Positions 1 to 64,000 of a stretch of DNA of 64,000 bases are shown in pieces. Origin of the DNA: Hyphomicrobiales bacterium (GTDB lineage Bacteria; Pseudomonadota; Alphaproteobacteria; Rhizobiales; Beijerinckiaceae); NCBI GenBank assembly GCA_900470095.1, contig UBZM01000002.1, positions 1 to 64,000 on the forward strand, in the 5' to 3' direction. The notes below the pieces were generated by a model. That model was not told the origin of the DNA, searched no databases, and was given only the letters and a program-made list of their open reading frames with translations. The translations under genes and the position numbers were made by a program. How positions within the stretch are numbered: the stretch's first letter is position 1; every line of letters starts with the position of its first letter.

Positions 1-1746
1 CGACGCAGTCTCGGCCATGGCGGCATTCTGCTGCGTCGCCTGGTCCATCTCGTTGACGGCACTGTTGACCTCCTGGAGGCCAGCCGCCTGCTCCTGCGCT
101 GCCGAGGCAATCTCGGCAACCAGCGCGGTGACGCGAGTGATCTCGCCCGCCATCCGCTGCAGGGCATTGCCGGTCTGGCCGACCAGTGCGACGCCCTTGT
201 CGACCTCGACGGTCGAAGCGGTGATCAGTGCCTTGATCTCTTTGGCCGCTTCGGCAGAGCGCTGCGCCAGTGCCCGAACCTCGGACGCGACGACCGCGAA
301 GCCTTTGCCGGCATCGCCCGCGCGCGCCGCCTCGACGCTGGCATTCAGTGCCAGCAGATTGGTCTGGAAGGCAATCTCGTCGATGACGCCCACGATCTGG
401 GAGATCTCGTCCGCGGACTTCTCGATGCCGCCCATGGCCGAGACTGCGTCGCGCACGATCTGAGTCGACTGCTCAGCCTCGGTCTTGACTTGAGTGGTCG
501 CCTGGCTTGCGAGGCGCGCGCTTTCGGCGGTCTGCCGCACGGTGGCGGTGAGTTCGTCAAGCGCGGTTGCCGTCTCCTCCACGGATGAGGCCTGCTGCTC
601 GGTCCGGCTGGCGAGGTCATCGGCCGCTTGGCTGATCTCACCCGAGCCTGCCTTCATGCTTTCGGTATTGGTCGCAATCTGGCGCATCGTCTCCTGGAGA
701 CGGGCAATCGCGCCATTGAAGTCATCCTTGAGCTTGACGTAGTCGGCCGCAAAGACGTCCGCGATCCGGTAGGTCAGGTCCCCCTCCGCGAGATGTTCAA
801 GACCCGCCCCGAGCGCACGGACAACCGTTTCCTGCTGGGCCGAGCTCTGGGCTCGCTCGGATTCATTGCGGCGACGGTCCAGATCGGCGGCGTCGCGATG
901 CGCGCTCGCCTGCGCCTCGACGCGCTGCTTGTCGGCCTCGACCTCCTCCTTCGCCAGAGCCGCATCGCGGAAGACGACGAGCGCACGCGCCATGCTGCCG
1001 ATCTCGTCGCTCCGCTCCTGATGTGCGATCGCGCTTTGCAGGTTGCCGGTCGCGAGTTCGTTCATCGTGTCCGAGAGCGAAGTCAGCATGCTCGAAGAAC
1101 GGCGGCTCAGGAACACGACCAAGCCAAGCATGAGCAGACCGAGCGGAACCAGAACCTTGGCCACGTCGAGCATCATGCCACGGAAGGCCGCGTCGACATC
1201 GTCGACATGCAGCCCGGAACCGACGACCCAGTTCCATTTCGGCACCGAGACGACATAGGAAATCTTGAGAGAAGGCTCCTTGTCGCTCGTTCTCAGCCAG
1301 AAATAGTCAAGAAATCCGGTGCCCTTTGCCTTGGCGAGATCGACCATCTCCTTGACGAAGAACTTTCCGGTCGCGTCCTTCAACGGCATCATGTCCGTCG
1401 TCTCGATCTTCTTGTTGGCATGCAGAACGCTGATGCCGTCGAAGTTGACGACGAAATAGTAGTTTCCGTTGTCGAAGCGCGCTGCCGAGATGGCGTCGAG
1501 CGCCAACTTCTTCGCCTCGGGTTCCTTCAGCTCACCCTTTTCAGCCCGCGCCAGGAAGCTGTTGACCGTGGACGCGGCCGCCTCGACCGCGTTCTTCATC
1601 TCGGCGCGCTTGAGAGAGATCATCTCGCTGCGGGCCTGGACGAGCGTGAAGCTCACCCCACCGATGGCGAGGACGGCAGCCAGAATGGCGATGAGACCGA
1701 ACGAACGGCCGATGGACAAGGCAGCAAGCTTCTTCAGAAACGGCAT
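1..1746 (-). CDS. Methyl-accepting chemotaxis protein (C-terminus cut by the window edge)
   Basis: This is a transmembrane chemoreceptor that senses a periplasmic ligand and controls a CheA kinase. The 582 codons visible read without a stop into the left edge, so the last part of the signalling domain is missing. Residues 15-36 and about 196-214 are membrane segments. They flank a single-Cache domain with the typical NYYFVV and [10 protein letters not shown] patches. A HAMP region follows at about 215-265, then the signalling helix with the conserved hairpin tip ([13 protein letters not shown]) near residues 450-465. The ATG at 1746 is chosen because it gives a basic residue cluster before the first membrane segment. 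A CtrA-like box lies 47 bases upstream. No che genes are adjacent, so it is probably an orphan receptor. The ligand cannot be read from the sequence. Confidence 0.93.
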
Positions 1747-1792
1747 AGAGGAGCCTCGCGAGGTGTGATTCTTCACACTCCCCGGGCAACAA

Positions 1793-1807
1793 CTAAGGCC
1801 TTGTTAA
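1793..1807 (-). promoter_or_regulatory. CtrA-like binding box upstream of the chemoreceptor gene
   Basis: Read on the minus strand this is TTAA-N7-TTAG, one mismatch from the CtrA consensus TTAA-N7-TTAA. It lies 47 bases upstream of the chemoreceptor start. CtrA controls motility and chemotaxis genes in many alphaproteobacteria, and the window also carries chpT, the phosphotransferase that feeds CtrA. Such a short site can occur by chance, so this is a suggestion only. Confidence 0.3.
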
Positions 1808-1847
1808 TTCTGCCCCGTTTTCGCCTCATTTTAATGGCGCGGCACCG

Positions 1848-2597
1848 CTAGATGGCGGGGGCGAAATCCTCGTTATCCTCGTCCCGGCGGCCGTCGGCAC
1901 CGCGCTCCCTGCGACGAACCCGCGGGCGCACCCCGCAGAAGGCACGGGCAAGTCCGCGCAACGGAGCCGTGAGCCGATGGATATCCTCGGCTCGCGACAT
2001 CACCCAGCTCGCAGTCTTCAGTTCGCGATCGAGACGAGCCATCGTCCGGGAGAGTTCCGGCTCGTCGTCGTCGAGCCAGACATCGGCGACACGTGCCATC
2101 AACAGCACCGCGCCCTGCACGCGCACCCCTCCCAGCGCGTCCTCCGTCGGGATCCCCGCCGAGGCCAGCATGTAGCGCCAGGAATTGACCGCACCGCGAT
2201 TGAGAGCCGCGAGCGCCAGGGGATCGCGCCGCAACGCCGGCATCACGCGCCGCAGGCCAGCCTTGTAAGGGGCAAGCGCGTCGAGGCGGCGCATGACGAT
2301 ATCGAACGTCCGCTCGCGATAGGATTCCTCGGCGAGGTCGTCGGACTGTCCGGCGAGCACCGCATCGTCGACGATACGGGTCAGCCCGCCGAGAATGGCG
2401 AGCTTGGACGGGAACAGATTGCGCAATGTCGCAAGCGAGACACCGGCCTCGGCCGCGATATCGCCGAGCTCGATCTCATCCCACGGCCGCGCGGCCGCAA
2501 GATTGAAGAGCGCGTCCACCACCGCCTTCCGCGAGTCGGCGGGCGGCGCGCCTGCAGCAGGCTTTTCAGCTTTGGGGGAAGCGGGTTTGCGGGCCAT
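1848..2597 (-). CDS. TetR/AcrR-family transcriptional regulator
   Basis: A 249-residue cytoplasmic DNA-binding regulator. The N-terminus is low-complexity and lysine/proline-rich. Residues about 22-70 form a TetR helix-turn-helix, including AAEAGVSLATLRNLFPSK, the recognition-helix pattern of the family. The rest is a helical ligand-binding domain with no feature that names a ligand. The last 25 residues are very basic and then acidic (RRRERGADGRRDED), an unusual tail. The gene sits alone between proC and the chemoreceptor gene, all on the minus strand, with no divergent partner that would suggest a target. Family assignment is firm and the regulated gene is unknown. Confidence 0.85.
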   Translation of the reverse strand: MARKPASPKAEKPAAGAPPADSRKAVVDALFNLAAARPWDEIELGDIAAEAGVSLATLRNLFPSKLAILGGLTRIVDDAVLAGQSDDLAEESYRERTFDIVMRRLDALAPYKAGLRRVMPALRRDPLALAALNRGAVNSWRYMLASAGIPTEDALGGVRVQGAVLLMARVADVWLDDDEPELSRTMARLDRELKTASWVMSRAEDIHRLTAPLRGLARAFCGVRPRVRRRERGADGRRDEDNEDFAPAI

Positions 2598-2663
2598 CGG
2601 ACCTCTCCATTCGCAAAGCGATGACGGAAAGGTAGGTCTGGATCACGGCTGAGGAAAGCCCGA

Positions 2664-3485
2664 TCAGCCGGAAAGCTCTTCGGCGCGACGTTTCGCGGCA
2701 GCTACCGCGCGGCGCATCAGCGGCGCCAGCCCATTATCGGCCATCAGCACTTCGAGTGCTGCGGCCGTCGTTCCGGCGGGCGAGGTCACGTTCTGGCGCA
2801 AAGTCGCCGGCGACAGCGGCGATTGATAAAGCATCTCCCCTGCTCCCTCGATCGTCCCACGGGCCAAGCGCTCCGCCGTCTCGGCCGGAAGTCCAGCTGC
2901 GACGCCAGCCGCCGCCAGACACTCGACGAGATGGAAGACATAAGCGGGACCGGAGCCGGAAACCGCCGTGACCGCGTCGATCAGATCCTCGGTCGCGAGC
3001 CATTCGACCTTTCCGATGCTGCCGAGCAACGCATCCGCCATCGCCCGTTGATCAGCACTGACACCCCGTCCGGCGGCAGCCGCAGTGACGCCGCGCTGCA
3101 CGGAAGCCGGCAGGTTCGGCATCGCGCGAATGATCGCCGTCGCATTGGACAGCCGCGCCGAGAGGTCGCCGAGCGTCTTGCCGGCCAGAATGGAAATCAG
3201 CAGGGTCTGCGGCTGGATGAACGTCTGGACCGAGGGCGCTGCCGTATCGAGCATCTGCGGCTTGGTCGCGAGCACGAGAACCTCGGTCGGCGGCACCGAG
3301 CGTGTCTCGGGGTTGAGCGCTATCCCCTTCTCAGCTGCCAGCGTCGCGATCTCGTCCGAGGGCTTCGGGTCGATCAGCGTGATCCCGGTCGGATCCATGC
3401 CGATGCGCAGCCAGCCCTCGAGCATGGCGCCTCCCATCTTGCCCGCACCAATGAGGACAAGCGTTTGCGGCAGGGAACGGGACAT
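2664..3485 (-). CDS. proC: Pyrroline-5-carboxylate reductase
   Basis: Catalyses the last step of proline synthesis, NAD(P)H reduction of 1-pyrroline-5-carboxylate to proline, in the cytoplasm. The 273-residue product has the usual length. It starts with a Rossmann nucleotide-binding motif (VLIGAGKMGGAML). Near the C-terminal half it has the family signature VSGSGPAYVF and an all-helical dimerisation domain. The open frame continues further upstream, but the ATG at 3485 is chosen because it lies just before the Rossmann strand and the upstream part reads through a repeat. The YbjN gene lies upstream on the same strand across a palindromic spacer of about 115 bases. Confidence 0.96.
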   Translation of the reverse strand: MSRSLPQTLVLIGAGKMGGAMLEGWLRIGMDPTGITLIDPKPSDEIATLAAEKGIALNPETRSVPPTEVLVLATKPQMLDTAAPSVQTFIQPQTLLISILAGKTLGDLSARLSNATAIIRAMPNLPASVQRGVTAAAAGRGVSADQRAMADALLGSIGKVEWLATEDLIDAVTAVSGSGPAYVFHLVECLAAAGVAAGLPAETAERLARGTIEGAGEMLYQSPLSPATLRQNVTSPAGTTAAALEVLMADNGLAPLMRRAVAAAKRRAEELSG

Positions 3486-3562
3486 GGAGGCCTCACGAGA
3501 AACGGTATGGAGCGTCATGCGCAGCCCGCAGCCGGGCGTCGCACGACCAGAAGCGGCAAGGG

Positions 3563-3585
3563 ATGCCCGGGTCAAGCCCGGGCAT
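3563..3585. repeat. Short intergenic palindrome (CCCGGG core)
   Basis: A perfect 9-bp inverted repeat, ATGCCCGGG and CCCGGGCAT, with the 5-base loop TCAAG. From memory, near-identical hairpins are scattered through many alphaproteobacterial genomes as extragenic palindromes. It lies between the YbjN gene and proC, both on the minus strand, and could form a stem-loop in a shared transcript. Confidence 0.7.
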
Positions 3586-3600
3586 GACGAAACCGGGGGC

Positions 3601-4107
3601 TCAAGCTTCCCCGACTGTTTCGAGCATCGCGCCCTCGAGCCCCTCGCGCGCGCTCTTGCCGGCCCAGACCACGAAGTGGAAGGCCTGGAAATAGCGCTCG
3701 CAAGCATCGATTGCCGATTTGATCAGTGCAGCGGCCTGCTCGTCGGTCGGCTCCGCACCGCCTGAAAGCAGGAGTGCGTGGCGATACATCACCACGTTCT
3801 CCGAGCTCCAGAGGTCGAAATGGCCGAGCCAGAGCTGCTCGTTGACGAGGCTGACAAGCTGCAGAACCTCGCCGCGCCGCCGCTCCGGAACCTTGAGATC
3901 GAAGGCACAGGCGATATGGAGCGCCTCCACCTCGGAAAGCCAAGTGATCGCGACGTGATAATCCGACCAGCCACCGGTGACGGCGACGGAGAGCTCGTCA
4001 TCGCTGTCGCGGTCGAACGTCCAGTTGTTGAGTGCTGCGAGGCGCTCGATCAGGTCGAGAGGATTGGCAGGCCGTTCGGCTTCTGCGTCCAGGTCAAGGT
4101 CCATCAT
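3601..4107 (-). CDS. YbjN-domain protein
   Basis: A 168-residue soluble protein of the YbjN family, which has a fold like type III secretion chaperones. Residues about 20-150 carry the domain, with the family pattern NNWTFDRD near the start and VNEQLWLGHFDLW in the middle. No enzyme motif is seen. Two adjacent ATG codons, at 4107 and 4104, could both serve. The longer open frame beyond them reads arginine-rich shadow sequence and is not used. It sits upstream of proC on the same strand, a neighbourhood I have seen in related genomes. Its role is not known; YbjN in Escherichia coli has been tied to stress and motility phenotypes. Confidence 0.85.
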   Translation of the reverse strand: MMDLDLDAEAERPANPLDLIERLAALNNWTFDRDSDDELSVAVTGGWSDYHVAITWLSEVEALHIACAFDLKVPERRRGEVLQLVSLVNEQLWLGHFDLWSSENVVMYRHALLLSGGAEPTDEQAAALIKSAIDACERYFQAFHFVVWAGKSAREGLEGAMLETVGEA

Positions 4108-4390
4108 GCCCAGGGTCCAACTGCCAGCTCCCCGCGGGAATGCGGGTCCAGCTCGTTCGAGAACGGGAACACGGCGACGGGGAAGCGCGGGACGCAACAA
4201 GACTGCGGAAGCCGCTACATGGCCTCCTGACCGCCAAACGCACCCCAAACGGATGCGGCCGGCGAATCACCTCTCCTTCGACGATAGCGCAGGCGCGACG
4301 ACGCTCCCAACACCTGATGCAGGCTCGGCGGATTCGGGGGCTGGGCTCAATCCCTGCCGGCTGCTGTCCACAGCCGGAACGCAGGCCGGC

Positions 4391-4645
4391 TCAGCCCTTG
4401 TCGCGCGCAGCCTCGAGAGCAGCCAGCCGTGCGGCGAGCTTGTCATTCTCCTCACGGGCCAGAACCGCCATCTCGCGCACCGCTTCGAACTCTTCGCGTG
4501 TCACGACGTCCATCTCGCGCAGGAGGCGGTCGATCTGCGTGCGGGCGACCGTCTCGACCTCGCGGCGCACACCCTGGGCGGCTCCCGCGGCGTCGGTGAC
4601 CAGACGAGCGAGGTCGTCGAGTATGCGGTTCGAGGTCGTGGCCAT
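4391..4645 (-). CDS. ubiK: BMFP-domain accessory factor (UbiK/YqiC family)
   Basis: An 84-residue protein with an N-terminal amphipathic segment and a C-terminal coiled coil (about residues 45-80), the layout of the BMFP family. In enterobacteria, UbiK assists the ubiquinone-biosynthesis metabolon under aerobic conditions and associates with membranes. The pattern TREEFEAVREMAVLAREEN matches the family's conserved middle. ATG codons at 4648 and 4645 are both possible. About 280 bases separate it from the YbjN gene; I see no further gene there. It is divergent from the M24 hydrolase. The symbol is by family, not proven orthology. Confidence 0.78.
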   Translation of the reverse strand: MATTSNRILDDLARLVTDAAGAAQGVRREVETVARTQIDRLLREMDVVTREEFEAVREMAVLAREENDKLAARLAALEAARDKG

Positions 4646-4805
4646 CATCAATCTCCAAGGCCGGATGCCGGCGCTCCATAGCACGCCTGATATGGGCGAC
4701 GAAGGCCTCGGCCGCAATCGCAGCGGCACATCGTCCACGTCCTTTGAGCCCGAGCGAGCCCGGCCTAAACATGAGGACCGTGTCAGCATAGGGGATTCGC
4801 GAGCC

Positions 4806-5957
4806 ATGGCCCTGCACTTCTCACCCGCCGAATTCGCCCGCCGGCGCGAGGCTTTGCTGGCAGCCATGCAAGCCGAGCGGCTCGATGCGCTCTTCCTGTT
4901 CCAGCAGGAATCGATGTTCTGGCTGACGGGCTACGATACGTTCGGCTTCTGCTTCTTCCAGTGCCTTGTGGTGAAGGCCGATGGCAGGATGGCGTTGCTG
5001 ACCCGCTCTGCCGATTTGCGCCAGGCTCAGCACACCTCGAACCTGACCGATATCCGCATCTGGAAGGATGGCCGCGACGCAAATCCTGCGCGTGACCTGC
5101 TCATGCTGGCACAGGATCTCGGCCTGGCCGGCAAGCGCATCGGCGTGGAATTTGAATCCTACGGTCTCGTCGCTGCAAACGGCCGCAGGCTGGAAGCGGC
5201 CTTCGCTGAGGTCAGCGATCTCGTCGATAGCTCGACGATCGTGACACGGCTGCGCGCCGTGAAATCGGTCGAAGAGATTGCCTGTGTCCGGCGCGCGGCT
5301 GCTCTCTCCGACGCCGCCGACAGGGCAGCGCTCGACCTGATCCGGGCCGGCGCCGACGAGGGCGAGATCCTGGCCGCACAGCACAATGCGATCTTCACGG
5401 GTGGCGGCGACTATCCGGCCAACGAATTCATCATCGGTTCCGGCCGCGACGCCCTGCTTTGCCGCTATAAGGCGGGCCGCCGGACGCTCGACGCGCAGGA
5501 CCAGATCACGCTCGAATTCGCTGGCGTCGACAGGCACTACCATGCTGCGATCATGCGAACGGTCGTGGTCGGAAAGCCCCGTCCGCTGCATCTGCGCTAT
5601 CACGGAGTTGCCAAAGCGGCTCTGCTCGCCTGCGAGGCTGAACTGAAGCCGGGGCGGACCGCCGGCGATGTCTTCGCCGCCCACGCCCGCGTCTTTGACG
5701 AGCACGGTCTTTCCAGCCACCGGCTCAATGCCTGCGGCTACTCGCTTGGCGCAAAGTTCACGCCGAGCTGGATGGACTGGCCGATGTTCTACGAGAACAA
5801 CGACTGGCCGGTCGCTCCGGGCATGGTGATGTTCGCCCATATGATTCTGATGGATTCAGCGAGCGAGACCGCGATGTGCCTGGGCCGCACCTATCTCGTC
5901 GGCGAAACAGGCGCAGAAAATCTGAACTTGCCCGATCTGGACCTCGCGATCCGTTGA
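4806..5957 (+). CDS. M24-family hydrolase lacking the metal site (creatinase/ectoine-hydrolase type)
   Basis: A 383-residue two-domain protein: creatinase N-terminal domain (about 12-150) and a pita-bread catalytic domain (about 157-370). In true M24 metallopeptidases two Asp, one His and two Glu bind two metals. Here the Asp pair is replaced (Glu237 and Ala248 in LEFAG and YHAAIMRT) and the usual His position reads GYSLG, while the last Glu (Glu354) remains. This loss is typical of creatinase and of ectoine hydrolase DoeA, which cleave C-N bonds without metal. Automatic labels would call it Xaa-Pro aminopeptidase, which the sequence does not support. No ectoine or creatine genes are nearby. 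It diverges from ubiK. Confidence 0.82.
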   Translation: MALHFSPAEFARRREALLAAMQAERLDALFLFQQESMFWLTGYDTFGFCFFQCLVVKADGRMALLTRSADLRQAQHTSNLTDIRIWKDGRDANPARDLLMLAQDLGLAGKRIGVEFESYGLVAANGRRLEAAFAEVSDLVDSSTIVTRLRAVKSVEEIACVRRAAALSDAADRAALDLIRAGADEGEILAAQHNAIFTGGGDYPANEFIIGSGRDALLCRYKAGRRTLDAQDQITLEFAGVDRHYHAAIMRTVVVGKPRPLHLRYHGVAKAALLACEAELKPGRTAGDVFAAHARVFDEHGLSSHRLNACGYSLGAKFTPSWMDWPMFYENNDWPVAPGMVMFAHMILMDSASETAMCLGRTYLVGETGAENLNLPDLDLAIR

Positions 5958-6017
5958 CCCTACAAGAGTCACGCAGGGAATCCTCAGCAAACCCGTACGC
6001 AAAAAGCGGGAGGCGTC

Positions 6018-6578
6018 ATGTTTAGTCGTTTAAGTGGCCTCGTTCTGGGGCCAGCTCTCGCGCTTGCGCTCGCAGGCTGCCAGGAAACCACCAGCACGGC
6101 TGCGCGTCCGCGCGTCGATGCGCCCGGCGTCCCGGTCTCGGTCCAGAGCATCTCCGGTGCGCCCGACCAGGTCACCACGAATTTTGCGAGCCTGCTCGGC
6201 GAGGCGGCGGCGGAACGCAAGATGGAGATCGTCGCCGGCAATGCACCCGCGCGCTTCCGGGTTCGCGGCTATCTGACCGCCCAGCCGACAGAAGACGGCC
6301 AGACCGCGCTGGCCTTCGTCTGGGACGTCTATGACGAGGGCAAGAAGCGCGCCCAGCGCGTGCAGGGCGAGAGCCTCGGCAGGCGCGGCGGTGGCGGCGA
6401 CCCCTGGTCGAGCATCGACCAGACCATCGTCGCCAAGGCAGCATCGGATTCGATGGACGCGATCGCGAGTTTCCTCGTGACCGCTCCGGTGCCGGACAAA
6501 CCTGCCGCAGACAGCGCCAAGGATAAGGACAAGGCGAAAACCAAGACGGCTGCTGCGACCAGCGGCAAGCGCTCCTGA
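6018..6578 (+). CDS. Putative lipoprotein, unknown function
   Basis: A 186-residue exported protein. A signal peptide ends in the lipobox LAGC (Cys at about residue 21), so the mature protein should be lipid-anchored in the cell envelope. The middle (about 40-155) is a compact domain containing RFRVRGYLTAQP and TALAFVWDVYDE. The C-terminal 30 residues are Lys/Ala/Asp-rich and probably unstructured. A GGGAGG ribosome-binding site precedes the ATG. No enzyme motif is visible. It lies between the M24 hydrolase and prs and may be a single-gene unit ended by the hairpin at 6585-6608. Confidence 0.75.
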   Translation: MFSRLSGLVLGPALALALAGCQETTSTAARPRVDAPGVPVSVQSISGAPDQVTTNFASLLGEAAAERKMEIVAGNAPARFRVRGYLTAQPTEDGQTALAFVWDVYDEGKKRAQRVQGESLGRRGGGGDPWSSIDQTIVAKAASDSMDAIASFLVTAPVPDKPAADSAKDKDKAKTKTAAATSGKRS

Positions 6579-6584
6579 GCGGGG

Positions 6585-6608
6585 CATCCCGCTGAACGCA
6601 GTGGGATG
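6585..6608 (+). terminator. Hairpin downstream of the lipoprotein gene
   Basis: The arms CATCCCGCTG and CAGTGGGATG pair over 10 bp, including one G-U pair, around the loop AACG, 6 bases after the stop codon. There is no following T-run, so it is at best a weak intrinsic terminator or a 3'-end stabiliser. Confidence 0.45.
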
Positions 6609-6735
6609 GGGCGTGATTCGCGCACTGTTTTTGCAGTGCAGCGGTCGACTCATTGTCATGGCGCTGTTATGAGCGCTGCGAATTCAGCCGGTCTCACGAC
6701 TCCCGCCCCCGCCAGTCCTCACGGTGCGCCACGGC

Positions 6736-7680
6736 ATGCCCTCTTCGTTCAAAGTCGTCGCCGGCAACTCCAACCGGCCGCTCGCCGAAGCGATTTGTGC
6801 CTCCCTCGAAATCCCTCTTGCCAAGGCCCAGGTCCGGCGTTTCGCCGACATGGAAGTCTTCGTCGAGATCCAGGAGAATGTTCGCGGGCAGGACGTCTTC
6901 GTCATCCAATCGACCTCCTTCCCCACCAATGACCACCTGATGGAGCTGTTGATCATCACGGATGCCCTGCGCCGTTCCTCGGCACGGCGCATCACCGCGG
7001 TGATCCCCTATTTCGGCTATGCCCGGCAGGATCGCCGTGCCTCGGGCCGTACGCCGATCTCGGCCAAGCTCGTCGCCAATCTCATCACCCATGCCGGCGT
7101 CGACCGCGTTCTGACGCTCGATCTCCATGCTGGGCAGATCCAGGGCTTCTTCGACATCCCGACCGACAACCTGTTCGGCGCACCATTGATGGCGCGCGAT
7201 ATCAAGGAACGGCTCGACTACAAGAACGCCATGGTCGTTTCACCGGATGTCGGCGGCGTGGTCCGTGCCCGTGCGCTGGCCAAGCGCATCGACGCTCCGC
7301 TTGCCATCGTCGACAAGCGCCGCGACCGGCCGGGCGAATCCGAGGTGATGAACATCATCGGCTCGGTCGAGGGCCGCTCTTGTATCCTGCTTGATGATAT
7401 CGTCGATTCCGGCGGAACACTCTGCAACGCCGCCGAAGCGCTGCTCGCGGAAGGCGCCAGGGAAGTCTACGCCTACATCACCCATGGCGTGCTGTCGGGC
7501 GGCGCAGTCGCACGCATCGCCAATTCCAAACTCAAGGAGTTGGTGATCACCGATTCGATCATGCCGACCGAGGCCGTGAAGGTGGCGCGCAACATTCGCG
7601 TCATTTCCATTGCCAACCTGATGGGCGAGGCGATCGAGCGCACCGCGAGCGAATCGAGCGTCTCCAGCCTGTTCGACTGA
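6736..7680 (+). CDS. prs: Ribose-phosphate pyrophosphokinase
   Basis: Makes PRPP from ribose 5-phosphate and ATP, feeding purine, pyrimidine, histidine and tryptophan synthesis and the apt reaction encoded elsewhere in this window. The 314-residue length and both phosphoribosyltransferase-fold halves match the family. Visible signatures are the flexible-loop region with YARQDRR, the PRPP-synthase motif [11 protein letters not shown], and the PRPP-binding loop [11 protein letters not shown]. The ATG at 6736 is preferred over a GTG 12 bases upstream because homologues begin close to this point with the strand FKVVAG. queC follows after 10 bases, so the two may share a transcript. Confidence 0.97.
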
Positions 7681-7690
7681 ACGGGATGGC

Positions 7691-8437
7691 ATGATGACGG
7701 CTGCCACGACCGGCGGAGGCCGCGCACTCGTCCTGTTCTCGGGCGGGCAGGATTCGACCGTCACGCTGGCCTGGGCCCTTGCCCGCTTCGGCTCGGTCGA
7801 GACCGTCGGCTTCGATTACGGCCAGCGCCACCGCGTCGAGCTGGACTGCCGGCTCGCGATTCGCGACAAGCTGCCCGCCCTGTCCTCGGCCTATGCCGAG
7901 CGGCTCGGGCCGGACCACATCATCGACCTCGCTGCGCTTGGCACGATTTCCGAGACCGCGCTGACGCGCGAGAGCGAGATCGCCTTCGCCGATACCGGGT
8001 TGCCGACGACATTCGTGCCGGGACGGAACCTGGTTTTCCTGACCTTCGCTGCGGCGCTGGCCTATCGCCGGAACTGCAGGCACATCGTGCTTGGCGTCTG
8101 CGAGACCGATTATTCCGGTTATCCCGATTGTCGCGACGACACCATCAAGGCGATGCAGGTCGCGCTCAATCTCGGGCTCGATCGGCGATTGGTGCTGCAC
8201 ACGCCGCTGATGTGGCGCGACAAGGCGCAGACCTTCGCACTGGCCCGCGAGCTTGGCGGCAAGACGCTGCTCGATCTGGTGGTCGAAGACAGCCACAGCT
8301 GCTATCTCGGCAACCGGACGACGCGTCATGCGTGGGGCTATGGTTGCGGAACCTGCCCGGCCTGTGAACTGCGGGCGAAGGGCTATGCTGGCTTTCTCTG
8401 TTCACCGGACGACACTGGACCATCCTATGACTCCTGA
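7691..8437 (+). CDS. queC: 7-cyano-7-deazaguanine (preQ0) synthase
   Basis: ATP-dependent enzyme converting 7-carboxy-7-deazaguanine and ammonia to preQ0 on the way to queuosine in tRNA. The 248 residues begin with the ATP-pyrophosphatase loop FSGGQDST and end with the zinc-binding cysteine group (CYLG, then CGTCPAC). [14 protein letters not shown] is the substrate-binding signature. Two ATGs, at 7691 and 7694, are possible. It overlaps the following transporter gene by 11 bases, implying translational coupling. The other queuosine genes (queD, queE, queF, tgt) are not in the window. Confidence 0.96.
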
Positions 8438-8990
8438 TCGGCAGCGCTGGACCGAAGGGCTGGTCGCCCTCGTCCTTTTCACGCTCACCATCCCCGCCGC
8501 GAACTGGATGCTCGGCAATGTCGGTACGGTCTGCGTGCCAAACGGCCCTTGCCTCGTACCGGTCGCCCCGGGCATCAAGGCTCCGAGCGGCGTGCTGATG
8601 ATCGGCCTCGCCCTCGTGCTGCGCGACATCGTTCAGCGGCGCCTCGGTGCCAAGGTCGGGCTGGGCGCGATCTTCGTCGGCGCCGCGATCTCCGGCTTCC
8701 TGGCACCGCCGGCGATCGTCGTCGCCTCGGTGGCTGCCTTCCTTCTCTCTGAGCTCGCGGACTTCGCCGTCTACACACCGCTGCAGCGCCGCCGCTTCGT
8801 CACGGCCGTGATCGCATCCAGCCTTGTCGGGCTCGTCATCGACAGCATCGTCTTCCTCTGGCTCGCCTTCGGCAGCCTCGACTTCCTGTCGGGCCAGATC
8901 ATCGGCAAGGCCTGGATGGTGCTGCTGGCGCTGCCGCTGATGCATCTGCTGCGTCGGCGCGACGAGCGGCTGGGACTGGTCGCCGCCTGA
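8427..8990 (+). CDS. VUT-family queuosine precursor transporter
   Basis: A 187-residue integral membrane protein with about five or six hydrophobic segments (near residues 10-30, 48-66, 72-94, 118-140 and 146-166). It resembles the VUT (YhhQ/QueT-like) family, whose E. coli member takes up preQ0 and preQ1. The gene starts inside the end of queC and overlaps it by 11 bases, which supports a role in queuosine metabolism. The open frame extends upstream, but only the ATG at 8427 gives a normal membrane-protein N-terminus. The substrate is inferred from family and gene coupling. Confidence 0.85.
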
Positions 8991-9044
8991 GCGGAACCGC
9001 CCTTCCCCGGGTTGAGCTTTCCCGCTTTTTCGCCTATGAGCCTC

Positions 9045-9111
9045 CTCGCGCTCGACTGACACCCTTGGAGGCACGGGCGCGAGACCAAGACGGCCGCCAT
9101 CGGGCGGCCGT
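9045..9111 (+). promoter_or_regulatory. Structured leader or terminator ahead of rplY
   Basis: Two hairpins lie between the transporter stop and rplY. The first pairs CTCGCGC (9045-9051) with GCGCGAG (9077-9083). The second is a perfect 9-bp stem, ACGGCCGCC and GGCGGCCGT (9090-9111), with loop ATCG, followed by GTCTTTATC. The second hairpin ends 30 bases before the rplY ATG. It may be the terminator of the queC unit, or an attenuator or binding site in the rplY leader. The sequence alone does not decide. Confidence 0.5.
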
Positions 9112-9141
9112 GTCTTTATCAAGAAAACGAGGACCATCATC

Positions 9142-9762
9142 ATGACCGCCGTGAAGCAAATCGAGGCTTCGGCGCGCACCCAGGTCGGCAAGGGGGCCGC
9201 CCGGGCAGTTCGTCGTCAAGGCCAGACTCCTGCCGTGATCTATGGTGCGGGCGAAGCCCCGCAGGCGATCGCGCTCAACGCCAACCAGACCCGCCTGATG
9301 ATCTATGGCGGCCACTTCCTGACCACGATCTTCGAGATCAATGTCGGCGGCAAGAAGACGCGCGTCATTCCGCGTGACTACCAGCTCGACCCGGTCAAGG
9401 ATTTCCCGATTCACGTCGACTTCCTGCGCGTCGCCGCCGGTCAGACCATCAAGGTCATGGTTCCGGTCCACGTCGTCGATCAGGATGCCTGCCCCGGCCT
9501 GAAGTCCGGCGGCACCCTGCAGATCGTCGAGCACAACGTCGAAATCGACGTCGCGCCTGAGAACATCCCCGAGGCCCTCGACGTCTCCGTCGCTGGCCTG
9601 GGCGTTGGCACGTCTGTCCATGTCAACGACATCAAGCTGCCGGCAGGCGTCAGCCTGACCACCCGCGAGAACCTGACGCTGGTCACGATCCTGGCGCCGT
9701 CGGTGATCGAGGATGCTGCTGTCGAGGGCGCAGCCGAAGGCACCGAGGCCGCCAAGGCCTGA
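9142..9762 (+). CDS. rplY: 50S ribosomal protein L25 (Ctc/TL5 type)
   Basis: Binds 5S rRNA in the large ribosomal subunit. The 206-residue form has the N-terminal L25 domain (about 1-90, including KGAARAVRRQGQTPAVIYG) and the extra C-terminal beta domain of the Ctc/TL5 type, unlike the short E. coli protein. The C-terminal 15 residues are Ala/Glu-rich. ATG at 9142 follows the ribosome-binding sequence GAGGA. Pth follows, an order common to many bacteria, but a strong terminator separates them here. Confidence 0.96.
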   Translation: MTAVKQIEASARTQVGKGAARAVRRQGQTPAVIYGAGEAPQAIALNANQTRLMIYGGHFLTTIFEINVGGKKTRVIPRDYQLDPVKDFPIHVDFLRVAAGQTIKVMVPVHVVDQDACPGLKSGGTLQIVEHNVEIDVAPENIPEALDVSVAGLGVGTSVHVNDIKLPAGVSLTTRENLTLVTILAPSVIEDAAVEGAAEGTEAAKA

Positions 9763-9801
9763 GGATGCCGCGCTTCGGCGCTGCCCTCGCGAGACCACTT
9801 G

Positions 9802-9830
9802 GACGGCCGGGTTTCCCGGCCGTCTTGCTT
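9802..9830 (+). terminator. Rho-independent terminator of rplY
   Basis: A perfect 10-bp GC-rich stem, GACGGCCGGG and CCCGGCCGTC, with loop TTT and the trailing bases TTGCTT, starts 39 bases after the rplY stop. It separates rplY from pth, at least in part. Confidence 0.8.
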
Positions 9831-9882
9831 TGGAGGGAGGCGCACGACCGCGAGTCCCTCCCCACTGCCGGAGTGACCTGCC

Positions 9883-10497
9883 ATGCTGATCTTTGCCGGT
9901 CTCGGCAATCCCGGCGCGCGCTATGCCCGCAACCGCCACAATATCGGCTTCATGGCGGTCGAGACCATTGCCCGCACATACCGGGCGTCCCCCTGGCGCT
10001 CGCGCTTTCAGGGCGAGGTTTGCGAGGCAACGATCGGTAGCGAGAAGGTCATCCTGCTCAAACCGCAGACCTACATGAACGAATCCGGCCGCGCGGTCGG
10101 CGAGGCGGCTCGCTTCTTCAAGATCGCCCCCGCCGACGTGATCGCCTTCCATGACGAACTCGACCTCGCCCCGGCCAAGCTGCGCGTGAAGCTTGGAGGC
10201 GGCAATGCCGGCCACAACGGCCTGCGATCGATGACGGCCGCGATCGGCAACGACTATCGCCGCGTCCGCATGGGCATCGGCCATCCCGGCGACAAGGCTC
10301 TCGTCCATGCCTATGTGCTGAATGATTTCGGCAAGGCGGAGCAGCCCTGGGTCGAGGATCTCTGCACAGCCTGCGCCGATTACGCCGCACTGCTCACCGC
10401 GGGCGATGATGCCGGCTTCCAGAACAAGGTGCATCTCTTCATGGACGCGCGCGGCCATGCCGCGGTGAAGCGCCTCGGCGAGAAGGCCGAGGACTGA
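9883..10497 (+). CDS. pth: Peptidyl-tRNA hydrolase
   Basis: Releases tRNA from prematurely dropped peptidyl-tRNA in the cytoplasm. The 204-residue protein has the family start [10 protein letters not shown] (Asn9), the catalytic His19 in NRHNIGF, the motif FHDELDL (active-site Asp) and the loop [12 protein letters not shown]. Compared with the 194-residue E. coli enzyme it has a slightly longer C-terminus. ychF, its usual partner, lies about 900 bases downstream, separated by an exported-protein gene on the opposite strand. Confidence 0.97.
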
Positions 10498-10500
10498 AAG

Positions 10501-10601
10501 GCTGGTTCATCGGACCGGATTTCGTATCTGGGCCGATGAACCAGCGCTTTGTGTTTGCATCGGCTTTCCCGCAAACCGCAGCCCACTTTTGGGGCTGATG
10601 C
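10501..10601. repeat. Composite two-hairpin RIME-like element, copy 1
   Basis: Fills the space between the stops of two convergent genes. Hairpin B (10501-10545) has perfect 13-bp arms GCTGGTTCATCGG and CCGATGAACCAGC. Hairpin A (10557-10601) has outer arms GCATCGGC and GCTGATGC around a CAAAAGTGG core (minus-strand reading). The same two hairpins, in the same order and joined by AAACACA, recur at 39138-39235 in the other orientation. The architecture (about 100 bp, two palindromes) resembles the RIME elements described in Rhizobium. Confidence 0.8.
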
Positions 10602-10602
10602 A

Positions 10603-11208
10603 TCAGAGCGGCAACTGGGCGCCCTGTTTCGCGATCGTGACGCGGCTGGCAAGAAGACCGCCGCCGGCCTGGCGCGTCGCCGTGACCGCGACCTGTGCAC
10701 CCGGCGACAGCTCGGACGCTTCGGCGGGGGCGGCCATGATGATGTTGGCATCAGGCGTGATCGTCACCTTCTGCTCGCCACCGGGATAGGTCAGGACAAG
10801 ATTGGCGCCGTCGACGCGCGAAACCGTCTCGGCCACCGTCGCATTCGTCATGGTGCTGTCGGGCAAGACCCCCCAGGCCCTGTGCCCCTCTCCCGTCCCG
10901 CGCATCGCCTCGGGAAAGATCAGGACCTGGACCGCGAGAAGCGTGCCATCCGCTTGCGGCCGCGCACCGACGCCCACGAAGCTGCCCTTCTTGATGTCGC
11001 TGACGCCCGCCTTGACCACACCGCCAACCGAATAGCCGGGGGCCAGGGCGACCGCGACGTCCTCTCCGCTCGGCGTCTTCACGGTCAGCGCCGCGCCCTC
11101 GAGCTTTTCGACCGTGCCACGCACCCGTGTCGCCGGCGCCTGGGCCTGAACGATACTGCTGGTCAGGACGAGAGCTGCCGCGAAGAGACTGGCAGAGAGA
11201 GCGCGCAT
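10603..11208 (-). CDS. Exported beta-rich protein (DUF5666-like)
   Basis: A 201-residue protein with a clear signal peptide (residues 1-23, ending VQAQA). Two similar beta-rich segments follow (about 26-95 and 120-190), each with the pattern of a value (VKTPSGEDVAVAL; LTYPGGEQKVTI) followed by G-x-x-V-x-V, as in DUF5666-type small barrels. The protein should be periplasmic. The ATG at 11208 is chosen for the signal peptide; the frame stays open much further upstream through ychF antisense sequence, which is not coding. The function is unknown. It interrupts the usual pth-ychF pairing. Confidence 0.75.
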   Translation of the reverse strand: MRALSASLFAAALVLTSSIVQAQAPATRVRGTVEKLEGAALTVKTPSGEDVAVALAPGYSVGGVVKAGVSDIKKGSFVGVGARPQADGTLLAVQVLIFPEAMRGTGEGHRAWGVLPDSTMTNATVAETVSRVDGANLVLTYPGGEQKVTITPDANIIMAAPAEASELSPGAQVAVTATRQAGGGLLASRVTIAKQGAQLPL

Positions 11209-11421
11209 GGAAGAGCTCCGTCGAATGGACCGGCACAGACAGAGGGCCGTCTCGCGAAGTCCTGCGCTCCCGCGCAGCGCCTCGCCATGCACGTTCGCGT
11301 GAGCCGTCCCTGGCCCCTGCCATCTTGTCTTTTGCCGCCCGGACCCCAATAAGGCCCTGGACATTCCAATCATCATCTCGCGACCGCCCCTTTGCGGCGG
11401 CGACGCAACGGACCAGCCATC

Positions 11422-12519
11422 ATGGGTTTCAAATGCGGTATCGTCGGCCTGCCGAATGTCGGCAAGTCGACCCTGTTCAACGCTCTGACGCAGACCGCTG
11501 CGGCACAGGCGGCGAACTATCCCTTCTGCACGATCGAGCCGAATGTCGGCGACGTCGCGGTCCCCGATGACCGGCTGGAGAAACTTGCCGCGATTGCCGG
11601 TTCGAAGGAGATCATCCCGACGCGCCTGACCTTCGTCGATATCGCCGGGCTCGTGCGCGGAGCCTCGAAGGGCGAAGGCCTCGGCAACCAGTTCCTCGCC
11701 AATATCCGCGAATGCGACGCCATCGCCCATGTCGTACGCTGCTTCGAGGATGGCGACATCACCCATGTCGAGGGCAAGATCTCGCCGATCGACGATATCG
11801 AGACCATCGAGACCGAGCTGATGCTCGCCGATCTCGAGAGCCTCGAGAAGCGCGTGCAGCCGCTGGAGAAAAAGGCGAAGTCGGGCGACAAGGAGGCCAA
11901 GGAGCTGGCCGACCTGATGAATCGCTGCCTCGTCCTGCTTCGCGACGGCAAGCCGGCGCGCCTGGTTCAGGTCGCCGCCGAGGAACGCAAGGCCTTCGAG
12001 ATGCTCGGCCTGCTTTCGTCCAAGCCGGTGCTCTATGTTTGCAATGTCGAAGAAGCCAGCGCCGACAAGGGCAATGGCTTCTCCGAAAAGGTGAAGGCCC
12101 GCGCCGCCGAGGAAGGTGCAGTCGCCGTCGTCGTCTCGGCCAAGATCGAGAGCGAGATCGCCGTCCTGCCGGCAGAGGAGCAGAAGGACTATCTCGACGC
12201 TGTCGGCCTTGCCGAACCGGGCCTCAACCGCGTCATTCGCGCCGGTTATGCGCTCCTGAACCTCGTTACCTATTTCACCGTCGGCCCGAAGGAAGCCCGC
12301 GCCTGGACGATCGAGAACGGCACCAAGGGCCCCGCCGCCGCCGGCGTGATCCACACCGATTTCGAGAAGGGCTATATCAGGGCCGAAACCATCGCTTATG
12401 ACGACTATATCGCCCACAAGGGCGAGAGCGGTGCGCGCGAAGCCGGCAAGTTCCGGCTCGAAGGCAAGGAATATGTCGTCGCCGATGGCGACGTGCTGCA
12501 TTTCCGCTTCGCCAACTGA
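11422..12519 (+). CDS. ychF: Redox-regulated ATPase YchF
   Basis: Obg-like P-loop ATPase that binds ribosomes and is linked to oxidative-stress control. The 365 residues match the family length. The N-terminus has the P-loop GLPNVGKST, then the DIAGLV G3 motif and a coiled-coil insertion (about 130-160). It ends with a TGS domain containing FFTVGPKEARAW-like and VIHTDFEKGYIRAE patterns. ATG at 11422 gives the canonical N-terminus GFKCGIVGLPN. The MaoC-type gene follows after 19 bases. Confidence 0.97.
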   Translation: MGFKCGIVGLPNVGKSTLFNALTQTAAAQAANYPFCTIEPNVGDVAVPDDRLEKLAAIAGSKEIIPTRLTFVDIAGLVRGASKGEGLGNQFLANIRECDAIAHVVRCFEDGDITHVEGKISPIDDIETIETELMLADLESLEKRVQPLEKKAKSGDKEAKELADLMNRCLVLLRDGKPARLVQVAAEERKAFEMLGLLSSKPVLYVCNVEEASADKGNGFSEKVKARAAEEGAVAVVVSAKIESEIAVLPAEEQKDYLDAVGLAEPGLNRVIRAGYALLNLVTYFTVGPKEARAWTIENGTKGPAAAGVIHTDFEKGYIRAETIAYDDYIAHKGESGAREAGKFRLEGKEYVVADGDVLHFRFAN

Positions 12520-12538
12520 GCCGAACCGCGAGCGACCG

Positions 12539-13549
12539 ATGCGCTATTTCGAGGATTTCGTCGTCGGAGAGGTGAAGCAGAGCGGCCGGGTCGCCGTCTC
12601 GCAGGACGACATCATCGCCTATGCCTCGCGCTACGACGCGCAGGATTTCCACACCGATCCGGCGGCCGCGAAGCAGAGCTTCGTCGGCCAGCTCATCGCG
12701 TCCGGCTGGCATAGCTGCTCGCTGCTGATGCGGCTGCTCGCCGAGGACTTCGTCCTGGACGCCGCCTCGATGGGCGCACCTGGCATCGAAGAGGTCAAAT
12801 GGCTCCGGCCGGTGCTGCCGGGTGATGCCCTCAGCGCACGCCGCAGCGTGGTTGAAACCAAGGAATCACGCTCACGCCCCGAAATGGGCCTGGTGAAGTT
12901 TCGATTCGAGCTCCTGAACCAGCGCAACGAGCCGGTTCTCGAGCAGACCAACTGGATCATGTTCGGTCGCAAGGGCTCCGGCTTCGCCCTGCCCAAGGGC
13001 GACTGGCTGGCGCACCCGCCCCGCTATGTGCTGCCGGTCGCGCTGAGCCCGCTCGAGATTCCGGCTGGCGAGACGCAGCCGGCCCGCTTCTTCGAGGAGA
13101 TCGAAATCGGCGAGAGCCACGAGCTCGGCAGTTTCGTCTTCACACCTGAGGAAATCGTCGCCTTCGCCCGCGCCTTCGATCCGCAGCCCTTCCACATGGA
13201 CGATGCTGCGGCACGCAGCAGCTCTTTCGGGCGCCTCGCGGCTTCGGGCTGGCATACGGCCTCGGTCTGGATGGCGACGATGGTCGCTCACCGCAAACGC
13301 CAGCTCGCCGCCACGCCCGGAAAGGCGCCACGTCTTGGCCCCTCCCCTGGCTTCAAGAATCTGCGTTGGTCCAAACCGGTCTTTGTCGGCGACAGGATCA
13401 CCTATAGCTCGACCGTCATTCAAACCCGCGCCAGCGCCAGCCGCCCGCAATGGGGCCTGTTCTTCCATCGTAATGCCGGTGTGAACCAGCATGGCGAGGA
13501 GGTCTTCAGCTTCGAAGGCTGCGTCTTCATCGAGCGCAGACCGGCCTGA
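12539..13549 (+). CDS. Tandem MaoC-domain (hot-dog) hydratase
   Basis: A 336-residue protein made of two MaoC-like hot-dog domains (about 1-145 and 182-330). Each keeps the Asp-x4-His hydratase pair: Asp33/His38 in RYDAQDFH and Asp214/His219 in AFDPQPFH. Members hydrate 2-enoyl-CoA thioesters. In double-hot-dog enzymes usually only one half is catalytic, so two intact sites in one chain are noteworthy. I recall related genomes encoding these as two adjacent genes, which would make this a fusion. It begins 19 bases after ychF. The natural acyl-CoA is not known. Confidence 0.85.
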   Translation: MRYFEDFVVGEVKQSGRVAVSQDDIIAYASRYDAQDFHTDPAAAKQSFVGQLIASGWHSCSLLMRLLAEDFVLDAASMGAPGIEEVKWLRPVLPGDALSARRSVVETKESRSRPEMGLVKFRFELLNQRNEPVLEQTNWIMFGRKGSGFALPKGDWLAHPPRYVLPVALSPLEIPAGETQPARFFEEIEIGESHELGSFVFTPEEIVAFARAFDPQPFHMDDAAARSSSFGRLAASGWHTASVWMATMVAHRKRQLAATPGKAPRLGPSPGFKNLRWSKPVFVGDRITYSSTVIQTRASASRPQWGLFFHRNAGVNQHGEEVFSFEGCVFIERRPA

Positions 13550-13636
13550 TCTGCCGGGTAATCTGAAAGGTCTCAGGCGCCGTCGCCGCGGCAAGCCCGA
13601 CCATGGCCCGGCGCGCTTCGAAGCGCGCCGGGGTTC

Positions 13637-14281
13637 TCACCCCACCTTGCCATAGCCCGAGAACTTCGCGGAAACGCGCTCCATCTCGGCCTCGCCAAGT
13701 ATGACCGGCTCCAAGCCGGAGGCGAGCAGGTCGAGATACTGCCCCGCGAGATTCTCGACCTCGGCGACGATCGTGTGCGCTCCCGCCAGCGTCTGTCCAA
13801 GCGCGATGACACCGTGATTGGCGAGCAGCACCGCCTTGCGCCCCTCCAGTGCCGTCACGGCGCTCTTGGCAAGCTCAGGGGTGCCGAAGGTCGCGTATTC
13901 CGCGCAACGCACATCCGAGCCTCCGCAAAGCGCGATCATGTAGTGGAAGGCCGGAATGCCGCGTCTTGCCGACGACAGAGCGGTGGCGCGCGGCGAATGC
14001 GTGTGCACGATCGCCTGGGCATCCGGCCGAGCCTGGTAGATCTCAACATGGAACGGCCATTCCGACGAGGGCTTGCGCGCGCCACTCAGGACAGTGCCGT
14101 CCAGCGAGAGATGGATCAGATCCTCCGGCTTGGTCTGGGCATAGGGCAGGCCGGACGGGGTGATCAGCAATCCGCCTTCGAAGCGGGCCGAGACATTCCC
14201 CGATTTCGAAGGGCAGAACCCAGCCTTGTCGATCGCCTGGGCGACCGCGACGATCTCTGCGCGAAGCGCCATTTCACTCAT
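13637..14281 (-). CDS. Class II aldolase, probable 5-methylthioribulose-1-phosphate aldolase
   Basis: A 214-residue zinc aldolase of the fuculose-phosphate aldolase/adducin fold. Metal ligands His93, His95 and His156 (VHTHS and ANHG) and the catalytic Glu74 (SSEW) are present, with the phosphate-binding motifs SGNVSAR and TPSG. It overlaps mtnA by 4 bases (ATGA) and follows mtnP and apt. In the DHAP shunt of Rhodospirillum rubrum and pathogenic E. coli such an aldolase (Ald2) splits methylthioribulose-1-phosphate into DHAP and methylthioacetaldehyde. The same fold also includes MtnB dehydratase, but none of mtnC, mtnD or mtnK is in the window. The aldolase role is an inference from context. 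Confidence 0.82.
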
Positions 14282-15387
14282 GTCGCAGCTCCGCGCGCCA
14301 GATCCGGAAAGAGACGAGCAAGCCCTTCGGAACTCGCCGTGGCAACGCCACGTTCCGTGATGAGGCCGGTGACGAGCCGCGCCGGGGTGACGTCGAAGGC
14401 GGGATTGGCGGCGGGGCTGCCGGGCGCCACCACCCGGAACTGGCCGACTTCGCCATCCTCTCCCAGGCCCGCGAGATGGGTAACCTCGCGTGCCGAACGC
14501 TCCTCGATCGGGATCTCGCCGAGCCCATCCGACAGCCGCCAGTCGATCGTCGGGGACGGCAAGGCGACATAGAAGGGCACGCCGTTGTCATGCGCGGCCA
14601 GCGCCTTGAGATAGGTGCCGATCTTGTTTGCGACATCGCCCGTCGCGGTGGTCCGGTCGGTGCCGACGATGACCATGTCGACCTGCCCGCGCTGCATCAG
14701 ATGCCCGCCGGCATTGTCGCTGACCACCGTATGCGGCACGCCATGGGCGCCGAGCTCGTAAGCCGTCAGCGCCGCCCCCTGATTGCGCGGCCGCGTCTCG
14801 TCGACCCAGACATGGACGGGCAGGCCGGCATCATGCGCCAGATAGATTGGCGCCAGCGCAGTGCCCCAATCAACCGTGGCAAGCCAGCCGGCATTGCAAT
14901 GGGTCAGGATATTGAAGCGCTCACCCGGAGCCTTGCCCACCGCAAGGCCGCGGATCACGCCAAGCCCGTGCTCGCCGATCGCGCGGCACAGCGCGACATC
15001 CTCGTCGCAGATCGCAGCGGCCTCGTCATAGGCAGCTGCCATGCGCGAAGCTGGATCGAGGCCTGCCAGTCTGCTGCTCACCCGTTCCAGCGCCCAGTGC
15101 AGGTTTACCGCCGTCGGACGGGTCGCGCCAAGCAAGGCGACAGCCGCCTCCAGCGCCTGGCCGGACGGGTCTGCGCGCATGGCCAGGGCGACGCCATAGG
15201 CGGCTGTCGCGCCGATCAGCGGTGCTCCGCGCACCACCATGCTGCGGATCGCCTCGGCGGCCTGCTCGGCGCTGCCGAGCGCGACAGTCTCGAAACGAAA
15301 GGGCAGCTTGGTCTGGTCGATCACGCTGACGCGCCAGCCATCCTGTGCAAGCCAGATCGTCCGATAGGCCTTGCCGCCGATCTTCAT
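14278..15387 (-). CDS. mtnA: S-methyl-5-thioribose-1-phosphate isomerase
   Basis: Isomerises methylthioribose-1-phosphate to methylthioribulose-1-phosphate. The 369 residues carry the family motifs RGAPLIG (about 53-59), the catalytic Cys164 in THCNAG and the catalytic Asp244 in [22 protein letters not shown] at 15387 lies 4 bases after the apt stop and gives the normal N-terminus; the open frame continues upstream only through apt antisense sequence. It overlaps the aldolase start by 4 bases, indicating tight coupling of the two steps. By relatedness it could also act on the 5-deoxyribose analogue. Confidence 0.95.
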
Positions 15388-15391
15388 GAGC

Positions 15392-15937
15392 TCAATGTCC
15401 GCTGAAGGAGACGAGCGTACGCACGGGAACGCCGAGGCGACGGACCCGGTCCGCTCCACCGAGATCCGGCAGATCGATGATGAAGCAGGCCGCCACAACC
15501 TCGGCGCCAAGCGAGGACAGCAGGTTGACCGCCCCTTCCGCAGTGCCGCCGGTCGCAATCAGGTCGTCGACCAAAAGGACGCGCTCGCCCCGCGAGACCG
15601 AGTCCTTGTGGACCTCGATCTCGTCCGTGCCGTATTCTAGGGAGTAGGTGATGCTGACCGTCTCATGCGGCAGCTTGCCCTTCTTGCGCACTGGGATGAA
15701 GCCGGCCGAGAGCTGATGGGCCACCGCCCCGCCGAGGATGAAGCCGCGTGCCTCGATGCCGGCGATCTTGGCGATCTTCAGCCCGGCGAAAGGCTGGACG
15801 AGCTCGTCGACCGCACGTCGGAAGGCCCGGGCATCGCCGAGCAGGGTGGTGATGTCCCGGAAGATGATGCCCGGCTTCGGGTGATCCGGAATGGAGCGGA
15901 TCGCGTTCTTCAGGTCGAGGAGGGTATCACGGTCCAT
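15392..15937 (-). CDS. apt: Adenine phosphoribosyltransferase
   Basis: Condenses adenine with PRPP to AMP. The 181-residue protein has the start [23 protein letters not shown] and the PRPP-binding loop [14 protein letters not shown]. It sits between mtnP, which releases adenine from methylthioadenosine, and mtnA, which takes the sugar phosphate. The operon thus disposes of both MtnP products. The gap to mtnA is 4 bases; mtnP lies 96 bases upstream. Confidence 0.97.
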
Positions 15938-16033
15938 ACGGAAACAGCTCGCTGTGGCGACGCGCTCTCTTAGCGCCGCGGCCGCGCGAAGGGAACCGCC
16001 AGTCCAGGCCGCCCCCCCGATCTCAGGCTGCCG

Positions 16034-16903
16034 TCAGAGGACCCTGCCCGCAACCGCGTCGAGCTTTGCCACCAGGCTCGGGTCGCGGAACTCGCGCGCC
16101 GTGATGATGGCGCTGTCCAGTGCGTGATGGGAACCGCCCGGACATGGCTCGCGCTCGGCAGGGAAATCCGCGGCGAGGCGTGCAACCAGCCGGCGCGCTT
16201 TCTCGGCGTTGTCCTTCAGCACGGCGACGACAGAAGCGACATCCACCGAGGACTGCTCGGGATGCCAGCAGTCGAAATCCGTCACCATTGCGACGGTCGC
16301 ATAGGTGATCTCGGCCTCGCGGGCGAGCTTGGCCTCAGGCATCGCGGTCATGCCGATCAGGTCGTAGCCGAGCGCCTTATAGGTCAGCGACTCCGCATAG
16401 GTCGAGAATTGCGGGCCTTCCATGGTGACCAGAGTACCGCCGCGCACGAAGGGCAGGTCCTCGGCCGTAGCGGCATCGGCGAGCCGTGCCTGCAGCACCG
16501 GACCGACCGGGCGCGCCATCGGGACATGAGCAACGCAGCCCTTGCCGAAGAAGGAGCTGGCGCGTCGCACAGTGCGGTCGATGAACTGGTCGACCAGCAC
16601 GAACAGGCCGGGATAGAGCTCGGATTTATAGGACCCGCAGGCTGAGAGCGAGACGAGATCGGTGACGCCCGCGCGCTTCATCACATCGATATTGGCGCGG
16701 TAATTGATCTCGGAGGGCGGCAAGACGTGACCACGACCATGGCGCGGCAGGAAGACGATCTTGGTTTGGCCGATGCGGCCGATGCGCAGGATGTCCGAGG
16801 GTTCGCCCCAGGGACTCGTGACACGCTCTTCGCGCAGATCGGTCAGGCCCGGCAGGTCGTAGATGCCCGACCCACCGATGATTCCGAGCACAGCTTTGCT
16901 CAT
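16034..16903 (-). CDS. mtnP: S-methyl-5'-thioadenosine phosphorylase
   Basis: Phosphorolyses methylthioadenosine (and typically 5'-deoxyadenosine) to adenine and methylthioribose-1-phosphate. The 289-residue length and signatures fit: IGGSGIYDL at the N-terminus, FLPRHGRGH, LVTMEGPQFSTYAES, and GMTAMPEAKLAREAE with the purine-binding Asp region VTDFDCWH. It is the first gene of the mtnP-apt-mtnA-aldolase unit on the minus strand. The petC terminator sits just upstream and isolates it from the bc1 operon. Confidence 0.96.
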   Translation of the reverse strand: MSKAVLGIIGGSGIYDLPGLTDLREERVTSPWGEPSDILRIGRIGQTKIVFLPRHGRGHVLPPSEINYRANIDVMKRAGVTDLVSLSACGSYKSELYPGLFVLVDQFIDRTVRRASSFFGKGCVAHVPMARPVGPVLQARLADAATAEDLPFVRGGTLVTMEGPQFSTYAESLTYKALGYDLIGMTAMPEAKLAREAEITYATVAMVTDFDCWHPEQSSVDVASVVAVLKDNAEKARRLVARLAADFPAEREPCPGGSHHALDSAIITAREFRDPSLVAKLDAVAGRVL

Positions 16904-16997
16904 GATCGTTTCCTTTCAGTTTGGCCGGACAGGAGCAGGCTTCTGTGACGGCCGTACAAAGGCGCTGCGCAGCCGCAGCCGCGCAAGGCCAAACGAA

Positions 16998-17021
16998 AAA
17001 GGCCCCGTTTCCGGGGCCTTT
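16998..17021 (-). terminator. Rho-independent terminator of the petABC operon
   Basis: On the minus strand AAAGGCCCCG pairs with CGGGGCCTTT over 10 bp around the loop GAAA and is followed by a T-rich stretch (TTCGTTT). It lies 18 bases after the cytochrome c1 stop and ends the bc1 operon before mtnP. Confidence 0.85.
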
Positions 17022-17038
17022 CCCATTCCTGGTAGAGG

Positions 17039-17920
17039 TCAGTGCGCGGTTGAGCCATCCGGCATGCGCGACCAGACCTTCTTCTTGGTGTAGTAGAGCA
17101 GACCGCCGAAGAAGATGAGGAACAGCATGACCTGCATGCCGATGCGCTTGCGCGCCTCGAGATGCGGCTCAGCCATCCAGACCATGAAGGCCGCGACGTC
17201 CTTGCCATACTGCGCCACGGTCTCCGGAACCGGCGACTTGCCGTCCGGTCCCTTCGGATACTCGACCTGCCCGTCCTGGAGCGGCTGCGGCATCGCGATG
17301 AGGTGGCCCGGCATATAGGTGTTGTAGTTCTGGCCCGGCAGCAGCGGCGGGAAGCCCTGCGGCGGTTCCTTGTACCCGGCCAACAGCGCCGCGATATAGT
17401 CCGGCCCTTGCTCCTGATACTGGGAGAAGATGTCGATGATGAACTGCGGGAACCCGCGCTCATAGGTGCGCGCCTTGGCCAGGACCGAGAGGTCCGGCGG
17501 GTAGGCCCCGCCATTGGCGGCCCGCGCCGCCTGCTCGTTCGGGAACGGCGACGGGAAACGGTCGGCAGGGCGGCCGGGACGATCGAACATCTCGCCCTGA
17601 TCGTTCGGGCCGTCCTTGATCTGATAGGTCGCGGCCAGCGCGGTGACTTGCCCGGGGGTGAACTCCGGACCACCGGGCTGCGACAGCGTCCGCATCGGGA
17701 TCAGGCTCATCGCGTGGCAGCTGGCGCAAACCTCCTTGACGACCTTGAAGCCGCGCTGGAGCTGGGCACGGTCGAACTTGCCGACCGGACCCGAGAATGA
17801 CCAGCTCTGCTGCGGCGGGATCACACGGTCGCCGGCGGCCTGGGCCGTCAGCGCATTGGCAGTGAGGGCAAGGCCGAAGCTGAGCCCCGCCAGGGCAAGG
17901 CGAAACGGGGTGGTGCTCAT
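17039..17920 (-). CDS. petC: Cytochrome c1 of the bc1 complex
   Basis: Haem-c subunit of ubiquinol:cytochrome c oxidoreductase, facing the periplasm. A signal peptide spans residues 1-29. The haem attachment site is Cys65-Ala-Ser-Cys68-His69, and the axial Met is in YNTYMPGHLIAMPQ. One C-terminal membrane anchor lies at about 262-280 (MQVMLFLIFFGGLLYY). It is a separate gene, unlike the fused cytochrome b/c1 gene (fbcH) of Bradyrhizobium. It starts 6 bases after the petB stop. Confidence 0.95.
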   Translation of the reverse strand: MSTTPFRLALAGLSFGLALTANALTAQAAGDRVIPPQQSWSFSGPVGKFDRAQLQRGFKVVKEVCASCHAMSLIPMRTLSQPGGPEFTPGQVTALAATYQIKDGPNDQGEMFDRPGRPADRFPSPFPNEQAARAANGGAYPPDLSVLAKARTYERGFPQFIIDIFSQYQEQGPDYIAALLAGYKEPPQGFPPLLPGQNYNTYMPGHLIAMPQPLQDGQVEYPKGPDGKSPVPETVAQYGKDVAAFMVWMAEPHLEARKRIGMQVMLFLIFFGGLLYYTKKKVWSRMPDGSTAH

Positions 17921-17926
17921 CTTTCG

Positions 17927-19210
17927 TCAGCCCTTGGCGTTCGGTTCGGAAGCGGTGGCAGCCGCAAGGCTCGCGCCCGAGCCACCCTTGGTATTGGCCA
18001 GCACGGAGTCAGCGATCGAGTTCGGCAGCTTCGCCGGCTTCTCGAAGATGCCGACCAGCACAAGCGAGATGAAGTAGCCGAAATACAGCGCCGTGAAGAT
18101 CCGCGAGTAGGTCACGAACGGCTCTTCGGCAGGCATGGCGCCGAGATAGCCGAGAACGATGCAGACCACGAGGAACGCCCAGAACAGGACCCTGGCGACC
18201 GGCCGGTATCTCATCGACTTCACCTTGGAGGTGTCGAGCCAGGGCAGGAAGGCCAGCACCGCGATTGCCGCGAACATCGCCAGGACGCCGCCGAGCTTGT
18301 CGGGGATGGCGCGCAGGATCGCGTAGAACGGCAGGAAGTACCACTCAGGAACGATATGCGTCGGCGTCACCGCCGGGTTGGCCGGAATGTAATTGTCGGC
18401 ATGGCCCATGAAGTTCGGCTGATAGAACACGAAATAGGCGAACACGAAGATGAAGCAGACCATCCCGAAGATGTCTTTGATGGTCGCGTAGGGCGTGAAC
18501 GGCACGGTGTCCTTCTGGACGTTCTTCACCTCGACGCCGGTCGGGTTGTTCTGTCCGACGACGTGCAGAGCCCAGATGTGCAGGATCACGACGCCGAAGA
18601 TCATGAACGGCAGCAGATAGTGCAGCGAGAAGAAGCGGTTCAGCGTCGGGTTGTCGACGGAATAGCCGCCCCACAGGAAGGTCACGATCGTCTCGCCAAC
18701 CACCGGCAGGGCCGAGAACAGGTTGGTGATGACGGTGGCGCCCCAGAAGGACATCTGACCCCAGGGCAGCACGTAGCCCATGAAGGCGGTGGCCATCATC
18801 AGTAGGAAGATGACGACGCCGAGGATCCAGAGCACCTCTCGCGGAGCCTTGTACGAACCGTAGTAGAGGCCGCGGAAGATGTGGACGTAGACGGCGACGA
18901 AGAACATCGAGGCGCCGTTGGAGTGCAGGTAACGCAGCAGCCAGCCGAAGTTCACGTCGCGCATGATGTGCTCGACGGAGTTGAAGGCCATGGTCGCATG
19001 CGGCGTGTAGTGCATCGCCAGGATGACGCCCGTCACGATCTGCGCGACGAGCATGAACACCAGGATGCCACCGAAGGTCCAAAGGTAGTTCAGGTTGCGT
19101 GGAACCGGGTAGGACACGGCCGAATCGTGCATGAGGCGAACGATCGGCAGACGGGCATCGAGCCAGCGTTCAAAGCCGGTCTTCGGAACGTAGGTGCTAT
19201 GACCACTCAT
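17927..19210 (-). CDS. petB: Cytochrome b of the bc1 complex
   Basis: Integral membrane subunit with two b haems and the quinol oxidation and reduction sites. The 427 residues include eight predicted membrane helices. The Qo-site motif reads [13 protein letters not shown], and paired haem-ligand histidines lie in helices B and D ([18 protein letters not shown]). The C-terminal 30 residues are Ala/Ser/Gly-rich and likely disordered. It lies between petA and petC in one minus-strand operon; the petA stop is 56 bases upstream of its start. Confidence 0.96.
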
Positions 19211-19266
19211 GACGAATGCCTCAAGGCTTTCTCGATATCATTGGAAATCATGGAGAAGCGCATAGC

Positions 19267-19812
19267 TCAGCCGATTCGGATCTTCGTATCTGCGTTGAAC
19301 GCATAGGGCGGGATCGGCAGGTTGAGCGGCGCGGGCCCCTTGCGGATGCGGCCGGACGAATCGTAGTGCGAACCGTGGCATGGGCAGAACCAGCCATCAT
19401 AGTCGCCCTTCGGATCGCCGGGAGAATTGCCGAGCGGCACGCAGCCGAGATGGGTGCAATTGCCGTAAACGATGAGGAACTGCTCGTGGCCTTCCTTGAC
19501 GCGGGCCTGGTCGGTCTGCGGATCGGGCAAAGTCGCGACATTGACCGCACGCGCCTCGTCGATCTCCTTCTTGGTGCGATGACGCACGAAGATCAGCTTG
19601 CCGCGCCAGAACAGCTTGATGGCCTGGCCTTCCGCGATCGGGCCGAGATCGACATCCATCGGCGCACCAGCAGCAATGGTCTGCGCGTCCGGAGCCAACT
19701 GGCTCACGAGCGGAACAACAACAGCACCGAGACCGACGGCACCGGCAGCGCCGGTCGCCAGCATCAGAAAGTCGCGGCGGGTGGTTTGGGTCGTCTCGGT
19801 CGCGTGAGCCAC
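19267..19812 (-). CDS. petA: Rieske iron-sulfur subunit of the bc1 complex
   Basis: Carries the 2Fe-2S cluster that takes electrons from quinol to cytochrome c1. The 181-residue protein begins with a twin-arginine region (TTRRDFL) and one membrane anchor (about 18-40). Cluster ligands are visible: Cys119, His121 and Cys124 (CTHLGC) and Cys143 with His146 (CPCHGSH). It is the first gene of petABC. Upstream is a spacer of 189 bases to the ABC exporter stop that should hold the operon promoter; I see a GATAAT hexamer at 19856-19861 (minus strand) but no convincing -35. Confidence 0.96.
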   Translation of the reverse strand: MAHATETTQTTRRDFLMLATGAAGAVGLGAVVVPLVSQLAPDAQTIAAGAPMDVDLGPIAEGQAIKLFWRGKLIFVRHRTKKEIDEARAVNVATLPDPQTDQARVKEGHEQFLIVYGNCTHLGCVPLGNSPGDPKGDYDGWFCPCHGSHYDSSGRIRKGPAPLNLPIPPYAFNADTKIRIG

Positions 19813-19901
19813 GATCGATTCCTCTGCTCTTCGCCCAGCCTGGAACGGCTGTAAATTATCGTCTGACGCCCCTCATAGGTGCGCCCCTTCGCAGCCGCAA
19901 T

Positions 19902-19922
19902 GCGGCGGCGCGTCGCCGCCGC
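19902..19922 (-). terminator. GC hairpin between the ABC exporter gene and petA
   Basis: GCGGCGGCG and CGCCGCCGC form a perfect 9-bp stem with a 3-base loop, about 80 bases after the exporter stop. It lacks a T-run on the minus strand, so terminator function is only possible. Confidence 0.4.
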
Positions 19923-20001
19923 GCTCTTTGGCATGCACTTTGGACGAAGTCTACTGTTCCGGGCGGCGGCAATGTGCATCGCGGCCTGCCCTCAGCGGGA
20001 C

Positions 20002-21867
<1,866 letters not shown>

Positions 21868-21985
21868 GGCGTACCGCCCTCCATGGACCGGCATGACGAC
21901 GAAATCTTGGCGAGATATGGGGCAGCGGTCGGGTCGCGGCCAGAGGCTTGACGCATGTCATGACGTCACCGCATGACAGCAGCGC

Positions 21986-22446
21986 ATGTTGCGCCTCGCC
22001 CTCTACCAACCGGATATCCCGCAGAATTCGGGCACGATGATTCGCATGGCCGCCTGCCTCGGCATCGCGGTCGACATCATCGAGCCCGCAGCCTTCGATG
22101 TCTCGGACCGCCATTTCCGACGTTCGGGCATGGACTATCTCGAACGCGCCGCCATCACCCGGCATGATTCGTTCAAGGCCTTCGATGCATGGCGGCTGGC
22201 GGGTGGCCACCGGCGATCCTGGCGGAGACGGATGGGGCCACCGCCCATACCGATTTTGCCTTCGCTCCCGGCGACATCGTGCTCGTCGGACGCGAATCGG
22301 CGGGCGTTCCCGCCGAGCTCTACTCAACCGTCGACGGCAGCGTCCATGTGCCGATGCGCCCGGGTTTGCGTTCGCTCAATGTCGCAATTGCCGCAGCCGT
22401 GGTTATGGGAGAGGCCTTGCGGCAGCTGGACGCTTATCCGAGATAG
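21986..22446 (+). pseudogene. trmL: tRNA (cytidine(34)-2'-O)-methyltransferase TrmL, apparent frameshift
   Basis: TrmL is a SPOUT-fold enzyme that methylates the wobble ribose of leucine tRNAs. The N-terminal 72 codons (LYQPDIPQNSG... up to FKAFDAWRL) are in one frame. The rest, including [11 protein letters not shown] and [15 protein letters not shown], which match SPOUT motifs 2 and 3, is in another frame and ends at 22446. The break falls between about 22198 and 22213. Restoring one base would give about 153 residues, the normal length. This is either a real frameshift mutation or a sequencing error; the sequence cannot tell which. hemF follows 62 bases downstream. Confidence 0.8.
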
Positions 22447-22508
22447 GCGCGAAATCCCTCGTCACCGCGGATGAAGACCCTCGCGGCGAGCGGAACGGAA
22501 ACGGATCG

Positions 22509-23438
22509 ATGACCACCCGAGCGACTGACCCCGCCTCCACGACCTCCTCCCTCGCCCTCGCGGAGGCCATGAAGCCGCGCGCGACAGCCTGGTTCGAGGC
22601 CCTGCGCGACCAGATTTGCTCGGCCTTCGAGGCGCTGGAGGATGAAGCCACCGGCCCCTTCCCGCCCGAGGCAAGCACTCCGGGCCGCTTCGAGCGGACG
22701 CCCTGGCAGCGTCGCAACCACGATGGCGCCGAAGGCGGTGGCGGCGTCATGTCGATGATGCAGGGCCGCGTCTTCGAGAAGGTCGGCGTCCATGTCTCGA
22801 CCGTCTATGGCACCTTTCAGCCCGAATTCGCGGGGCAGATCCCGGGCGCGGCCGAGGATCCGCGCTTCCATGCCACAGGCATCTCGCTGATCGCCCATCC
22901 CTGGAATCCGCACGCGCCGACGGTGCATATGAACACCCGCTTCGTGGTAACGACGAAGCCGTGGTTCGGTGGCGGAGCCGACCTGACCCCCGTGCTGGAC
23001 AACCGGCGTACGCAAGATGACGCCGACGCCATCGCCTTCCACGCCGCGATGCGCGCGCCCTGCGAAAGCTTCGCCCCAGTCGCCGACTATCCCCGCTTCA
23101 AGCAATGGTGCGACGAGTACTTTTTCCTGAAGCACCGCGGCGAGCCGCGTGGCATCGGCGGCATCTTCTACGATTATGTCTGGTCCGGCGAGCCTGAGGC
23201 CGATCTCGCCTTCACCCAGGCCGTCGGCAAGGCCTTCCTCGACATCTATCCGCAGATCATGCGGGCCAATATCGGCAAGCCCTGGACCGAGGCCGAGCGT
23301 TACGAACAGCAGGTCCGGCGCGGTCGCTATGTCGAGTTCAACCTGCTCCATGACCGGGGCACGATCTTCGGCCTCAAGACCGGCGGCAATGTCGCCTCGA
23401 TCCTCTCCTCGCTGCCGCCGACCGTACGCTGGCCCTGA
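22509..23438 (+). CDS. hemF: Oxygen-dependent coproporphyrinogen III oxidase
   Basis: Decarboxylates coproporphyrinogen III to protoporphyrinogen IX using O2. The 309-residue protein shows the family blocks: [18 protein letters not shown], the active-site [22 protein letters not shown], and the C-terminal [23 protein letters not shown] at 22509 lies 62 bases after trmL; a longer upstream frame reads trmL sequence out of frame and is not coding. It ends 6 bases before the stop of the convergent cca gene. Confidence 0.96.
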
Positions 23439-23444
23439 GCGCTC

Positions 23445-24686
23445 TCAGCGTGAGCGTTGCGCGATTGCGCTCTCGACAAAGACAAGCTGCTGCGCCCGCT
23501 CGCCGGGACATCCCGCCTCGATCCACTCGCGCCGTGCCTGATCGAGCACGCGCCCGACATCCGGCCCGGCGGTAACACCACGTTTGAGTACATCGCGACC
23601 GCTCGGCAGGAAGGGCGGCGTCCGTCCGAGTTCCGCAATTGCAGCCTGCACCTTGGAGTGCCCAGGAGAACGCTCGTTGGCCGTGAGCAGAACGAGGCCG
23701 CCGGCGACCGCATCCGCGCCGACGCGATGGGCCAGATGGCGCAGCATGGCGATCGAACACTCCGTCGCACGCCCCGAGAGCCCCTCAAGAGCCAGTGCGA
23801 TGCGCTCGATCCGGTCGAATTGCTCGTTCGATAGCCGCAACCCGTCCCGCAGGCGCAGTGCATCCTCGCGCACGCCAACCGCCAGCGCCGCGAGCCGGAA
23901 AGCCGGATAGACTGTTCCCGCGGGCTCGCCTGCCGCAATCGCCGCGAAGCGCGAAAGCCGGGGCACGCCACCGATCACCGGCACAAGAAGCCCCGCTCCC
24001 ATCATCGCCGACAATGCCTCGGCCGCGCGCGGCGCGACGAGCAGTTTCAGCAGTTCCGCTCGCACCCGCTCACGCGAGAGCCCGCCGAGCCCGGCCCGGC
24101 CGGCAGTACAGGCGGCGAGCCCGGTCTCGTCCAGTGCGCCCTCCCCGTAGCGCGCGTGAAAACGGAAGAAGCGCAGGATGCGCAGATAGTCCTCGCGAAT
24201 GCGCAGGTTCGCATCGCCGATGAAGCGGATGCGACGCGCCTCGAGATCGGCAAGCCCTCCGCAATAGTCGTGAACGATACCGTCGCGCCCGAGCCCAAGC
24301 GCATTGACCGTGAAATCGCGCCTGATCGCGTCCTCTGCGAAATCGCGCCCAAAGACCACCTTGGCGCGGCGACCATCGGTCTCGACATCGCGGCGCAGCG
24401 TCGTGGTCTCGAAGGGAATGCCATGGGCGACGATGGTCACCGTGCCATGCTCGATTCCCGTCGGAACCGATTTGAAGCCCGCCGCCGCTGCGCGCCGGAT
24501 CGTCTCCTCCGGCACTGCGGTCGTCGCCAGATCGACATCGCCGAGCCGCTCTCCGAGCAGCAGGTCCCGGACAGCCCCGCCGATGACGCGCGTTTCCTCG
24601 CCGCCGCCATTGAACGCAGCCAGCACCTCCGTCACCGCCGGCTGCTGAAGAAAGCGCCCGACCCGAGCCCGCTGCGCTTCGCTCAT
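23445..24686 (-). CDS. cca: CCA tRNA nucleotidyltransferase/poly(A) polymerase family
   Basis: A 413-residue class II nucleotidyltransferase that adds or repairs the CCA end of tRNA, or acts as a poly(A) polymerase. The head domain has VIGGAVRDLLLGERLGDVDLATT with the catalytic Asp pair. RRDFTVNALGL and REDYLRILRFFRFHARYG are the template and RNA-binding motifs. ATG at 24686 overlaps the DUF6111 stop by 4 bases, which supports that start over any upstream one. It is the last gene of the DUF1285-Nudix-DUF6111-cca unit. Confidence 0.92.
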   Translation of the reverse strand: MSEAQRARVGRFLQQPAVTEVLAAFNGGGEETRVIGGAVRDLLLGERLGDVDLATTAVPEETIRRAAAAGFKSVPTGIEHGTVTIVAHGIPFETTTLRRDVETDGRRAKVVFGRDFAEDAIRRDFTVNALGLGRDGIVHDYCGGLADLEARRIRFIGDANLRIREDYLRILRFFRFHARYGEGALDETGLAACTAGRAGLGGLSRERVRAELLKLLVAPRAAEALSAMMGAGLLVPVIGGVPRLSRFAAIAAGEPAGTVYPAFRLAALAVGVREDALRLRDGLRLSNEQFDRIERIALALEGLSGRATECSIAMLRHLAHRVGADAVAGGLVLLTANERSPGHSKVQAAIAELGRTPPFLPSGRDVLKRGVTAGPDVGRVLDQARREWIEAGCPGERAQQLVFVESAIAQRSR

Positions 24687-24940
24687 CTGAACTGGCCAGG
24701 GATGAGCTGCCCGTTCTCCATATGAGGCGGCACATAAGCGCCCTGGCTGCGGGGAGCGATCCAACCGGTATAGGCGACGAAGCCGATCGAGATCACGAGA
24801 CCCACGACCGACAGCCAGAAGACGTGCCCGTCCCAGTGCTCGACGTCGAAAGGGTTCCGCCGCCTGATGATCAGATAGCTTGCGAAGATACAAAAGGGCA
24901 GGACGAAGAGCAGAACCTCTTCGGTCACCGAACGCAGCAT
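24683..24940 (-). CDS. DUF6111 small membrane protein
   Basis: An 85-residue protein with two hydrophobic helices (about 8-25 and 38-60) joined by a short loop containing RRRNPFDVEHWDGH, the conserved patch of this family. It should span the inner membrane twice. Start: the ATG at 24940 is used; an in-frame TTG at 24955 is the alternative. It overlaps cca by 4 bases. The function is unknown, but the constant company of cca and the Nudix gene suggests an old operon. Confidence 0.8.
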   Translation of the reverse strand: MLRSVTEEVLLFVLPFCIFASYLIIRRRNPFDVEHWDGHVFWLSVVGLVISIGFVAYTGWIAPRSQGAYVPPHMENGQLIPGQFR

Positions 24941-24960
24941 GGGCGCGCCATCCAATCAGA

Positions 24961-25605
24961 CTAGCCGGAGAGTCGCTCGTAAAGGTTACGGATCATGCCG
25001 GCGGTTGCACCCCAGATATAGTGATCTCCGAAGGGCATCGCATAGTAGGTGCGATAGCGCCCCTTCCATTCCCGCCCTTCGCGGCGATGATTGGCTGGAT
25101 CCATCAGGAAGGCGAGCGGTGTTTCGAAGGCTTCGTCGACCTCGTGCGGATTGATCGTCAGCGCGAATGGCGGCTTGACCAGCCCCACGACAGGCACAAC
25201 CCTGTAGCCGGTGCCGGTGAGATAGGCGTCGAGAAAGCCGACGACGCGCACATGTTCGCGGGCGAGACCGATCTCCTCCTCCGTCTCGCGCAGCGCCGTA
25301 ACCACCGGCGAGCCGTCCACGGCATCGACGCGTCCGCCGGGAAATGCGACCTGGGCGGAATGGCTGCGCAACGCCGCTGCGCGCTGCGTCAGCAGCACGG
25401 TCGGCCCGTCCTCGCGCAGCACGATCGGGATCAGCACCGCGGCCTGGATCGCCGCCGCCTCGTCCGGTGGCTCGATCGCTTCCGGCTGGAGATCGTGGTC
25501 GCCGCGTGGCCGGCTGATCACATCGCCGAGATCCGGCGGTTCGTGGCGCAGCCGCGCCCCGGCAAGGGCCACGATCTCTGCCGCCGTCAGCTTCAGCGCC
25601 TGCAT
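24961..25605 (-). CDS. Nudix hydrolase, CoA-pyrophosphatase-like
   Basis: A 214-residue enzyme likely to hydrolyse CoA or a related nucleotide diphosphate. The Nudix box reads GGRVDAVDG...RETEEEIGL (about residues 90-114), with Asp at the position of the first Glu, as in NudL-type CoA pyrophosphatases. FPGGRVD is the NudL-type lead-in. It overlaps the DUF1285 stop by one base (TGATG) and is followed by DUF6111. The substrate is assigned by motif similarity only. Confidence 0.87.
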   Translation of the reverse strand: MQALKLTAAEIVALAGARLRHEPPDLGDVISRPRGDHDLQPEAIEPPDEAAAIQAAVLIPIVLREDGPTVLLTQRAAALRSHSAQVAFPGGRVDAVDGSPVVTALRETEEEIGLAREHVRVVGFLDAYLTGTGYRVVPVVGLVKPPFALTINPHEVDEAFETPLAFLMDPANHRREGREWKGRYRTYYAMPFGDHYIWGATAGMIRNLYERLSG

Positions 25606-26186
25606 CAGAATCCTTCGATCTCGCTGGCCGGCACGGCCGGATAGAATGCACCGGCAACGGCCAGCCCGAACATGCGGATGCCATCGACCAGCCGGATCTC
25701 GCCAAGGGCCAGAAGGTCATAGGTCAGGGCCCGCGTCACCCTGGCCCAGAGATCCCGGCGGATATGGACATAGGGCTTGAGCCCGCCATTCATATCCCGC
25801 ACGAAGCGGATCGCGTGCTCCGGGCCCACGCTCACGATATCGTCAACCAGCGTCCGGAATGCGATGGCGCGTTCGTCGCCCCTCCCCTCGACCGTCATCT
25901 CGACGGCCTGGAACGGCGCGTCGTCGACCTTGATCCCGACCTTTTCGACCGGTGTCACCAGGAAATAATCGCTGCCGTCGCGACGCAGCACCGAGGAGAA
26001 AAGCTTGACCAGCGCCGGTCTGCCGATCGGGGTTCCGAGGTAAAACCACGTCCCATCCGCAGTGATGCGCATGTCGATATCGCCGCAATAGGGTGGATTC
26101 CAGCGTTCGACAGGCGGCAAGGCTCGCGTGCGACCGTCCTTCAGCGCGACCAGCAGCCGCTCTATCGCCTGAGTTGAATGGTTCAT
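25605..26186 (-). CDS. DUF1285 domain protein
   Basis: A 193-residue soluble protein of the DUF1285 family. Conserved blocks include NPPYCGDIDMRI near the start, GTPIGRPALVKLFSSVLRRD in the middle and GGLKPYVHIRRDLWAR near the end. The ATG at 26186 gives the family-typical N-terminus; the upstream in-frame extension is dropped. It is the first gene of the minus-strand cca operon, back to back with the MoxR operon across 206 bases that should contain both promoters. Function unknown. Confidence 0.87.
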   Translation of the reverse strand: MNHSTQAIERLLVALKDGRTRALPPVERWNPPYCGDIDMRITADGTWFYLGTPIGRPALVKLFSSVLRRDGSDYFLVTPVEKVGIKVDDAPFQAVEMTVEGRGDERAIAFRTLVDDIVSVGPEHAIRFVRDMNGGLKPYVHIRRDLWARVTRALTYDLLALGEIRLVDGIRMFGLAVAGAFYPAVPASEIEGF

Positions 26187-26380
26187 CGAACTACCTGAAA
26201 TCGCCGCCCGCGGCATATTGGTTGCATGACCCGTTTCGCCTTGAACTCTACATAATCGTGAAGCCGAGTTCTGTGCACCAGAGCCTGTAGCCCCTTGAGC
26301 CGGTTGGATAGCCCGTCCACAGTCACCGGTTCGGGAAGCTTGCGGGGCGTGAAGCAGCGCAAGGCGCGACGACGAGGGTG

Positions 26381-26386
26381 AAGGAG
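26381..26386 (+). promoter_or_regulatory. Ribosome-binding site that sets the MoxR start
   Basis: AAGGAG lies 6 bases before the ATG at 26393. The in-frame GTG at 26378 overlaps this site, so the ATG is the true start. Confidence 0.8.
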
Positions 26387-26392
26387 ATAGAC

Positions 26393-27427
26393 ATGGTGGC
26401 GCAAGTCCGTGCGACGGATGGCAAGAGCGAGGCCGGCCAACCCGTCAATCTCGATACCGGGATCGTCGAAGCGGCTGAAGCTGCGCTCGGCGCCATCGGC
26501 GCCGCCCGCCGCGAGATCGGCCAGGTCATCTTCGGGCAGCAGGAGGTGGTCGACCTTTCGCTGATCACCTTGCTCGCCGGTGGCCACGGTCTGCTCGTCG
26601 GCGTGCCCGGCCTTGCCAAGACCAAGCTGGTCGAGGCGATGGGAACGGTCCTCGGCCTGAGCGCGAGACGTGTGCAGTTCACGCCTGACCTGATGCCTTC
26701 CGACATTCTCGGCTCCGAGGTGCTCGATGAGAGCGCCGACGGCAAGCGCCATTTCCGCTTCATCAAGGGACCGGTCTTTGCTCAGTTGCTGATGGCCGAC
26801 GAGATCAACCGCGCCAGCCCGCGCACGCAGTCGGCGCTGCTGCAGGCGATGCAGGAGCATCACGTCACCGTCGCCGGTGAACGCTACGACCTGCCCGCGC
26901 CCTTTCATGTGCTGGCAACCCAGAACCCGATCGAGCAGGAAGGCACTTATCCACTGCCGGAAGCCCAGCTCGACCGCTTCCTGCTCGAGATCGATGTCGG
27001 CTACCCCGACCGCGAGGCCGAGCGGCGCATTTTGCTCGAAACCACTGGAGCCACCGAACACAAGCCGGTTCAGGCAATGACGGCAGAGACGCTGATGTCG
27101 ACACAGCGCCTCGTGCGCCGCCTGCCGGTCGGCGAGAATGTGGTCGACGCCATTCTCGATCTCGTGCGCTCGGCTCGCCCCGGCGATGGTGATCCGGCGC
27201 TGACCAGCAAGCTCGCCTGGGGCCCCGGTCCGCGCGCCAGCCAGGCCCTGACGCTTGCTGCCCGGGCCCGCGCGCTCGTCGAAGGCCGGCTCGCACCGTC
27301 GGTGGATGACGTCGTTGCACTCGCCACCCCAGTGCTCAAGCACCGTATTGCGCTCACCTTCGCTGCGCGCGCCGATGGCGAGACGGTCGAAAGCGTCATC
27401 GCAAGGCTCGTGGAACGATTGGGATAG
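26393..27427 (+). CDS. MoxR-family AAA+ ATPase
   Basis: A 344-residue chaperone-like ATPase of the AAA_3 type. Walker A reads GVPGLAKT (about 75-82), Walker B is LLMADEINRASPRTQSALL, and the sensor region is ATQNPIEQEGTYPLPEAQLDRF. MoxR proteins help assemble or activate partner proteins with von Willebrand A or DUF58 domains, and such a partner follows directly. It heads the operon MoxR-DUF58-DUF4159-membrane protein, with spacings of 3-13 bases. In related systems these act at the cell envelope; here that is inference. Confidence 0.94.
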   Translation: MVAQVRATDGKSEAGQPVNLDTGIVEAAEAALGAIGAARREIGQVIFGQQEVVDLSLITLLAGGHGLLVGVPGLAKTKLVEAMGTVLGLSARRVQFTPDLMPSDILGSEVLDESADGKRHFRFIKGPVFAQLLMADEINRASPRTQSALLQAMQEHHVTVAGERYDLPAPFHVLATQNPIEQEGTYPLPEAQLDRFLLEIDVGYPDREAERRILLETTGATEHKPVQAMTAETLMSTQRLVRRLPVGENVVDAILDLVRSARPGDGDPALTSKLAWGPGPRASQALTLAARARALVEGRLAPSVDDVVALATPVLKHRIALTFAARADGETVESVIARLVERLG

Positions 27428-27438
27428 GGACTTCAGTG

Positions 27439-28356
27439 ATGCTGCGCACGCGCGTCCTCGGCCCATCCGAACGCCAGCCGGCCCCGCCGGTCCTGAAGGC
27501 TTCTCTCGATCTCGCGGCGCGCCTCCCACGCCTGATCCTGGAGGCCCGGCGCGTCTCGGCGAGCGTGCATGGCATCCACGGCCGCAGGCGCGCCGGCCCC
27601 GGCGAGACATTCTGGCAGTACCGCCCTCTGGTGACCGGCGAGGCCGCGTCACGCATCGACTGGCGCCGCTCGGCGCGCGACGGCCATCTCTTCGTCCGGG
27701 AGCGCGAATGGGAGGCCTCGCATGCGATCTGGCTCTGGATCGACCGCTCGGCCTCGATGGGCTTTTCCTCGTCCCTCGCCATGGCCTCCAAGGTCGACCG
27801 CGCGCTTGTTACCGGCTTCGCCCTGGCCGAGACCCTGGTCGAAGGCGGTGAGCGGGTCGGGCATCTCGGTCTGACGCGGGCGCTCGCCTCGCGACGTATC
27901 GTCGAGACCTTGGCACAAGCGCTCATGATCGACCGCAAGGGCGAGACCGCCGATCTGCCGCCGGACGCGCCGCTTCCACGCCTGGCCGACGCCATCATCA
28001 TCACCGACGGACTTTCCCCGGCGCAGTCCCTGGCCAAACGCATCGCCACCATGGCGAGCAGCGGCGCGCGCGGACATATCCTGCTGATCGCCGATCCGAT
28101 CGAAGAGACTTTCCCCTTCAGCGGCCAGGCCGAGCTCTTCGACCTCGAAGACGGCCTCACTCTGCGCGTCGGCGATGCCGGGGCCTGGGGAGAGGAATAT
28201 CGCCGGCGCCTCGAAGCCCATCGCGAGATCATTCGGGAGGCCTGCCGCAAGGCGGGCTGGACGCTGACCCTGCATCGGACGGACCGGCCCGCCAGCGAAG
28301 GCGTACTCCGGATTGCGAGCCTGATCGCCGCCTCGCGCGGCGGCCAGGGCCGCTAG
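27439..28356 (+). CDS. DUF58 (von Willebrand A-like) protein
   Basis: A 305-residue cytoplasmic protein, the standard MoxR partner. The DUF58 hallmark GRRRAGPGETFWQYRPLVTGEAASRIDW-type block lies at about residues 52-75, followed by a VWA-like fold with WLWIDRSASM (a DxSxS metal site, about 96-105) and IIITDGLSP. The ATG at 27439 is used; a GTG one codon upstream is possible. It begins 11 bases after MoxR and ends 13 bases before the next gene, so the four genes almost surely form one transcript. Confidence 0.9.
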   Translation: MLRTRVLGPSERQPAPPVLKASLDLAARLPRLILEARRVSASVHGIHGRRRAGPGETFWQYRPLVTGEAASRIDWRRSARDGHLFVREREWEASHAIWLWIDRSASMGFSSSLAMASKVDRALVTGFALAETLVEGGERVGHLGLTRALASRRIVETLAQALMIDRKGETADLPPDAPLPRLADAIIITDGLSPAQSLAKRIATMASSGARGHILLIADPIEETFPFSGQAELFDLEDGLTLRVGDAGAWGEEYRRRLEAHREIIREACRKAGWTLTLHRTDRPASEGVLRIASLIAASRGGQGR

Positions 28357-28369
28357 GAGGGCGCCAACG

Positions 28370-31186
28370 ATGCTGACGCAACTGCCCATCGCCTTCTCCG
28401 CCCCGCTCGCACTGACCGCGCTTGCGCTGCTGCCGGCGCTTTGGCTGATCCTGCGAGTCACGCCGCCACGCCCGCGGCGCATCGATTTCCCGCCGCTCAA
28501 GATCATGGCCGACCTGATCGCCAAGCGAGAAATGCCGGCGCATACACCCTGGTGGCTGTTGGCATTGCGCATGGCCATTGCGGCGCTCGCCATCATCGCC
28601 GTTGCCGGCCCGGTCTGGAACCCACCGGTGGCAACGGCGCCAACGCGCGGGCCAGTGCTGCTCCTGATCGACAACGGCTTCGGGGCGGCGACCGACTGGC
28701 CCGAGCGTGTGGCGCTGGCGGAGTCGCGGGTCAATGCTGCAGCCCGCGAGGGACGTGCGGTGGCGATCGTCGGACTCGCGGAAACGCCCGGCGAGGTCAC
28801 GCTGTCGGAGCCGCGCGCGGCGCTCGACAAACTGCGTGCATTGGCCCTGCAGCCACACGCGCCCGACCGCACCACCCAATTGCCACGGATCGAGGCCTTT
28901 CTCCGCGCCACGCCTGACGCCGAGATCGTCTGGGTCTCCGACGGGCTCGGCCTGACCGACGAAGGCGCCTTCCTGGCACGCCTGAAGCAGGAAGCCGATG
29001 CGCGCCGACTGTCCATCCACGCCATCCCGGCCGATCAGCTCGCGCTGACGGCCGCGGAGAACCTCTCGGGCGCGCTGACAGTCAAGGTGCTGCGGCCAAG
29101 CACCAGGGCCCCCGCGAGCGGTCAGGTTCGCGCACTCGATCTGAAGGGCCTGCCACTGGGGGATGCTCCATTCGCCTTTGGCCCAACGGAAACGCAGACG
29201 GTGGCCCGGCTCACCCTTCCGATCGAGGTGCGCAATGCCGTTTCGCGGCTCGAGGTCGTGGGCGAACCAAGTGCGGGTGCAGTGGCGCTGCTCGACGACC
29301 GCGCCAAACGGCGCCGCGTCGGTATCGTCTCCGGCGCGACCACCGATACCGCGCAGCCCTTGCTGTCTCCAACCTATTACGTCTCGCGCGCGCTCTCGCC
29401 CTTCGCAGAGATCCGCGAGCCGCGCCCTGGTTCAAACGACCCCGTCGGCGAGTTGCTTGCGCAAAATCTCTCAGTCCTCGTTCTCGCGGATATCGGCGCG
29501 CTCGACCCTGAGACGGCGACGAAGATCAGCAGCTTCGTCGAGCGGGGCGGCGTTCTCTTGCGCTTTGCCGGCGCGCGCCTTGCCACCGCCTCCGACGAGC
29601 TCACCCCCGTGCGGCTGCGCCGCGGCGGGCGGACGCTCGGTGGCGGCCTTTCCTGGGACACCCCACGCAAGCTCGCTCCCTTCACCCGGGAGAGTCCGTT
29701 CTTCGGCACGCAGATCAGCGACGACGTCCGCGTCAATCGTCAGATCCTGGCCGAACCCGATGCCGATCTTGCCCGCAAGACCTGGGCTGCGCTCGAAGAC
29801 GGCACGCCTGTGGTCACCGGCGAACGACGCGGCGATGGCGTGATCGCCATGATGCATGTCACTGCCGACACCACATGGTCGAACCTGCCGCTGTCGGGCC
29901 TCTTCGTCGAGATGCTGCGCAAGGTGGTGGCGCTGGCCGGCACCGGCCCGGCCGAGGCCCAGGCCGAGGATGCCAAGGTCGAGACACTCTCGCCGAGCCG
30001 CGTACTGGACGGCAAGGGCACCTTCCGTGCACCACCGGCTACGGCTCAACCGGTGCCGCGGACCTTCACCGGACGTGCCACTCTTGCCCACCCGCCCGGC
30101 ATCTACGGCCCGGCCGACGGCTCGCTCGCAGTCAACGCACTCGCTCCCGCCGACATGCTGCACGCGCTCGATCTGGCCTCGCTCGGCGCGCCGATCCTGC
30201 CGATCGACAAGCCGGTCGCGCAGGACATCCGGCCACAGCTCCTGGTCATCGCGCTGCTGCTGCTGATCCTCGACACGCTGGCGACCCTCTGGCTCGGTGG
30301 GCGTCTGCGCGTGGCGCGGGCCAGCAAGGCTGCTGCCGCCGCGCTCCTCCTGGGGCTGGCACTGGCTGTCACCCTCTCGGCCGTTCCGACCCTGGCCCAA
30401 CCTGTCCCGGCCGCGCCGGAAGACACGAGGCCGCCGATCCCACGCGAACTTTTCGCCGCCGGTGCCGTCACCCGCCTTGCCTATGTCCTGACCGGTGACA
30501 AGGCGGTCGATGATATGTCGAAGGCAGGGCTCGCAGGCCTCAATATCGTGCTCGGCGCACGCACGGCGCTCGAACCCGGCGAAGCGGTAGGCCTCGACCC
30601 AGCCCGCGACGAGCTTGCCTTCTTCCCGATACTCTACTGGCCGGTGGTGGCCGGACGCCCGATCCCGGTGCCCGAGACCCTGCGCAAGCTCGAAGCCTAT
30701 ATGAAGGGCGGCGGGCTCGTGATCTTCGATACGCGCGATGCCATGAGCGCCCGACCAGATGGGGGCAGCACGCCCGAAGGCGATCAGCTCAAGCGGATGC
30801 TGCAGACGCTCGACATCCCCGAGCTTGAACCGATCCCGCGCGACCACGTGCTGACCAAGACCTTCTACATCCTCGACGGTTTCGTCGGTCGCTATGACAC
30901 CGGCACGACCTGGGTCGAGATCCTGCCGCCCGCCGGCGAAGACGGGCGTCGTCCGGCGCGGGCCGGCGACAGCGTCTCGCCGATCGTCATCACCTCGAAC
31001 GATCTTGCCTCGGCCTGGGCCGTGAATCGCCGGGGCGAAGGGCTGGTACCGATGTCCGGTTCCGATCCCCGCCAGCGCGAGATGGCGCTCCGCGCGGGCG
31101 TCAATCTCGTGATGTACGCGCTCACCGGCAACTACAAGGCCGACCAGGTCCATGTGCCGGCCCTGCTCGAGCGTCTGGGGCAATAG
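28370..31186 (+). CDS. Large membrane protein with BatA-like N-terminus and DUF4159
   Basis: A 938-residue inner-membrane protein. The N-terminus has the BatA-type pair of membrane helices (about 8-26 and 60-78), then a VWA-like region (LLLIDNGFGAAT, IVWVSDGLGL) and a glutamine-amidotransferase-like fold. Two further helices lie at about 622-640 and 655-675. The C-terminal 250 residues form DUF4159 (YMKGGGLVIFDTRDA), which should lie in the periplasm. GGAGGG precedes the ATG. It is the third gene of the MoxR operon. The role is unknown; BatA-like proteins in other bacteria have been linked to stress tolerance. Confidence 0.88.
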   Translation: MLTQLPIAFSAPLALTALALLPALWLILRVTPPRPRRIDFPPLKIMADLIAKREMPAHTPWWLLALRMAIAALAIIAVAGPVWNPPVATAPTRGPVLLLIDNGFGAATDWPERVALAESRVNAAAREGRAVAIVGLAETPGEVTLSEPRAALDKLRALALQPHAPDRTTQLPRIEAFLRATPDAEIVWVSDGLGLTDEGAFLARLKQEADARRLSIHAIPADQLALTAAENLSGALTVKVLRPSTRAPASGQVRALDLKGLPLGDAPFAFGPTETQTVARLTLPIEVRNAVSRLEVVGEPSAGAVALLDDRAKRRRVGIVSGATTDTAQPLLSPTYYVSRALSPFAEIREPRPGSNDPVGELLAQNLSVLVLADIGALDPETATKISSFVERGGVLLRFAGARLATASDELTPVRLRRGGRTLGGGLSWDTPRKLAPFTRESPFFGTQISDDVRVNRQILAEPDADLARKTWAALEDGTPVVTGERRGDGVIAMMHVTADTTWSNLPLSGLFVEMLRKVVALAGTGPAEAQAEDAKVETLSPSRVLDGKGTFRAPPATAQPVPRTFTGRATLAHPPGIYGPADGSLAVNALAPADMLHALDLASLGAPILPIDKPVAQDIRPQLLVIALLLLILDTLATLWLGGRLRVARASKAAAAALLLGLALAVTLSAVPTLAQPVPAAPEDTRPPIPRELFAAGAVTRLAYVLTGDKAVDDMSKAGLAGLNIVLGARTALEPGEAVGLDPARDELAFFPILYWPVVAGRPIPVPETLRKLEAYMKGGGLVIFDTRDAMSARPDGGSTPEGDQLKRMLQTLDIPELEPIPRDHVLTKTFYILDGFVGRYDTGTTWVEILPPAGEDGRRPARAGDSVSPIVITSNDLASAWAVNRRGEGLVPMSGSDPRQREMALRAGVNLVMYALTGNYKADQVHVPALLERLGQ

Positions 31187-31189
31187 ACC

Positions 31190-33289
31190 ATGTGGAGCCT
31201 CTCCTTCGCCCCGCTCGTGCCTCTGCCGCTGCTGATCGGGCTCGCTTTGCTGGCTGCCGTCGCTGCCGGCGCCGCGCTCGTTCTCGCCGGCCGCAGCGCC
31301 ATCCTGCGCGCGCTCGCGCTGATCGTGCTGACGCTCACGCTGGCCGACCCCTCGCTCGTTTTCGAGGACAGAGAGCCGGTCAAGGACGTCGTCTCGGTGG
31401 TGGTCGATCGCTCCGGCTCGAACCGCCTCGCCGACCGGAGCGTGCAGACCGAAGCCGCTCTGGCCGATGTCGAGCGCCAGCTGCGCGGCGTTCCGGGCGT
31501 CGAGTCGCGCATCGCCGACGTCACCGACATGCAGGGCTCGGGTGACGGGACCCGTCTCTTCGAGGCGTTGGCCGCAAGCATTGCGGATGTCCCCTCTGAG
31601 CGCGTCGCCGGCGCCATCGTCATCACCGACGGCCTCGCTCATGACGCTCCTCCCAATGCCGAGGCCTTGGGTCTCAAGGCACCGCTGCACGTTCTCACGA
31701 CTGGCCGGAACGCCGAGATCGACCGCCGGATCGTGCTTGTCGATGCGCCGCGCTTCGGCATCGTCGGCAAGGATCAGGTCATTCGCCTGCGCGTCGTCGA
31801 CAAGGGCGGGCCCGGCCGTGCCGGGCTGACGATCCGCCGCGACGGCGAGATCGTCGCTCGCCGCGAGGTCACCTCGGGTCAGATCGTGCAGGTGCCGGTT
31901 CGGATCGATCGCGGCGGGCCCAATGTCGTCGAGATCGAGGCGGCACCGCTCGAGAATGAGCTGACGCTTGCCAATAATCGCGCCGTCATCACCATCGAGG
32001 GCGTGCGGGACAAGCTGCGCGTGCTGCTGGTCTCCGGCGAGCCTCATCCCGGCGAGCGGACCTGGCGCAACCTGCTCAAGGCCGACGCCAATGTCGACCT
32101 CGTTCATTTCACCATCCTGCGCCCGCCGGAGAAGCAGGACGGCACGCCGATCAACGAGCTTTCGCTGATTGCCTTTCCAACGCGCGAGCTGTTCCAGGTC
32201 AAGATCAAGGAATTCGACCTGATCATCTTCGACCGCTACGCCAACCAGTCGATCCTGCCGCTGCTCTATTTCGACAACATCGTCCGCTATGTGCGCGAGG
32301 GTGGCGCCCTGCTGGTCGCGGCCGGTCCGGAATATTCCGGCTCGCAGTCGTTGGCACGCACACCGCTCGGCCAGATCCTGCCCGCCCTGCCCGATGGCAG
32401 CGTCATCGACGAGGCCTATCGTGCCCGTGTCAGCGAACCCGGCCGCCGCCACCCGGTCACCCGCGACCTCCCCGGTTCTGAGGTCGAGCCGCCGCGCTGG
32501 GGCGAGTGGCTGCGCATGGTCGGCGCCCGCCCCCGCACGGGCTCGACCATCATGACCGGCCCGGGCGACAGACCGCTGCTCATGCTCAGCCGCGAGCAGA
32601 AGGGCCGCGTTGCACTCTTCCTCTCCGATCATGCCTGGCTCTGGGCGCGGGGCTTCCGCGATGGCGGACCGCATCTCGACCTGCTGCGTCGCCTTGGCCA
32701 CTGGCTGATGAAGGAACCCGAACTCGAGGAAGAGGCGCTTCGCGCCACCGCGCGCGGCCGCACCATCGAGATCGAGCGCCAGACGCTCGGCGACGCCCCC
32801 TCCCCGATCGTCGTCACCGACCCCAACGGCACATCGCGCACGGTTCAGCTGGAAGCCGGGCGGCCCGGTATTTTCAGCGCCCGTGTCCCGACCACCGAAT
32901 TCGGCCTGCACCGCATCTCGGGGGATAATCTGACGGCTTTTGCCAGCGTTGGCCCGGAAAACCCGCGTGAGCTCATGGAAGTCGTCAGCGATCCGACTAA
33001 GCTTCAGCAGCTTGCCGAAGCCACCGGCGGTTCCTCCCGCCGGATCGGTCAGGACAGCGGCTCGAGCGTGACCGTGCCGCGCATCGTTCCGGTCCGTTCG
33101 GGTAGTCAGTTCGCCGGTGCGGACTGGATCGGCCTGCGCATCAGCGATTCCGGCATCGTGCGCGGCGTCTCGATTTCGCCTGTCTTCATCGGGCTGATCG
33201 GCCTCGCGCTGCTGTTTGGCGCGCTGGTAGCCGGCTGGCTCGGCGAGACCGGCCGGCGCCTCAGGCGGAGCCCGGACGCAACGCCATGA
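31190..33289 (+). CDS. Large membrane protein with VWA/GATase-like region
   Basis: A 699-residue inner-membrane protein, last of the MoxR operon, starting 3 bases after the DUF4159 stop. Two membrane helices lie near the N-terminus (about 10-30 and 36-54) and one at the C-terminus (about 663-683). Between them are a VWA-like segment (SVVVDRSGSN, IVITDGLAHD), a beta-sandwich part (about 175-275) and a class-I-GATase-like fold (REGGALLVAAGPEYSG). It pairs in layout with its upstream neighbour, as if the two form a complex. Its 3' end overlaps the convergent GNAT gene by 29 bases. Function unknown. Confidence 0.88.
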   Translation: MWSLSFAPLVPLPLLIGLALLAAVAAGAALVLAGRSAILRALALIVLTLTLADPSLVFEDREPVKDVVSVVVDRSGSNRLADRSVQTEAALADVERQLRGVPGVESRIADVTDMQGSGDGTRLFEALAASIADVPSERVAGAIVITDGLAHDAPPNAEALGLKAPLHVLTTGRNAEIDRRIVLVDAPRFGIVGKDQVIRLRVVDKGGPGRAGLTIRRDGEIVARREVTSGQIVQVPVRIDRGGPNVVEIEAAPLENELTLANNRAVITIEGVRDKLRVLLVSGEPHPGERTWRNLLKADANVDLVHFTILRPPEKQDGTPINELSLIAFPTRELFQVKIKEFDLIIFDRYANQSILPLLYFDNIVRYVREGGALLVAAGPEYSGSQSLARTPLGQILPALPDGSVIDEAYRARVSEPGRRHPVTRDLPGSEVEPPRWGEWLRMVGARPRTGSTIMTGPGDRPLLMLSREQKGRVALFLSDHAWLWARGFRDGGPHLDLLRRLGHWLMKEPELEEEALRATARGRTIEIERQTLGDAPSPIVVTDPNGTSRTVQLEAGRPGIFSARVPTTEFGLHRISGDNLTAFASVGPENPRELMEVVSDPTKLQQLAEATGGSSRRIGQDSGSSVTVPRIVPVRSGSQFAGADWIGLRISDSGIVRGVSISPVFIGLIGLALLFGALVAGWLGETGRRLRRSPDATP

Positions 33290-33773
33290 CCGCCCCGCTG
33301 CGCCTCGCCAGCACACCCTCGACCAGTTCGAGAGCGAGGAAACGCGCGGGATTGGCCGGCCCCGGCAAGGTCAGCTGGCCCGGCGGGATCGGCTTGAAAC
33401 CGAAGCGGGCATAGTAGGGCGCATCGCCCACCAGCATGATGAGGTCGTGCCCGGCCGCCCGCGAGGCTTCGATCGAAGCGTTCATCAGGGCAGCGCCGAT
33501 ACCGCGGCCCTCGAAGGCGGGATCGACGGTGAGCGGCCCGAGCATCAGCGCCGACTGCCCACCCGCCGAGACACGGGTCACGCGCACAGAACCAACCAGG
33601 AAGGTTCCCACATGCGAGGCAAAGGATAGCGCCGGGTCCTGCGGCACGCCCTCGCGCAGGCGAAATGCGGTGCGGGCAAAGCGGCCAGGACCGAAGGCAC
33701 GCTCGTGCAGACGCTCGATGGCAGCATAATCGGCGGGGAGTTCGTGGCGAATGGTCAGGGGAAGCGAAGTCAT
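33261..33773 (-). CDS. GNAT-family N-acetyltransferase
   Basis: A 170-residue acetyltransferase. The acetyl-CoA-binding motif reads VDPAFEGRGIGAALM (R/Q-x-x-G-x-G/A type), followed by VGDAPYYARFGFKP, typical of the YhbS-like subgroup. The acceptor is unknown. The gene is convergent with, and overlaps by 29 bases, the large membrane protein of the MoxR operon. ATG at 33773 gives the usual N-terminus TIRHELPADYAAI. Confidence 0.9.
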   Translation of the reverse strand: MTSLPLTIRHELPADYAAIERLHERAFGPGRFARTAFRLREGVPQDPALSFASHVGTFLVGSVRVTRVSAGGQSALMLGPLTVDPAFEGRGIGAALMNASIEASRAAGHDLIMLVGDAPYYARFGFKPIPPGQLTLPGPANPARFLALELVEGVLARRSGAVMALRPGSA

Positions 33774-34081
33774 GGCGTCGGCAACCTGCGAACGGACAGC
33801 TGGGCAAGAAGCTCAGGCGCCGTGAAGCAGCCGAGCGGAAGGGCGCGCTCAGCGCGCCGGTCGTCGCAGGATGGAGAGGTCTTGCCGGTCAGCCATGAAT
33901 CGCCTGTAGCAGAGGCACGGGCGGGCGTCCATGTCGGAAATGACGGGGTGTTTTGCGTCTTACCTCGCGCGCGGATGGCAGGGCGAAGCGCTGGCGGATG
34001 AGAGAACCGGCGGCGCCGTGGTCTGTTTGCGGTTGGCGAGGGGCGTGCACGCACACGCACCCTTTCCGGCAGAAATCGATC
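33774..34081. other. Intergenic region without a recognised gene
   Basis: About 308 bases between the GNAT start and the Nudix stop, both on the minus strand. It holds a small GC hairpin (GGCGCGC and GCGCGCC, 33842-33858). It should contain the GNAT promoter, but I see no clear -35 or -10 and no plausible protein. Confidence 0.5.
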
Positions 34082-34618
34082 TCACCAATCGGCAGTCGGC
34101 TGACTCCTGCCGAAGATCTCGTCGAGCCGGCGGCGAGTGCCTGCTGTGGTGGTGTCCGGCAGCGCGTCGAGCGGAAAGAAACGGGCCTCGGCAATTTCGC
34201 GATCCGGCTGCCTGACACCGTCCACAACGAATTCCCGCACCACGAAGATCGCGACGTGATCCCGGCGCGACACCGTTCGGTTGAAGAAGACGCCGTGCAA
34301 TTGTGGCGGCCCGGTCAGCCTGACGAGCGTCTCTTCACGCAGTTCCTTGTCGAGCGCGTCTCGCAATGTCTCGCCCGTCTCCACCCCGCCGCCCGGCAGA
34401 TGCCACCCCGGCGTATAGGTGTGGCGTACCAGCAGGACTTCGCGCTCATCCCTGAGCACGGCTGCGCGCACGCCCAGCGTCATGCCGCGTGTCAGCCAGA
34501 AATACAGATGCAGCAGCCTGCGCACGGGCCTCGCGATGGGGCGCGGCTCGCGGACATGCCCTGCTTCGGGGCCAGTCTTGGGGTCGGGCCCATGTGACAC
34601 GCGTCGCGCTCCTCTCAT
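34082..34618 (-). CDS. Nudix hydrolase, substrate unknown
   Basis: A 178-residue Nudix protein. The Nudix box is at about residues 75-98 (GGGVETGETLRDALDKELREET), with Lys in place of the usual Arg of the REUXEE core and Leu in place of the last Gly. HLPGGGVETGET is the classic lead-in. The first 25 residues are poorly structured, so an internal start is possible; ATG at 34618 is used. A palindrome lies just upstream. The substrate cannot be read from the sequence. Confidence 0.86.
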   Translation of the reverse strand: MRGARRVSHGPDPKTGPEAGHVREPRPIARPVRRLLHLYFWLTRGMTLGVRAAVLRDEREVLLVRHTYTPGWHLPGGGVETGETLRDALDKELREETLVRLTGPPQLHGVFFNRTVSRRDHVAIFVVREFVVDGVRQPDREIAEARFFPLDALPDTTTAGTRRRLDEIFGRSQPTADW

Positions 34619-34626
34619 CGGCCGCG

Positions 34627-34644
34627 TATTTGCCTATGCAAATA
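34627..34644. promoter_or_regulatory. Palindromic candidate operator upstream of the Nudix gene
   Basis: TATTTGC and GCAAATA form a perfect 7-bp inverted repeat with the spacer CTAT, AT-rich in a GC-rich region, 9 bases upstream of the Nudix ATG. GCG and CGC extend the symmetry outward with one bulged base. It could be an operator or a stem-loop in the 5' leader. The binding protein is unknown. Confidence 0.4.
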
Positions 34645-34737
34645 ACGCATAACAGACCACTGTTTCCGCTGCCGTTACGTCACAAACGCGCCGCAAAGCA
34701 GGTAGAAATCAGCGCCATCACCGCTGGGGTTACCACA

Positions 34738-34854
34738 ATGCTTCTCGCTTTCATCACCGCTCGCCTCCGGGCCAAGCGCGCTTTCGTCTGGAAGCCCGCC
34801 CTCACCCTGACCGATCCGCGCATCGTTTCGGAACTCACCGACTCGTTCAACTGA
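34738..34854 (+). CDS. Possible small protein (38 residues)
   Basis: A short open frame starting with a hydrophobic segment (MLLAFITARL) and followed by RAKRAFVWKPALTLTDPRIVSELTDSFN-type hydrophilic sequence. The surroundings are not covered by any other gene, and a hairpin lies 10 bases after its stop. The ribosome-binding site is poor (GGGG about 8 bases upstream). I do not recognise the family; it could equally be chance. Confidence 0.35.
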   Translation: MLLAFITARLRAKRAFVWKPALTLTDPRIVSELTDSFN

Positions 34855-34863
34855 GTCCTTGGG

Positions 34864-34880
34864 CCCCAACCTGATTGGGG
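34864..34880 (+). terminator. Small hairpin after the short frame
   Basis: CCCCAA and TTGGGG pair over 6 bp with a 5-base loop; no T-run follows. It is a weak candidate terminator between the short frame and the metallophosphoesterase gene. Confidence 0.3.
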
Positions 34881-34954
34881 TTCGGGACAGATTGAGGCGA
34901 GCCGACGCGCGGATGCGCTTGACGGCTGCCATGCTCTGAGGGCAAGCGCAGGGC

Positions 34955-35848
34955 GTGTTCAAGATCGCGCACCTGTCCGACCCGCATCTCGGCCCGCTTG
35001 CCGAGTTCTCTCTGCATCAGCTGCTCGGCAAGCGGGCGACCGGTTATGTCAACTGGCGTCGCAAGCGCCGGCACGCCCATGACATGGAAATCCTGGCGCT
35101 GATCGTCGCGGATATCCGCGCGCAGACGCCGGACCATGTCGCCTGCACCGGCGATGTCGCCCATATCGGCCTGCCCAACGAATTCAAGACCGCGGTCACC
35201 TTCCTCGACACGCTGGGTCCGCGCGCGGATGTCAGTTTCGTGCCGGGTAATCACGACGCCTATGCCCGCTCCTCGCTAAAGCCACTCGCGAGCCTGCTCG
35301 GCCCATGGTCGAGCAGCGATGACGGCATGGTCGGGTATCCCTGGTATCGCGAGCGTGGTCCGGTCGCGCTCATCGGGTTGAACACCGGCATTCCGACCTT
35401 ACCGCTGATGGCGACAGGCCGCGTCGGGCGCGAGCAGCTCGCCAAGGCGGAAATTCTCCTCGACCGGGCCAAGGCGGCAGGGTTGATCCGCGTCGTACTC
35501 ATCCATCACCCGCCCTATCTCGGCGGTGCGCGGCGCACCCGCGAGTTGCTCGATGCGGATGCTTTCGAGGCGATGCTGAGACGCAAGGGGGCCGACCTCG
35601 TCCTGCACGGCCATAATCACCGTTTCTCACTCGCCTGGCGGCCGGGACCGGATCACGATATCCCCATCGTCGGCGTGCCCTCGGCCTCGATCGGGCCGCT
35701 CGGTCATGGCGAAATGGCGAGCTGGCACCTCATCAAGATCGAGGGCGATGCCAAGGCTCCTTCGATCAGCGTCGAGCAACGTGGCTTCGAGCCCGACGGC
35801 ACCGTGAGGATGCGTCAGGAGATTGCGCTTCACGCCAAGCCGGTTTGA
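34955..35848 (+). CDS. Calcineurin-like metallophosphoesterase
   Basis: A 297-residue metal-dependent phosphoesterase of the Icc/CpdA-like type. The metal-binding motifs are in order: DPHLG (with the usual DxH), TGDVAHIG, PGNHDAYA, and the two His motifs LIHHPPYLGG and LHGHNHRF. It starts at a GTG (34955), because the first beta strand FKIAHLSDPHL begins directly after it and no ATG is nearby. The substrate (cyclic nucleotide or other phosphodiester) is unknown. The gene ends at the bidirectional terminator it shares with the SDR gene. Confidence 0.9.
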   Translation: MFKIAHLSDPHLGPLAEFSLHQLLGKRATGYVNWRRKRRHAHDMEILALIVADIRAQTPDHVACTGDVAHIGLPNEFKTAVTFLDTLGPRADVSFVPGNHDAYARSSLKPLASLLGPWSSSDDGMVGYPWYRERGPVALIGLNTGIPTLPLMATGRVGREQLAKAEILLDRAKAAGLIRVVLIHHPPYLGGARRTRELLDADAFEAMLRRKGADLVLHGHNHRFSLAWRPGPDHDIPIVGVPSASIGPLGHGEMASWHLIKIEGDAKAPSISVEQRGFEPDGTVRMRQEIALHAKPV

Positions 35849-35887
35849 CGCCCCGCCGTGCATCGAGAGCGCCGCCGCGCAATGACA

Positions 35888-35912
35888 AAGGGCGCCGCAT
35901 GGCGGCGCCCTT
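35888..35912. terminator. Bidirectional terminator between convergent genes
   Basis: AAGGGCGCCGC and GCGGCGCCCTT form a perfect 11-bp stem with a 3-base loop, lying between the stops of the plus-strand metallophosphoesterase and the minus-strand SDR gene. A and T bases at the stem ends suit termination in both directions. Confidence 0.8.
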
Positions 35913-35936
35913 CAGAGGTCTGGCAGGGAAGACTGC

Positions 35937-36683
35937 TCAAACGCAGCGACCGCCGTCGACCGCGAGCACGCTGCCCGTCACCATTTCCGACTCGTCGGAG
36001 CACAGGAAGAGCGCCGCGTTGGCGATATCCTGCGGCGTCGAGAAACGGCCCCAGGGAATCGTGCTGGTGAAGGCCTTGCGCTTCTCCGGCGTATCCTCGC
36101 CCATGAAGGTCGCAAGCAATGGCGTCTCGCCGGCAACGGGCGCGATCGCATTGACACGGATGCGATCGGGCGCGAGTTCGACGGCCATCGACTTCGAGAG
36201 CAGGTTCGCGGCCCCCTTGGAGCCATTGTACCAGGTCAGTCCGGGGCGCGGACGCAAGCCCGCCGTCGATCCGATATTGAGGATCACCCCGCCGCCATGC
36301 TCGCGGAAATGCGGTACGACCGCCTTGGCCATCAAGTAGATCGACTTCACATTGACATCGAAGACGCGGTCGAACTCCGCTTCCGAGACGTCAAGCATCG
36401 GCTGGTTACGGTGGCTGATGCCGGCATTGTTGACGACGATATCCAGTCTGCCGAGCCGAGTGATCACCTTGGCGACCGCCGCATCGACGCTCTTTCCCTT
36501 GCCGACATCGCACGCGACGGCAAAGGCCTTGCGGCCGATCGCCTTTGCCGCCTCCTGCGCCTTCTCGCGATTGATATCGAGTACAGCCACCCGCGCGCCC
36601 TCGCGCACGAAGGTTTCGGCGATGCCGAAGCCGAACCCTTGCGCAGCGCCGGTCACCAGCGCGGTCTTGCCCTTCAGTCTCAT
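35937..36683 (-). CDS. Short-chain dehydrogenase/reductase (SDR)
   Basis: A 248-residue classical SDR. The nucleotide-binding motif is TGAAQGFGFGIA, the structural motif is NNAG (about 86-89), and the catalytic Tyr and Lys are in WYNGSKGA, with Ser in NIGSTAG. The Asp at the end of beta 2 (AVLDINR) favours NAD(H). The C-terminus has the family end VTGSVLAVDGG. Annotation pipelines call such proteins glucose 1-dehydrogenase or 3-oxoacyl-ACP reductase; neither is proven. A spacer of 141 bases separates it from uup upstream. Confidence 0.92.
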   Translation of the reverse strand: MRLKGKTALVTGAAQGFGFGIAETFVREGARVAVLDINREKAQEAAKAIGRKAFAVACDVGKGKSVDAAVAKVITRLGRLDIVVNNAGISHRNQPMLDVSEAEFDRVFDVNVKSIYLMAKAVVPHFREHGGGVILNIGSTAGLRPRPGLTWYNGSKGAANLLSKSMAVELAPDRIRVNAIAPVAGETPLLATFMGEDTPEKRKAFTSTIPWGRFSTPQDIANAALFLCSDESEMVTGSVLAVDGGRCV

Positions 36684-36824
36684 GCTGTTTCCTCGTGATC
36701 TTCTTTGAGGTGATGACATTGGGACGATTTGTGGCCGGCCAAAAATGCGTTTTTGCGATTGCCCGGATACCGAAATCCTATGGCCGGCCCGATCGCGCTA
36801 CAGACAGGCCGGAGAACCCTGGGT

Positions 36825-38630
36825 CTAGCCGATCTCCTCACGCAGCATCTCGAGCTCCAGCCAGCGCTCTTCGGCCTGGTGGATTTCGCGTGTGACTTCC
36901 TCCAGCCGGGCCGTGGCCTTGGCAAAGAGTTTGGGATCGCGCGTGTAAAGATCGCCGGAGACAGCCGTGTTGAGCTTGGCGGCTTCCCCCTGAAGGGCCT
37001 CGATGCGCTTCGGCAGCGTCTCCAGTGCGTGCTTCTCGTTGAAGGAGAGCTTCCGCCTGCTGGGTGCCACCGTCGCGGCAGCAGCCGGTTTGGCGGCTGG
37101 AGCAACCGCCTTCTCCGCCACAGCACGCGCCTTCGCGCCAACGCCTCGGCCACGCTGCGCGAGCATATCGGAATAGCCACCGGCAAACTCGGTCCAGATG
37201 CCGTCCCCATCAGAGATCAGCGTCGCGGAAACCACCCGGTCGATGAAGTCGCGGTCATGGCTGACCAGCAGCACCGTCCCTTGGTAGTCCGCCAGCAGTT
37301 CCTGAAGCAGGTCCAGCGTTTCGAGATCGAGATCGTTGGTCGGCTCGTCCAGGACCAGCAGGTTCGACGGCTTTGCCAGAGCCCGCGCCAGCATCAGCCG
37401 CCCACGCTCGCCACCCGAGAGCGCTCCAACCGGCGTGCCGCGCTGGATCGGCTGGAACAGGAAGTCCTTCATGTAGCTGATGACATGGCGCGGCTGCCCT
37501 CCGACCATGACCTGGTCGGAGCCACCGCCCGTCAACGCATCGCCGAGCGGCGTCGCCGGGTCGAGGCTTTCACGGCGTTGGTCGAGCGTCACCATTTCGA
37601 GCGAGACGCCGAGCTTGATCTTGCCGGAATCTGGCTGCAGCGCTCCGGTCAGCAGGTTGATCAACGTGGTCTTGCCGGCGCCATTCGGTCCGACGATGCC
37701 GATCCGGTCTCCGCGCGCCACGCGCAGCGAAAGATTCTTGACCACGACATTGTCGTCATAGGCCTTGGCGACGTCGATCGCTTCGATCACCAGCTTGCCC
37801 GACATCTGGGCTTCGCTGGCCTCGAGCCGGACCGAGCCAACCGCACCGCGCGCCGTGCGGCGCTGGTCACGCAGTGCGTGGAGATCGCCGAGACGGCGCT
37901 GGTTGCGTGTGCGACGCGCGCTGACGCCGTATCGCAGCCAGTCCTCCTCGCGCGCGATCTTGCGATCGAGCTTGTGCCGGTCGAGCTCTTCCTGCGCCAG
38001 CACCTCGTCGCGCCAGGCCTCGAACTCGCCAAAACCACGATCCATGCGCCGCGTCTGGCCGCGATCGAGCCAGATCGTCGCGCGCGAAAGCGAGGTCAGG
38101 AAGCGCCGGTCGTGGCTGATCAGCACCATGGCCGAGCGCAGCGACTTCAACTCCTGTTCAAGCCACTCGATCACCGGCAGGTCGAGATGGTTCGTCGGTT
38201 CGTCGAGCAACAGGATGTCGGGCTCCGGCGCCAACACGCGCGCCAGCGCCGCACGACGAGACTCGCCGCCCGACATGGTGGCCGGGTCCTCATCGCCGGT
38301 CAGGCCCAGCTCCTCGACGAGATAACGGGCGCGATAGGCATCGTCGCCAGGGCCGAGGCCGGCCTCGACATAAGCAAGCGACGTCCTGTAGCCGGTGAAA
38401 TCCGGCTCCTGCGGCAGGTAGCGGACAGTCGCCCCCGGCTGCAGGAAGCGCTCGGCGCTGTCGGGCTCGACCAGCCCGGCCGCGATCTTGAGCAGCGTCG
38501 ACTTGCCCGAGCCGTTGCGGCCGACCAGGCAGACCCGCTCGCCCGGCGATACTGCGATCTCCGCGCTTTCGAGCAGGGGCTGGCCGCCAAAGGTCAGGGC
38601 AACGTCGCGCAGGTGGAGCAGAGGAGCCAT
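36825..38630 (-). CDS. uup: ABC-F family ATPase, Uup type
   Basis: A 601-residue soluble protein with two ABC ATPase domains (about 5-220 and 285-500) joined by an arginine-rich linker and followed by a C-terminal coiled coil (about 525-600) that marks the Uup branch. Both halves have Walker A (GRNGSGKST; GPNGAGKTT), ABC-F signatures (MSGGESRRAALAR; LSGGERGRLMLAR) and DEPTNHLDL/DEPTNDLDL. Uup binds branched DNA and affects ribosome function in E. coli. ATG at 38630 gives the usual start MAPLLHLRDVALTF. The large palindrome at 38722-38760 lies in its promoter region. Confidence 0.94.
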   Translation of the reverse strand: MAPLLHLRDVALTFGGQPLLESAEIAVSPGERVCLVGRNGSGKSTLLKIAAGLVEPDSAERFLQPGATVRYLPQEPDFTGYRTSLAYVEAGLGPGDDAYRARYLVEELGLTGDEDPATMSGGESRRAALARVLAPEPDILLLDEPTNHLDLPVIEWLEQELKSLRSAMVLISHDRRFLTSLSRATIWLDRGQTRRMDRGFGEFEAWRDEVLAQEELDRHKLDRKIAREEDWLRYGVSARRTRNQRRLGDLHALRDQRRTARGAVGSVRLEASEAQMSGKLVIEAIDVAKAYDDNVVVKNLSLRVARGDRIGIVGPNGAGKTTLINLLTGALQPDSGKIKLGVSLEMVTLDQRRESLDPATPLGDALTGGGSDQVMVGGQPRHVISYMKDFLFQPIQRGTPVGALSGGERGRLMLARALAKPSNLLVLDEPTNDLDLETLDLLQELLADYQGTVLLVSHDRDFIDRVVSATLISDGDGIWTEFAGGYSDMLAQRGRGVGAKARAVAEKAVAPAAKPAAAATVAPSRRKLSFNEKHALETLPKRIEALQGEAAKLNTAVSGDLYTRDPKLFAKATARLEEVTREIHQAEERWLELEMLREEIG

Positions 38631-38721
38631 TCGATACCCGTTGATTGTCGAGCGGCCGGGATAGACTGGCGCGCCCGGCCTGTCACTCCGCCACGGCGTC
38701 ACGGCCCCTTGCGCAATGCAA

Positions 38722-38760
38722 TATCCATTATAGGATACAAAATGTATCACTTAATGGATA
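38722..38760. promoter_or_regulatory. Nested 39-bp palindrome, candidate operator
   Basis: Symmetric about base 38741. Outer arms TATCCATTA and TAATGGATA (9 bp) flank inner arms GATACA and TGTATC (6 bp) with equal 3-base gaps and an AAA centre. It is AT-rich in a GC-rich genome and lies between the divergent uup gene and a small gene, 7 bases before the latter's GTG. A TATAAT hexamer reading towards uup overlaps it (38727-38732). This looks like an operator for a dimeric repressor of the GntR or TetR kind; the protein is not identified. Confidence 0.55.
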
Positions 38761-38767
38761 GACCGCC

Positions 38768-39136
38768 GTGACGCGCCCTTCTTCCCCCAGAGCCCGCAAT
38801 GCCAGGATCGGCGACAATGGCGGCCCGCCGCTCGACGACCCGGCCCAGCGCCAGCCGGAATGGGGCAAGGGTGAGATCGGACGTTATTTCGATTGGCGCT
38901 TTGCGTCGCGCAAGGCCTGGAAGAAGCCGCCCGCTATCGCCTTGCGACGTCAGGAGCGGGCCGAGGAACTCGGCCTGACCTATGAGGAATACACGCTCGA
39001 AGTCATGGAGCGGGGCTATTTTCCGCAGCCGGAGGATGTCACGGCGATTGTCGCCAAGCGGGCCGAGAGGCGTAAGGCCGGCGGCATCGTCGGCCAGTCC
39101 TTGAAGGGAATGCGCCTGAAACGGCGGCGCGACTAA
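38768..39136 (+). CDS. Conserved hypothetical protein with IGDNGGPPLDD motif
   Basis: A 122-residue basic protein. The N-terminal patch RIGDNGGPPLDD and the phrase WGKGEIGRYFDWRFASRKAWKKPP resemble small proteins I recall from many Hyphomicrobiales genomes, none of known function to me. A central helix (LGLTYEEYTLEVMERG) is conserved-looking. Start: GTG at 38768, right after the large palindrome, which suggests autoregulation or shared control with uup. No enzyme motif or membrane segment is seen. Its stop lies one base before repeat copy 2. Confidence 0.72.
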   Translation: MTRPSSPRARNARIGDNGGPPLDDPAQRQPEWGKGEIGRYFDWRFASRKAWKKPPAIALRRQERAEELGLTYEEYTLEVMERGYFPQPEDVTAIVAKRAERRKAGGIVGQSLKGMRLKRRRD

Positions 39137-39137
39137 A

Positions 39138-39235
39138 GCATCGGCCCGAAAAGTGGATTGCGGTTTTCGGGAAAGCCGATGCAAACACAGAAGGCTGGAA
39201 CATCGGACCGGATATGCGGTCCTATGTTCTAGGCC
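39138..39235. repeat. Composite two-hairpin RIME-like element, copy 2
   Basis: Hairpin A (39138-39182) has perfect outer arms GCATCGGC and GCCGATGC and inner arms CCGAAAA and TTTTCGG. The spacer AAACACAGAA is followed by hairpin B (39193-39235), whose inner stems are GGACCG with CGGTCC and GAACAT with ATGTTC. It lies between convergent genes and overlaps the last 7 bases of the acyltransferase gene, providing its stop codon. It matches copy 1 at 10501-10601. Confidence 0.82.
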
Positions 39236-40275
39236 TCAAGCCGCTTCCTGAGCCAGCGCGTCGCCGGTCGCTCGAACCAGCGATAGATCAGCACCGAAGC
39301 GATCACCGAAGCGCTGAGTGCCGTCAGGACATAGAGGCCGGGCCAGCCGGGAGCCACACGCGCAAAGACTTCGCGCAACGCCCGGATCGCAAAGGGATGA
39401 ACGAGATAGAGCGCGTAGGACGCGTCGCCGAGACCCGCAAGGCCGCGCACCAGGGCCGACGGCGCCGAATTGCCGCTGCCGGATGACGCCGCCGCAACCA
39501 GGAGCACGGCAGCGGATCCCCGCAGCAGGAAAGACATCCAGGGTGTGTCCACCCCGGGAAGCCAGGCTGCCAGCAGCAGGATTGCGACGCCCAGGATCGC
39601 AACGAGCCAGCGCGGCCCACCCGTGAGCCGAAAGCCCTGCCGCCTCAACAGGGCCAACCCCATCCCGGCGGCGAATTCCAGCACGATCGGCTGCCCCCAG
39701 AAGCCGAATGGCAATGGCAGGGGGCCAGACAGAGCCTCGGTCGCAACCAGCACCGCGAGCGCCAGCGTTACCACCAGGACGACTGCGGCCCGCGGCAGGA
39801 GGAGCGCTGCGCCGAACAGCACGTAGAACAGCATCTCGTAGTTCAGTGTCCAGCCGAGCGAGTAGACGGGCTGGACGAGACCGGCAGATGAGACGGCCGG
39901 CCAGAACAGATAGGATGCCAGAATCTGCCCGAGATCGGGCGCAGCCGAATTGAGCGCACCGGGGAGCAGCAGCCCGGTGAGAAGGAACAGCGTCGTAGCC
40001 GCCCAGTAGAGCGGTACGATGCGGGCCAGCCGGCGCGTCAGGAACAGGCGAGGCGCATCCTTGCGGCCAAAGAGCCCGCCGGACGCGTGCACCATGATGA
40101 AGCCGGAGACGACGAAAAAGATATCGACGCCGGCCATCCACGGCACGAGATAGGAGGGCGTGAAACTCGCACCCGAGCGCTGGGCCAGAGCAAGCGCATC
40201 CGGCTGGACGTGATGCACGGCGACCATGAATGCCGCGAAGGCGCGCAGAACCTGGATGCCGTAGAGCTGAGACAA
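39229..40275 (-). CDS. Acyltransferase-3 family membrane protein
   Basis: A 348-residue integral membrane protein with about ten hydrophobic segments. It has the acyltransferase-3 signatures: IQVLRAFAAFMVAVHHV near the start (catalytic His), FFVVSGFIM, and RRLARIVPLYW. Family members O-acetylate or O-succinylate surface sugars or lipids (OafA, ExoZ). The C-terminal SYALYLVHPFAI and YRWFERPATRWLRKR are also typical. The acceptor is unknown; no polysaccharide cluster adjoins it. The stop codon lies within repeat copy 2. Confidence 0.9.
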   Translation of the reverse strand: MSQLYGIQVLRAFAAFMVAVHHVQPDALALAQRSGASFTPSYLVPWMAGVDIFFVVSGFIMVHASGGLFGRKDAPRLFLTRRLARIVPLYWAATTLFLLTGLLLPGALNSAAPDLGQILASYLFWPAVSSAGLVQPVYSLGWTLNYEMLFYVLFGAALLLPRAAVVLVVTLALAVLVATEALSGPLPLPFGFWGQPIVLEFAAGMGLALLRRQGFRLTGGPRWLVAILGVAILLLAAWLPGVDTPWMSFLLRGSAAVLLVAAASSGSGNSAPSALVRGLAGLGDASYALYLVHPFAIRALREVFARVAPGWPGLYVLTALSASVIASVLIYRWFERPATRWLRKRLEA

Positions 40276-40347
40276 GGAGCGGGAAAGCCCTGAAAAAGAG
40301 AATGCGGCGCTCTGCGCTCGTCGCGAAACGCAGCTCCTAGCCGCCGT

Positions 40348-41352
40348 TCACGGAAACCACAATCGGGCTTTGTCGTCGAGACCAAAGCGGGCCGGAGATG
40401 CCGCAATGGCTGCAAGCCCCTGCTCCGCAGCGTCCGGTGCCGTGATGACATGCAGGGCGAAGCGCGCCGCAAGTTCCTCCATCGGCGGCTTGCCATTGAA
40501 CATGGCATGGAGTGCGGCATTGCCGGCGAGCGGCAGGAGACGTGGCACGATTCCGCCGGCGATATAGACGCCACCGGTCGCCTTGAAGACGAGTGCGAGA
40601 TCACCGGCAACACGCGCCAGCAATCGCCAGAAGCGGATGACCGCCATCAGCGCGGCAGGGTTGCCGTCGAGCGCCAGTGTGGTGACGTCAGCGGCGCTGA
40701 CCCTCGCCTCCTCCATGCCTGTTTCGCTGGCGATGGCGCGATGCAGGCGCACCAGACCGTCACCGCTCAAGAGCCCCTCGACCGTGACGCGCGGCAGACC
40801 GGCCGCCAGCGCCGGCCAGATCTTCTCCTCCGCCTGGTCCTCGGGCCCGACGCCGATATGCCCGGCCTCGGTCGGGATCAACGCGCCCCTGCCATTCCGG
40901 CTGACCAGAGCCGCCGCACCAAAGCCGGTCCCGGGTCCGAGCACGAGACGCACTCCCTCCGCCTCGGGCTGCCCCGGCACCAAGGTGACCATGTCCTGCG
41001 GCTTCAGGACAGCGAGCGAGGCGGCGAGCGCCTCGAAATCATTCACCAGCAGCCCCTGCACCAGCCCAAGCTCGGCGGCCATGCCAGGCCCGTCGAAATG
41101 CCAATTGGCATTGGTCAGCTGGGCAGTGCGGCCATCGAGCGGCCCTGCAACCGCAAGAACCGCCGAGCGAGGGCGGGGATCGAGGGATACCAGAACCGAG
41201 GCCAGCGCAGCATCAGGCGTCGGATAGCTGCCGGTCTGGATACGCGCCAGCGGCTCAGGCCGTGCACCGGCGCGCTGCACGAGCGAAAGACGGGAGTTGG
41301 TCCCGCCAATATCCGCAACGAGGACCGGGTAGGCAAAGGGCTCGGCGCGCAT
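40348..41352 (-). CDS. glk: Glucokinase
   Basis: Phosphorylates glucose at position 6 with ATP. The 334-residue protein matches the bacterial Glk family: VADIGGTNSRL (phosphate loop), ANWHFDGPGM-type sugar-binding region, LLVNDFEALAASL with the catalytic Asp, GPGTGFGAAAL, and TEAGHIGVGP with the sugar-binding Glu/His. It follows the isomerase gene by 3 bases and is likely cotranscribed with it. Confidence 0.94.
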   Translation of the reverse strand: MRAEPFAYPVLVADIGGTNSRLSLVQRAGARPEPLARIQTGSYPTPDAALASVLVSLDPRPRSAVLAVAGPLDGRTAQLTNANWHFDGPGMAAELGLVQGLLVNDFEALAASLAVLKPQDMVTLVPGQPEAEGVRLVLGPGTGFGAAALVSRNGRGALIPTEAGHIGVGPEDQAEEKIWPALAAGLPRVTVEGLLSGDGLVRLHRAIASETGMEEARVSAADVTTLALDGNPAALMAVIRFWRLLARVAGDLALVFKATGGVYIAGGIVPRLLPLAGNAALHAMFNGKPPMEELAARFALHVITAPDAAEQGLAAIAASPARFGLDDKARLWFP

Positions 41353-41355
41353 CGC

Positions 41356-42135
41356 TCAGGCCTGCTTTTTCCAGTCGGAGAACCAGCCCAGCCCCTCGAG
41401 CGTCCCGGCTCTTGGCCGGTACTCGCAGCCGACAAAGCCAGTATAGCCGAGACCGTCGAGTTCAGCGAACAAACGCGGATAATCCGGGCCGAGCGCGTCC
41501 GGTTCATGCCGACCATTGGCGCTGGCGATCTGGACATGGCCGACCAGCGGATAGAGCGCTTTCAGCTTGCCTGAGACGTCGCCGTGGATCAGTTCGCAGT
41601 GATACATGTCGAACTGCAACCTGACATTGAGCCGTCCGGACTCGCGGACATAAGCCGCGGCGGCATCGAAATCATTGAGGAAATAGCCCGGCATGTCCTT
41701 GCCGTTGATCGGCTCGAGCAGGAGATCAATGTCATGCTCGGCGAGTTTGTCGGCGGCATAGGCAAGCGAGGCACGATAGGCTGCCTGAGCTGCAGGATCC
41801 CTGGGATCGGCATGCCCGGCCATCATATGCAGGCGCTTCACCCCGGTGGCCTGCGCATAGGTCAACGCGGTCTCGACGGATGCGCGGAACTCCGCCTCGC
41901 GGCCCGGAACGGCGGCCATGCCGCGCTCGCCCTTGGCCCAGTCGCCAGGCGGCAGATTGAACAGCGCCTGCTCGAGTTCTGCCCCCGCGAGCGCAAGGCT
42001 CACCTGCTCGACCGGGTGTTCATAGGGGAACAGGAACTCCACGGCCTCGAAGCCGGCTTCCGCAGCCGCCTTGAAGCGGTCGAGGAACTCCCATTCGTTG
42101 AACATCATCGACAGATTGGCGGCAAAACGCGGCAT
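41356..42135 (-). CDS. hyi: Hydroxypyruvate/2-oxo-tetronate isomerase family protein
   Basis: A 259-residue TIM-barrel isomerase of the AP-endonuclease-2 superfamily. The N-terminus PRFAANLSMMFNEWEFLDRF and the metal-site motifs LLEPINGKDMPGYFL, QFDMYHCELIHGD and IASANGRHEPD agree with Hyi and OtnI. Hyi interconverts hydroxypyruvate and tartronate semialdehyde; OtnI works on 2-oxo-tetronates, and the sequence alone does not separate them. ATG at 42135 is chosen for the family N-terminus. It forms a two-gene unit with glk. Confidence 0.87.
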   Translation of the reverse strand: MPRFAANLSMMFNEWEFLDRFKAAAEAGFEAVEFLFPYEHPVEQVSLALAGAELEQALFNLPPGDWAKGERGMAAVPGREAEFRASVETALTYAQATGVKRLHMMAGHADPRDPAAQAAYRASLAYAADKLAEHDIDLLLEPINGKDMPGYFLNDFDAAAAYVRESGRLNVRLQFDMYHCELIHGDVSGKLKALYPLVGHVQIASANGRHEPDALGPDYPRLFAELDGLGYTGFVGCEYRPRAGTLEGLGWFSDWKKQA

Positions 42136-42308
42136 GGCATCCTCAGCAAACGAAACGCGCGCCAACCTATCGGGCCGCACGCCCTGCGTCATGTGAGAAC
42201 GCAACAGAGGCGCGTTGCGTTCCGATGGGGAGCGGCCTCGACGTCGCGCAGTCATGCCGGGGGCGGCCAGCGCGCCCCGGCGACACCGATAAGGACGCAG
42301 AAGCGCTC

Positions 42309-43289
42309 CTATTTCTTGGCAGGCGCCGCCGGCGGGTTCGGGTCCCTGGAGAAATTGCGGAAGACCATGTCCGGCGAAGAGGTATTGTGACGCGAATGGG
42401 TCGTGCGGCCCATCCAGATATCACTCGCCTTGCCGCCACTGAAGGGCATCAGCAGTTCCTCTCGCCAACCCTTGGCTCCCGGCTCGCGTATGGCGATGCG
42501 GGCGACGTCGTTGTTGAACTCGGTGACGTACATCGAGCGCAGGGCCACAAAGGCCTTGCCGCCTGTGACCGGCTTGTCGAGCACGGCATCCAGCACCATG
42601 CGGTTCTCGTCGACACTGTCGAGCTTGAGCGTCGCAGCCGAGCCATCCTTGAAGTTCATCTTGAAGGAGGTCGTCTTCGGTTCGAACTCGATCTCCTTGA
42701 TGTTCACCACCGGCCGTGCGCCATCCTGTTCGATCGGTCCGAACAGGAAGGATGAGCCGTAGGAGGAAAACCCGAGATGCTGCGGCGGCATCGGCCGGGC
42801 GCGCCAGTAGCCGTCCTGCGGATAGACCACGAGAACTTCATAGGATTTGTCCTTGCCGAGCTTCCAGAGCTGCACGAGATGCAGGCCCTTCTCGACCCGG
42901 TCTCCAACCTTGAAAGTGGTGTCCGCCGGGCGCCAGAAGGTCGGGAAGGTGTAGCCGACGAGCCAATAATCGATGCTCTCGTAGAAGGTGACCCGGCGTG
43001 GCGGTGTCGGCGCGGTGAAGACGGGGTCGCCAGTCATGTCACAGGCGGTCCAGTCAGCGTCCCAGTTATCCCGCACCAACCCGGCGATATAGGCCGGGTG
43101 TGCCGCCTCGATCTGGAAACGCCGCACTTCGGGCGAGATCGCCTTGATCGTGACGTTGTCCTTCTCCGCGCAAAGCACAGGCTCCGACTCGTTCTTCACC
43201 TCGACAGCGACATCGCCCGCAGCGTGCACCGGCGCGGCGAGAAGCAGGAGGGCGAACGAGACAGCGATTGGGCGGGCGAGGCTGAACAT
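42309..43289 (-). CDS. Exported protein of unknown function
   Basis: A 326-residue protein with a signal peptide (residues 1-23, ending PVHAA). The mature part contains CAEKDNVTIKAISPEVRRFQIEAAHPAY, two or three Cys that may pair, and many aromatic residues, with no enzyme motif I recognise. The ATG at 43289 is preferred over an ATG two codons earlier because GAAGG lies 6 bases before it. It should be periplasmic. The C-terminus ends in a Pro/Ala/Lys-rich tail. It is a solitary gene. Confidence 0.78.
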   Translation of the reverse strand: MFSLARPIAVSFALLLLAAPVHAAGDVAVEVKNESEPVLCAEKDNVTIKAISPEVRRFQIEAAHPAYIAGLVRDNWDADWTACDMTGDPVFTAPTPPRRVTFYESIDYWLVGYTFPTFWRPADTTFKVGDRVEKGLHLVQLWKLGKDKSYEVLVVYPQDGYWRARPMPPQHLGFSSYGSSFLFGPIEQDGARPVVNIKEIEFEPKTTSFKMNFKDGSAATLKLDSVDENRMVLDAVLDKPVTGGKAFVALRSMYVTEFNNDVARIAIREPGAKGWREELLMPFSGGKASDIWMGRTTHSRHNTSSPDMVFRNFSRDPNPPAAPAKK

Positions 43290-43479
43290 GACCATCCTTC
43301 GAAAACGGCTTTCGACGCCAGCTTGGCGAAGACCTGATGAATGCAAGCTGGCTGATTTCCTCATAGGGCGTGCGGGCAGCCGATGAAAGTATACGCCTGC
43401 AGGACGGAGGCTCGGCAGGCCGTCAATTCAACCGATGATAGGCAGTGGTTCACGGCTGTCTCGCGCCATCGGGGAACGC

Positions 43480-43606
43480 GTGCAAATACGACTTCTGCTG
43501 GCCGGAGCCCTGATGCTCCTCATCGGGCTGGTCCACTCCGTCCTCGGCGTCCTGGCGGCAACGAAGTGCAGGCATCCGGGCCGGCTGGGTCTCCTTTGCG
43601 GCAGCG
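43480..43606 (+). pseudogene. Possible remnant of a small membrane-protein gene
   Basis: Within the 371-base gap between two minus-strand genes, a GTG-started stretch reads RLLLAGALMLLIGLVHSVLG, which looks like the first membrane helix of a family of small proteins with GLVHSVLG near the start. After it the frame degenerates; another frame reads a second hydrophobic run (AGWVSFAAAVLV). It could be a decayed gene or chance. Nothing else is seen in the gap. Confidence 0.25.
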
Positions 43607-43660
43607 GTGCTGGTCCGGAGGGGGGCCGGCAGTTCGAGCCAATGCGACGATGCCCGCTGC

Positions 43661-44416
43661 TCAGCCCTGCAGGATAGCGTAGACATCGCCAGAGTTGGCC
43701 GAATGCGGCAAATCACGCAGGTAGCCGCCCATTGCTTCGGCGCTGGCCTCCTCGGAGAGTTCGAGGAACTGGCTTTCACCGAGTGCAACGTTGAAGCGGT
43801 ATGGCCCCATCGTCTCGAGCAGTGCGAGGCAGCCCTCAGCGACATCGCGCTGGATCGTGGTGAACTCGAACGAGATCACCGGCACCCGCCGCGAGAGCCC
43901 GGCAAGGACATTGGCCTCAAAGCCTTCAACATCGATCTTGATGAAGGCGGGCTCGCCATAGCGCGAAATCAGAGCGTCGAGCGTCGTGCAAGGCACCGTG
44001 ATCTCGCGATCCCAGACCTGGTCGGCCCAGCCCTCGGCGCCGTGGGCGGCACCGACGAATTGCTCGGAGACGGTCGAGACGGTCGGATTCGCACTGTTGA
44101 TCCTGAGCCTCACGGTGCCGGCCCGATCGCCGCAGGCGGCCTGCACCAGGGTGACATTCGGATCCCGCCCGTGAATGAGGCGAATCGCACGCGCCGGACC
44201 GGGTTGCGGCTCCAGCGCAACAACCCGCGCACCGAGCCGGCGGAAAGAGGAAATCCGGTCGCCGACATGGGCTCCGATATCGAAGGCGAGATCGCCGGGC
44301 TTCAGGAAGCCTGCATAGAGCGCATCCATTGCCGCGTGGCGTCCACGATCGCGATGATAGACCCTGAGCGAGCGTGCAATCGCCTTGGCCGTACCCTTGG
44401 GATAGGCCACGCCCAT
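43661..44416 (-). CDS. FkbM-family methyltransferase
   Basis: A 251-residue SAM-dependent methyltransferase. The SAM-binding motif is LAFDIGAHVGDRISSFRRLG (about 48-67), followed by VVALEPQPG. FIKIDVEGFEANVLAGL is the FkbM signature. FkbM enzymes O-methylate sugars or polyketides. It overlaps the OpgH stop by one base (TGATG), so the two are probably translated together. This suggests a methylation of the glucan made by OpgH, which is inference. The frame stays open far upstream but is antisense-like there. Confidence 0.9.
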   Translation of the reverse strand: MGVAYPKGTAKAIARSLRVYHRDRGRHAAMDALYAGFLKPGDLAFDIGAHVGDRISSFRRLGARVVALEPQPGPARAIRLIHGRDPNVTLVQAACGDRAGTVRLRINSANPTVSTVSEQFVGAAHGAEGWADQVWDREITVPCTTLDALISRYGEPAFIKIDVEGFEANVLAGLSRRVPVISFEFTTIQRDVAEGCLALLETMGPYRFNVALGESQFLELSEEASAEAMGGYLRDLPHSANSGDVYAILQG

Positions 44417-46275
44417 CACGCGCGCGTCTCCGCCTGGATGTTGGCCTGGATGTTGGCCTGGATGGCGGCGAGTTCGGCCGGAGGATCGAAATCCTCGGGG
44501 ATACCGCAGAGGCCGCGGGCGACGAACCATTCCCCCAACGCCGGTGCAGCGGTCAGCATCGCAAAGGGAATTGCCAGGACATAGCCGGCGGTCAATGGCA
44601 GCGACCAGAGCAGCACCGTCGGCGACAGGATGGCGAGCGAACCGAAGATATAGAGCCCAAAAAGCAGATGCGGCCACAAACCTGCGAATGCCGTCGCAAA
44701 AGACAACGCGTGCGCGTCGCGCGATTGGCCGTTCCAGCCGATCTTCGCTCGCCCGAAGGCAAGGTTGATCATGAACAGCGTCGTGCGGAAGGTCGAAACC
44801 GCTCCCTGCAGGAAGGCAAAGACGATCTCGATCAGCGACGAGGCGATGAAGCGGCCCGTGCCGCCGTAACGCTTCGTGCCTCCCCCGGTCAGCAGGATAT
44901 CGGCAAAGCCCGCCAGCTTGGGCGAGAGGTACATCGTGAAGAACAGCACGTAGAGGAAAGTCGCGAGCCCCGCCGGGTATCCGGCGATATTGCCATCCTC
45001 GATCACCTTCCAGGGCAGCAGCGCGATCATCAGCGTCCAGGCCGGCAGGCCGAGGAACATCAGGATCGCCCAGACGAGCTGGAAGCGGCTCATCGGCTTC
45101 AGGCCCGGCAGATCGAGCAGCTTGAGATATTGCAGATTGCCGAGGCACCAGCGCAGATCGCGCTTGGCGAATTCGAGCATGGTCGGAGGGTTCTCCTCCC
45201 AGCTCCCCATCTCCTCCGGCAAGACGCGCACCTCGTAGCCGGCGCGGCGCATCAGGGTCGCCTCGACCTGGTCATGGCTCATCATCGGGCCGCCCAGCGG
45301 CGGTCCGCCGGGGAGCACGGGCAAATGGCATTCATCGCGGAAGGGCGCGATCCGCACCACGGCATTGTGCCCCCAGAATGGCCCGCACTCGCCAATCCAC
45401 CAGGCCGAGCCCATCGTGTAGGGGCGCATGCCGTGACGCATGCCGAACTGGAAGATCCGCGCGAAGGCCGACCTGCTCGGCATGCCGACAACAAGGCTCT
45501 GCAGGATGCCGAGCCGCGGATGGGCCTGCATCATACGGGTCAGCCTGACGATCGCCTCGCCCGACATCACGCTGTCGGCGTCGAGCGGCAGCATGAGTTC
45601 GTAACGATCACCCCAGCGCTCGCAAAATTCACGAACATTGCCTGCCTTGAAGCCGGCATTATCGGTCCGGCGGCGATAGGTCACCCGGCCGCTCTCGCCG
45701 AGCTCGCTCGCCCACCCCGCGGCGAGCGCCTCCTCCGCAGCGGCGACACGAGGATCATTGCTGTCGGAGAGTACGAAGTAGTCGTACCAGCCGCCCTGCC
45801 CTGTCGCGTCAAGGCTTTGCTTGACCACGCGCAGACGACGGAAGGCCCGCGTGGGATCCTCGTTGCGAAGGGTCATCAAGACTGCGGTGCGAACGGCCAG
45901 CGGTGTCGCGACATCGCCGTCAGCGGCAAACGGCGCAACCTGTTCGCGCCCGTCCTCGACGCCATGCAGCAGCCAGAGCCCGATTGCAGCATTCCAGAAG
46001 CCGAGCACGGTCCAGGGCGCACCGAACAGGAAGGCCACGAAGATCACGATATCGGCAAGGGTCCAGCCGCCTGCGCCCAGCACCCGCGACAGCCCGAAGA
46101 GAAGGCCCGCAAGCGTGACGAGGTTAAGCACGAGAACCAGCAGCCGGCGGGCCCGCAACACGCCGATCGTCTGCAGCCCGGCGGGAGTCAGCCCCGGCAG
46201 CATATCGCCTGCCTCTTGCGCCGCCGGCTGGAACGTGGTCGGAGCGGGGCGCTGATTCATGGCGGGTTCCGTCAT
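44416..46275 (-). CDS. opgH: OpgH-type glucan beta-glucosyltransferase
   Basis: A 619-residue inner-membrane GT2 processive glycosyltransferase that makes the backbone of osmoregulated periplasmic glucans from UDP-glucose. Two membrane helices (about 42-85) precede the catalytic domain with SDSNDP, LPLDADSVMSG (DxD type), MSHDQVEATLMRRAGY and KRDLRWCLGN (the R/QxxRW motif). Several helices follow. It is shorter than the 847-residue E. coli OpgH, close to alphaproteobacterial forms. The C-terminus contains a 4-residue tandem repeat (QANIQANIQA) coded by 12-base DNA repeats. opgG is not adjacent. ATG at 46275 is used; 46260 is possible. Confidence 0.88.
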   Translation of the reverse strand: MTEPAMNQRPAPTTFQPAAQEAGDMLPGLTPAGLQTIGVLRARRLLVLVLNLVTLAGLLFGLSRVLGAGGWTLADIVIFVAFLFGAPWTVLGFWNAAIGLWLLHGVEDGREQVAPFAADGDVATPLAVRTAVLMTLRNEDPTRAFRRLRVVKQSLDATGQGGWYDYFVLSDSNDPRVAAAEEALAAGWASELGESGRVTYRRRTDNAGFKAGNVREFCERWGDRYELMLPLDADSVMSGEAIVRLTRMMQAHPRLGILQSLVVGMPSRSAFARIFQFGMRHGMRPYTMGSAWWIGECGPFWGHNAVVRIAPFRDECHLPVLPGGPPLGGPMMSHDQVEATLMRRAGYEVRVLPEEMGSWEENPPTMLEFAKRDLRWCLGNLQYLKLLDLPGLKPMSRFQLVWAILMFLGLPAWTLMIALLPWKVIEDGNIAGYPAGLATFLYVLFFTMYLSPKLAGFADILLTGGGTKRYGGTGRFIASSLIEIVFAFLQGAVSTFRTTLFMINLAFGRAKIGWNGQSRDAHALSFATAFAGLWPHLLFGLYIFGSLAILSPTVLLWSLPLTAGYVLAIPFAMLTAAPALGEWFVARGLCGIPEDFDPPAELAAIQANIQANIQAETRA

Positions 46276-46305
46276 GCGATGGTGCAAGGCGAGGGTCTGC
46301 TCAAC

Positions 46306-47313
46306 ATGGCGCAGGAGCTAAAGCCGGCATTCTCAGCCGGCGCAAGTTCGACGGCAACGGCCCTCTGGTATGTGGCGCCGCGTGAATGCGTCCTGAACAC
46401 CGTCAAGGTGCCTCCCGCTGGACCGGGCGATTGCCTGGTTCGCATGCTCTGGAGCGGCATCAGCCGCGGCACCGAGCGCCTGGTTTTCGAGGGACGCGTG
46501 CCGCCGTCCGAGCACGAGCGGATGCGCGCGCCCTTCCAGGAGGGGGCGTTCCCGTTCCCGGTCAAATACGGCTATTGCGCCGTCGGGCAGGTCGAAGCCG
46601 GGCCGGCCGACATCATTGGCAAGACGGTGTTTTGCCTCCATCCGCATCAGAGCCGCTTCGTGGCGCCGCGCGAACGGATGACGGTCGTGCCCGATGCCGT
46701 TCCTGCTCGCCGCGCGGTGCTCGCCGCCAATATGGAAACCGCGCTGAACGCGCATTGGGATGCTGCATCCGGTCCCGGTGACCGCATTGTCGTCGTCGGT
46801 GGCGGCGTGCTCGGCCTGCTGGTCGCCTGGATTGCGGCACGGATGCCCGGTGCGGATGTGACGCTTGTCGATATCGACCCCGGCCGTGCTGCTCTGGCAG
46901 GACAGCTCGGCTTCGGTTTCGCACGGCCCGACGCCGCCCCTGAGAACGCCGATGTCGTCTTCCATGCCAGCGCCTCGGCGCCAGGCCTTGCCACGGCGAT
47001 AGCAGCGGCCGGTTTCGAGGCCCGCATCGTCGAGCTGAGCTGGTATGGCGAGGGCGCTGTGCCCGCCCCGCTCGGCGGCGCCTTCCATTCCAAGCGATTG
47101 CAGATCGTCTCCTCGCAGGTTGGGCAGGTCTCACCCTCGCGCCGTTCCCGATGGGACTACGCCAGGCGCGCCCAGGCCGCGATGGCCCTCCTCGCCGACG
47201 AACGGCTGGACGGGCTGATCACGCAGGACATCCGCTTCACCGACGCTCCGGCGCAGCTTCCCGGCGTGCTGTCCGCCGATTGGCGCGGGCTGACCGCAGT
47301 GCTGCGCTATTGA
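46306..47313 (+). CDS. Medium-chain dehydrogenase/reductase without zinc ligands (BchC-like)
   Basis: A 335-residue MDR-fold protein. The N-terminal part has SGISRGTERLVFEG, where zinc enzymes have a Cys, so the catalytic zinc site is absent. The Rossmann motif is VVVGGGVLGLLVAWIAARMPG with VDIDPGR after it, suggesting NAD(H). This pattern resembles BchC-like dehydrogenases. ATG at 46306 follows GAGGG; an in-frame ATG at 46279 is possible. It heads a plus-strand unit with the PTPS-like, GT4 and methyltransferase genes and diverges from opgH across only 30 bases. The substrate is unknown. Confidence 0.85.
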   Translation: MAQELKPAFSAGASSTATALWYVAPRECVLNTVKVPPAGPGDCLVRMLWSGISRGTERLVFEGRVPPSEHERMRAPFQEGAFPFPVKYGYCAVGQVEAGPADIIGKTVFCLHPHQSRFVAPRERMTVVPDAVPARRAVLAANMETALNAHWDAASGPGDRIVVVGGGVLGLLVAWIAARMPGADVTLVDIDPGRAALAGQLGFGFARPDAAPENADVVFHASASAPGLATAIAAAGFEARIVELSWYGEGAVPAPLGGAFHSKRLQIVSSQVGQVSPSRRSRWDYARRAQAAMALLADERLDGLITQDIRFTDAPAQLPGVLSADWRGLTAVLRY

Positions 47314-47375
47314 CCTGACACGGGCGGCTTGGCCAAGACAGAGGCCTGCCGACGCGCCCGCCCAAGGAGTTGCAC

Positions 47376-47777
47376 ATGTTTTCCGTCGAAGTCCGCGACC
47401 GCATCATGATCGGCCACTCGCTGCCCGATCCATTCTTCGGCCCGGCGCAGAACATGCACGGCGCGACCTTCGTGGTCGATGTCGCCTTCTTCCGCGAGCG
47501 GCTCACGCGCCAGAATGTCGTGGTCGATATCGGCGCCGCACTCGACGTCCTGAACAAGACCCTGAAGCCGCTGAACTATCAAAACCTCGATACGCTGCCG
47601 CAGTTTTCCGGCGTGCTCACCACCACCGAGTTCCTCTGCAAATATATTTTCGACGCGATCGCTGGAGCCGCAAAGTCGGGGGCCCTTGGCGAGGACGGCG
47701 CCGGGTTGTCCCGCATCCGCGTCACCCTGCATGAGACCGACCTCGCCCGCGCCAGCTATGAGGGCGCCCTCGCGTGA
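47376..47777 (+). CDS. PTPS/QueD-fold protein with catalytic residues lost
   Basis: A 133-residue T-fold protein of the 6-pyruvoyl-tetrahydropterin synthase family. Two zinc-ligand positions keep His (His14 in IGHS and His28 in MHGA), but the third His is Ala30, the catalytic Cys position is Ala24, and the Asp-His pair reads Asn-Tyr in LNYQNLD. The substrate-anchoring Glu remains (LHETDLARASYEG). It is thus unlikely to do normal PTPS or QueD chemistry. AAGGAG lies 6 bases before the ATG. It overlaps the GT4 start by 4 bases. Annotation as 6-carboxytetrahydropterin synthase would be misleading. Confidence 0.85.
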   Translation: MFSVEVRDRIMIGHSLPDPFFGPAQNMHGATFVVDVAFFRERLTRQNVVVDIGAALDVLNKTLKPLNYQNLDTLPQFSGVLTTTEFLCKYIFDAIAGAAKSGALGEDGAGLSRIRVTLHETDLARASYEGALA

Positions 47778-48826
47778 GCGAGATCGTCTTCGCGATCCCT
47801 GGCGAGATAGACCTACCTACGGGCGGCTATGGCTATGATCGCCGCCTGCTGCGGGAGTGGCGCGCCAATGGCGTTGCAGCGCGGCACCTCGCCCTGGCCG
47901 GTTCCTTTCCAAACCCGACGCCGACGGATCTCGACGAGACCCACCGGCTGCTCCTGTCACAGCCCTCCGGTCACGTCCTGCTGATCGACGGATTGGCCTA
48001 TGGTGCCCTTCCGGAGAGCATCGCGGCCGACCTGGCCGGCCGGGTGGTTGCACTGGTGCACCACCCCCTCGGCCTCGAAACCGGACTTGAAACGGAGCAG
48101 GCCCGCGCCTTGATTGCGCACGAAACCGCCGCCCTGCGTTATGCCAGCGCCATCATCGTCACCAGTCCGGCGACCAAGCGCCTTCTGGTCTCCGATTTCG
48201 GAGTCCCCGCCGGGCGCATCGCGGTTGCCCAGCCCGGCGTCGACCGGGCCCCGCGTGCTGCCGGTGGCCGCCCGGACGAGCCGCTGCAACTGCTCGCGGT
48301 CGGGTCCCTCGTCCCGCGCAAGGGCTACGACATCCTGGTCGAGGCATTGCGCCCGCTGCGGGGCTTGTCCTGGCGGCTCCAGATCATCGGCGCAGCCGAC
48401 CGGGCGCCCGCGACAACTCTCGCGCTCAAGGCACAGATCGCGTCTTCGGGGCTTCAGGACCGGATCACGCTGGCGGGCACCGTTGGCGAAGCTGAGCTGG
48501 CACAGGCTTACGACAAGGCCGACCTCTTCGTCATGCCCTCCCTCTTCGAGGGATATGGCATGGTGCTGACCGAAGCGATGGCGCGAGGCCTGCCGATCCT
48601 GTGCACCACCGGGGGCGCAGCAGCCGAAACAGTGCCGGATGCCGCCGCCATTAAGGTTGTTCCCGGCGATGCCGGCGCATTGACCCGGGCATTGGGCGAG
48701 CTTCTGGCTGAACCCGCTGGCCGAAAGCGCCTGGCCGATGCCTCCTGGGCCGCGGCAGGGACATTGCCTCGCTGGCAAGACACCGCGACGATCGTCGCCG
48801 AGACCTGCCGAAAGGTGTTTGCATGA
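47774..48826 (+). CDS. Family 4 glycosyltransferase
   Basis: A 350-residue GT-B glycosyltransferase. The N-terminal domain has the Gly-rich acceptor loop PTGGYGYDRRLL. The C-terminal domain has VGSLVPRKGYDILVEAL and the donor-site E-x7-E motif in SLFEGYGMVLTEA. It starts at GTG (47774), overlapping the PTPS-like stop by 4 bases, and overlaps the methyltransferase start by 4 bases. No membrane helices, so it is a soluble or peripheral enzyme. The acceptor could be the small molecule handled by its neighbours rather than a polysaccharide; that is inference from context. Confidence 0.88.
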   Translation: MSEIVFAIPGEIDLPTGGYGYDRRLLREWRANGVAARHLALAGSFPNPTPTDLDETHRLLLSQPSGHVLLIDGLAYGALPESIAADLAGRVVALVHHPLGLETGLETEQARALIAHETAALRYASAIIVTSPATKRLLVSDFGVPAGRIAVAQPGVDRAPRAAGGRPDEPLQLLAVGSLVPRKGYDILVEALRPLRGLSWRLQIIGAADRAPATTLALKAQIASSGLQDRITLAGTVGEAELAQAYDKADLFVMPSLFEGYGMVLTEAMARGLPILCTTGGAAAETVPDAAAIKVVPGDAGALTRALGELLAEPAGRKRLADASWAAAGTLPRWQDTATIVAETCRKVFA

Positions 48827-49662
48827 GCGGCTTTTCCCCAGACTGGCTGGCTCTGCGCGAGCCGGCCGATCACGCAGCGCGCAACCCGCAATTGCTCGCA
48901 GCCGTTGGCGCCCATTTCTCCAGCCGCCCATCACTCACCATCGTCGATCTCGGCTGTGGCGCGGGCTCCAATCTACGCGGCACCTATTCCGCGCTCCCCG
49001 CTCGACAGCACTGGACGCTCGTCGATTTCGATGAGCGCCTGCTTGGCGTCGCTCGTGAACGCCTCGCGGCCTGGGCCGATGAGGTGCGCGAGCAGGGTGA
49101 GGAACTCGTCCTGCGCAAGGGAGGCAAGACGATCACCGTCGATACCCGCAAGGCGGACCTGAACAAGGATCTCGAATGGGTCCTTGGCTGGCAGCCCGAT
49201 CTGATGACCGCGGCGGCCCTGTTCGACCTCACGTCGAAGCGCTGGCTCGAACGCTTCGTCGCCGCGCTCGTCAGCCAGAACGTCCCGCTTTACACGGTGC
49301 TGACCTATGACGGTCGCGAACAATGGCAGCCGAAACATGGCGCCGACGCCAGGGTCCTTGCAGCCTTTCACCATCATCAGCACAGCGACAAGGGCTTTGG
49401 CCCAGCTGCTGGACCAGACGCCACGGAGGCGATGGCCGAGGCCTTCCGCAAATCCGGATTCGCGGTTTCCACCGCCGAAAGTCCATGGTTGATCGACGAA
49501 AGCCAGCGCGAACTGGCGGAGGCCCTGACGAAGGGCATCGCCGAGGCGGTGACCGAAACCGGCCATCTCGACCCCGCCACGGTCGCAGACTGGCTGGAGG
49601 CCAAGCGCGCGGTCATCTCCGGGCTCGTCGGACACCAGGACCTCTGGGCCCGGCCTGTCTGA
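48823..49662 (+). CDS. SAM-dependent methyltransferase
   Basis: A 279-residue class I methyltransferase. The SAM-binding motif is IVDLGCGAGSNLRGTY (about 44-59), with the acidic strand end LVDFDERLL. An insertion (about 88-120) carries KGGKTITVDTRKADLNKDLEW, and later DLMTAAALFDLTSKRWLERF is motif II/III-like. It is the last gene of the four-gene unit and overlaps the glycosyltransferase by 4 bases. The target is unknown. The minus-strand cytochrome b561 gene follows, convergent, 10 bases away. Confidence 0.87.
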   Translation: MSGFSPDWLALREPADHAARNPQLLAAVGAHFSSRPSLTIVDLGCGAGSNLRGTYSALPARQHWTLVDFDERLLGVARERLAAWADEVREQGEELVLRKGGKTITVDTRKADLNKDLEWVLGWQPDLMTAAALFDLTSKRWLERFVAALVSQNVPLYTVLTYDGREQWQPKHGADARVLAAFHHHQHSDKGFGPAAGPDATEAMAEAFRKSGFAVSTAESPWLIDESQRELAEALTKGIAEAVTETGHLDPATVADWLEAKRAVISGLVGHQDLWARPV

Positions 49663-49672
49663 ATTAGGTCGG

Positions 49673-50254
49673 CTAGCGCGCTCCGGGCCACATCCGCCGC
49701 AGCACGCCATCCCTGCGGATAAAGCGGTGATAGATCACCGCGGCGATATGCGCTGCGATCAGCAGGGCCATGCCGAGCGCCAGCCAGCCGTGGATATTGA
49801 GCACCCTCTTTGCCATATCTTCGTTCGGCGCAGCGAGTGCCGGCAGATCGAACAGATCGAAGATCGTCAATGCTGGAAAGAGCGACACGCCGATCCAGCC
49901 CAGAATCGGCACGATGAGCAGCAGGCCATAGAGCAACCAATGCACCAGATGCGAACCAGCCTTGTGCCACCACAGCAGGGTCGGCTCGTCGGGCGGAGCG
50001 CCATGCAGCAGGCGATAGAGCAATCGCCCGGCCATCAGCCAGAGCAGCGTGAAGCCAATCAGCTTATGCGCGCTGTAGAGCGAGTTGGTCAGTGTATCCC
50101 AGATATCGAGCGTTTTTCCGCGATAGGTCATCGCCAGGCCAAGCGGGATCATCACGAGGACGAGCGCGACGATCAGCCAGTGGAAACCCCGCGCGACCGG
50201 GCTGTAGACTGCTGCCATGCCCGATTTGGCCGCCTTGGCGTCGTGACTGATCAC
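49673..50254 (-). CDS. Cytochrome b561 family protein
   Basis: A 193-residue four-helix membrane dihaem cytochrome. Helices lie near 25-45, 65-84, 105-126 and 160-182. Haem-ligand His are seen in ARGFHWLIV, SAHKLIGF, HLVHWLLY and NIHGWLALG/AAHIAAVIYH. Such proteins move electrons between quinones and periplasmic acceptors, often against superoxide. Start choice: the GTG at 50254 follows GGGAG at a normal distance; an in-frame start at 50305 and an ATG at 50218 are alternatives. It is inserted, in opposite orientation, between the four-gene unit and ribA. Confidence 0.85.
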   Translation of the reverse strand: MISHDAKAAKSGMAAVYSPVARGFHWLIVALVLVMIPLGLAMTYRGKTLDIWDTLTNSLYSAHKLIGFTLLWLMAGRLLYRLLHGAPPDEPTLLWWHKAGSHLVHWLLYGLLLIVPILGWIGVSLFPALTIFDLFDLPALAAPNEDMAKRVLNIHGWLALGMALLIAAHIAAVIYHRFIRRDGVLRRMWPGAR

Positions 50255-50396
50255 CCTGCTCTCCCATGGCTTCCTGTGATTGGGTATGCCGCTACCTTCG
50301 CCCATTCATCTCGCGTTCAATCTCACCTTCCTATACAGCTGGCGGCAACAGATTGGATGGCTGCTAAGTTCAGCCGACGTGAGGGTTTTGGCAACG

Positions 50397-50421
50397 GGAA
50401 CCGTCAGCCCCCGGGAACGTT
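50397..50421 (+). promoter_or_regulatory. EcfG-type general stress promoter upstream of ribA
   Basis: The sequence is GGAAC, 16 bases, then CGTT, an exact match to the alphaproteobacterial sigma-EcfG consensus (GGAAC-N16/17-CGTT). It lies 95 bases upstream of the ribA-type ATG with no gene between. This would place ribA under PhyR-NepR-EcfG general stress control; that reading is inference from the motif. Confidence 0.5.
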
Positions 50422-50516
50422 TCGAAACCGGGGTCAGTCGCGCATCCCTAGCGATTTCCTGAACGTAGAATAAACATTCCTCCGCCGCTCGCCGGTGCAA
50501 TCTGACGGACAGTTCG

Positions 50517-51659
50517 ATGCTCAAGTCGCCGATGTCTCGGTCGCGTACGCTCTTCGGCCGCTCGCAAGAAACCAACCTCGTGACGGTCGATCGTGCGATC
50601 GCCGAATTCCGCGCCGCCCGACCGGTGCTCTTGCGCGATGGTGTCAGCCTGGCTCTGGCACTCTCCGCGGAGCTCGCGGACGCTGATCTGGTTCATCGGC
50701 TCGACGAGCTTGCCCGTGGCCGGGCACATCTCATTCTCAGCGCAGCGCGTTTGCGCAGGCTGGGAGCCAAGGGCCGCAGCGAGACCGGCATCCTGGCAAT
50801 GCCGACGCTCGATCTTGCCCGTATCGAAACACTTGCCCTGAAGATCGACGCCAAGGTCGATGCGCCCGTTGCGCCCGCCGGCTTGCTTGACGAAGCCGCG
50901 CTCGAACTCGCCAGGCTTTCGCTGGTTCTGCCGGCGACGATCCTTGTCCCGGTCGCTGCCGACGAGATCGCCGGCGAGCCGCTCGTCGAAGTCGCCATTG
51001 AAGCGATCAACGCCTATCGGGGCGAGCAGGTCGCATCGCTGGCGATCGTCGGTCGGGCGCCTGTGCCGCTGGAAGGCGCGCCGGAAACCGAATTCGTCGT
51101 CTTCCGCGGCGGCGAGGGCCTGCGCGATCAGGTTGCGATCATCGTCGGCAAGCCGGATCTCGGTACCGCCGTGCCCGTGCGCCTGCATTCGGCCTGCCTG
51201 ACGGGCGATCTCTTCGGTTCGCTGAAATGCGACTGCGGCGACCAGCTGCGCGAGACCGTGCAGTGGATGGCAGAGAACGAGGGTGGCATTCTGCTCTATC
51301 TGGACCAGGAAGGCCGCGGCAACGGCATCTCCAACAAGATGCGTGCCTACCGGCTGCAGAGTCAGGGCTGGGATACCTATGACGCAGACGAAGTGCTCGG
51401 CTTCGACCTCGACCAGCGCCATTTCGATTTTGCCGCCACCATGCTGAAACAGCTTGGGGTGACAAGCGTCACCGCCTTGACCAACAACCCGCTCAAGATC
51501 GGCGCGATCAAGGCTGCCGGGCTCGAGGTCGCCGCAACCCAGCGCGTGCTCGGCCGGCCAAACGTTCACAATGTCCGCTATCTCGCCTCCAAACGGGACC
51601 GCGCCGGCCATTTCATCGACATGGACGCGCTGATGGCTCGCGCCGCCCCGACGGATTGA
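50517..51659 (+). CDS. ribA: GTP cyclohydrolase II with N-terminal extension
   Basis: Opens the GTP imidazole ring to give the first riboflavin intermediate, or a formamidopyrimidine for another pathway. The 380-residue protein is nearly twice the core length. The C-terminal 185 residues hold the zinc site (HSACLTGDLFGSLKCDCG), the catalytic LDQEGRGNGISNKMRAY and NNPLKIGAI. The N-terminal 180 residues (AIAEFRAARPVLLRDG) look like a decayed dihydroxybutanone-phosphate synthase domain. No other rib gene is in the window. Its closeness to the PTPS-like/GT4/methyltransferase unit and the EcfG-like promoter suggest a specialised role, not proven. Confidence 0.88.
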   Translation: MLKSPMSRSRTLFGRSQETNLVTVDRAIAEFRAARPVLLRDGVSLALALSAELADADLVHRLDELARGRAHLILSAARLRRLGAKGRSETGILAMPTLDLARIETLALKIDAKVDAPVAPAGLLDEAALELARLSLVLPATILVPVAADEIAGEPLVEVAIEAINAYRGEQVASLAIVGRAPVPLEGAPETEFVVFRGGEGLRDQVAIIVGKPDLGTAVPVRLHSACLTGDLFGSLKCDCGDQLRETVQWMAENEGGILLYLDQEGRGNGISNKMRAYRLQSQGWDTYDADEVLGFDLDQRHFDFAATMLKQLGVTSVTALTNNPLKIGAIKAAGLEVAATQRVLGRPNVHNVRYLASKRDRAGHFIDMDALMARAAPTD

Positions 51660-51690
51660 TCGCGGCGGCAGCTTCGGGCAGAGCTCACTG

Positions 51691-54057
51691 ATGTCCGAGC
51701 CCGGCACCATTCCCCCTCCGGTTCCCTCGACACGCTGGCCGCTCGCCAGCGTGTTCTGTATTGTGTTCTGCGCCTGGTTGGCCCTGTCCTGGCCGTGGCT
51801 CTCCGGAATCGTCACCATTCCCTGGGACGCGAAGGCCCATTTTCACCCACAGCTGCAATTCCTGGCGACGGCGCTGAACCGGGGTCTCTCTCCGTTCTGG
51901 ACGCCCTATGTTTTTGCCGGATCGCCGCAGGTCGCCGACCCGCAATCCCTGATCTTCTCACCGCCTTTCGCCCTGATCGCGATCTTCAATTCGGCGCCGA
52001 GCTTTCGCTGGAGCGACGGCGCCGTGCTCGGCACCTTGCTGGCGGGCGCCCTCGCCCTTGTGCTGCTGTTTCGCGATCGCAACTGGCATCCTGCCGGCGC
52101 CGTCATTGCAGCTCTCGCCTTCGCCTTCGGCGCCTCTGCAGCCTGGCGCATCCAGCATATCGGGCAGGTGCTCAGTCTCGGCTACTTCGCCATAACGCTA
52201 TTGCTGCTGTCGCGTGCGCTTGAACGCAGCTCGCCGATCTACGGCTTGGCAGCGGGCATCGTGGCCGGCTTCATGGTGCTTGGCCGCGACCAGGTCGCAT
52301 TGATCGGCGTCTATGTCCTGGCCGGACTGGTGATCGCCGCCATTGCCATGGCCGACAAGCCACTGCGGGCCTTGCGCGCAAGCATCCTCCCGCTCCTCGC
52401 CGGATCGCTCGGCGCCGTCCTCGTCGCGACCGTTCCGATCCTGCTCACCGCCTTCCTGGCACAGGAATCGAACCGCCCCGCCATCGACCTGATCGGGGCC
52501 GGAAAGGGTTCGCTGCACCCTGCATCCCTGCTCACCGGGCTGATTGCCAATCTCTATGGCGCGGCAGGGCCGCTCGAGAACTTCTGGGGGCCGCCGAGCC
52601 CCGCCTGGGAACAGCGGTTCGGGCCGCTCGATCTCTATCTCGCCCGAAACATGGGCGAGCTCTATCTCGGCTTCCTGCCGATGCTGCTGATCCTGACAGT
52701 CGGACTGGTGCGCGGCGCGCTGCTGCGGCGCGAGATCATAGCGCTTACCATCGCCGCACTGCTGGTGCTGGTCTACGCGCTCGGTCGCTACACACCCGGT
52801 TTCCGGCTGATCTTCGAGGTGCTGCCGGGCGTGAGTTTCTACCGGCGGCCGGCCGACGCGCTCTTCATCCTGGGGGCGCTGCTCGCGATCCTCGGCGGCT
52901 ACCTGACCCATCTCGTCATGACCGACACCGCGCCACGTGCGAGGCTTTGGCAAGTGCTCGTCGAGGCAGCCCTTCTGGTCGGCGCCGTTGGGCTCGCCCT
53001 CTGGCTCGCCTGGACCGTCGGGCGTGTCGGTGTGGCGACGATCCCGCTCGTCACTGCGCTGCTCTGCGCCCTCTTGAGCGCGGGCGCACTGGTTGCGGCG
53101 CGCGGGCTCTCACTGAGAGGCTCGACGCTTGCGGCCACTGCCTTGCTGGCAGCAACGCTGACGGTGGATCTCTCCGTCAATAACGGCCCGAGCGAATCCA
53201 CCGCCCTGCCCTCGCAGAATTATGACGTCTTGCGCGCCGACAGCACGAACGAGACCATTGCCCTGCTCAAACGCGAGACGGCCCGCACCGCCGCGCCGGA
53301 CCGCCGCGACCGCATCGAGCTCGCGGGCATCGATTTCCACTGGCCCAACGCCAGTCTCGTCCATCAACTCGACAATACGCTCGGCTACAATCCCCTCAGG
53401 CTCGGTCTCTACAGCAAGGCCACGGGCGCGGGCGACCATGTCGCCTTGCCGGACCAACGCACGTTCTCGCCACTGATGCCGGGTTACCGCTCGCTGCTCG
53501 CCGACATGCTCGGCCTGCGCTTCATCGCGACCGGCGTCCCCGTCGAACAGATCGACAAGACTCTGAAGCCCGGCGACCTCGTTCAGGTCGCCAGGACGCG
53601 CGATGCCTATGTCTACGAGAACCCGCGCGCCTTGCCCCGTGTCCTGCTTGTCGAGAAGGCCGAGCGGGCCGATTTCGACGCGATCCTGGCAAGCGGCCAA
53701 TGGCCAGCAGGCTTCGACCCGCGAACCTCGGTCCTGTTGGAGCGGGCCCCGCCGCCCCTGCCCGCCGGGCCCGCTCAGCCCGGCTCGGTCCGCATCGTCG
53801 ATTACGGCACCACCGACGTCGTTCTCGAGGCGGATGCTCCGAGCGGCGGCTATGTCGTGCTCAATGATGTCTGGCACCACTGGTGGCAGGTCGAAGTCGA
53901 CGGCAAGCCAGCTCAGTTGCTTCGCGCCAATGTCCTGTTCCGAGCGGTCGCTGTGCCGCCTGGCCGATCGAAGATCCGCTTCGTCTTCCGCCCCTTCGAG
54001 GGGCTTTACGCCGATATCGGAGCCTGGCTGAAGACGCGGCGGGCGCGTCCGGTCTGA
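51691..54057 (+). CDS. YfhO-like multi-spanning membrane protein
   Basis: A 788-residue protein. The first 500 residues contain about 12-14 hydrophobic helices, with loop motifs WDAKAHFHPQL and NMGELYLGFLPML like those of GT-C-type and YfhO proteins. The last 280 residues form a soluble beta-rich domain, probably periplasmic (VLNDVWHHWWQVEVDGKPA). YfhO in Bacillus takes part in lipoteichoic acid glycosylation; a GT-C glycosyltransferase role here is inference. It starts 31 bases after ribA, which suggests cotranscription, and ends 7 bases before the convergent HAD gene. Confidence 0.82.
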   Translation: MSEPGTIPPPVPSTRWPLASVFCIVFCAWLALSWPWLSGIVTIPWDAKAHFHPQLQFLATALNRGLSPFWTPYVFAGSPQVADPQSLIFSPPFALIAIFNSAPSFRWSDGAVLGTLLAGALALVLLFRDRNWHPAGAVIAALAFAFGASAAWRIQHIGQVLSLGYFAITLLLLSRALERSSPIYGLAAGIVAGFMVLGRDQVALIGVYVLAGLVIAAIAMADKPLRALRASILPLLAGSLGAVLVATVPILLTAFLAQESNRPAIDLIGAGKGSLHPASLLTGLIANLYGAAGPLENFWGPPSPAWEQRFGPLDLYLARNMGELYLGFLPMLLILTVGLVRGALLRREIIALTIAALLVLVYALGRYTPGFRLIFEVLPGVSFYRRPADALFILGALLAILGGYLTHLVMTDTAPRARLWQVLVEAALLVGAVGLALWLAWTVGRVGVATIPLVTALLCALLSAGALVAARGLSLRGSTLAATALLAATLTVDLSVNNGPSESTALPSQNYDVLRADSTNETIALLKRETARTAAPDRRDRIELAGIDFHWPNASLVHQLDNTLGYNPLRLGLYSKATGAGDHVALPDQRTFSPLMPGYRSLLADMLGLRFIATGVPVEQIDKTLKPGDLVQVARTRDAYVYENPRALPRVLLVEKAERADFDAILASGQWPAGFDPRTSVLLERAPPPLPAGPAQPGSVRIVDYGTTDVVLEADAPSGGYVVLNDVWHHWWQVEVDGKPAQLLRANVLFRAVAVPPGRSKIRFVFRPFEGLYADIGAWLKTRRARPV

Positions 54058-54064
54058 ACCACGC

Positions 54065-54925
54065 TCAGGCGAGCGCGGCCATGGCTGCGACAGGCACGGC
54101 CGGCTGCCCGGCCAGAACGCGGGTGACGCCGGCCGGGTCGACCTCACCATCCAGGATCGTCTCTTCGCGATGGATGCCCCCGGCGACGAAAAGACTGTCG
54201 AAACCCATCATGCGTGCACCCGCGAGATCGGTTCGCACCGCGTCGCCGATCACCAGAACCTTGTCGGCTTCGATCGCACGGCCGCCACGAGCCTCCCGGG
54301 CCGCAGCAAGCGCCAGGTCATAGGCCGGTCGATGCGGCTTGCCAGCCCAGGCCACCGAGCCGCCGAGGGCCTCGTAGATCGTCGCAAGCGCTCCGGCGCA
54401 GGGCAGCAGATCCTCGCCGACATGCACGACGAGATCGGGATTGCCGCAAATGAAGGGAAGCTTGCGCGCCGCAAGGCGCGTCAGCAGCGGACGGTAATCC
54501 TCTGGTGTCTCGCGCCGATAGTCGTTCAACTCCGTCGCAACGACGAGCTCCGCCTCCGCTTCGTCGACGAGATTGACATCAAGGCCCGCAAACACGGCCC
54601 GGTCCGCATGCCTGCCGATATGATAGATCTTCCGTCTCGGGCTCGCTGCGATGAGCGCCTTGGTTACATCGCCGGAGGTCACCAGCCGATCCCAGGCTTC
54701 GCGAGGAACGCGCTTGTCGTCGAGAACGCCGGCAATCTGCTCCGAGGGACCGGGCGCATTCGAGAGCAGCACGACCGCACCGCCACGCTGCCGGAACGTA
54801 ATCAACGCATCGCAAGCGGGTTCGAGGGCCCAGACGCCGTCATGCACGACGCCCCAGACATCGCTGATGAGCACGTCATAGCCGGCGAGCAGATCGCCGG
54901 CCTGGCTCAGGATCGGAACGTTCAT
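54065..54925 (-). CDS. HAD-superfamily hydrolase, subfamily IIA (TIGR01459 type)
   Basis: A 286-residue phosphatase-like protein. HAD motif I is LISDVWGVVHDG (Asp nucleophile and general acid replaced by VWG-V pattern typical of the subgroup), motif II is LLSNAPGPSEQ, and motif IV is VLVIGDAVRTDLAGARMMG. The IIA cap domain lies between. The ATG at 54925 is used; a TTG at 54934 is the alternative. It follows the PfkB kinase gene by 5 bases and is likely cotranscribed. The substrate is unknown. Confidence 0.88.
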   Translation of the reverse strand: MNVPILSQAGDLLAGYDVLISDVWGVVHDGVWALEPACDALITFRQRGGAVVLLSNAPGPSEQIAGVLDDKRVPREAWDRLVTSGDVTKALIAASPRRKIYHIGRHADRAVFAGLDVNLVDEAEAELVVATELNDYRRETPEDYRPLLTRLAARKLPFICGNPDLVVHVGEDLLPCAGALATIYEALGGSVAWAGKPHRPAYDLALAAAREARGGRAIEADKVLVIGDAVRTDLAGARMMGFDSLFVAGGIHREETILDGEVDPAGVTRVLAGQPAVPVAAMAALA

Positions 54926-54930
54926 CTCAA

Positions 54931-55869
54931 TCAAGCCCTTGCCTCAACGGCCATTCGCGCCTCGACATCGGCGCGCCTTGGTAGCGGCGCGACTGCGCCA
55001 TAACCCAGCGTGGAAAGTGCCGCCGCGACATTGGCGTAGGCGGCGGCGACAAAGGGATCGCCCGTGCGCACATACTCGGCGAGGAAGGCCCCGTCATAGC
55101 AGTCGCCGGCGCCGGTCGCATCGATCGCATCGACCTTGATCGGCACGAAGCGCTGGCGCCGCTGCGACGTCGCAACCAGCGAGCCTTCGTGGCCCAGAGT
55201 GAGCGCCACAATCTTCGCGCCAAGGCTGAGATAGAAATCGGCGATCGCATCCGGCTCGCTCAGGCCGGTCAACTGGGTCGCGTCATCAAAGCCCGGGAGC
55301 ACGATGTCGGCCATGGCGCAGGCGGCATGGATGATCGCCCGCGCCCGGGTCAGCGGCCAGAGCTTCAGTCTCAGGTTGGTATCATAGGCCGTGGTGACAC
55401 CGCTCGCGCGGGCCACGGCAAAAGCCTCGAACACCGCATCGCAGGCACTTGCCGAAATCGCCTGGCTGATGCCCGATGCCTGCACCACCTTTGCCGAGCG
55501 AACAAAGTCGAGCGGCAGATCGCGCGGTCCGCAGAGGCTCGCGGCCGAGCCCGCACGCAGATACGAGAACACGTGTCCGTTCGGTCCGTGATCGACGAAA
55601 TAGAGCCCCGTCGGCGCGGTCGGATGGGTCGTGACATGGCGGTCATCGACGTTTTCCCTGGCCCAGAGCTCACGGAAGGAGCGGCCTGCGCTGTCGTCCC
55701 CCAAAGCGCCGACATAGGCAACGCTGGCCCCCTGCCGTGCCGCCGCGATCGCGCAGTTCGAGGTGTCGCCGCCATGTCCGAAGCGGAAGGAACCGGCCTC
55801 GCCGCGGGTCGCATTGAACTCGCCAAGCGGCTCGCCGATGCAAAGAATGTCGAGTGTCTTATCCGTCAC
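54931..55869 (-). CDS. PfkB-family sugar kinase, probable 2-keto-3-deoxygluconate kinase
   Basis: A 312-residue ribokinase-fold enzyme. The C-terminal PfkB signature is DATGAGDCYDGAF with the catalytic Asp. The N-terminal signature is GHGGDTSNCAIAAARQGA, and YDTNLRLKLWPL is characteristic of KDG kinases. KDG kinase feeds the Entner-Doudoroff type breakdown of uronates. No KDPG aldolase is nearby, so the sugar is a probable assignment only. It is first in a two-gene unit with the HAD hydrolase. Confidence 0.85.
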   Translation of the reverse strand: MTDKTLDILCIGEPLGEFNATRGEAGSFRFGHGGDTSNCAIAAARQGASVAYVGALGDDSAGRSFRELWARENVDDRHVTTHPTAPTGLYFVDHGPNGHVFSYLRAGSAASLCGPRDLPLDFVRSAKVVQASGISQAISASACDAVFEAFAVARASGVTTAYDTNLRLKLWPLTRARAIIHAACAMADIVLPGFDDATQLTGLSEPDAIADFYLSLGAKIVALTLGHEGSLVATSQRRQRFVPIKVDAIDATGAGDCYDGAFLAEYVRTGDPFVAAAYANVAAALSTLGYGAVAPLPRRADVEARMAVEARA

Positions 55870-55927
55870 GGCACCGTCTCAGGCCAGAGCTGTAGGACGC
55901 GGCGAAAAGCCTCCGCGCCTTCCTAAA

Positions 55928-55970
55928 GCATCAAGCGCTCAAGGTGGAAACGGTTTTCCGCGGGATTGCG
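55928..55970. repeat. Diverged palindromic repeat
   Basis: Begins with GCATCAAGCGC and carries the core GGAAACGGTTTTCC, which echoes the AAAGTGG...GGTTTTC core of the repeats at 10.5, 39.1 and 58.6 kb, but with other arms. It lies between two minus-strand genes. It is probably a related subfamily. Confidence 0.45.
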
Positions 55971-55972
55971 CG

Positions 55973-57235
55973 CTATTCCGCCGCTTCCCGGCTCGGCGGC
56001 GGCGCCAAGAGCTGATCGGCGATCCGCACGATCTCCTGCCGCAGGGCGGCATTGTCGCTCCGCGCAACTGGATCATCGACGGGCTTCGCCTCCCGTCGCA
56101 ACTGAGACAGTTCTTGCTTGGTGCGCGCAAGCTCGGCTCGCACCTGAGCCAGTGCTCCCTGCAGGGTCTGCGCTTCTGCATGCTCCGTTTCAAACCGGGC
56201 GTCCCGAGCCCGCAGCTCATTGTGAGCCTGCGCGACTTCTTCGGCAGCCCGCTGCTTTCTGGACGCGTTCATGGATTTCTCCTGCGCCAATTCCACTTCG
56301 AGTTCTTGCCTCATCCGCACCTGCTGGTCGCGCTCCTCTTCGACCTTGCGGGCGAGCGCTGCGAGACGACCAGCCTCCGAAGCGACCTCAACCGCGCCAG
56401 AATCCGCCGCGGCAAGGCCTGCCTCGGCTTGTATCGCGCGTGCGGCGAGAGCGTCAGCGCGCAGTCTTTCGCTATCTCGATCGGTCGTCATCGCCTTGAG
56501 CGCAGCCGCCGCCTGATCGACGGCACGCCGGCTGGCTGCCAATTGGGCTGCGAGTTCGCCGCGTTCTCCCTCGATCACCATGATACGTGTGCGGCCCTCG
56601 ACTTGCGCAACACGATGAGCATCGCCCTCCTGACGGGCTTGCCCGAGCTCCGCCTCACGCTCCGCGAGCAGCGCCTCGGTCCGCTCGAGCGTCGCGCGCA
56701 GCTCTGCCACCTCTCCGGTGCGCGCATCGAGATCGGAGCCGGTGCCGCGCAGCGCAAGCCTAGCCTCGCTCAGGCTGTGCTCCAATGCGCCAAGATCATG
56801 GATCCGCTGTTCGATGGTGCCGCTGGCCAGCGCCAGCGCCGCGGTTTCCCGGGCCAGCGCGTCGCGGGTTTCGGTGAGATTGATGCGCGTGGCCGCCAAA
56901 TCCCCCTCGAGCCCGTTGATGCGTTCTTCGCGGGCACCAAGCTCCCGTTCGAGCCGCCCGATCGCCATGTCGCGGCGGCCGAGCTCTTCCATCGCACCAG
57001 CTCTTGCAGCGAACCCGCTCTCCGCCCGTTGCTCGAGCGCCCGCGCCTGCATCGCCAATTCCGCACGCAGATGATCCCGATCGGCTGCAATCTCCGCCAG
57101 CGAGAGCGGGAACGCCGCCTCTGCCCGCTTGCGAGCCAACCGGTCGGCCCGCCGGGCAAGCGCCGGCAAGGCCGCCAGCGCCAGCAGAATGGCTGTCAGG
57201 AAGCCGAGCGTGACGAGCATGACGGCTTCGATCAA
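55973..57235 (-). CDS. Membrane-anchored coiled-coil protein
   Basis: A 420-residue protein with one N-terminal membrane helix (about 5-25) and a long coiled coil (about 45-405) rich in Glu, Arg, Ala and Leu. Homologues I recall in Hyphomicrobiales begin MIEAVM and contain PLSLAEIAADRDHLRAE-like text, so the TTG at 57235 is taken as start (ATG at 57220 is the alternative). It resembles a structural or tethering protein; function unknown. The tail is Pro/Ser/Glu-rich. The eipA gene lies 86 bases upstream on the same strand. Confidence 0.8.
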   Translation of the reverse strand: MIEAVMLVTLGFLTAILLALAALPALARRADRLARKRAEAAFPLSLAEIAADRDHLRAELAMQARALEQRAESGFAARAGAMEELGRRDMAIGRLERELGAREERINGLEGDLAATRINLTETRDALARETAALALASGTIEQRIHDLGALEHSLSEARLALRGTGSDLDARTGEVAELRATLERTEALLAEREAELGQARQEGDAHRVAQVEGRTRIMVIEGERGELAAQLAASRRAVDQAAAALKAMTTDRDSERLRADALAARAIQAEAGLAAADSGAVEVASEAGRLAALARKVEEERDQQVRMRQELEVELAQEKSMNASRKQRAAEEVAQAHNELRARDARFETEHAEAQTLQGALAQVRAELARTKQELSQLRREAKPVDDPVARSDNAALRQEIVRIADQLLAPPPSREAAE

Positions 57236-57321
57236 ATCACGGGGCTCCGATCAGGAACGATTCCAAGAACGAAACCCTGCCATGACAACGGCGCCATGGC
57301 CAGCAAAACGAGCCTTCCCGG

Positions 57322-57900
57322 TCAGAACGGGTTCCAGGTCGCCTGGGGCGTGAACTTGAGATAGCCGAGATTGACACCGAGCCGCCAGCCGACGCCGGTC
57401 CGGATCGGCACCAGCGTTACGCCCTCGGCTGCCATTGCCGTGAAGCCGAACCCCCCGACAAAGTAGACCGAGCCGTCAATGCCGACGAAACGCTGATAGA
57501 GCGCGTCGACGACCGGCAGATTGTAGACCAGCATCATGGTGCGAGCGCCCTCTCCGCCGAAATCGAAGCCGACGGACGGGCCCTGCCAGAACACCTTGCG
57601 ATCGCCGGCATTGCGCGTGAACAATGTGCCCTCGCCAAAGCGGAGGCCACCTACGAAAGCACCGGAGGCTTCCTGGCCGAGCACATAGCCATTGGGTTCG
57701 CCCCAGCGGCGAACGGCCTCCTCGATCGTCAGCGCAAGCCCACGCGAGACATTGCCAAAGAACTGATGACCGGAGCTGACGAGCTCGGTCTGAGAAAAGG
57801 ACTGCGGATTCTGGCTCTGCGCCAGCACCGGCAGGCTGCTCAAGCCAAGGGTGGCCGAGACAACCGCACCGGCCAGAAGGGAACGGCGAGTGAGATCCAT
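57322..57900 (-). CDS. eipA: DUF1134 envelope integrity protein (EipA type)
   Basis: A 192-residue periplasmic protein. The signal peptide (1-27) starts with TRRSLL, possibly a Tat signal, and ends LAQS. The mature part is the DUF1134 domain with SRGLALTIEEAVRRWGEPNGYVLGQE and VGGLRFGEGTLF. In Brucella abortus EipA is a small beta-barrel needed for envelope integrity and virulence. The family match is strong; the exact role in this organism is inference. It is flanked by the coiled-coil gene and the divergent YHS gene. Confidence 0.88.
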   Translation of the reverse strand: MDLTRRSLLAGAVVSATLGLSSLPVLAQSQNPQSFSQTELVSSGHQFFGNVSRGLALTIEEAVRRWGEPNGYVLGQEASGAFVGGLRFGEGTLFTRNAGDRKVFWQGPSVGFDFGGEGARTMMLVYNLPVVDALYQRFVGIDGSVYFVGGFGFTAMAAEGVTLVPIRTGVGWRLGVNLGYLKFTPQATWNPF

Positions 57901-58077
57901 TGAGGAAACTCCGGGCTAGGCGTCGCATCCCGGCCGGGTGGCCGAATGCGCGGCGGGGCACGGCATCACGCGAATGCGTGACAATTCAGTAACCAGTTTG
58001 ATACGCCCCAAGAGTATCCAACCCGTGAAGATTGCGCGGAGGTGCTTCCCCGCCGTCACCCAGCAAAGGAATCTGTG

Positions 58078-58596
58078 ATGAAGGCCGTAAAATGGCAGCG
58101 CTGGATTTCGATCGCGGTCGGCGTCCTCGCCCTCGCCATCGCGGTCCAGCCGGTGCTGGCTCAGCCGGCGGCGCTGCCCGACGGTCTTCCGGAGTTGCCG
58201 GCAATTGGCGAGGAAATGCAGCGTGACATCCGTTCCGGGCTGGCCTTGCGCGGCTATGACCCCGTTGCCTATCAGGCAGAAGGCCGCGCGGTTTCCGGTC
58301 GCCCGGACTATGAGCTGGTCTATGAGGGCGCAGTCTGGCGCTTCAGCACGGCCAGCAACCGCGAAGCCTTTCGTGATTCGCCCGACACCTACGAGCCTGC
58401 CTTTGCAGGCTTCGACCCGCTCGCGGTTGCCGATGGACGTGCGGTTGAGACCGATCCGCGTCGCTTCGTGATCATTGATTCGCGGCTCTTCCTCTTCCGC
58501 AGCGACGAGAACAGGCGACGCTTCACTCAGGAAATATCCCTGCGCCAGCTTGCGGAATCCAACTGGCAGCGTGTCAGTCAGCAGATCGCTCGCTAA
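58078..58596 (+). CDS. Exported YHS-domain protein
   Basis: A 172-residue protein with a signal peptide (1-28, ending VLAQ) followed by a YHS domain. ALRGYDPVAY is the classic YHS start, with YEGAVWRFSTASNREAFRDSPDTYEPAFAG after it. YHS domains can bind metals; the usual Cys is not seen here. AAAGGA lies 7 bases before the ATG. The function is unknown. It ends one base before a repeat that also borders cysQ. Confidence 0.85.
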   Translation: MKAVKWQRWISIAVGVLALAIAVQPVLAQPAALPDGLPELPAIGEEMQRDIRSGLALRGYDPVAYQAEGRAVSGRPDYELVYEGAVWRFSTASNREAFRDSPDTYEPAFAGFDPLAVADGRAVETDPRRFVIIDSRLFLFRSDENRRRFTQEISLRQLAESNWQRVSQQIAR

Positions 58597-58597
58597 G

Positions 58598-58641
58598 GCA
58601 CCGCCCCGAAAAGTGGATTGCGGTTTTCGGGCAAGCCGATG
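58598..58641. repeat. Single-hairpin copy of the RIME-like repeat
   Basis: Contains hairpin A only, with the core CCGAAAAGTGGATTGCGG and TTTTCGG identical to copy 2, and degenerate outer arms (GCACCGCC and GCCGATGA). It lies between the convergent YHS and cysQ genes, 1 and 2 bases from their stops. Hairpin B is missing. Confidence 0.75.
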
Positions 58642-58643
58642 AT

Positions 58644-59507
58644 CTAACCCACGGCTCCCGCCTCGCCGACAGGCGTCAGTTCCTTCGCGAGTGCGATCGC
58701 GCGCCCGGCCAATCCCTCATTGCTGGCCGCCACGAAGGACGGGTTGCGATAGTGCCGCTCGGCGCCGCCATAGTGCAGCACGTTGCCATCGAGCTGCCGG
58801 ACAACACCGCCAGCTGCGGTCAGAATCGCGTCGCCGGCAGCAATATCCCATTCCATCGTGGTTCCTCCGCGGACATGAAGATCGGCCTCGCCACTGGCGA
58901 TCAGGCCGAATTTCACCGCCGAGGACATCGGCATCTGTTCGCTCTTGCACATCGCGCTGAGCACGCTGCTGCTGAGCGCGTCTCCGTGAAAGCGGCTGAC
59001 CAGAACGACCGGGCCGCTGGCCGGAGTGGGACGGGCGACGATACGCTGCGCCGCACCGAGCGTTGAGCCGTCCGGCGCGATGGTCTGCGCAAAGGCATCT
59101 TCCCCCGCAAACCAGAGCCGTCCCATCTCCGGCGCGGCGATCGCCCCCGCGATGGGCCGCGTACCGCTGATGATGGCGATCGCGACACAATAGCTTCCAC
59201 CAGCAGCCAGGAATTCGCGCGTTCCATCCAGCGGGTCGAGCAGGATGAAGACGGGAGCGGGCTGGGCGGATTCGACACTCTCTTCGCTGATCACGGGGAA
59301 ATCGGGCAGCAGCCGGGTAAGGGCCGCCTTCGCGGCGTGATCGGCGGCGAGGTCAGCGGAACAGACCGGCGAACCGTCCGCCTTGCTCCGCACATCCCTT
59401 GCGGCGCGCATGGCCAGCAGCACGGCGCCGCTCAGGCGCGCCGCCTCAGCCAGCTTCTCAGCCAGGGCATTGCGGTCGGAAAGGCGCGGATCATTGGGCG
59501 CTATCAT
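58644..59507 (-). CDS. cysQ: 3'(2'),5'-bisphosphate nucleotidase, CysQ type
   Basis: A 287-residue member of the inositol-monophosphatase superfamily that removes a phosphate from PAP formed in sulfate assimilation. Metal-site motifs are DGSPVCSADLAAD, ISEESVES, LLDPLDGTREF and EWDIAAGDAIL. Start: ATG at 59507, as the upstream extension reads non-homologous sequence. The gene is divergent from chpT across 140 bases. The CysQ assignment rests on these motifs, especially DGTREF; a phosphatase for another substrate is possible. Confidence 0.87.
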   Translation of the reverse strand: MIAPNDPRLSDRNALAEKLAEAARLSGAVLLAMRAARDVRSKADGSPVCSADLAADHAAKAALTRLLPDFPVISEESVESAQPAPVFILLDPLDGTREFLAAGGSYCVAIAIISGTRPIAGAIAAPEMGRLWFAGEDAFAQTIAPDGSTLGAAQRIVARPTPASGPVVLVSRFHGDALSSSVLSAMCKSEQMPMSSAVKFGLIASGEADLHVRGGTTMEWDIAAGDAILTAAGGVVRQLDGNVLHYGGAERHYRNPSFVAASNEGLAGRAIALAKELTPVGEAGAVG

Positions 59508-59647
59508 GCGGATTGGGCGCCCATTCGCTGTTCTGCTGGCCAAAACACAGTTAACCACATGCAAACCAAGATCACCCCATACCTTATCCTATCGGCGCTT
59601 CATTTGCCATGAGCGCGCCCCGAAACGCTGTTCCCAGGACATCTGCC

Positions 59648-60289
59648 ATGACCGACATCTCGCTCGAGCCGCTCGATCTGGCTGCGCTTCTTTGCAGCCG
59701 GGTCTGCCATGACGTGATCAGCCCGGTCGGCGCCATCGTCAACGCGCTCGAGGTTCTGGAGGAAGACGATCCCTCGATGCGAGATTTCGCACTCGAACTG
59801 ATCAAGAAGAGCGCGCGCAGCGCGTCCGCCCGCCTGCAGTTCGCCCGGCTGGCCTTCGGCGCGGCAGGGTCGGCGGGCGCGATGATCGATCTCGGCGATG
59901 CTGGCACGGTCGCAAATGGCTTTCTGAACGACGACAAGCTCTCGCTCGACTGGGAGGCCCCGCGCGCGCTGCTGCCGAAGAACCAGGTCAAGCTCGTACT
60001 CAACCTGCTGATCCTCGCGACGCAGGCCGTGCCGCGCGGCGGACGCCTCGTCGCCCGCACCACCCTGGAGGGCGAGCAGGGCAGCTTCCATATCACCGCC
60101 ACCGGTTCGCATGCCCGCATTCCGGCCCATGTCGAAGACCTGCTCGCCGGCCGCTCCGAGACGGGCACGATCGACGCTCACGCCGTGCAGCCGCTTTATG
60201 CCGGCATGGTCGCCCGCGCGGCCAACATGAAGGTCGCCTTCTCCATCGACGGCGACACCGTGACGATCACGGCCGACAAGACGGACTGA
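59648..60289 (+). CDS. chpT: ChpT-type histidine phosphotransferase
   Basis: A 213-residue phosphotransfer protein that passes phosphate from the CckA kinase to CtrA and CpdR in the alphaproteobacterial cell-cycle pathway. The dimerisation helices contain His21 in LLCSRVCHDVISPVGAI, and a degenerate GHKL-like domain follows (NQVKLVLNLLILATQAVPRGG). The ATG at 59648 gives the family N-terminus. A half-site-like TTAACCA lies at 59551-59557, about 90 bases upstream, weakly resembling CtrA half-sites. It precedes a chemotaxis cluster by 115 bases. Confidence 0.92.
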   Translation: MTDISLEPLDLAALLCSRVCHDVISPVGAIVNALEVLEEDDPSMRDFALELIKKSARSASARLQFARLAFGAAGSAGAMIDLGDAGTVANGFLNDDKLSLDWEAPRALLPKNQVKLVLNLLILATQAVPRGGRLVARTTLEGEQGSFHITATGSHARIPAHVEDLLAGRSETGTIDAHAVQPLYAGMVARAANMKVAFSIDGDTVTITADKTD

Positions 60290-60404
60290 GCCATTCCGAC
60301 CGAGAGCGCAGGAACATCGCGCTTTCAGTCCTGTCTCAACCGATCATAAACCCTTCCGCTGCATAGATGGGCGTAGCATTGTTGCGTGGGTAATGGTCTT
60401 CGGC

Positions 60405-63017
60405 ATGGACGAATTGCTCCAAGAGTTCCTTGGCGAGACTGGCGAGCATCTCGACACCGTCGACAGGGAGCTCGTGCGCTTCGAGCAGGAACCCAATAAT
60501 CGCGACATCCTGCGCAACATCTTCCGGTTGGTTCATACCGTGAAGGGCACGTGCGGATTCATTGGCCTGCCGCGCCTCGAAGCCCTGACACATGCGGCAG
60601 AATCCGTGATGGGCCAGTTCCGCGACGGTGCAACCGTGAACGCGATTGCGGTCACCGCGATTCTGGAGACCATCGACCGCATCAAGGAAATCATGGCGGA
60701 GCTGGCCGACAAGGGCCAGGAGCCGACCGGCAGCGACGAGGTCCTGATCCGCGAATTGCAGGCGCTGGCAGACCAGGCCAAGAAGGAGTTGGCGCAGTCC
60801 CCATCGGTCAGCCCGTCGGATCCGGTCGCCGCCTACCTGGCCCGGCACGCAATATCGGCGACCGATGACGGCCTCGACCTCGTCTTCCAGAGCGCACCCG
60901 GGCCGCAGCGCGGACCGGACGGGCGCATCGAAAGCGCCGCCCGCCACGATGCAGCGGCCGACGACGCCTCCCCCCGCGAGAGCCGCTCGGTGGGTCCGGC
61001 GAGCCTCCGCGTCAACGTCGATACCATCGAACATCTGATGACGATGGTCTCGGAGCTCGTGCTGACCCGCAACCAGTTGCTCGAAATCTCGCGTCGTCAG
61101 GATGACGCCGCACTCAAGGCGCCGCTTCAGCGTCTATCTCTGATCACCGCCGAGCTGCAGGATGGGGTGATGAAGACCCGCATGCAGCCGATCGGCAATG
61201 CCTGGTCGAAGCTGCCGCGCATCGTGCGTGACCTCAGCGGCGAACTCGGCAAGCGCATCGAACTCGTCACCGAAGGCGCCGATACCGAGCTCGACCGGCA
61301 GATCCTCGACCTGATCAAGGACCCCTTGATCCATATGGTGCGCAACTGCGCCGATCACGCGATCGAACCACCGGCCGACCGTATCATTGCCGGCAAGCCG
61401 GCCCATGGCACCATTCGCCTCGCCGCGTATCACGAGGGCGGGTCGGTCACCATCTCCATCTCCGATGACGGCCGCGGCCTCGACTTCGAACGCATTCGCC
61501 GCAAGGCGCTGCAGCAGGGTCTCGCCCATGAGGGCGAGATCGAGCGCATGAGTGAAGCGCAGCTCAGCCGCCTGATCTTCAACCCCGGCTTCTCGACCGC
61601 TGAGAATGTCACCGCGATCTCCGGCCGCGGCGTTGGCATGGACGTGGTCAAGTCGAATATCGACGCCATTGGCGGGTTGATCGATATCGCCAGCACAGCC
61701 GGTGCCGGCACCACATTGACCATCAAGATCCCGCTCACACTCGCCATTGTGGCAGCCCTGATCGTGGCCTGCGGCGAACAGCGCTTCGCCATCCCTCAGA
61801 TCGTCGTGCGCGAGCTCGTGCGCGTGAAGGCGGGGGCGGATCACCGCGTCGAGCAGATCAACGGCACCCCTGTCCTGCGACTGCGTGGCCGCTTGCTGCC
61901 GATCATCGCACTTGCCGGATTGCTGAACGCCGGTCCCGCAGCTGCAGATGACGGGTTCATCGTAGTGACGCAGATCGGCGAACGTCAGTTCGGCATTTTG
62001 GTCGACAGCGTGTTCCACACCGAGGAAATCGTCGTCAAACCGATGTCGACGAAGCTGCGTCACATTCCGATTTTCTCCGGCAACACCATCCTTGGCGATG
62101 GCGCGGTCGTCTTGATCGTCGACCCCAATGGCGTCGCAAGCCTCGTCGGGGCGACGACCTCTGCCGATGCCCCCGAACAGAACCCGACCAGCGGGCCCTC
62201 CCCTGTCGGTGAGCGCACGACCATGCTGGTGTTTCGCGCCGGTGCCGACAGCCTGAAAGCCGTACCGCTTTCGCTCGTAACACGGCTGGAAGAGGTCGAG
62301 GCAGAGCGGTTCGAGATCAGCGGCGGTCGCGTGCTGCTGAACTATCGCGGCCGTCTGATGCCGATCATCCCCGTTGGCGAGACACAGGTGAAGAGCAAGG
62401 GCCTGCAGGCACTCGTGATCATCGCGGAAGGCGAGCTGACCATGGGCCTCGCGGTCGACGCGATCGTCGACATCGTCGACGAGATTCTCGATGTCGAGTT
62501 GCAGGCCATGCTCGACCAGGGCACCGTCGGGTCGGCGATCATCAGGGGACGCGCCACCGAGATCCTCGATCTGGCGCACTACTTGCCCAAGGGCGATCCG
62601 AACTGGTTACGGGCCAGCCGCCGCGAAGGCGTGTCCAGCAGCGCGCATGTCCTGATGGTCGAGCCGTCCGAATTCCTGCGCGAAATGCTGGCCCCCGTCC
62701 TGAAGGCCGCGGGACTTCGCGTAACACTGGCCGCCGATATCGCCAGCGCCCGGCAGCATGTCGCCGCTGGCGGGCTCAACGGCGTGTTGATCGATCTCGA
62801 CCGCTACACCGAAGCGGCGCTCGGCTTTGCCGCCGAACTGCGTGAGGGTGAAGACGGTGACGCGGTCCGGATCCTCGGCATGACGACCTTCGCCACCCCG
62901 GAGCTCTATGCACTGGCAACACAGGCGCGCATGGACGCCATCGTCGCCAAATTCGACCGCCGCGCCTTGCTCGCCGAGCTGGCAGACAACCGTTCCAGGC
63001 TGAGGCAGGCGGCATGA
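60405..63017 (+). CDS. cheA: Hybrid CheA kinase with two CheW-like domains and a receiver
   Basis: An 870-residue chemotaxis histidine kinase. Domains in order: Hpt P1 (His44 in LVHTVKGTCGF), dimerisation helices (about 205-270), HATPase (LIHMVRNCADHAIEP; DDGRGLDF; SGRGVGMDVVK), CheW-like domain 1 (about 450-580), CheW-like domain 2 (about 600-735), and a C-terminal receiver (about 750-868). The receiver acid pocket reads VEPS where Asp-Asp is usual, though an Asp remains in VLIDLD. No P2 domain is evident. The ATG at 60405 gives the classic DELLQEFL start; 60393 is the alternative. It overlaps cheW by 4 bases. Confidence 0.93.
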   Translation: MDELLQEFLGETGEHLDTVDRELVRFEQEPNNRDILRNIFRLVHTVKGTCGFIGLPRLEALTHAAESVMGQFRDGATVNAIAVTAILETIDRIKEIMAELADKGQEPTGSDEVLIRELQALADQAKKELAQSPSVSPSDPVAAYLARHAISATDDGLDLVFQSAPGPQRGPDGRIESAARHDAAADDASPRESRSVGPASLRVNVDTIEHLMTMVSELVLTRNQLLEISRRQDDAALKAPLQRLSLITAELQDGVMKTRMQPIGNAWSKLPRIVRDLSGELGKRIELVTEGADTELDRQILDLIKDPLIHMVRNCADHAIEPPADRIIAGKPAHGTIRLAAYHEGGSVTISISDDGRGLDFERIRRKALQQGLAHEGEIERMSEAQLSRLIFNPGFSTAENVTAISGRGVGMDVVKSNIDAIGGLIDIASTAGAGTTLTIKIPLTLAIVAALIVACGEQRFAIPQIVVRELVRVKAGADHRVEQINGTPVLRLRGRLLPIIALAGLLNAGPAAADDGFIVVTQIGERQFGILVDSVFHTEEIVVKPMSTKLRHIPIFSGNTILGDGAVVLIVDPNGVASLVGATTSADAPEQNPTSGPSPVGERTTMLVFRAGADSLKAVPLSLVTRLEEVEAERFEISGGRVLLNYRGRLMPIIPVGETQVKSKGLQALVIIAEGELTMGLAVDAIVDIVDEILDVELQAMLDQGTVGSAIIRGRATEILDLAHYLPKGDPNWLRASRREGVSSSAHVLMVEPSEFLREMLAPVLKAAGLRVTLAADIASARQHVAAGGLNGVLIDLDRYTEAALGFAAELREGEDGDAVRILGMTTFATPELYALATQARMDAIVAKFDRRALLAELADNRSRLRQAA

Positions 63018-63508
63018 GCTCGAAGCAGATCCAGGCACGCCCCGCCCCTGACACGACGGGCTTCACGGAATCCCTCGATTACGTCACCGTGACCATTGGC
63101 GAGCAATTGCTCGGGCTGCCGATCGGCCGCGTGCAGGACGTCTTCAATACCAGCCGCATCACGCCGGTGCCACTGGCGCCGCCCGAAATTATCGGCCTGC
63201 TCAATCTGCGCGGGCGGGTGGTAACCGCACTCTGCCTGCGCAAGAGGCTCGGCCGGGAGCCCCTACAGAACGGAGCCAAGGAGTTGGTTGCGGTCGGTAT
63301 CGATCATGGCGGAGAGGCCTACGCACTGATCGTTGACGCGGTCGGCGAGGTGATACGTCTCGATCATTCCACGCTGGAGCCGGTGCCGGTCCATCTCGAC
63401 CGCGCCTGGGCCGCCCTGGCGGCCGGCGTTCACCGCCTCGAAGACCGTCTTCTCGTCGTGCTCGACATCGACGCAGTGCTGAAAATCGACCTGCCTTTGG
63501 CTGCCTGA
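63014..63508 (+). CDS. cheW: CheW chemotaxis adaptor
   Basis: A 164-residue adaptor joining receptors to CheA. It is a CheW domain with YVTVTIGEQLLGLPIGRVQDVF at the start, VPLAPPEIIGLLNLRGRVVTALCLRKRLG in the middle and LIVDAVGEVIRLD near the end. It overlaps the cheA stop (ATGA) and precedes cheY by 30 bases. Its first 18 residues are a polar tail not seen in short CheWs. Confidence 0.94.
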   Translation: MSSKQIQARPAPDTTGFTESLDYVTVTIGEQLLGLPIGRVQDVFNTSRITPVPLAPPEIIGLLNLRGRVVTALCLRKRLGREPLQNGAKELVAVGIDHGGEAYALIVDAVGEVIRLDHSTLEPVPVHLDRAWAALAAGVHRLEDRLLVVLDIDAVLKIDLPLAA

Positions 63509-63538
63509 GCCGCGGCCCGCCTATTCTGGAGAGTGACC

Positions 63539-63904
63539 ATGAAATATTGCCTCGTCGTCGATGACTCAGCGGTGATCCGCAAGGTCGCGCGCCGCATTCT
63601 TGAGGGGCTCCAGTTCCGGATCGCAGAAGCCGAGGACGGCGCCCGGGCGATCGATGCCTGCAAGGGCGAGATGCCGGACGCTGTGCTGCTGGATTGGAAC
63701 ATGCCGATCATGGACGGCTATGATTTCCTGCGTACCCTGCGGCAGATGCCAGGCGGCAAGCGCCCCAAGGTCGTCTTCTGCACGACCGAGAACGACATTG
63801 CCCATATCGCACGCGCCATGCACGCCGGCGCCGATGAATACATCATGAAGCCGTTCGACAAGGAGATCGTCGCTTCCAAGTTCCATCAGGTCGGCCTGCT
63901 GTGA
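63539..63904 (+). CDS. cheY: CheY-type single-domain response regulator
   Basis: A 121-residue receiver. The acid pocket (Asp8, Asp9), phospho-acceptor Asp52 (LLDWNMP), Thr82/83 and Lys104 (KPFD) are all present, so it should be phosphorylated by CheA. It has no output domain. ATG at 63539 follows a GGAGAG ribosome-binding site; a GTG two codons earlier is rejected. It follows cheW by 30 bases. Confidence 0.94.
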   Translation: MKYCLVVDDSAVIRKVARRILEGLQFRIAEAEDGARAIDACKGEMPDAVLLDWNMPIMDGYDFLRTLRQMPGGKRPKVVFCTTENDIAHIARAMHAGADEYIMKPFDKEIVASKFHQVGLL

Positions 63905-63935
63905 CACAGCGCGCCGCGGCCCGTGCTGTCGCGGC

Positions 63936-64000
63936 ATGTTTCTCGGTGGGCCATTCGTGGCTCGACCAGCCAACCCTGCATTCGACGCACAGGGGTCGTG
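63936..64000 (+). CDS. Probable start of cheB (cut by the right edge)
   Basis: The 21 codons visible read FLGGPFVARPANPAFDAQGS without a stop. Several alphaproteobacterial CheB proteins have such a Pro/Ala-rich lead before the receiver domain, and cheB often follows cheA-cheW-cheY. Too little is visible to be certain, so this is inference from position. Confidence 0.35.
   Translation, partial: MFLGGPFVARPANPAFDAQGS

Follow-up and report, generated by a model that had tools for sequence, protein, structure and literature searches.

A conserved gene set around a PTPS-fold protein may make a GTP-derived, pterin-like glycoside in Proteobacteria and Actinobacteria

Four genes, encoding an MDR-superfamily dehydrogenase, a PTPS-fold protein, a family 4 glycosyltransferase (GT4) and a class I SAM methyltransferase, form a real unit that is found in two phyla, Proteobacteria and Actinobacteria, on chromosomes as well as plasmids, often next to riboflavin-type genes and sometimes next to membrane-lipid genes. 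We lean, with some reserve, towards the view that this unit is the core of a dedicated set, for the most part distinct from riboflavin synthesis, that converts GTP into a pterin-like compound that is glycosylated, methylated and likely destined for the membrane. This view draws on gene content, conservation, co-occurrence, residue losses and the separate riboflavin genes of most genomes checked. Our search of the open-licence literature found no published description of the gene set, which is a weak negative.

In the window, by which we mean the whole 64,000-nucleotide stretch analyzed, open frames and Pfam matches confirm the arrangement put forward in the earlier note: four consecutive plus-strand genes, the last three joined by 4-base overlaps (PTPS-like/GT4 and GT4/methyltransferase), with ribA starting 854 bases beyond the end of the methyltransferase gene, or about 0.85 kb on. 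The BchC-like MDR gene (46306..47313, below curated cut-offs) encodes 335 aa from the ATG used here and lies within a longer open frame. It is followed by genes for the PTPS/T-fold protein of the SCO6650 subfamily (47370..47777; Pfam PTPS, E 1.7e-20), the GT4 (47774..48826; Glycos_transf_1, E 1.5e-28) and the methyltransferase (48823..49662; Methyltransf_25, 2.2e-5, below the Pfam cut-off). A cytochrome b561 gene on the minus strand (49673..50305; Ni_hydr_CYTB, E 2.3e-27) separates these from ribA, encoding GTP cyclohydrolase II, on the plus strand (50517..51659; GTP_cyclohydro2, E 4.2e-46). Directly 3' of ribA is a gene for a YfhO-like multi-spanning membrane protein, a possible accessory (51691..54057, +; below the Pfam cut-off). 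Divergent from the MDR gene is a gene for an OpgH/MdoH-like membrane glucosyltransferase (44416..46287, -; model match of 930 bits), and a probable accessory, an FkbM-type methyltransferase with Pfam and curated-model matches, lies at 43661..44560 (-).

The PTPS subfamily and the MDR gene occur in an identical 36 of 289 genomes of the window's class, and the core methyltransferase in 33 of these 36 and in none of the 253 others (limits of 1e-3, 1e-30 and 1e-6 for PTPS, MDR and methyltransferase in turn, with the best ~7 MDR candidates per genome scored). Among 109 loci of at least 14 kb, 91 hold all four core genes, 14 hold three, 1 holds two and 3 hold one; all four are also present in each of six loci outside the class, which represent 6 of 11 such matches. 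Some Rhodobacterales loci and those of the Polynucleobacter/Alcaligenaceae type show a rearranged gene order, and two small genomes (1.4 and 1.6 Mb) have the MDR, PTPS, GT4, methyltransferase, RibD_C, RibA and creatininase genes contiguous, with no intervening gene; a protein search for these two genomes matched metagenome sequences, some of them from Tara. Forty control windows, at hand-chosen positions in genomes carrying the set, gave no match to the MDR, PTPS or methyltransferase and one to GT4 (against GT4 in 39 of 41 loci); the queries for this and the other 41-locus comparisons below, as for the counts in the six out-of-class and the 35 class loci, came from cluster loci, including counted ones (L044, L058), so the counts favor cluster loci, and the associated Fisher values ignore relatedness. 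Neighbors were also counted by name at 80 loci (80 of at least 586 places), whose genomes may overlap in species with those behind the unnamed counts. That the core recurs in most loci and is nearly absent from the control windows bears out the proposal that the four genes are one unit. The earlier note had looked to such a neighborhood survey, in which homologues might prove scattered and ribA never near them, as the way to overturn its pathway idea; the survey was run and found the homologues together, with ribA near them in a part of the loci.

The PTPS-fold protein has a T-fold with PTPS topology and, judging from its alignment, appears to have lost PTPS chemistry while keeping the pterin-anchoring Glu. 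Every one of the 36 aligned rows has HGA for the HGH zinc motif, Ala at the catalytic Cys position and Tyr, Phe or Leu for the His of the Asp-His pair (the Asp is kept in 5), in agreement with the earlier description of this fold as catalytically dead. Glu87 and Glu122 are conserved in all 36, Glu122 being the counterpart of the residue that anchors the pterin in PTPS/QueD enzymes. The closest solved relative is Streptomyces SCO6650 (PDB 3d7j, 55% identity), and the window protein scores 207 bits against the SCO6650-subfamily profile, with motifs in common.

The dehydrogenase matches ADH_zinc_N at 7.1e-6, below the Pfam cut-off, and the BchC model at 53 bits (cut-off 291). A string search, as distinct from a structural one, found the four-Cys lobe in none of 35 relatives and the GHE string in one, which fits the suggestion that this MDR enzyme is zinc-less. 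The GT4 resembles EPS glycosyltransferases in curated-model matches, and among its Pfam matches general GT4 models (100 bits) rank above GT4-conflict (58 bits). Among the matches listed in a fold search, the methyltransferase met general small-molecule methyltransferases alone, with no substrate named; together, the GT4 and methyltransferase matches point to no particular substrate.

The link to GTP comes from ribA, which is present in 15 of the 41 loci (14 above 80 bits) and none of the 40 control windows, which supports the earlier reading of ribA as a true partner; one of these cluster copies, which is also in the RibA tree, is an ordinary ribBA (L061, 8.8 kb off, 55 bits). Among the named loci, 34 of 80 have ribA inside the fetched flank. 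The window RibA carries an extra N-terminal part of ~190 aa, scores 491 bits against PRK08815 (cut-off 464) and keeps the three zinc Cys, the Tyr and the Arg, as compared with an E. coli anchor sequence. The RibA tree places it in a clade of 8 members, all of them cluster copies (support 0.98). Cluster copies as a whole are not monophyletic: a second group mixes cluster and distal copies, some of the latter belonging to genomes in which a local copy is present as well (G216, G015), and two Streptomyces cluster RibAs, in which Met replaces the catalytic Tyr, stand apart. At least two PF00925 genes were found in 19 of 20 genomes, and most of the 20 genomes checked hold ordinary riboflavin-gene copies at separate sites.

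A stand-alone RibD-type reductase is present in 32 of the 41 loci and in no control window. All four cluster reductases scanned have RibD_C only, unlike bifunctional RibD, which also has a deaminase domain. In the reductase tree, 15 canonical RibD proteins form a clade (support 1.0) that contains none of 35 cluster copies; 33 of these lie apart from it, and two actinobacterial ones (L153, L162) are next to it, grouping with canonical RibD under midpoint rooting (0.928). The best matches of one cluster reductase among solved structures are 2,5-diamino-6-ribosylamino-pyrimidinone phosphate reductases (6p8c, 2azn). The cluster-type reductase was not found in the window genome, where ordinary RibD alone matches, nor in six Bosea loci and one Boseaceae locus (L071-L077). 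In one genome (G161) the cluster reductase is the sole RibD_C match and could therefore supply riboflavin synthesis in that genome too. A creatininase-family gene occurs in 9 of the 41 loci, against none of the 40 control windows, and in 2 of the 80 named loci. One Streptomyces copy that was scanned matched MftE, creatininase and ArfB at 141, 100 and 37 bits, all below cut-off (180 for ArfB). In Sinorhizobium and Brucella, creatininase-family formamidases act on the formylated intermediate (PMC9478397). A rule that a Met-for-Tyr RibA needs a creatininase was rejected: among six loci with both genes (L204, L206 and L209 left out), it fits the two Streptomyces loci and fails in four with Tyr.

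The OpgH-like gene is linked to the set, being found in 51 of the 80 named loci and in 9 of the 41 loci against none of the control windows. Of nine genomes with a cluster OpgH, seven lack OpgG; the other two, the window genome (three copies) and G182, have it. A CDP-alcohol phosphatidyltransferase occurs in 18 of the 41 loci and no control window; all three proteins scanned exceed the Pfam cut-off, and the DxxDGxxAR...GxxxDxxxD motif was read in two. OpgH and the CDP-alcohol enzyme occur together in 1 of 109 loci (L121), with a further case in L204. Flippase queries gave six matches in the 41-locus set, all from out-of-class loci, and none in the 35 class loci. FkbM (27 of 80 named loci; 8 of 41 loci, compared with one control window in 40) is a further neighbor, and YfhO (14 of 80; 2 of 41 against 0 of 40) did not reach significance. 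One protein cluster in which FkbM and CDP-alcohol genes were mixed was set aside. The cytochrome b561 gene, first viewed as either a redox partner or unrelated, proved a frequent neighbor (41 of 80; 8 of 41 against 0 of 40). Queries for the CDP-alcohol enzyme, flippase, creatininase and cluster reductase had no match in the window, which is why the first reading missed them. The pathway idea in the earlier note is upheld in part: the unit and its ribA link stand, which makes a GTP-derived glycoside, whether of a pterin, flavin-like or deazapurine kind, a fair guess. The linked OpgH-like gene had been omitted there, and the kinship with S. coelicolor SCO6650 had gone unremarked.

From these gene families we infer the reactions, their order and the destination of the product as follows. 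Cluster RibA would open the GTP ring to give 2,5-diamino-6-ribosylamino-pyrimidinone 5'-phosphate; in the two Streptomyces loci the Met-bearing RibA may go no further than the formylated intermediate, from which the neighboring creatininase-family hydrolase may remove the formyl group. The stand-alone reductase would then turn the ribosyl into a ribityl chain and, having no deaminase domain, is proposed to leave the ring's 2-amino group in place; ordinary RibD would need to take over this step in Bosea. The PTPS-fold protein, with no zinc chemistry, would hold the 2-amino-pyrimidinone through its conserved Glu and help to build or alter a second ring, after which the MDR enzyme may adjust the redox state, the GT4 add a sugar and the methyltransferase provide a cap. 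Finally, the CDP-alcohol phosphatidyltransferase, often with the flippase, could link the compound to the membrane, a link that the OpgH-like transferase may make in other lineages. A more specific version, which is conceivable and which we hold with considerable doubt, is a membrane lipid with a GTP-derived pterin-like glycoside head group, shared by Proteobacteria and Actinobacteria: the soluble core pathway would make the head group, the CDP-alcohol phosphatidyltransferase would form the phosphodiester to diacylglycerol and the flippase would move the lipid across the membrane, with the OpgH-like protein providing an alternative route in Bosea, in other Hyphomicrobiales and in their relatives.

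Both RibA and RibD_C belong to riboflavin families, and cluster ribA and the RibD-type reductase might instead feed a second or backup riboflavin route, with the core genes merely decorating flavins. The genome with a cluster RibD_C match only (G161) would suit such a route, as would the unexpected riboflavin step found in Rhizobiales (PMC9478397). We nevertheless consider it unlikely, given the ordinary copies elsewhere in most of the 20 genomes, the separate position of canonical RibD, the lack of a deaminase domain in the four reductases scanned, the absence of an FMN riboswitch at gathering threshold from 7 of 7 loci, and the fact that ribB, ribH and ribE are not named beside 10 annotated plasmid loci (8 with MDR adjoining PTPS; gene table incomplete). 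Much the same low standing, perhaps a shade lower, goes to a surface-glycan locus, in which OpgH, GT4, FkbM and YfhO serve a periplasmic glucan or polysaccharide and ribA and PTPS are incidental. The frequency of OpgH and FkbM at named loci, the likeness of the GT4 to EPS enzymes and the three OpgG genes of the window genome agree with this; yet most of the nine genomes with cluster OpgH lack OpgG, its usual partner, PTPS and MDR coincide in the same 36 class genomes, OpgH rarely meets the CDP-alcohol enzyme, and two small genomes hold the set with neither OpgH nor FkbM.

Most named plasmid records label the PTPS gene 6-carboxytetrahydropterin synthase, and the protein matches QueD weakly (30.9 bits against a cut-off of 89), so a branch to queuosine or another 7-deazapurine, with this protein acting as QueD, was weighed as well. 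It was rejected as very improbable on the lost residues and the named neighbors: the residues of QueD chemistry are gone from every aligned row, and QueE, QueC and QueF are not named beside the 10 annotated plasmid loci (gene table incomplete). The window genome also has a second PTPS-family gene at another site. A defense system was dismissed: PADLOC found no match for five of the six proteins and, for the methyltransferase, a single weak match to Mad2, and the GT4-conflict match scores below general GT4 models. Carriage by phage was dismissed too, as seven stretches in viral contigs matched a pattern and none was confirmed.

If the favored pathway from GTP to a pterin-like glycoside is right, a set of up to ~10 genes, present on both chromosomes and plasmids across two phyla and retained even in two genomes as small as 1.4-1.6 Mb, would yield a compound of enough importance for its genes to be kept. 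The role of a PTPS fold without PTPS chemistry becomes testable in culturable strains, and the lipid version, if true, would add a redox-active or light-absorbing lipid class common to Proteobacteria and Actinobacteria.

Several known systems bear comparison with this set. The UDP-glucose:tetrahydrobiopterin glucosyltransferase (5zer) shares the GT4 family with the window enzyme; the match is weak (E 2.5e-5) and says little, because many other GT4 enzymes score better. Like the BrbF/ArfB formamidase, the cluster creatininase adjoins a GTP-opening enzyme, but its ArfB match is weak and it is absent from most loci and from the window. The stand-alone diaminopyrimidine reductases (6p8c, 2azn) resemble one cluster copy and lack a counterpart in the window genome. 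S. coelicolor SCO6655, which has Met in place of Tyr and forms a formylated product, is in the Met-for-Tyr exchange like the two Streptomyces cluster RibAs, whereas the window RibA has Tyr and an N-terminal extension. The nearest counterpart of the PTPS-fold protein, S. coelicolor SCO6650, was compared by PDB name and sequence alignment alone; a 2008 paper reportedly described it as having neither zinc nor the catalytic triad and as of unknown function. With the gene set described here, this solved but unexplained structure gains candidate partners.

The four core genes, which encode an MDR dehydrogenase, a PTPS-fold protein of the SCO6650 subfamily, a GT4 glycosyltransferase and a SAM methyltransferase, are a real unit. 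Among 289 same-class genomes, searches with the PTPS protein and with the MDR protein (limit 1e-30) returned the identical 36 genomes; 33 of the 36 also have the methyltransferase (limit 1e-6), which was not detected in any of the remaining 253. Across 398 genomes sampled from the whole phylum, the PTPS subfamily was present at 1e-15 in 27, including 11 that lie outside the class, and the weakest of these matches had an E value of 1.1e-56. A scan of named genomes confirmed at least 586 places encoding a relative; in the best 80 of these, a methyltransferase, an MDR gene and a GT4 gene lay near the PTPS gene in 76, 72 and 71 cases respectively. Of 127 retrieved loci, 109 were 14 kb or longer; 91 of these held all four genes, 14 held three, 1 held two and 3 held one.

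Core gene order varies among lineages. GT4 lies upstream of ribA at some Rhodobacterales loci (L114, L157), and at loci of the Polynucleobacter and Alcaligenaceae types (L113, L120, L124, L131) the methyltransferase gene is 5 kb upstream on the opposite strand. Since the set survives this rearrangement, selection probably acts to keep it together. Locus L138 (titled Aquiluna sp. MAG; 58% identity to the query) has an actinobacterial label, yet its order resembles some Rhodobacterales loci, a mismatch that may reflect transfer or mis-binning. L131 is titled Bordetella parapertussis MAG; its order resembles L113 and L124, and the species label looks doubtful.

The window contig belongs to a 7.17 Mb assembly of a Bosea-like α-proteobacterium, the top named matches in protein searches being from Bosea. 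Open frames bear out where the earlier note placed ribA and the four core genes on the plus strand. The PTPS-like product reaches 73.6 bits with Pfam PTPS, compared with only 30.9 bits for the QueD model (cut-off 89). The MDR product resembles BchC distantly, and a four-Cys lobe is absent from all 35 MDR relatives. For the methyltransferase, Pfam gives hardly any match.

Further partners were found by clustering neighbours followed by family searches, and 41 cluster loci were compared with 40 control windows, each 20 kb long and chosen by hand from set-carrying genomes. A stand-alone RibD_C reductase was present at 32 cluster loci, CDP-alcohol phosphatidyltransferase at 18, ribA at 15, creatininase and OpgH at 9 each, cytochrome b561 at 8, a flippase and a sulfatase-type gene at 6 each and YfhO at 2, all versus no controls; FkbM was at 8 versus 1, and IMPase and PfkB were absent from both samples. 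Queries for the CDP-alcohol enzyme, flippase, creatininase and cluster reductase had no match in the window. Two genomes (1.4 and 1.6 Mb) have a compact creatininase, MDR, PTPS, GT4, methyltransferase, RibD_C and RibA arrangement without an intervening gene, and similar sets occur on annotated plasmids of Streptomyces fungicidicus, Microbacterium, Agrobacterium, Peteryoungia and the gammaproteobacterium Thiodictyon. An inositol-monophosphatase-family gene (8 of the best 80 of at least 586 named loci) lies inside a Rhodobacterales form of the set at L157:5171-5974, where it is a candidate phosphatase for ribityl phosphate.

At all six out-of-class loci PTPS has the CDP-alcohol gene some 2 kb upstream, with a flippase gene after the methyltransferase; the 35 class loci include 12 with the CDP-alcohol gene and none with the flippase, and the best 80 of at least 586 named loci include 11 and 8. 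OpgH-like and CDP-alcohol genes seldom occur together: among the 109 loci, one (L121) has both, 50 only the former, 26 only the latter and 32 neither, and L204, beyond these 109, also has both. OpgH here need not imply a periplasmic glucan, because OpgG is missing from 7 of the 9 genomes with a cluster OpgH; the window genome is one of the other two, with three OpgG copies. A sulfatase-annotated gene adjoins the flippase at L155:3205-4791 and L161:2472-4115; its product at L161 matches no Pfam model at 0.001. Of the 16 loci with such a gene, 14 also carry the CDP-alcohol gene.

The earlier note had proposed a GTP-derived pathway from the core genes and ribA. The gene set stands largely apart from riboflavin biosynthesis. 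Of 20 set-carrying genomes, 19 hold at least two PF00925 genes, and most have an ordinary RibD elsewhere. In a tree of 15 canonical RibD reductase domains and 35 cluster copies, the canonical domains form one clade (support 1.0) containing no cluster copy, and 33 cluster reductases form one group (0.73); midpoint rooting places the two actinobacterial copies (L153, L162) next to the canonical clade (0.93). The sole RibD_C gene found in the 1.6 Mb genome G161 is the cluster one, alongside a separate GTP cyclohydrolase II. The only match in the window genome is its ordinary RibD, no cluster-type reductase being found, and seven loci among the best 80 of at least 586 named ones (L071-L077; 6 Bosea, 1 Boseaceae) also lack the cluster reductase. 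In Bosea, the ordinary RibD would perform the reduction step, or the step would be skipped.

The window RibA belongs to an eight-member clade of cluster copies only (support 0.98). A second group (0.974) mixes other cluster RibAs with distal copies from genomes without a local ribA and with one (G216, G015), so it may serve a different function. The two Streptomyces RibAs stand apart from the other cluster copies. Besides the cluster ribA and a copy on contig C117, the window genome has a third, distant GTP_cyclohydro2 match (G000:C49:8490-8933; 444 aa frame, 62 bits).

No account of the gene set came up in our search of mainly open-licence literature. Plasmid records that give the PTPS gene a name mostly annotate it as 6-carboxytetrahydropterin synthase, a label contradicted by its lost residues. 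Two Streptomyces plasmid loci (L152:3974-12473 and L159:6791-17742) carry an SCO6650-type gene with no MDR, GT4, methyltransferase or ribA gene nearby; its neighbours at both include genes for MEKHLA-domain, cupin, MBL-fold and sigma-70 proteins and a BTAD regulator, so that the fold also occurs in a second, distinct setting. The structure of SCO6650 itself is a PDB entry for an uncharacterised protein, and SCO6655, the S. coelicolor GTP cyclohydrolase II relative, is placed in riboflavin metabolism by a metabolic model in the sole paper found to name it (PMC2853524).
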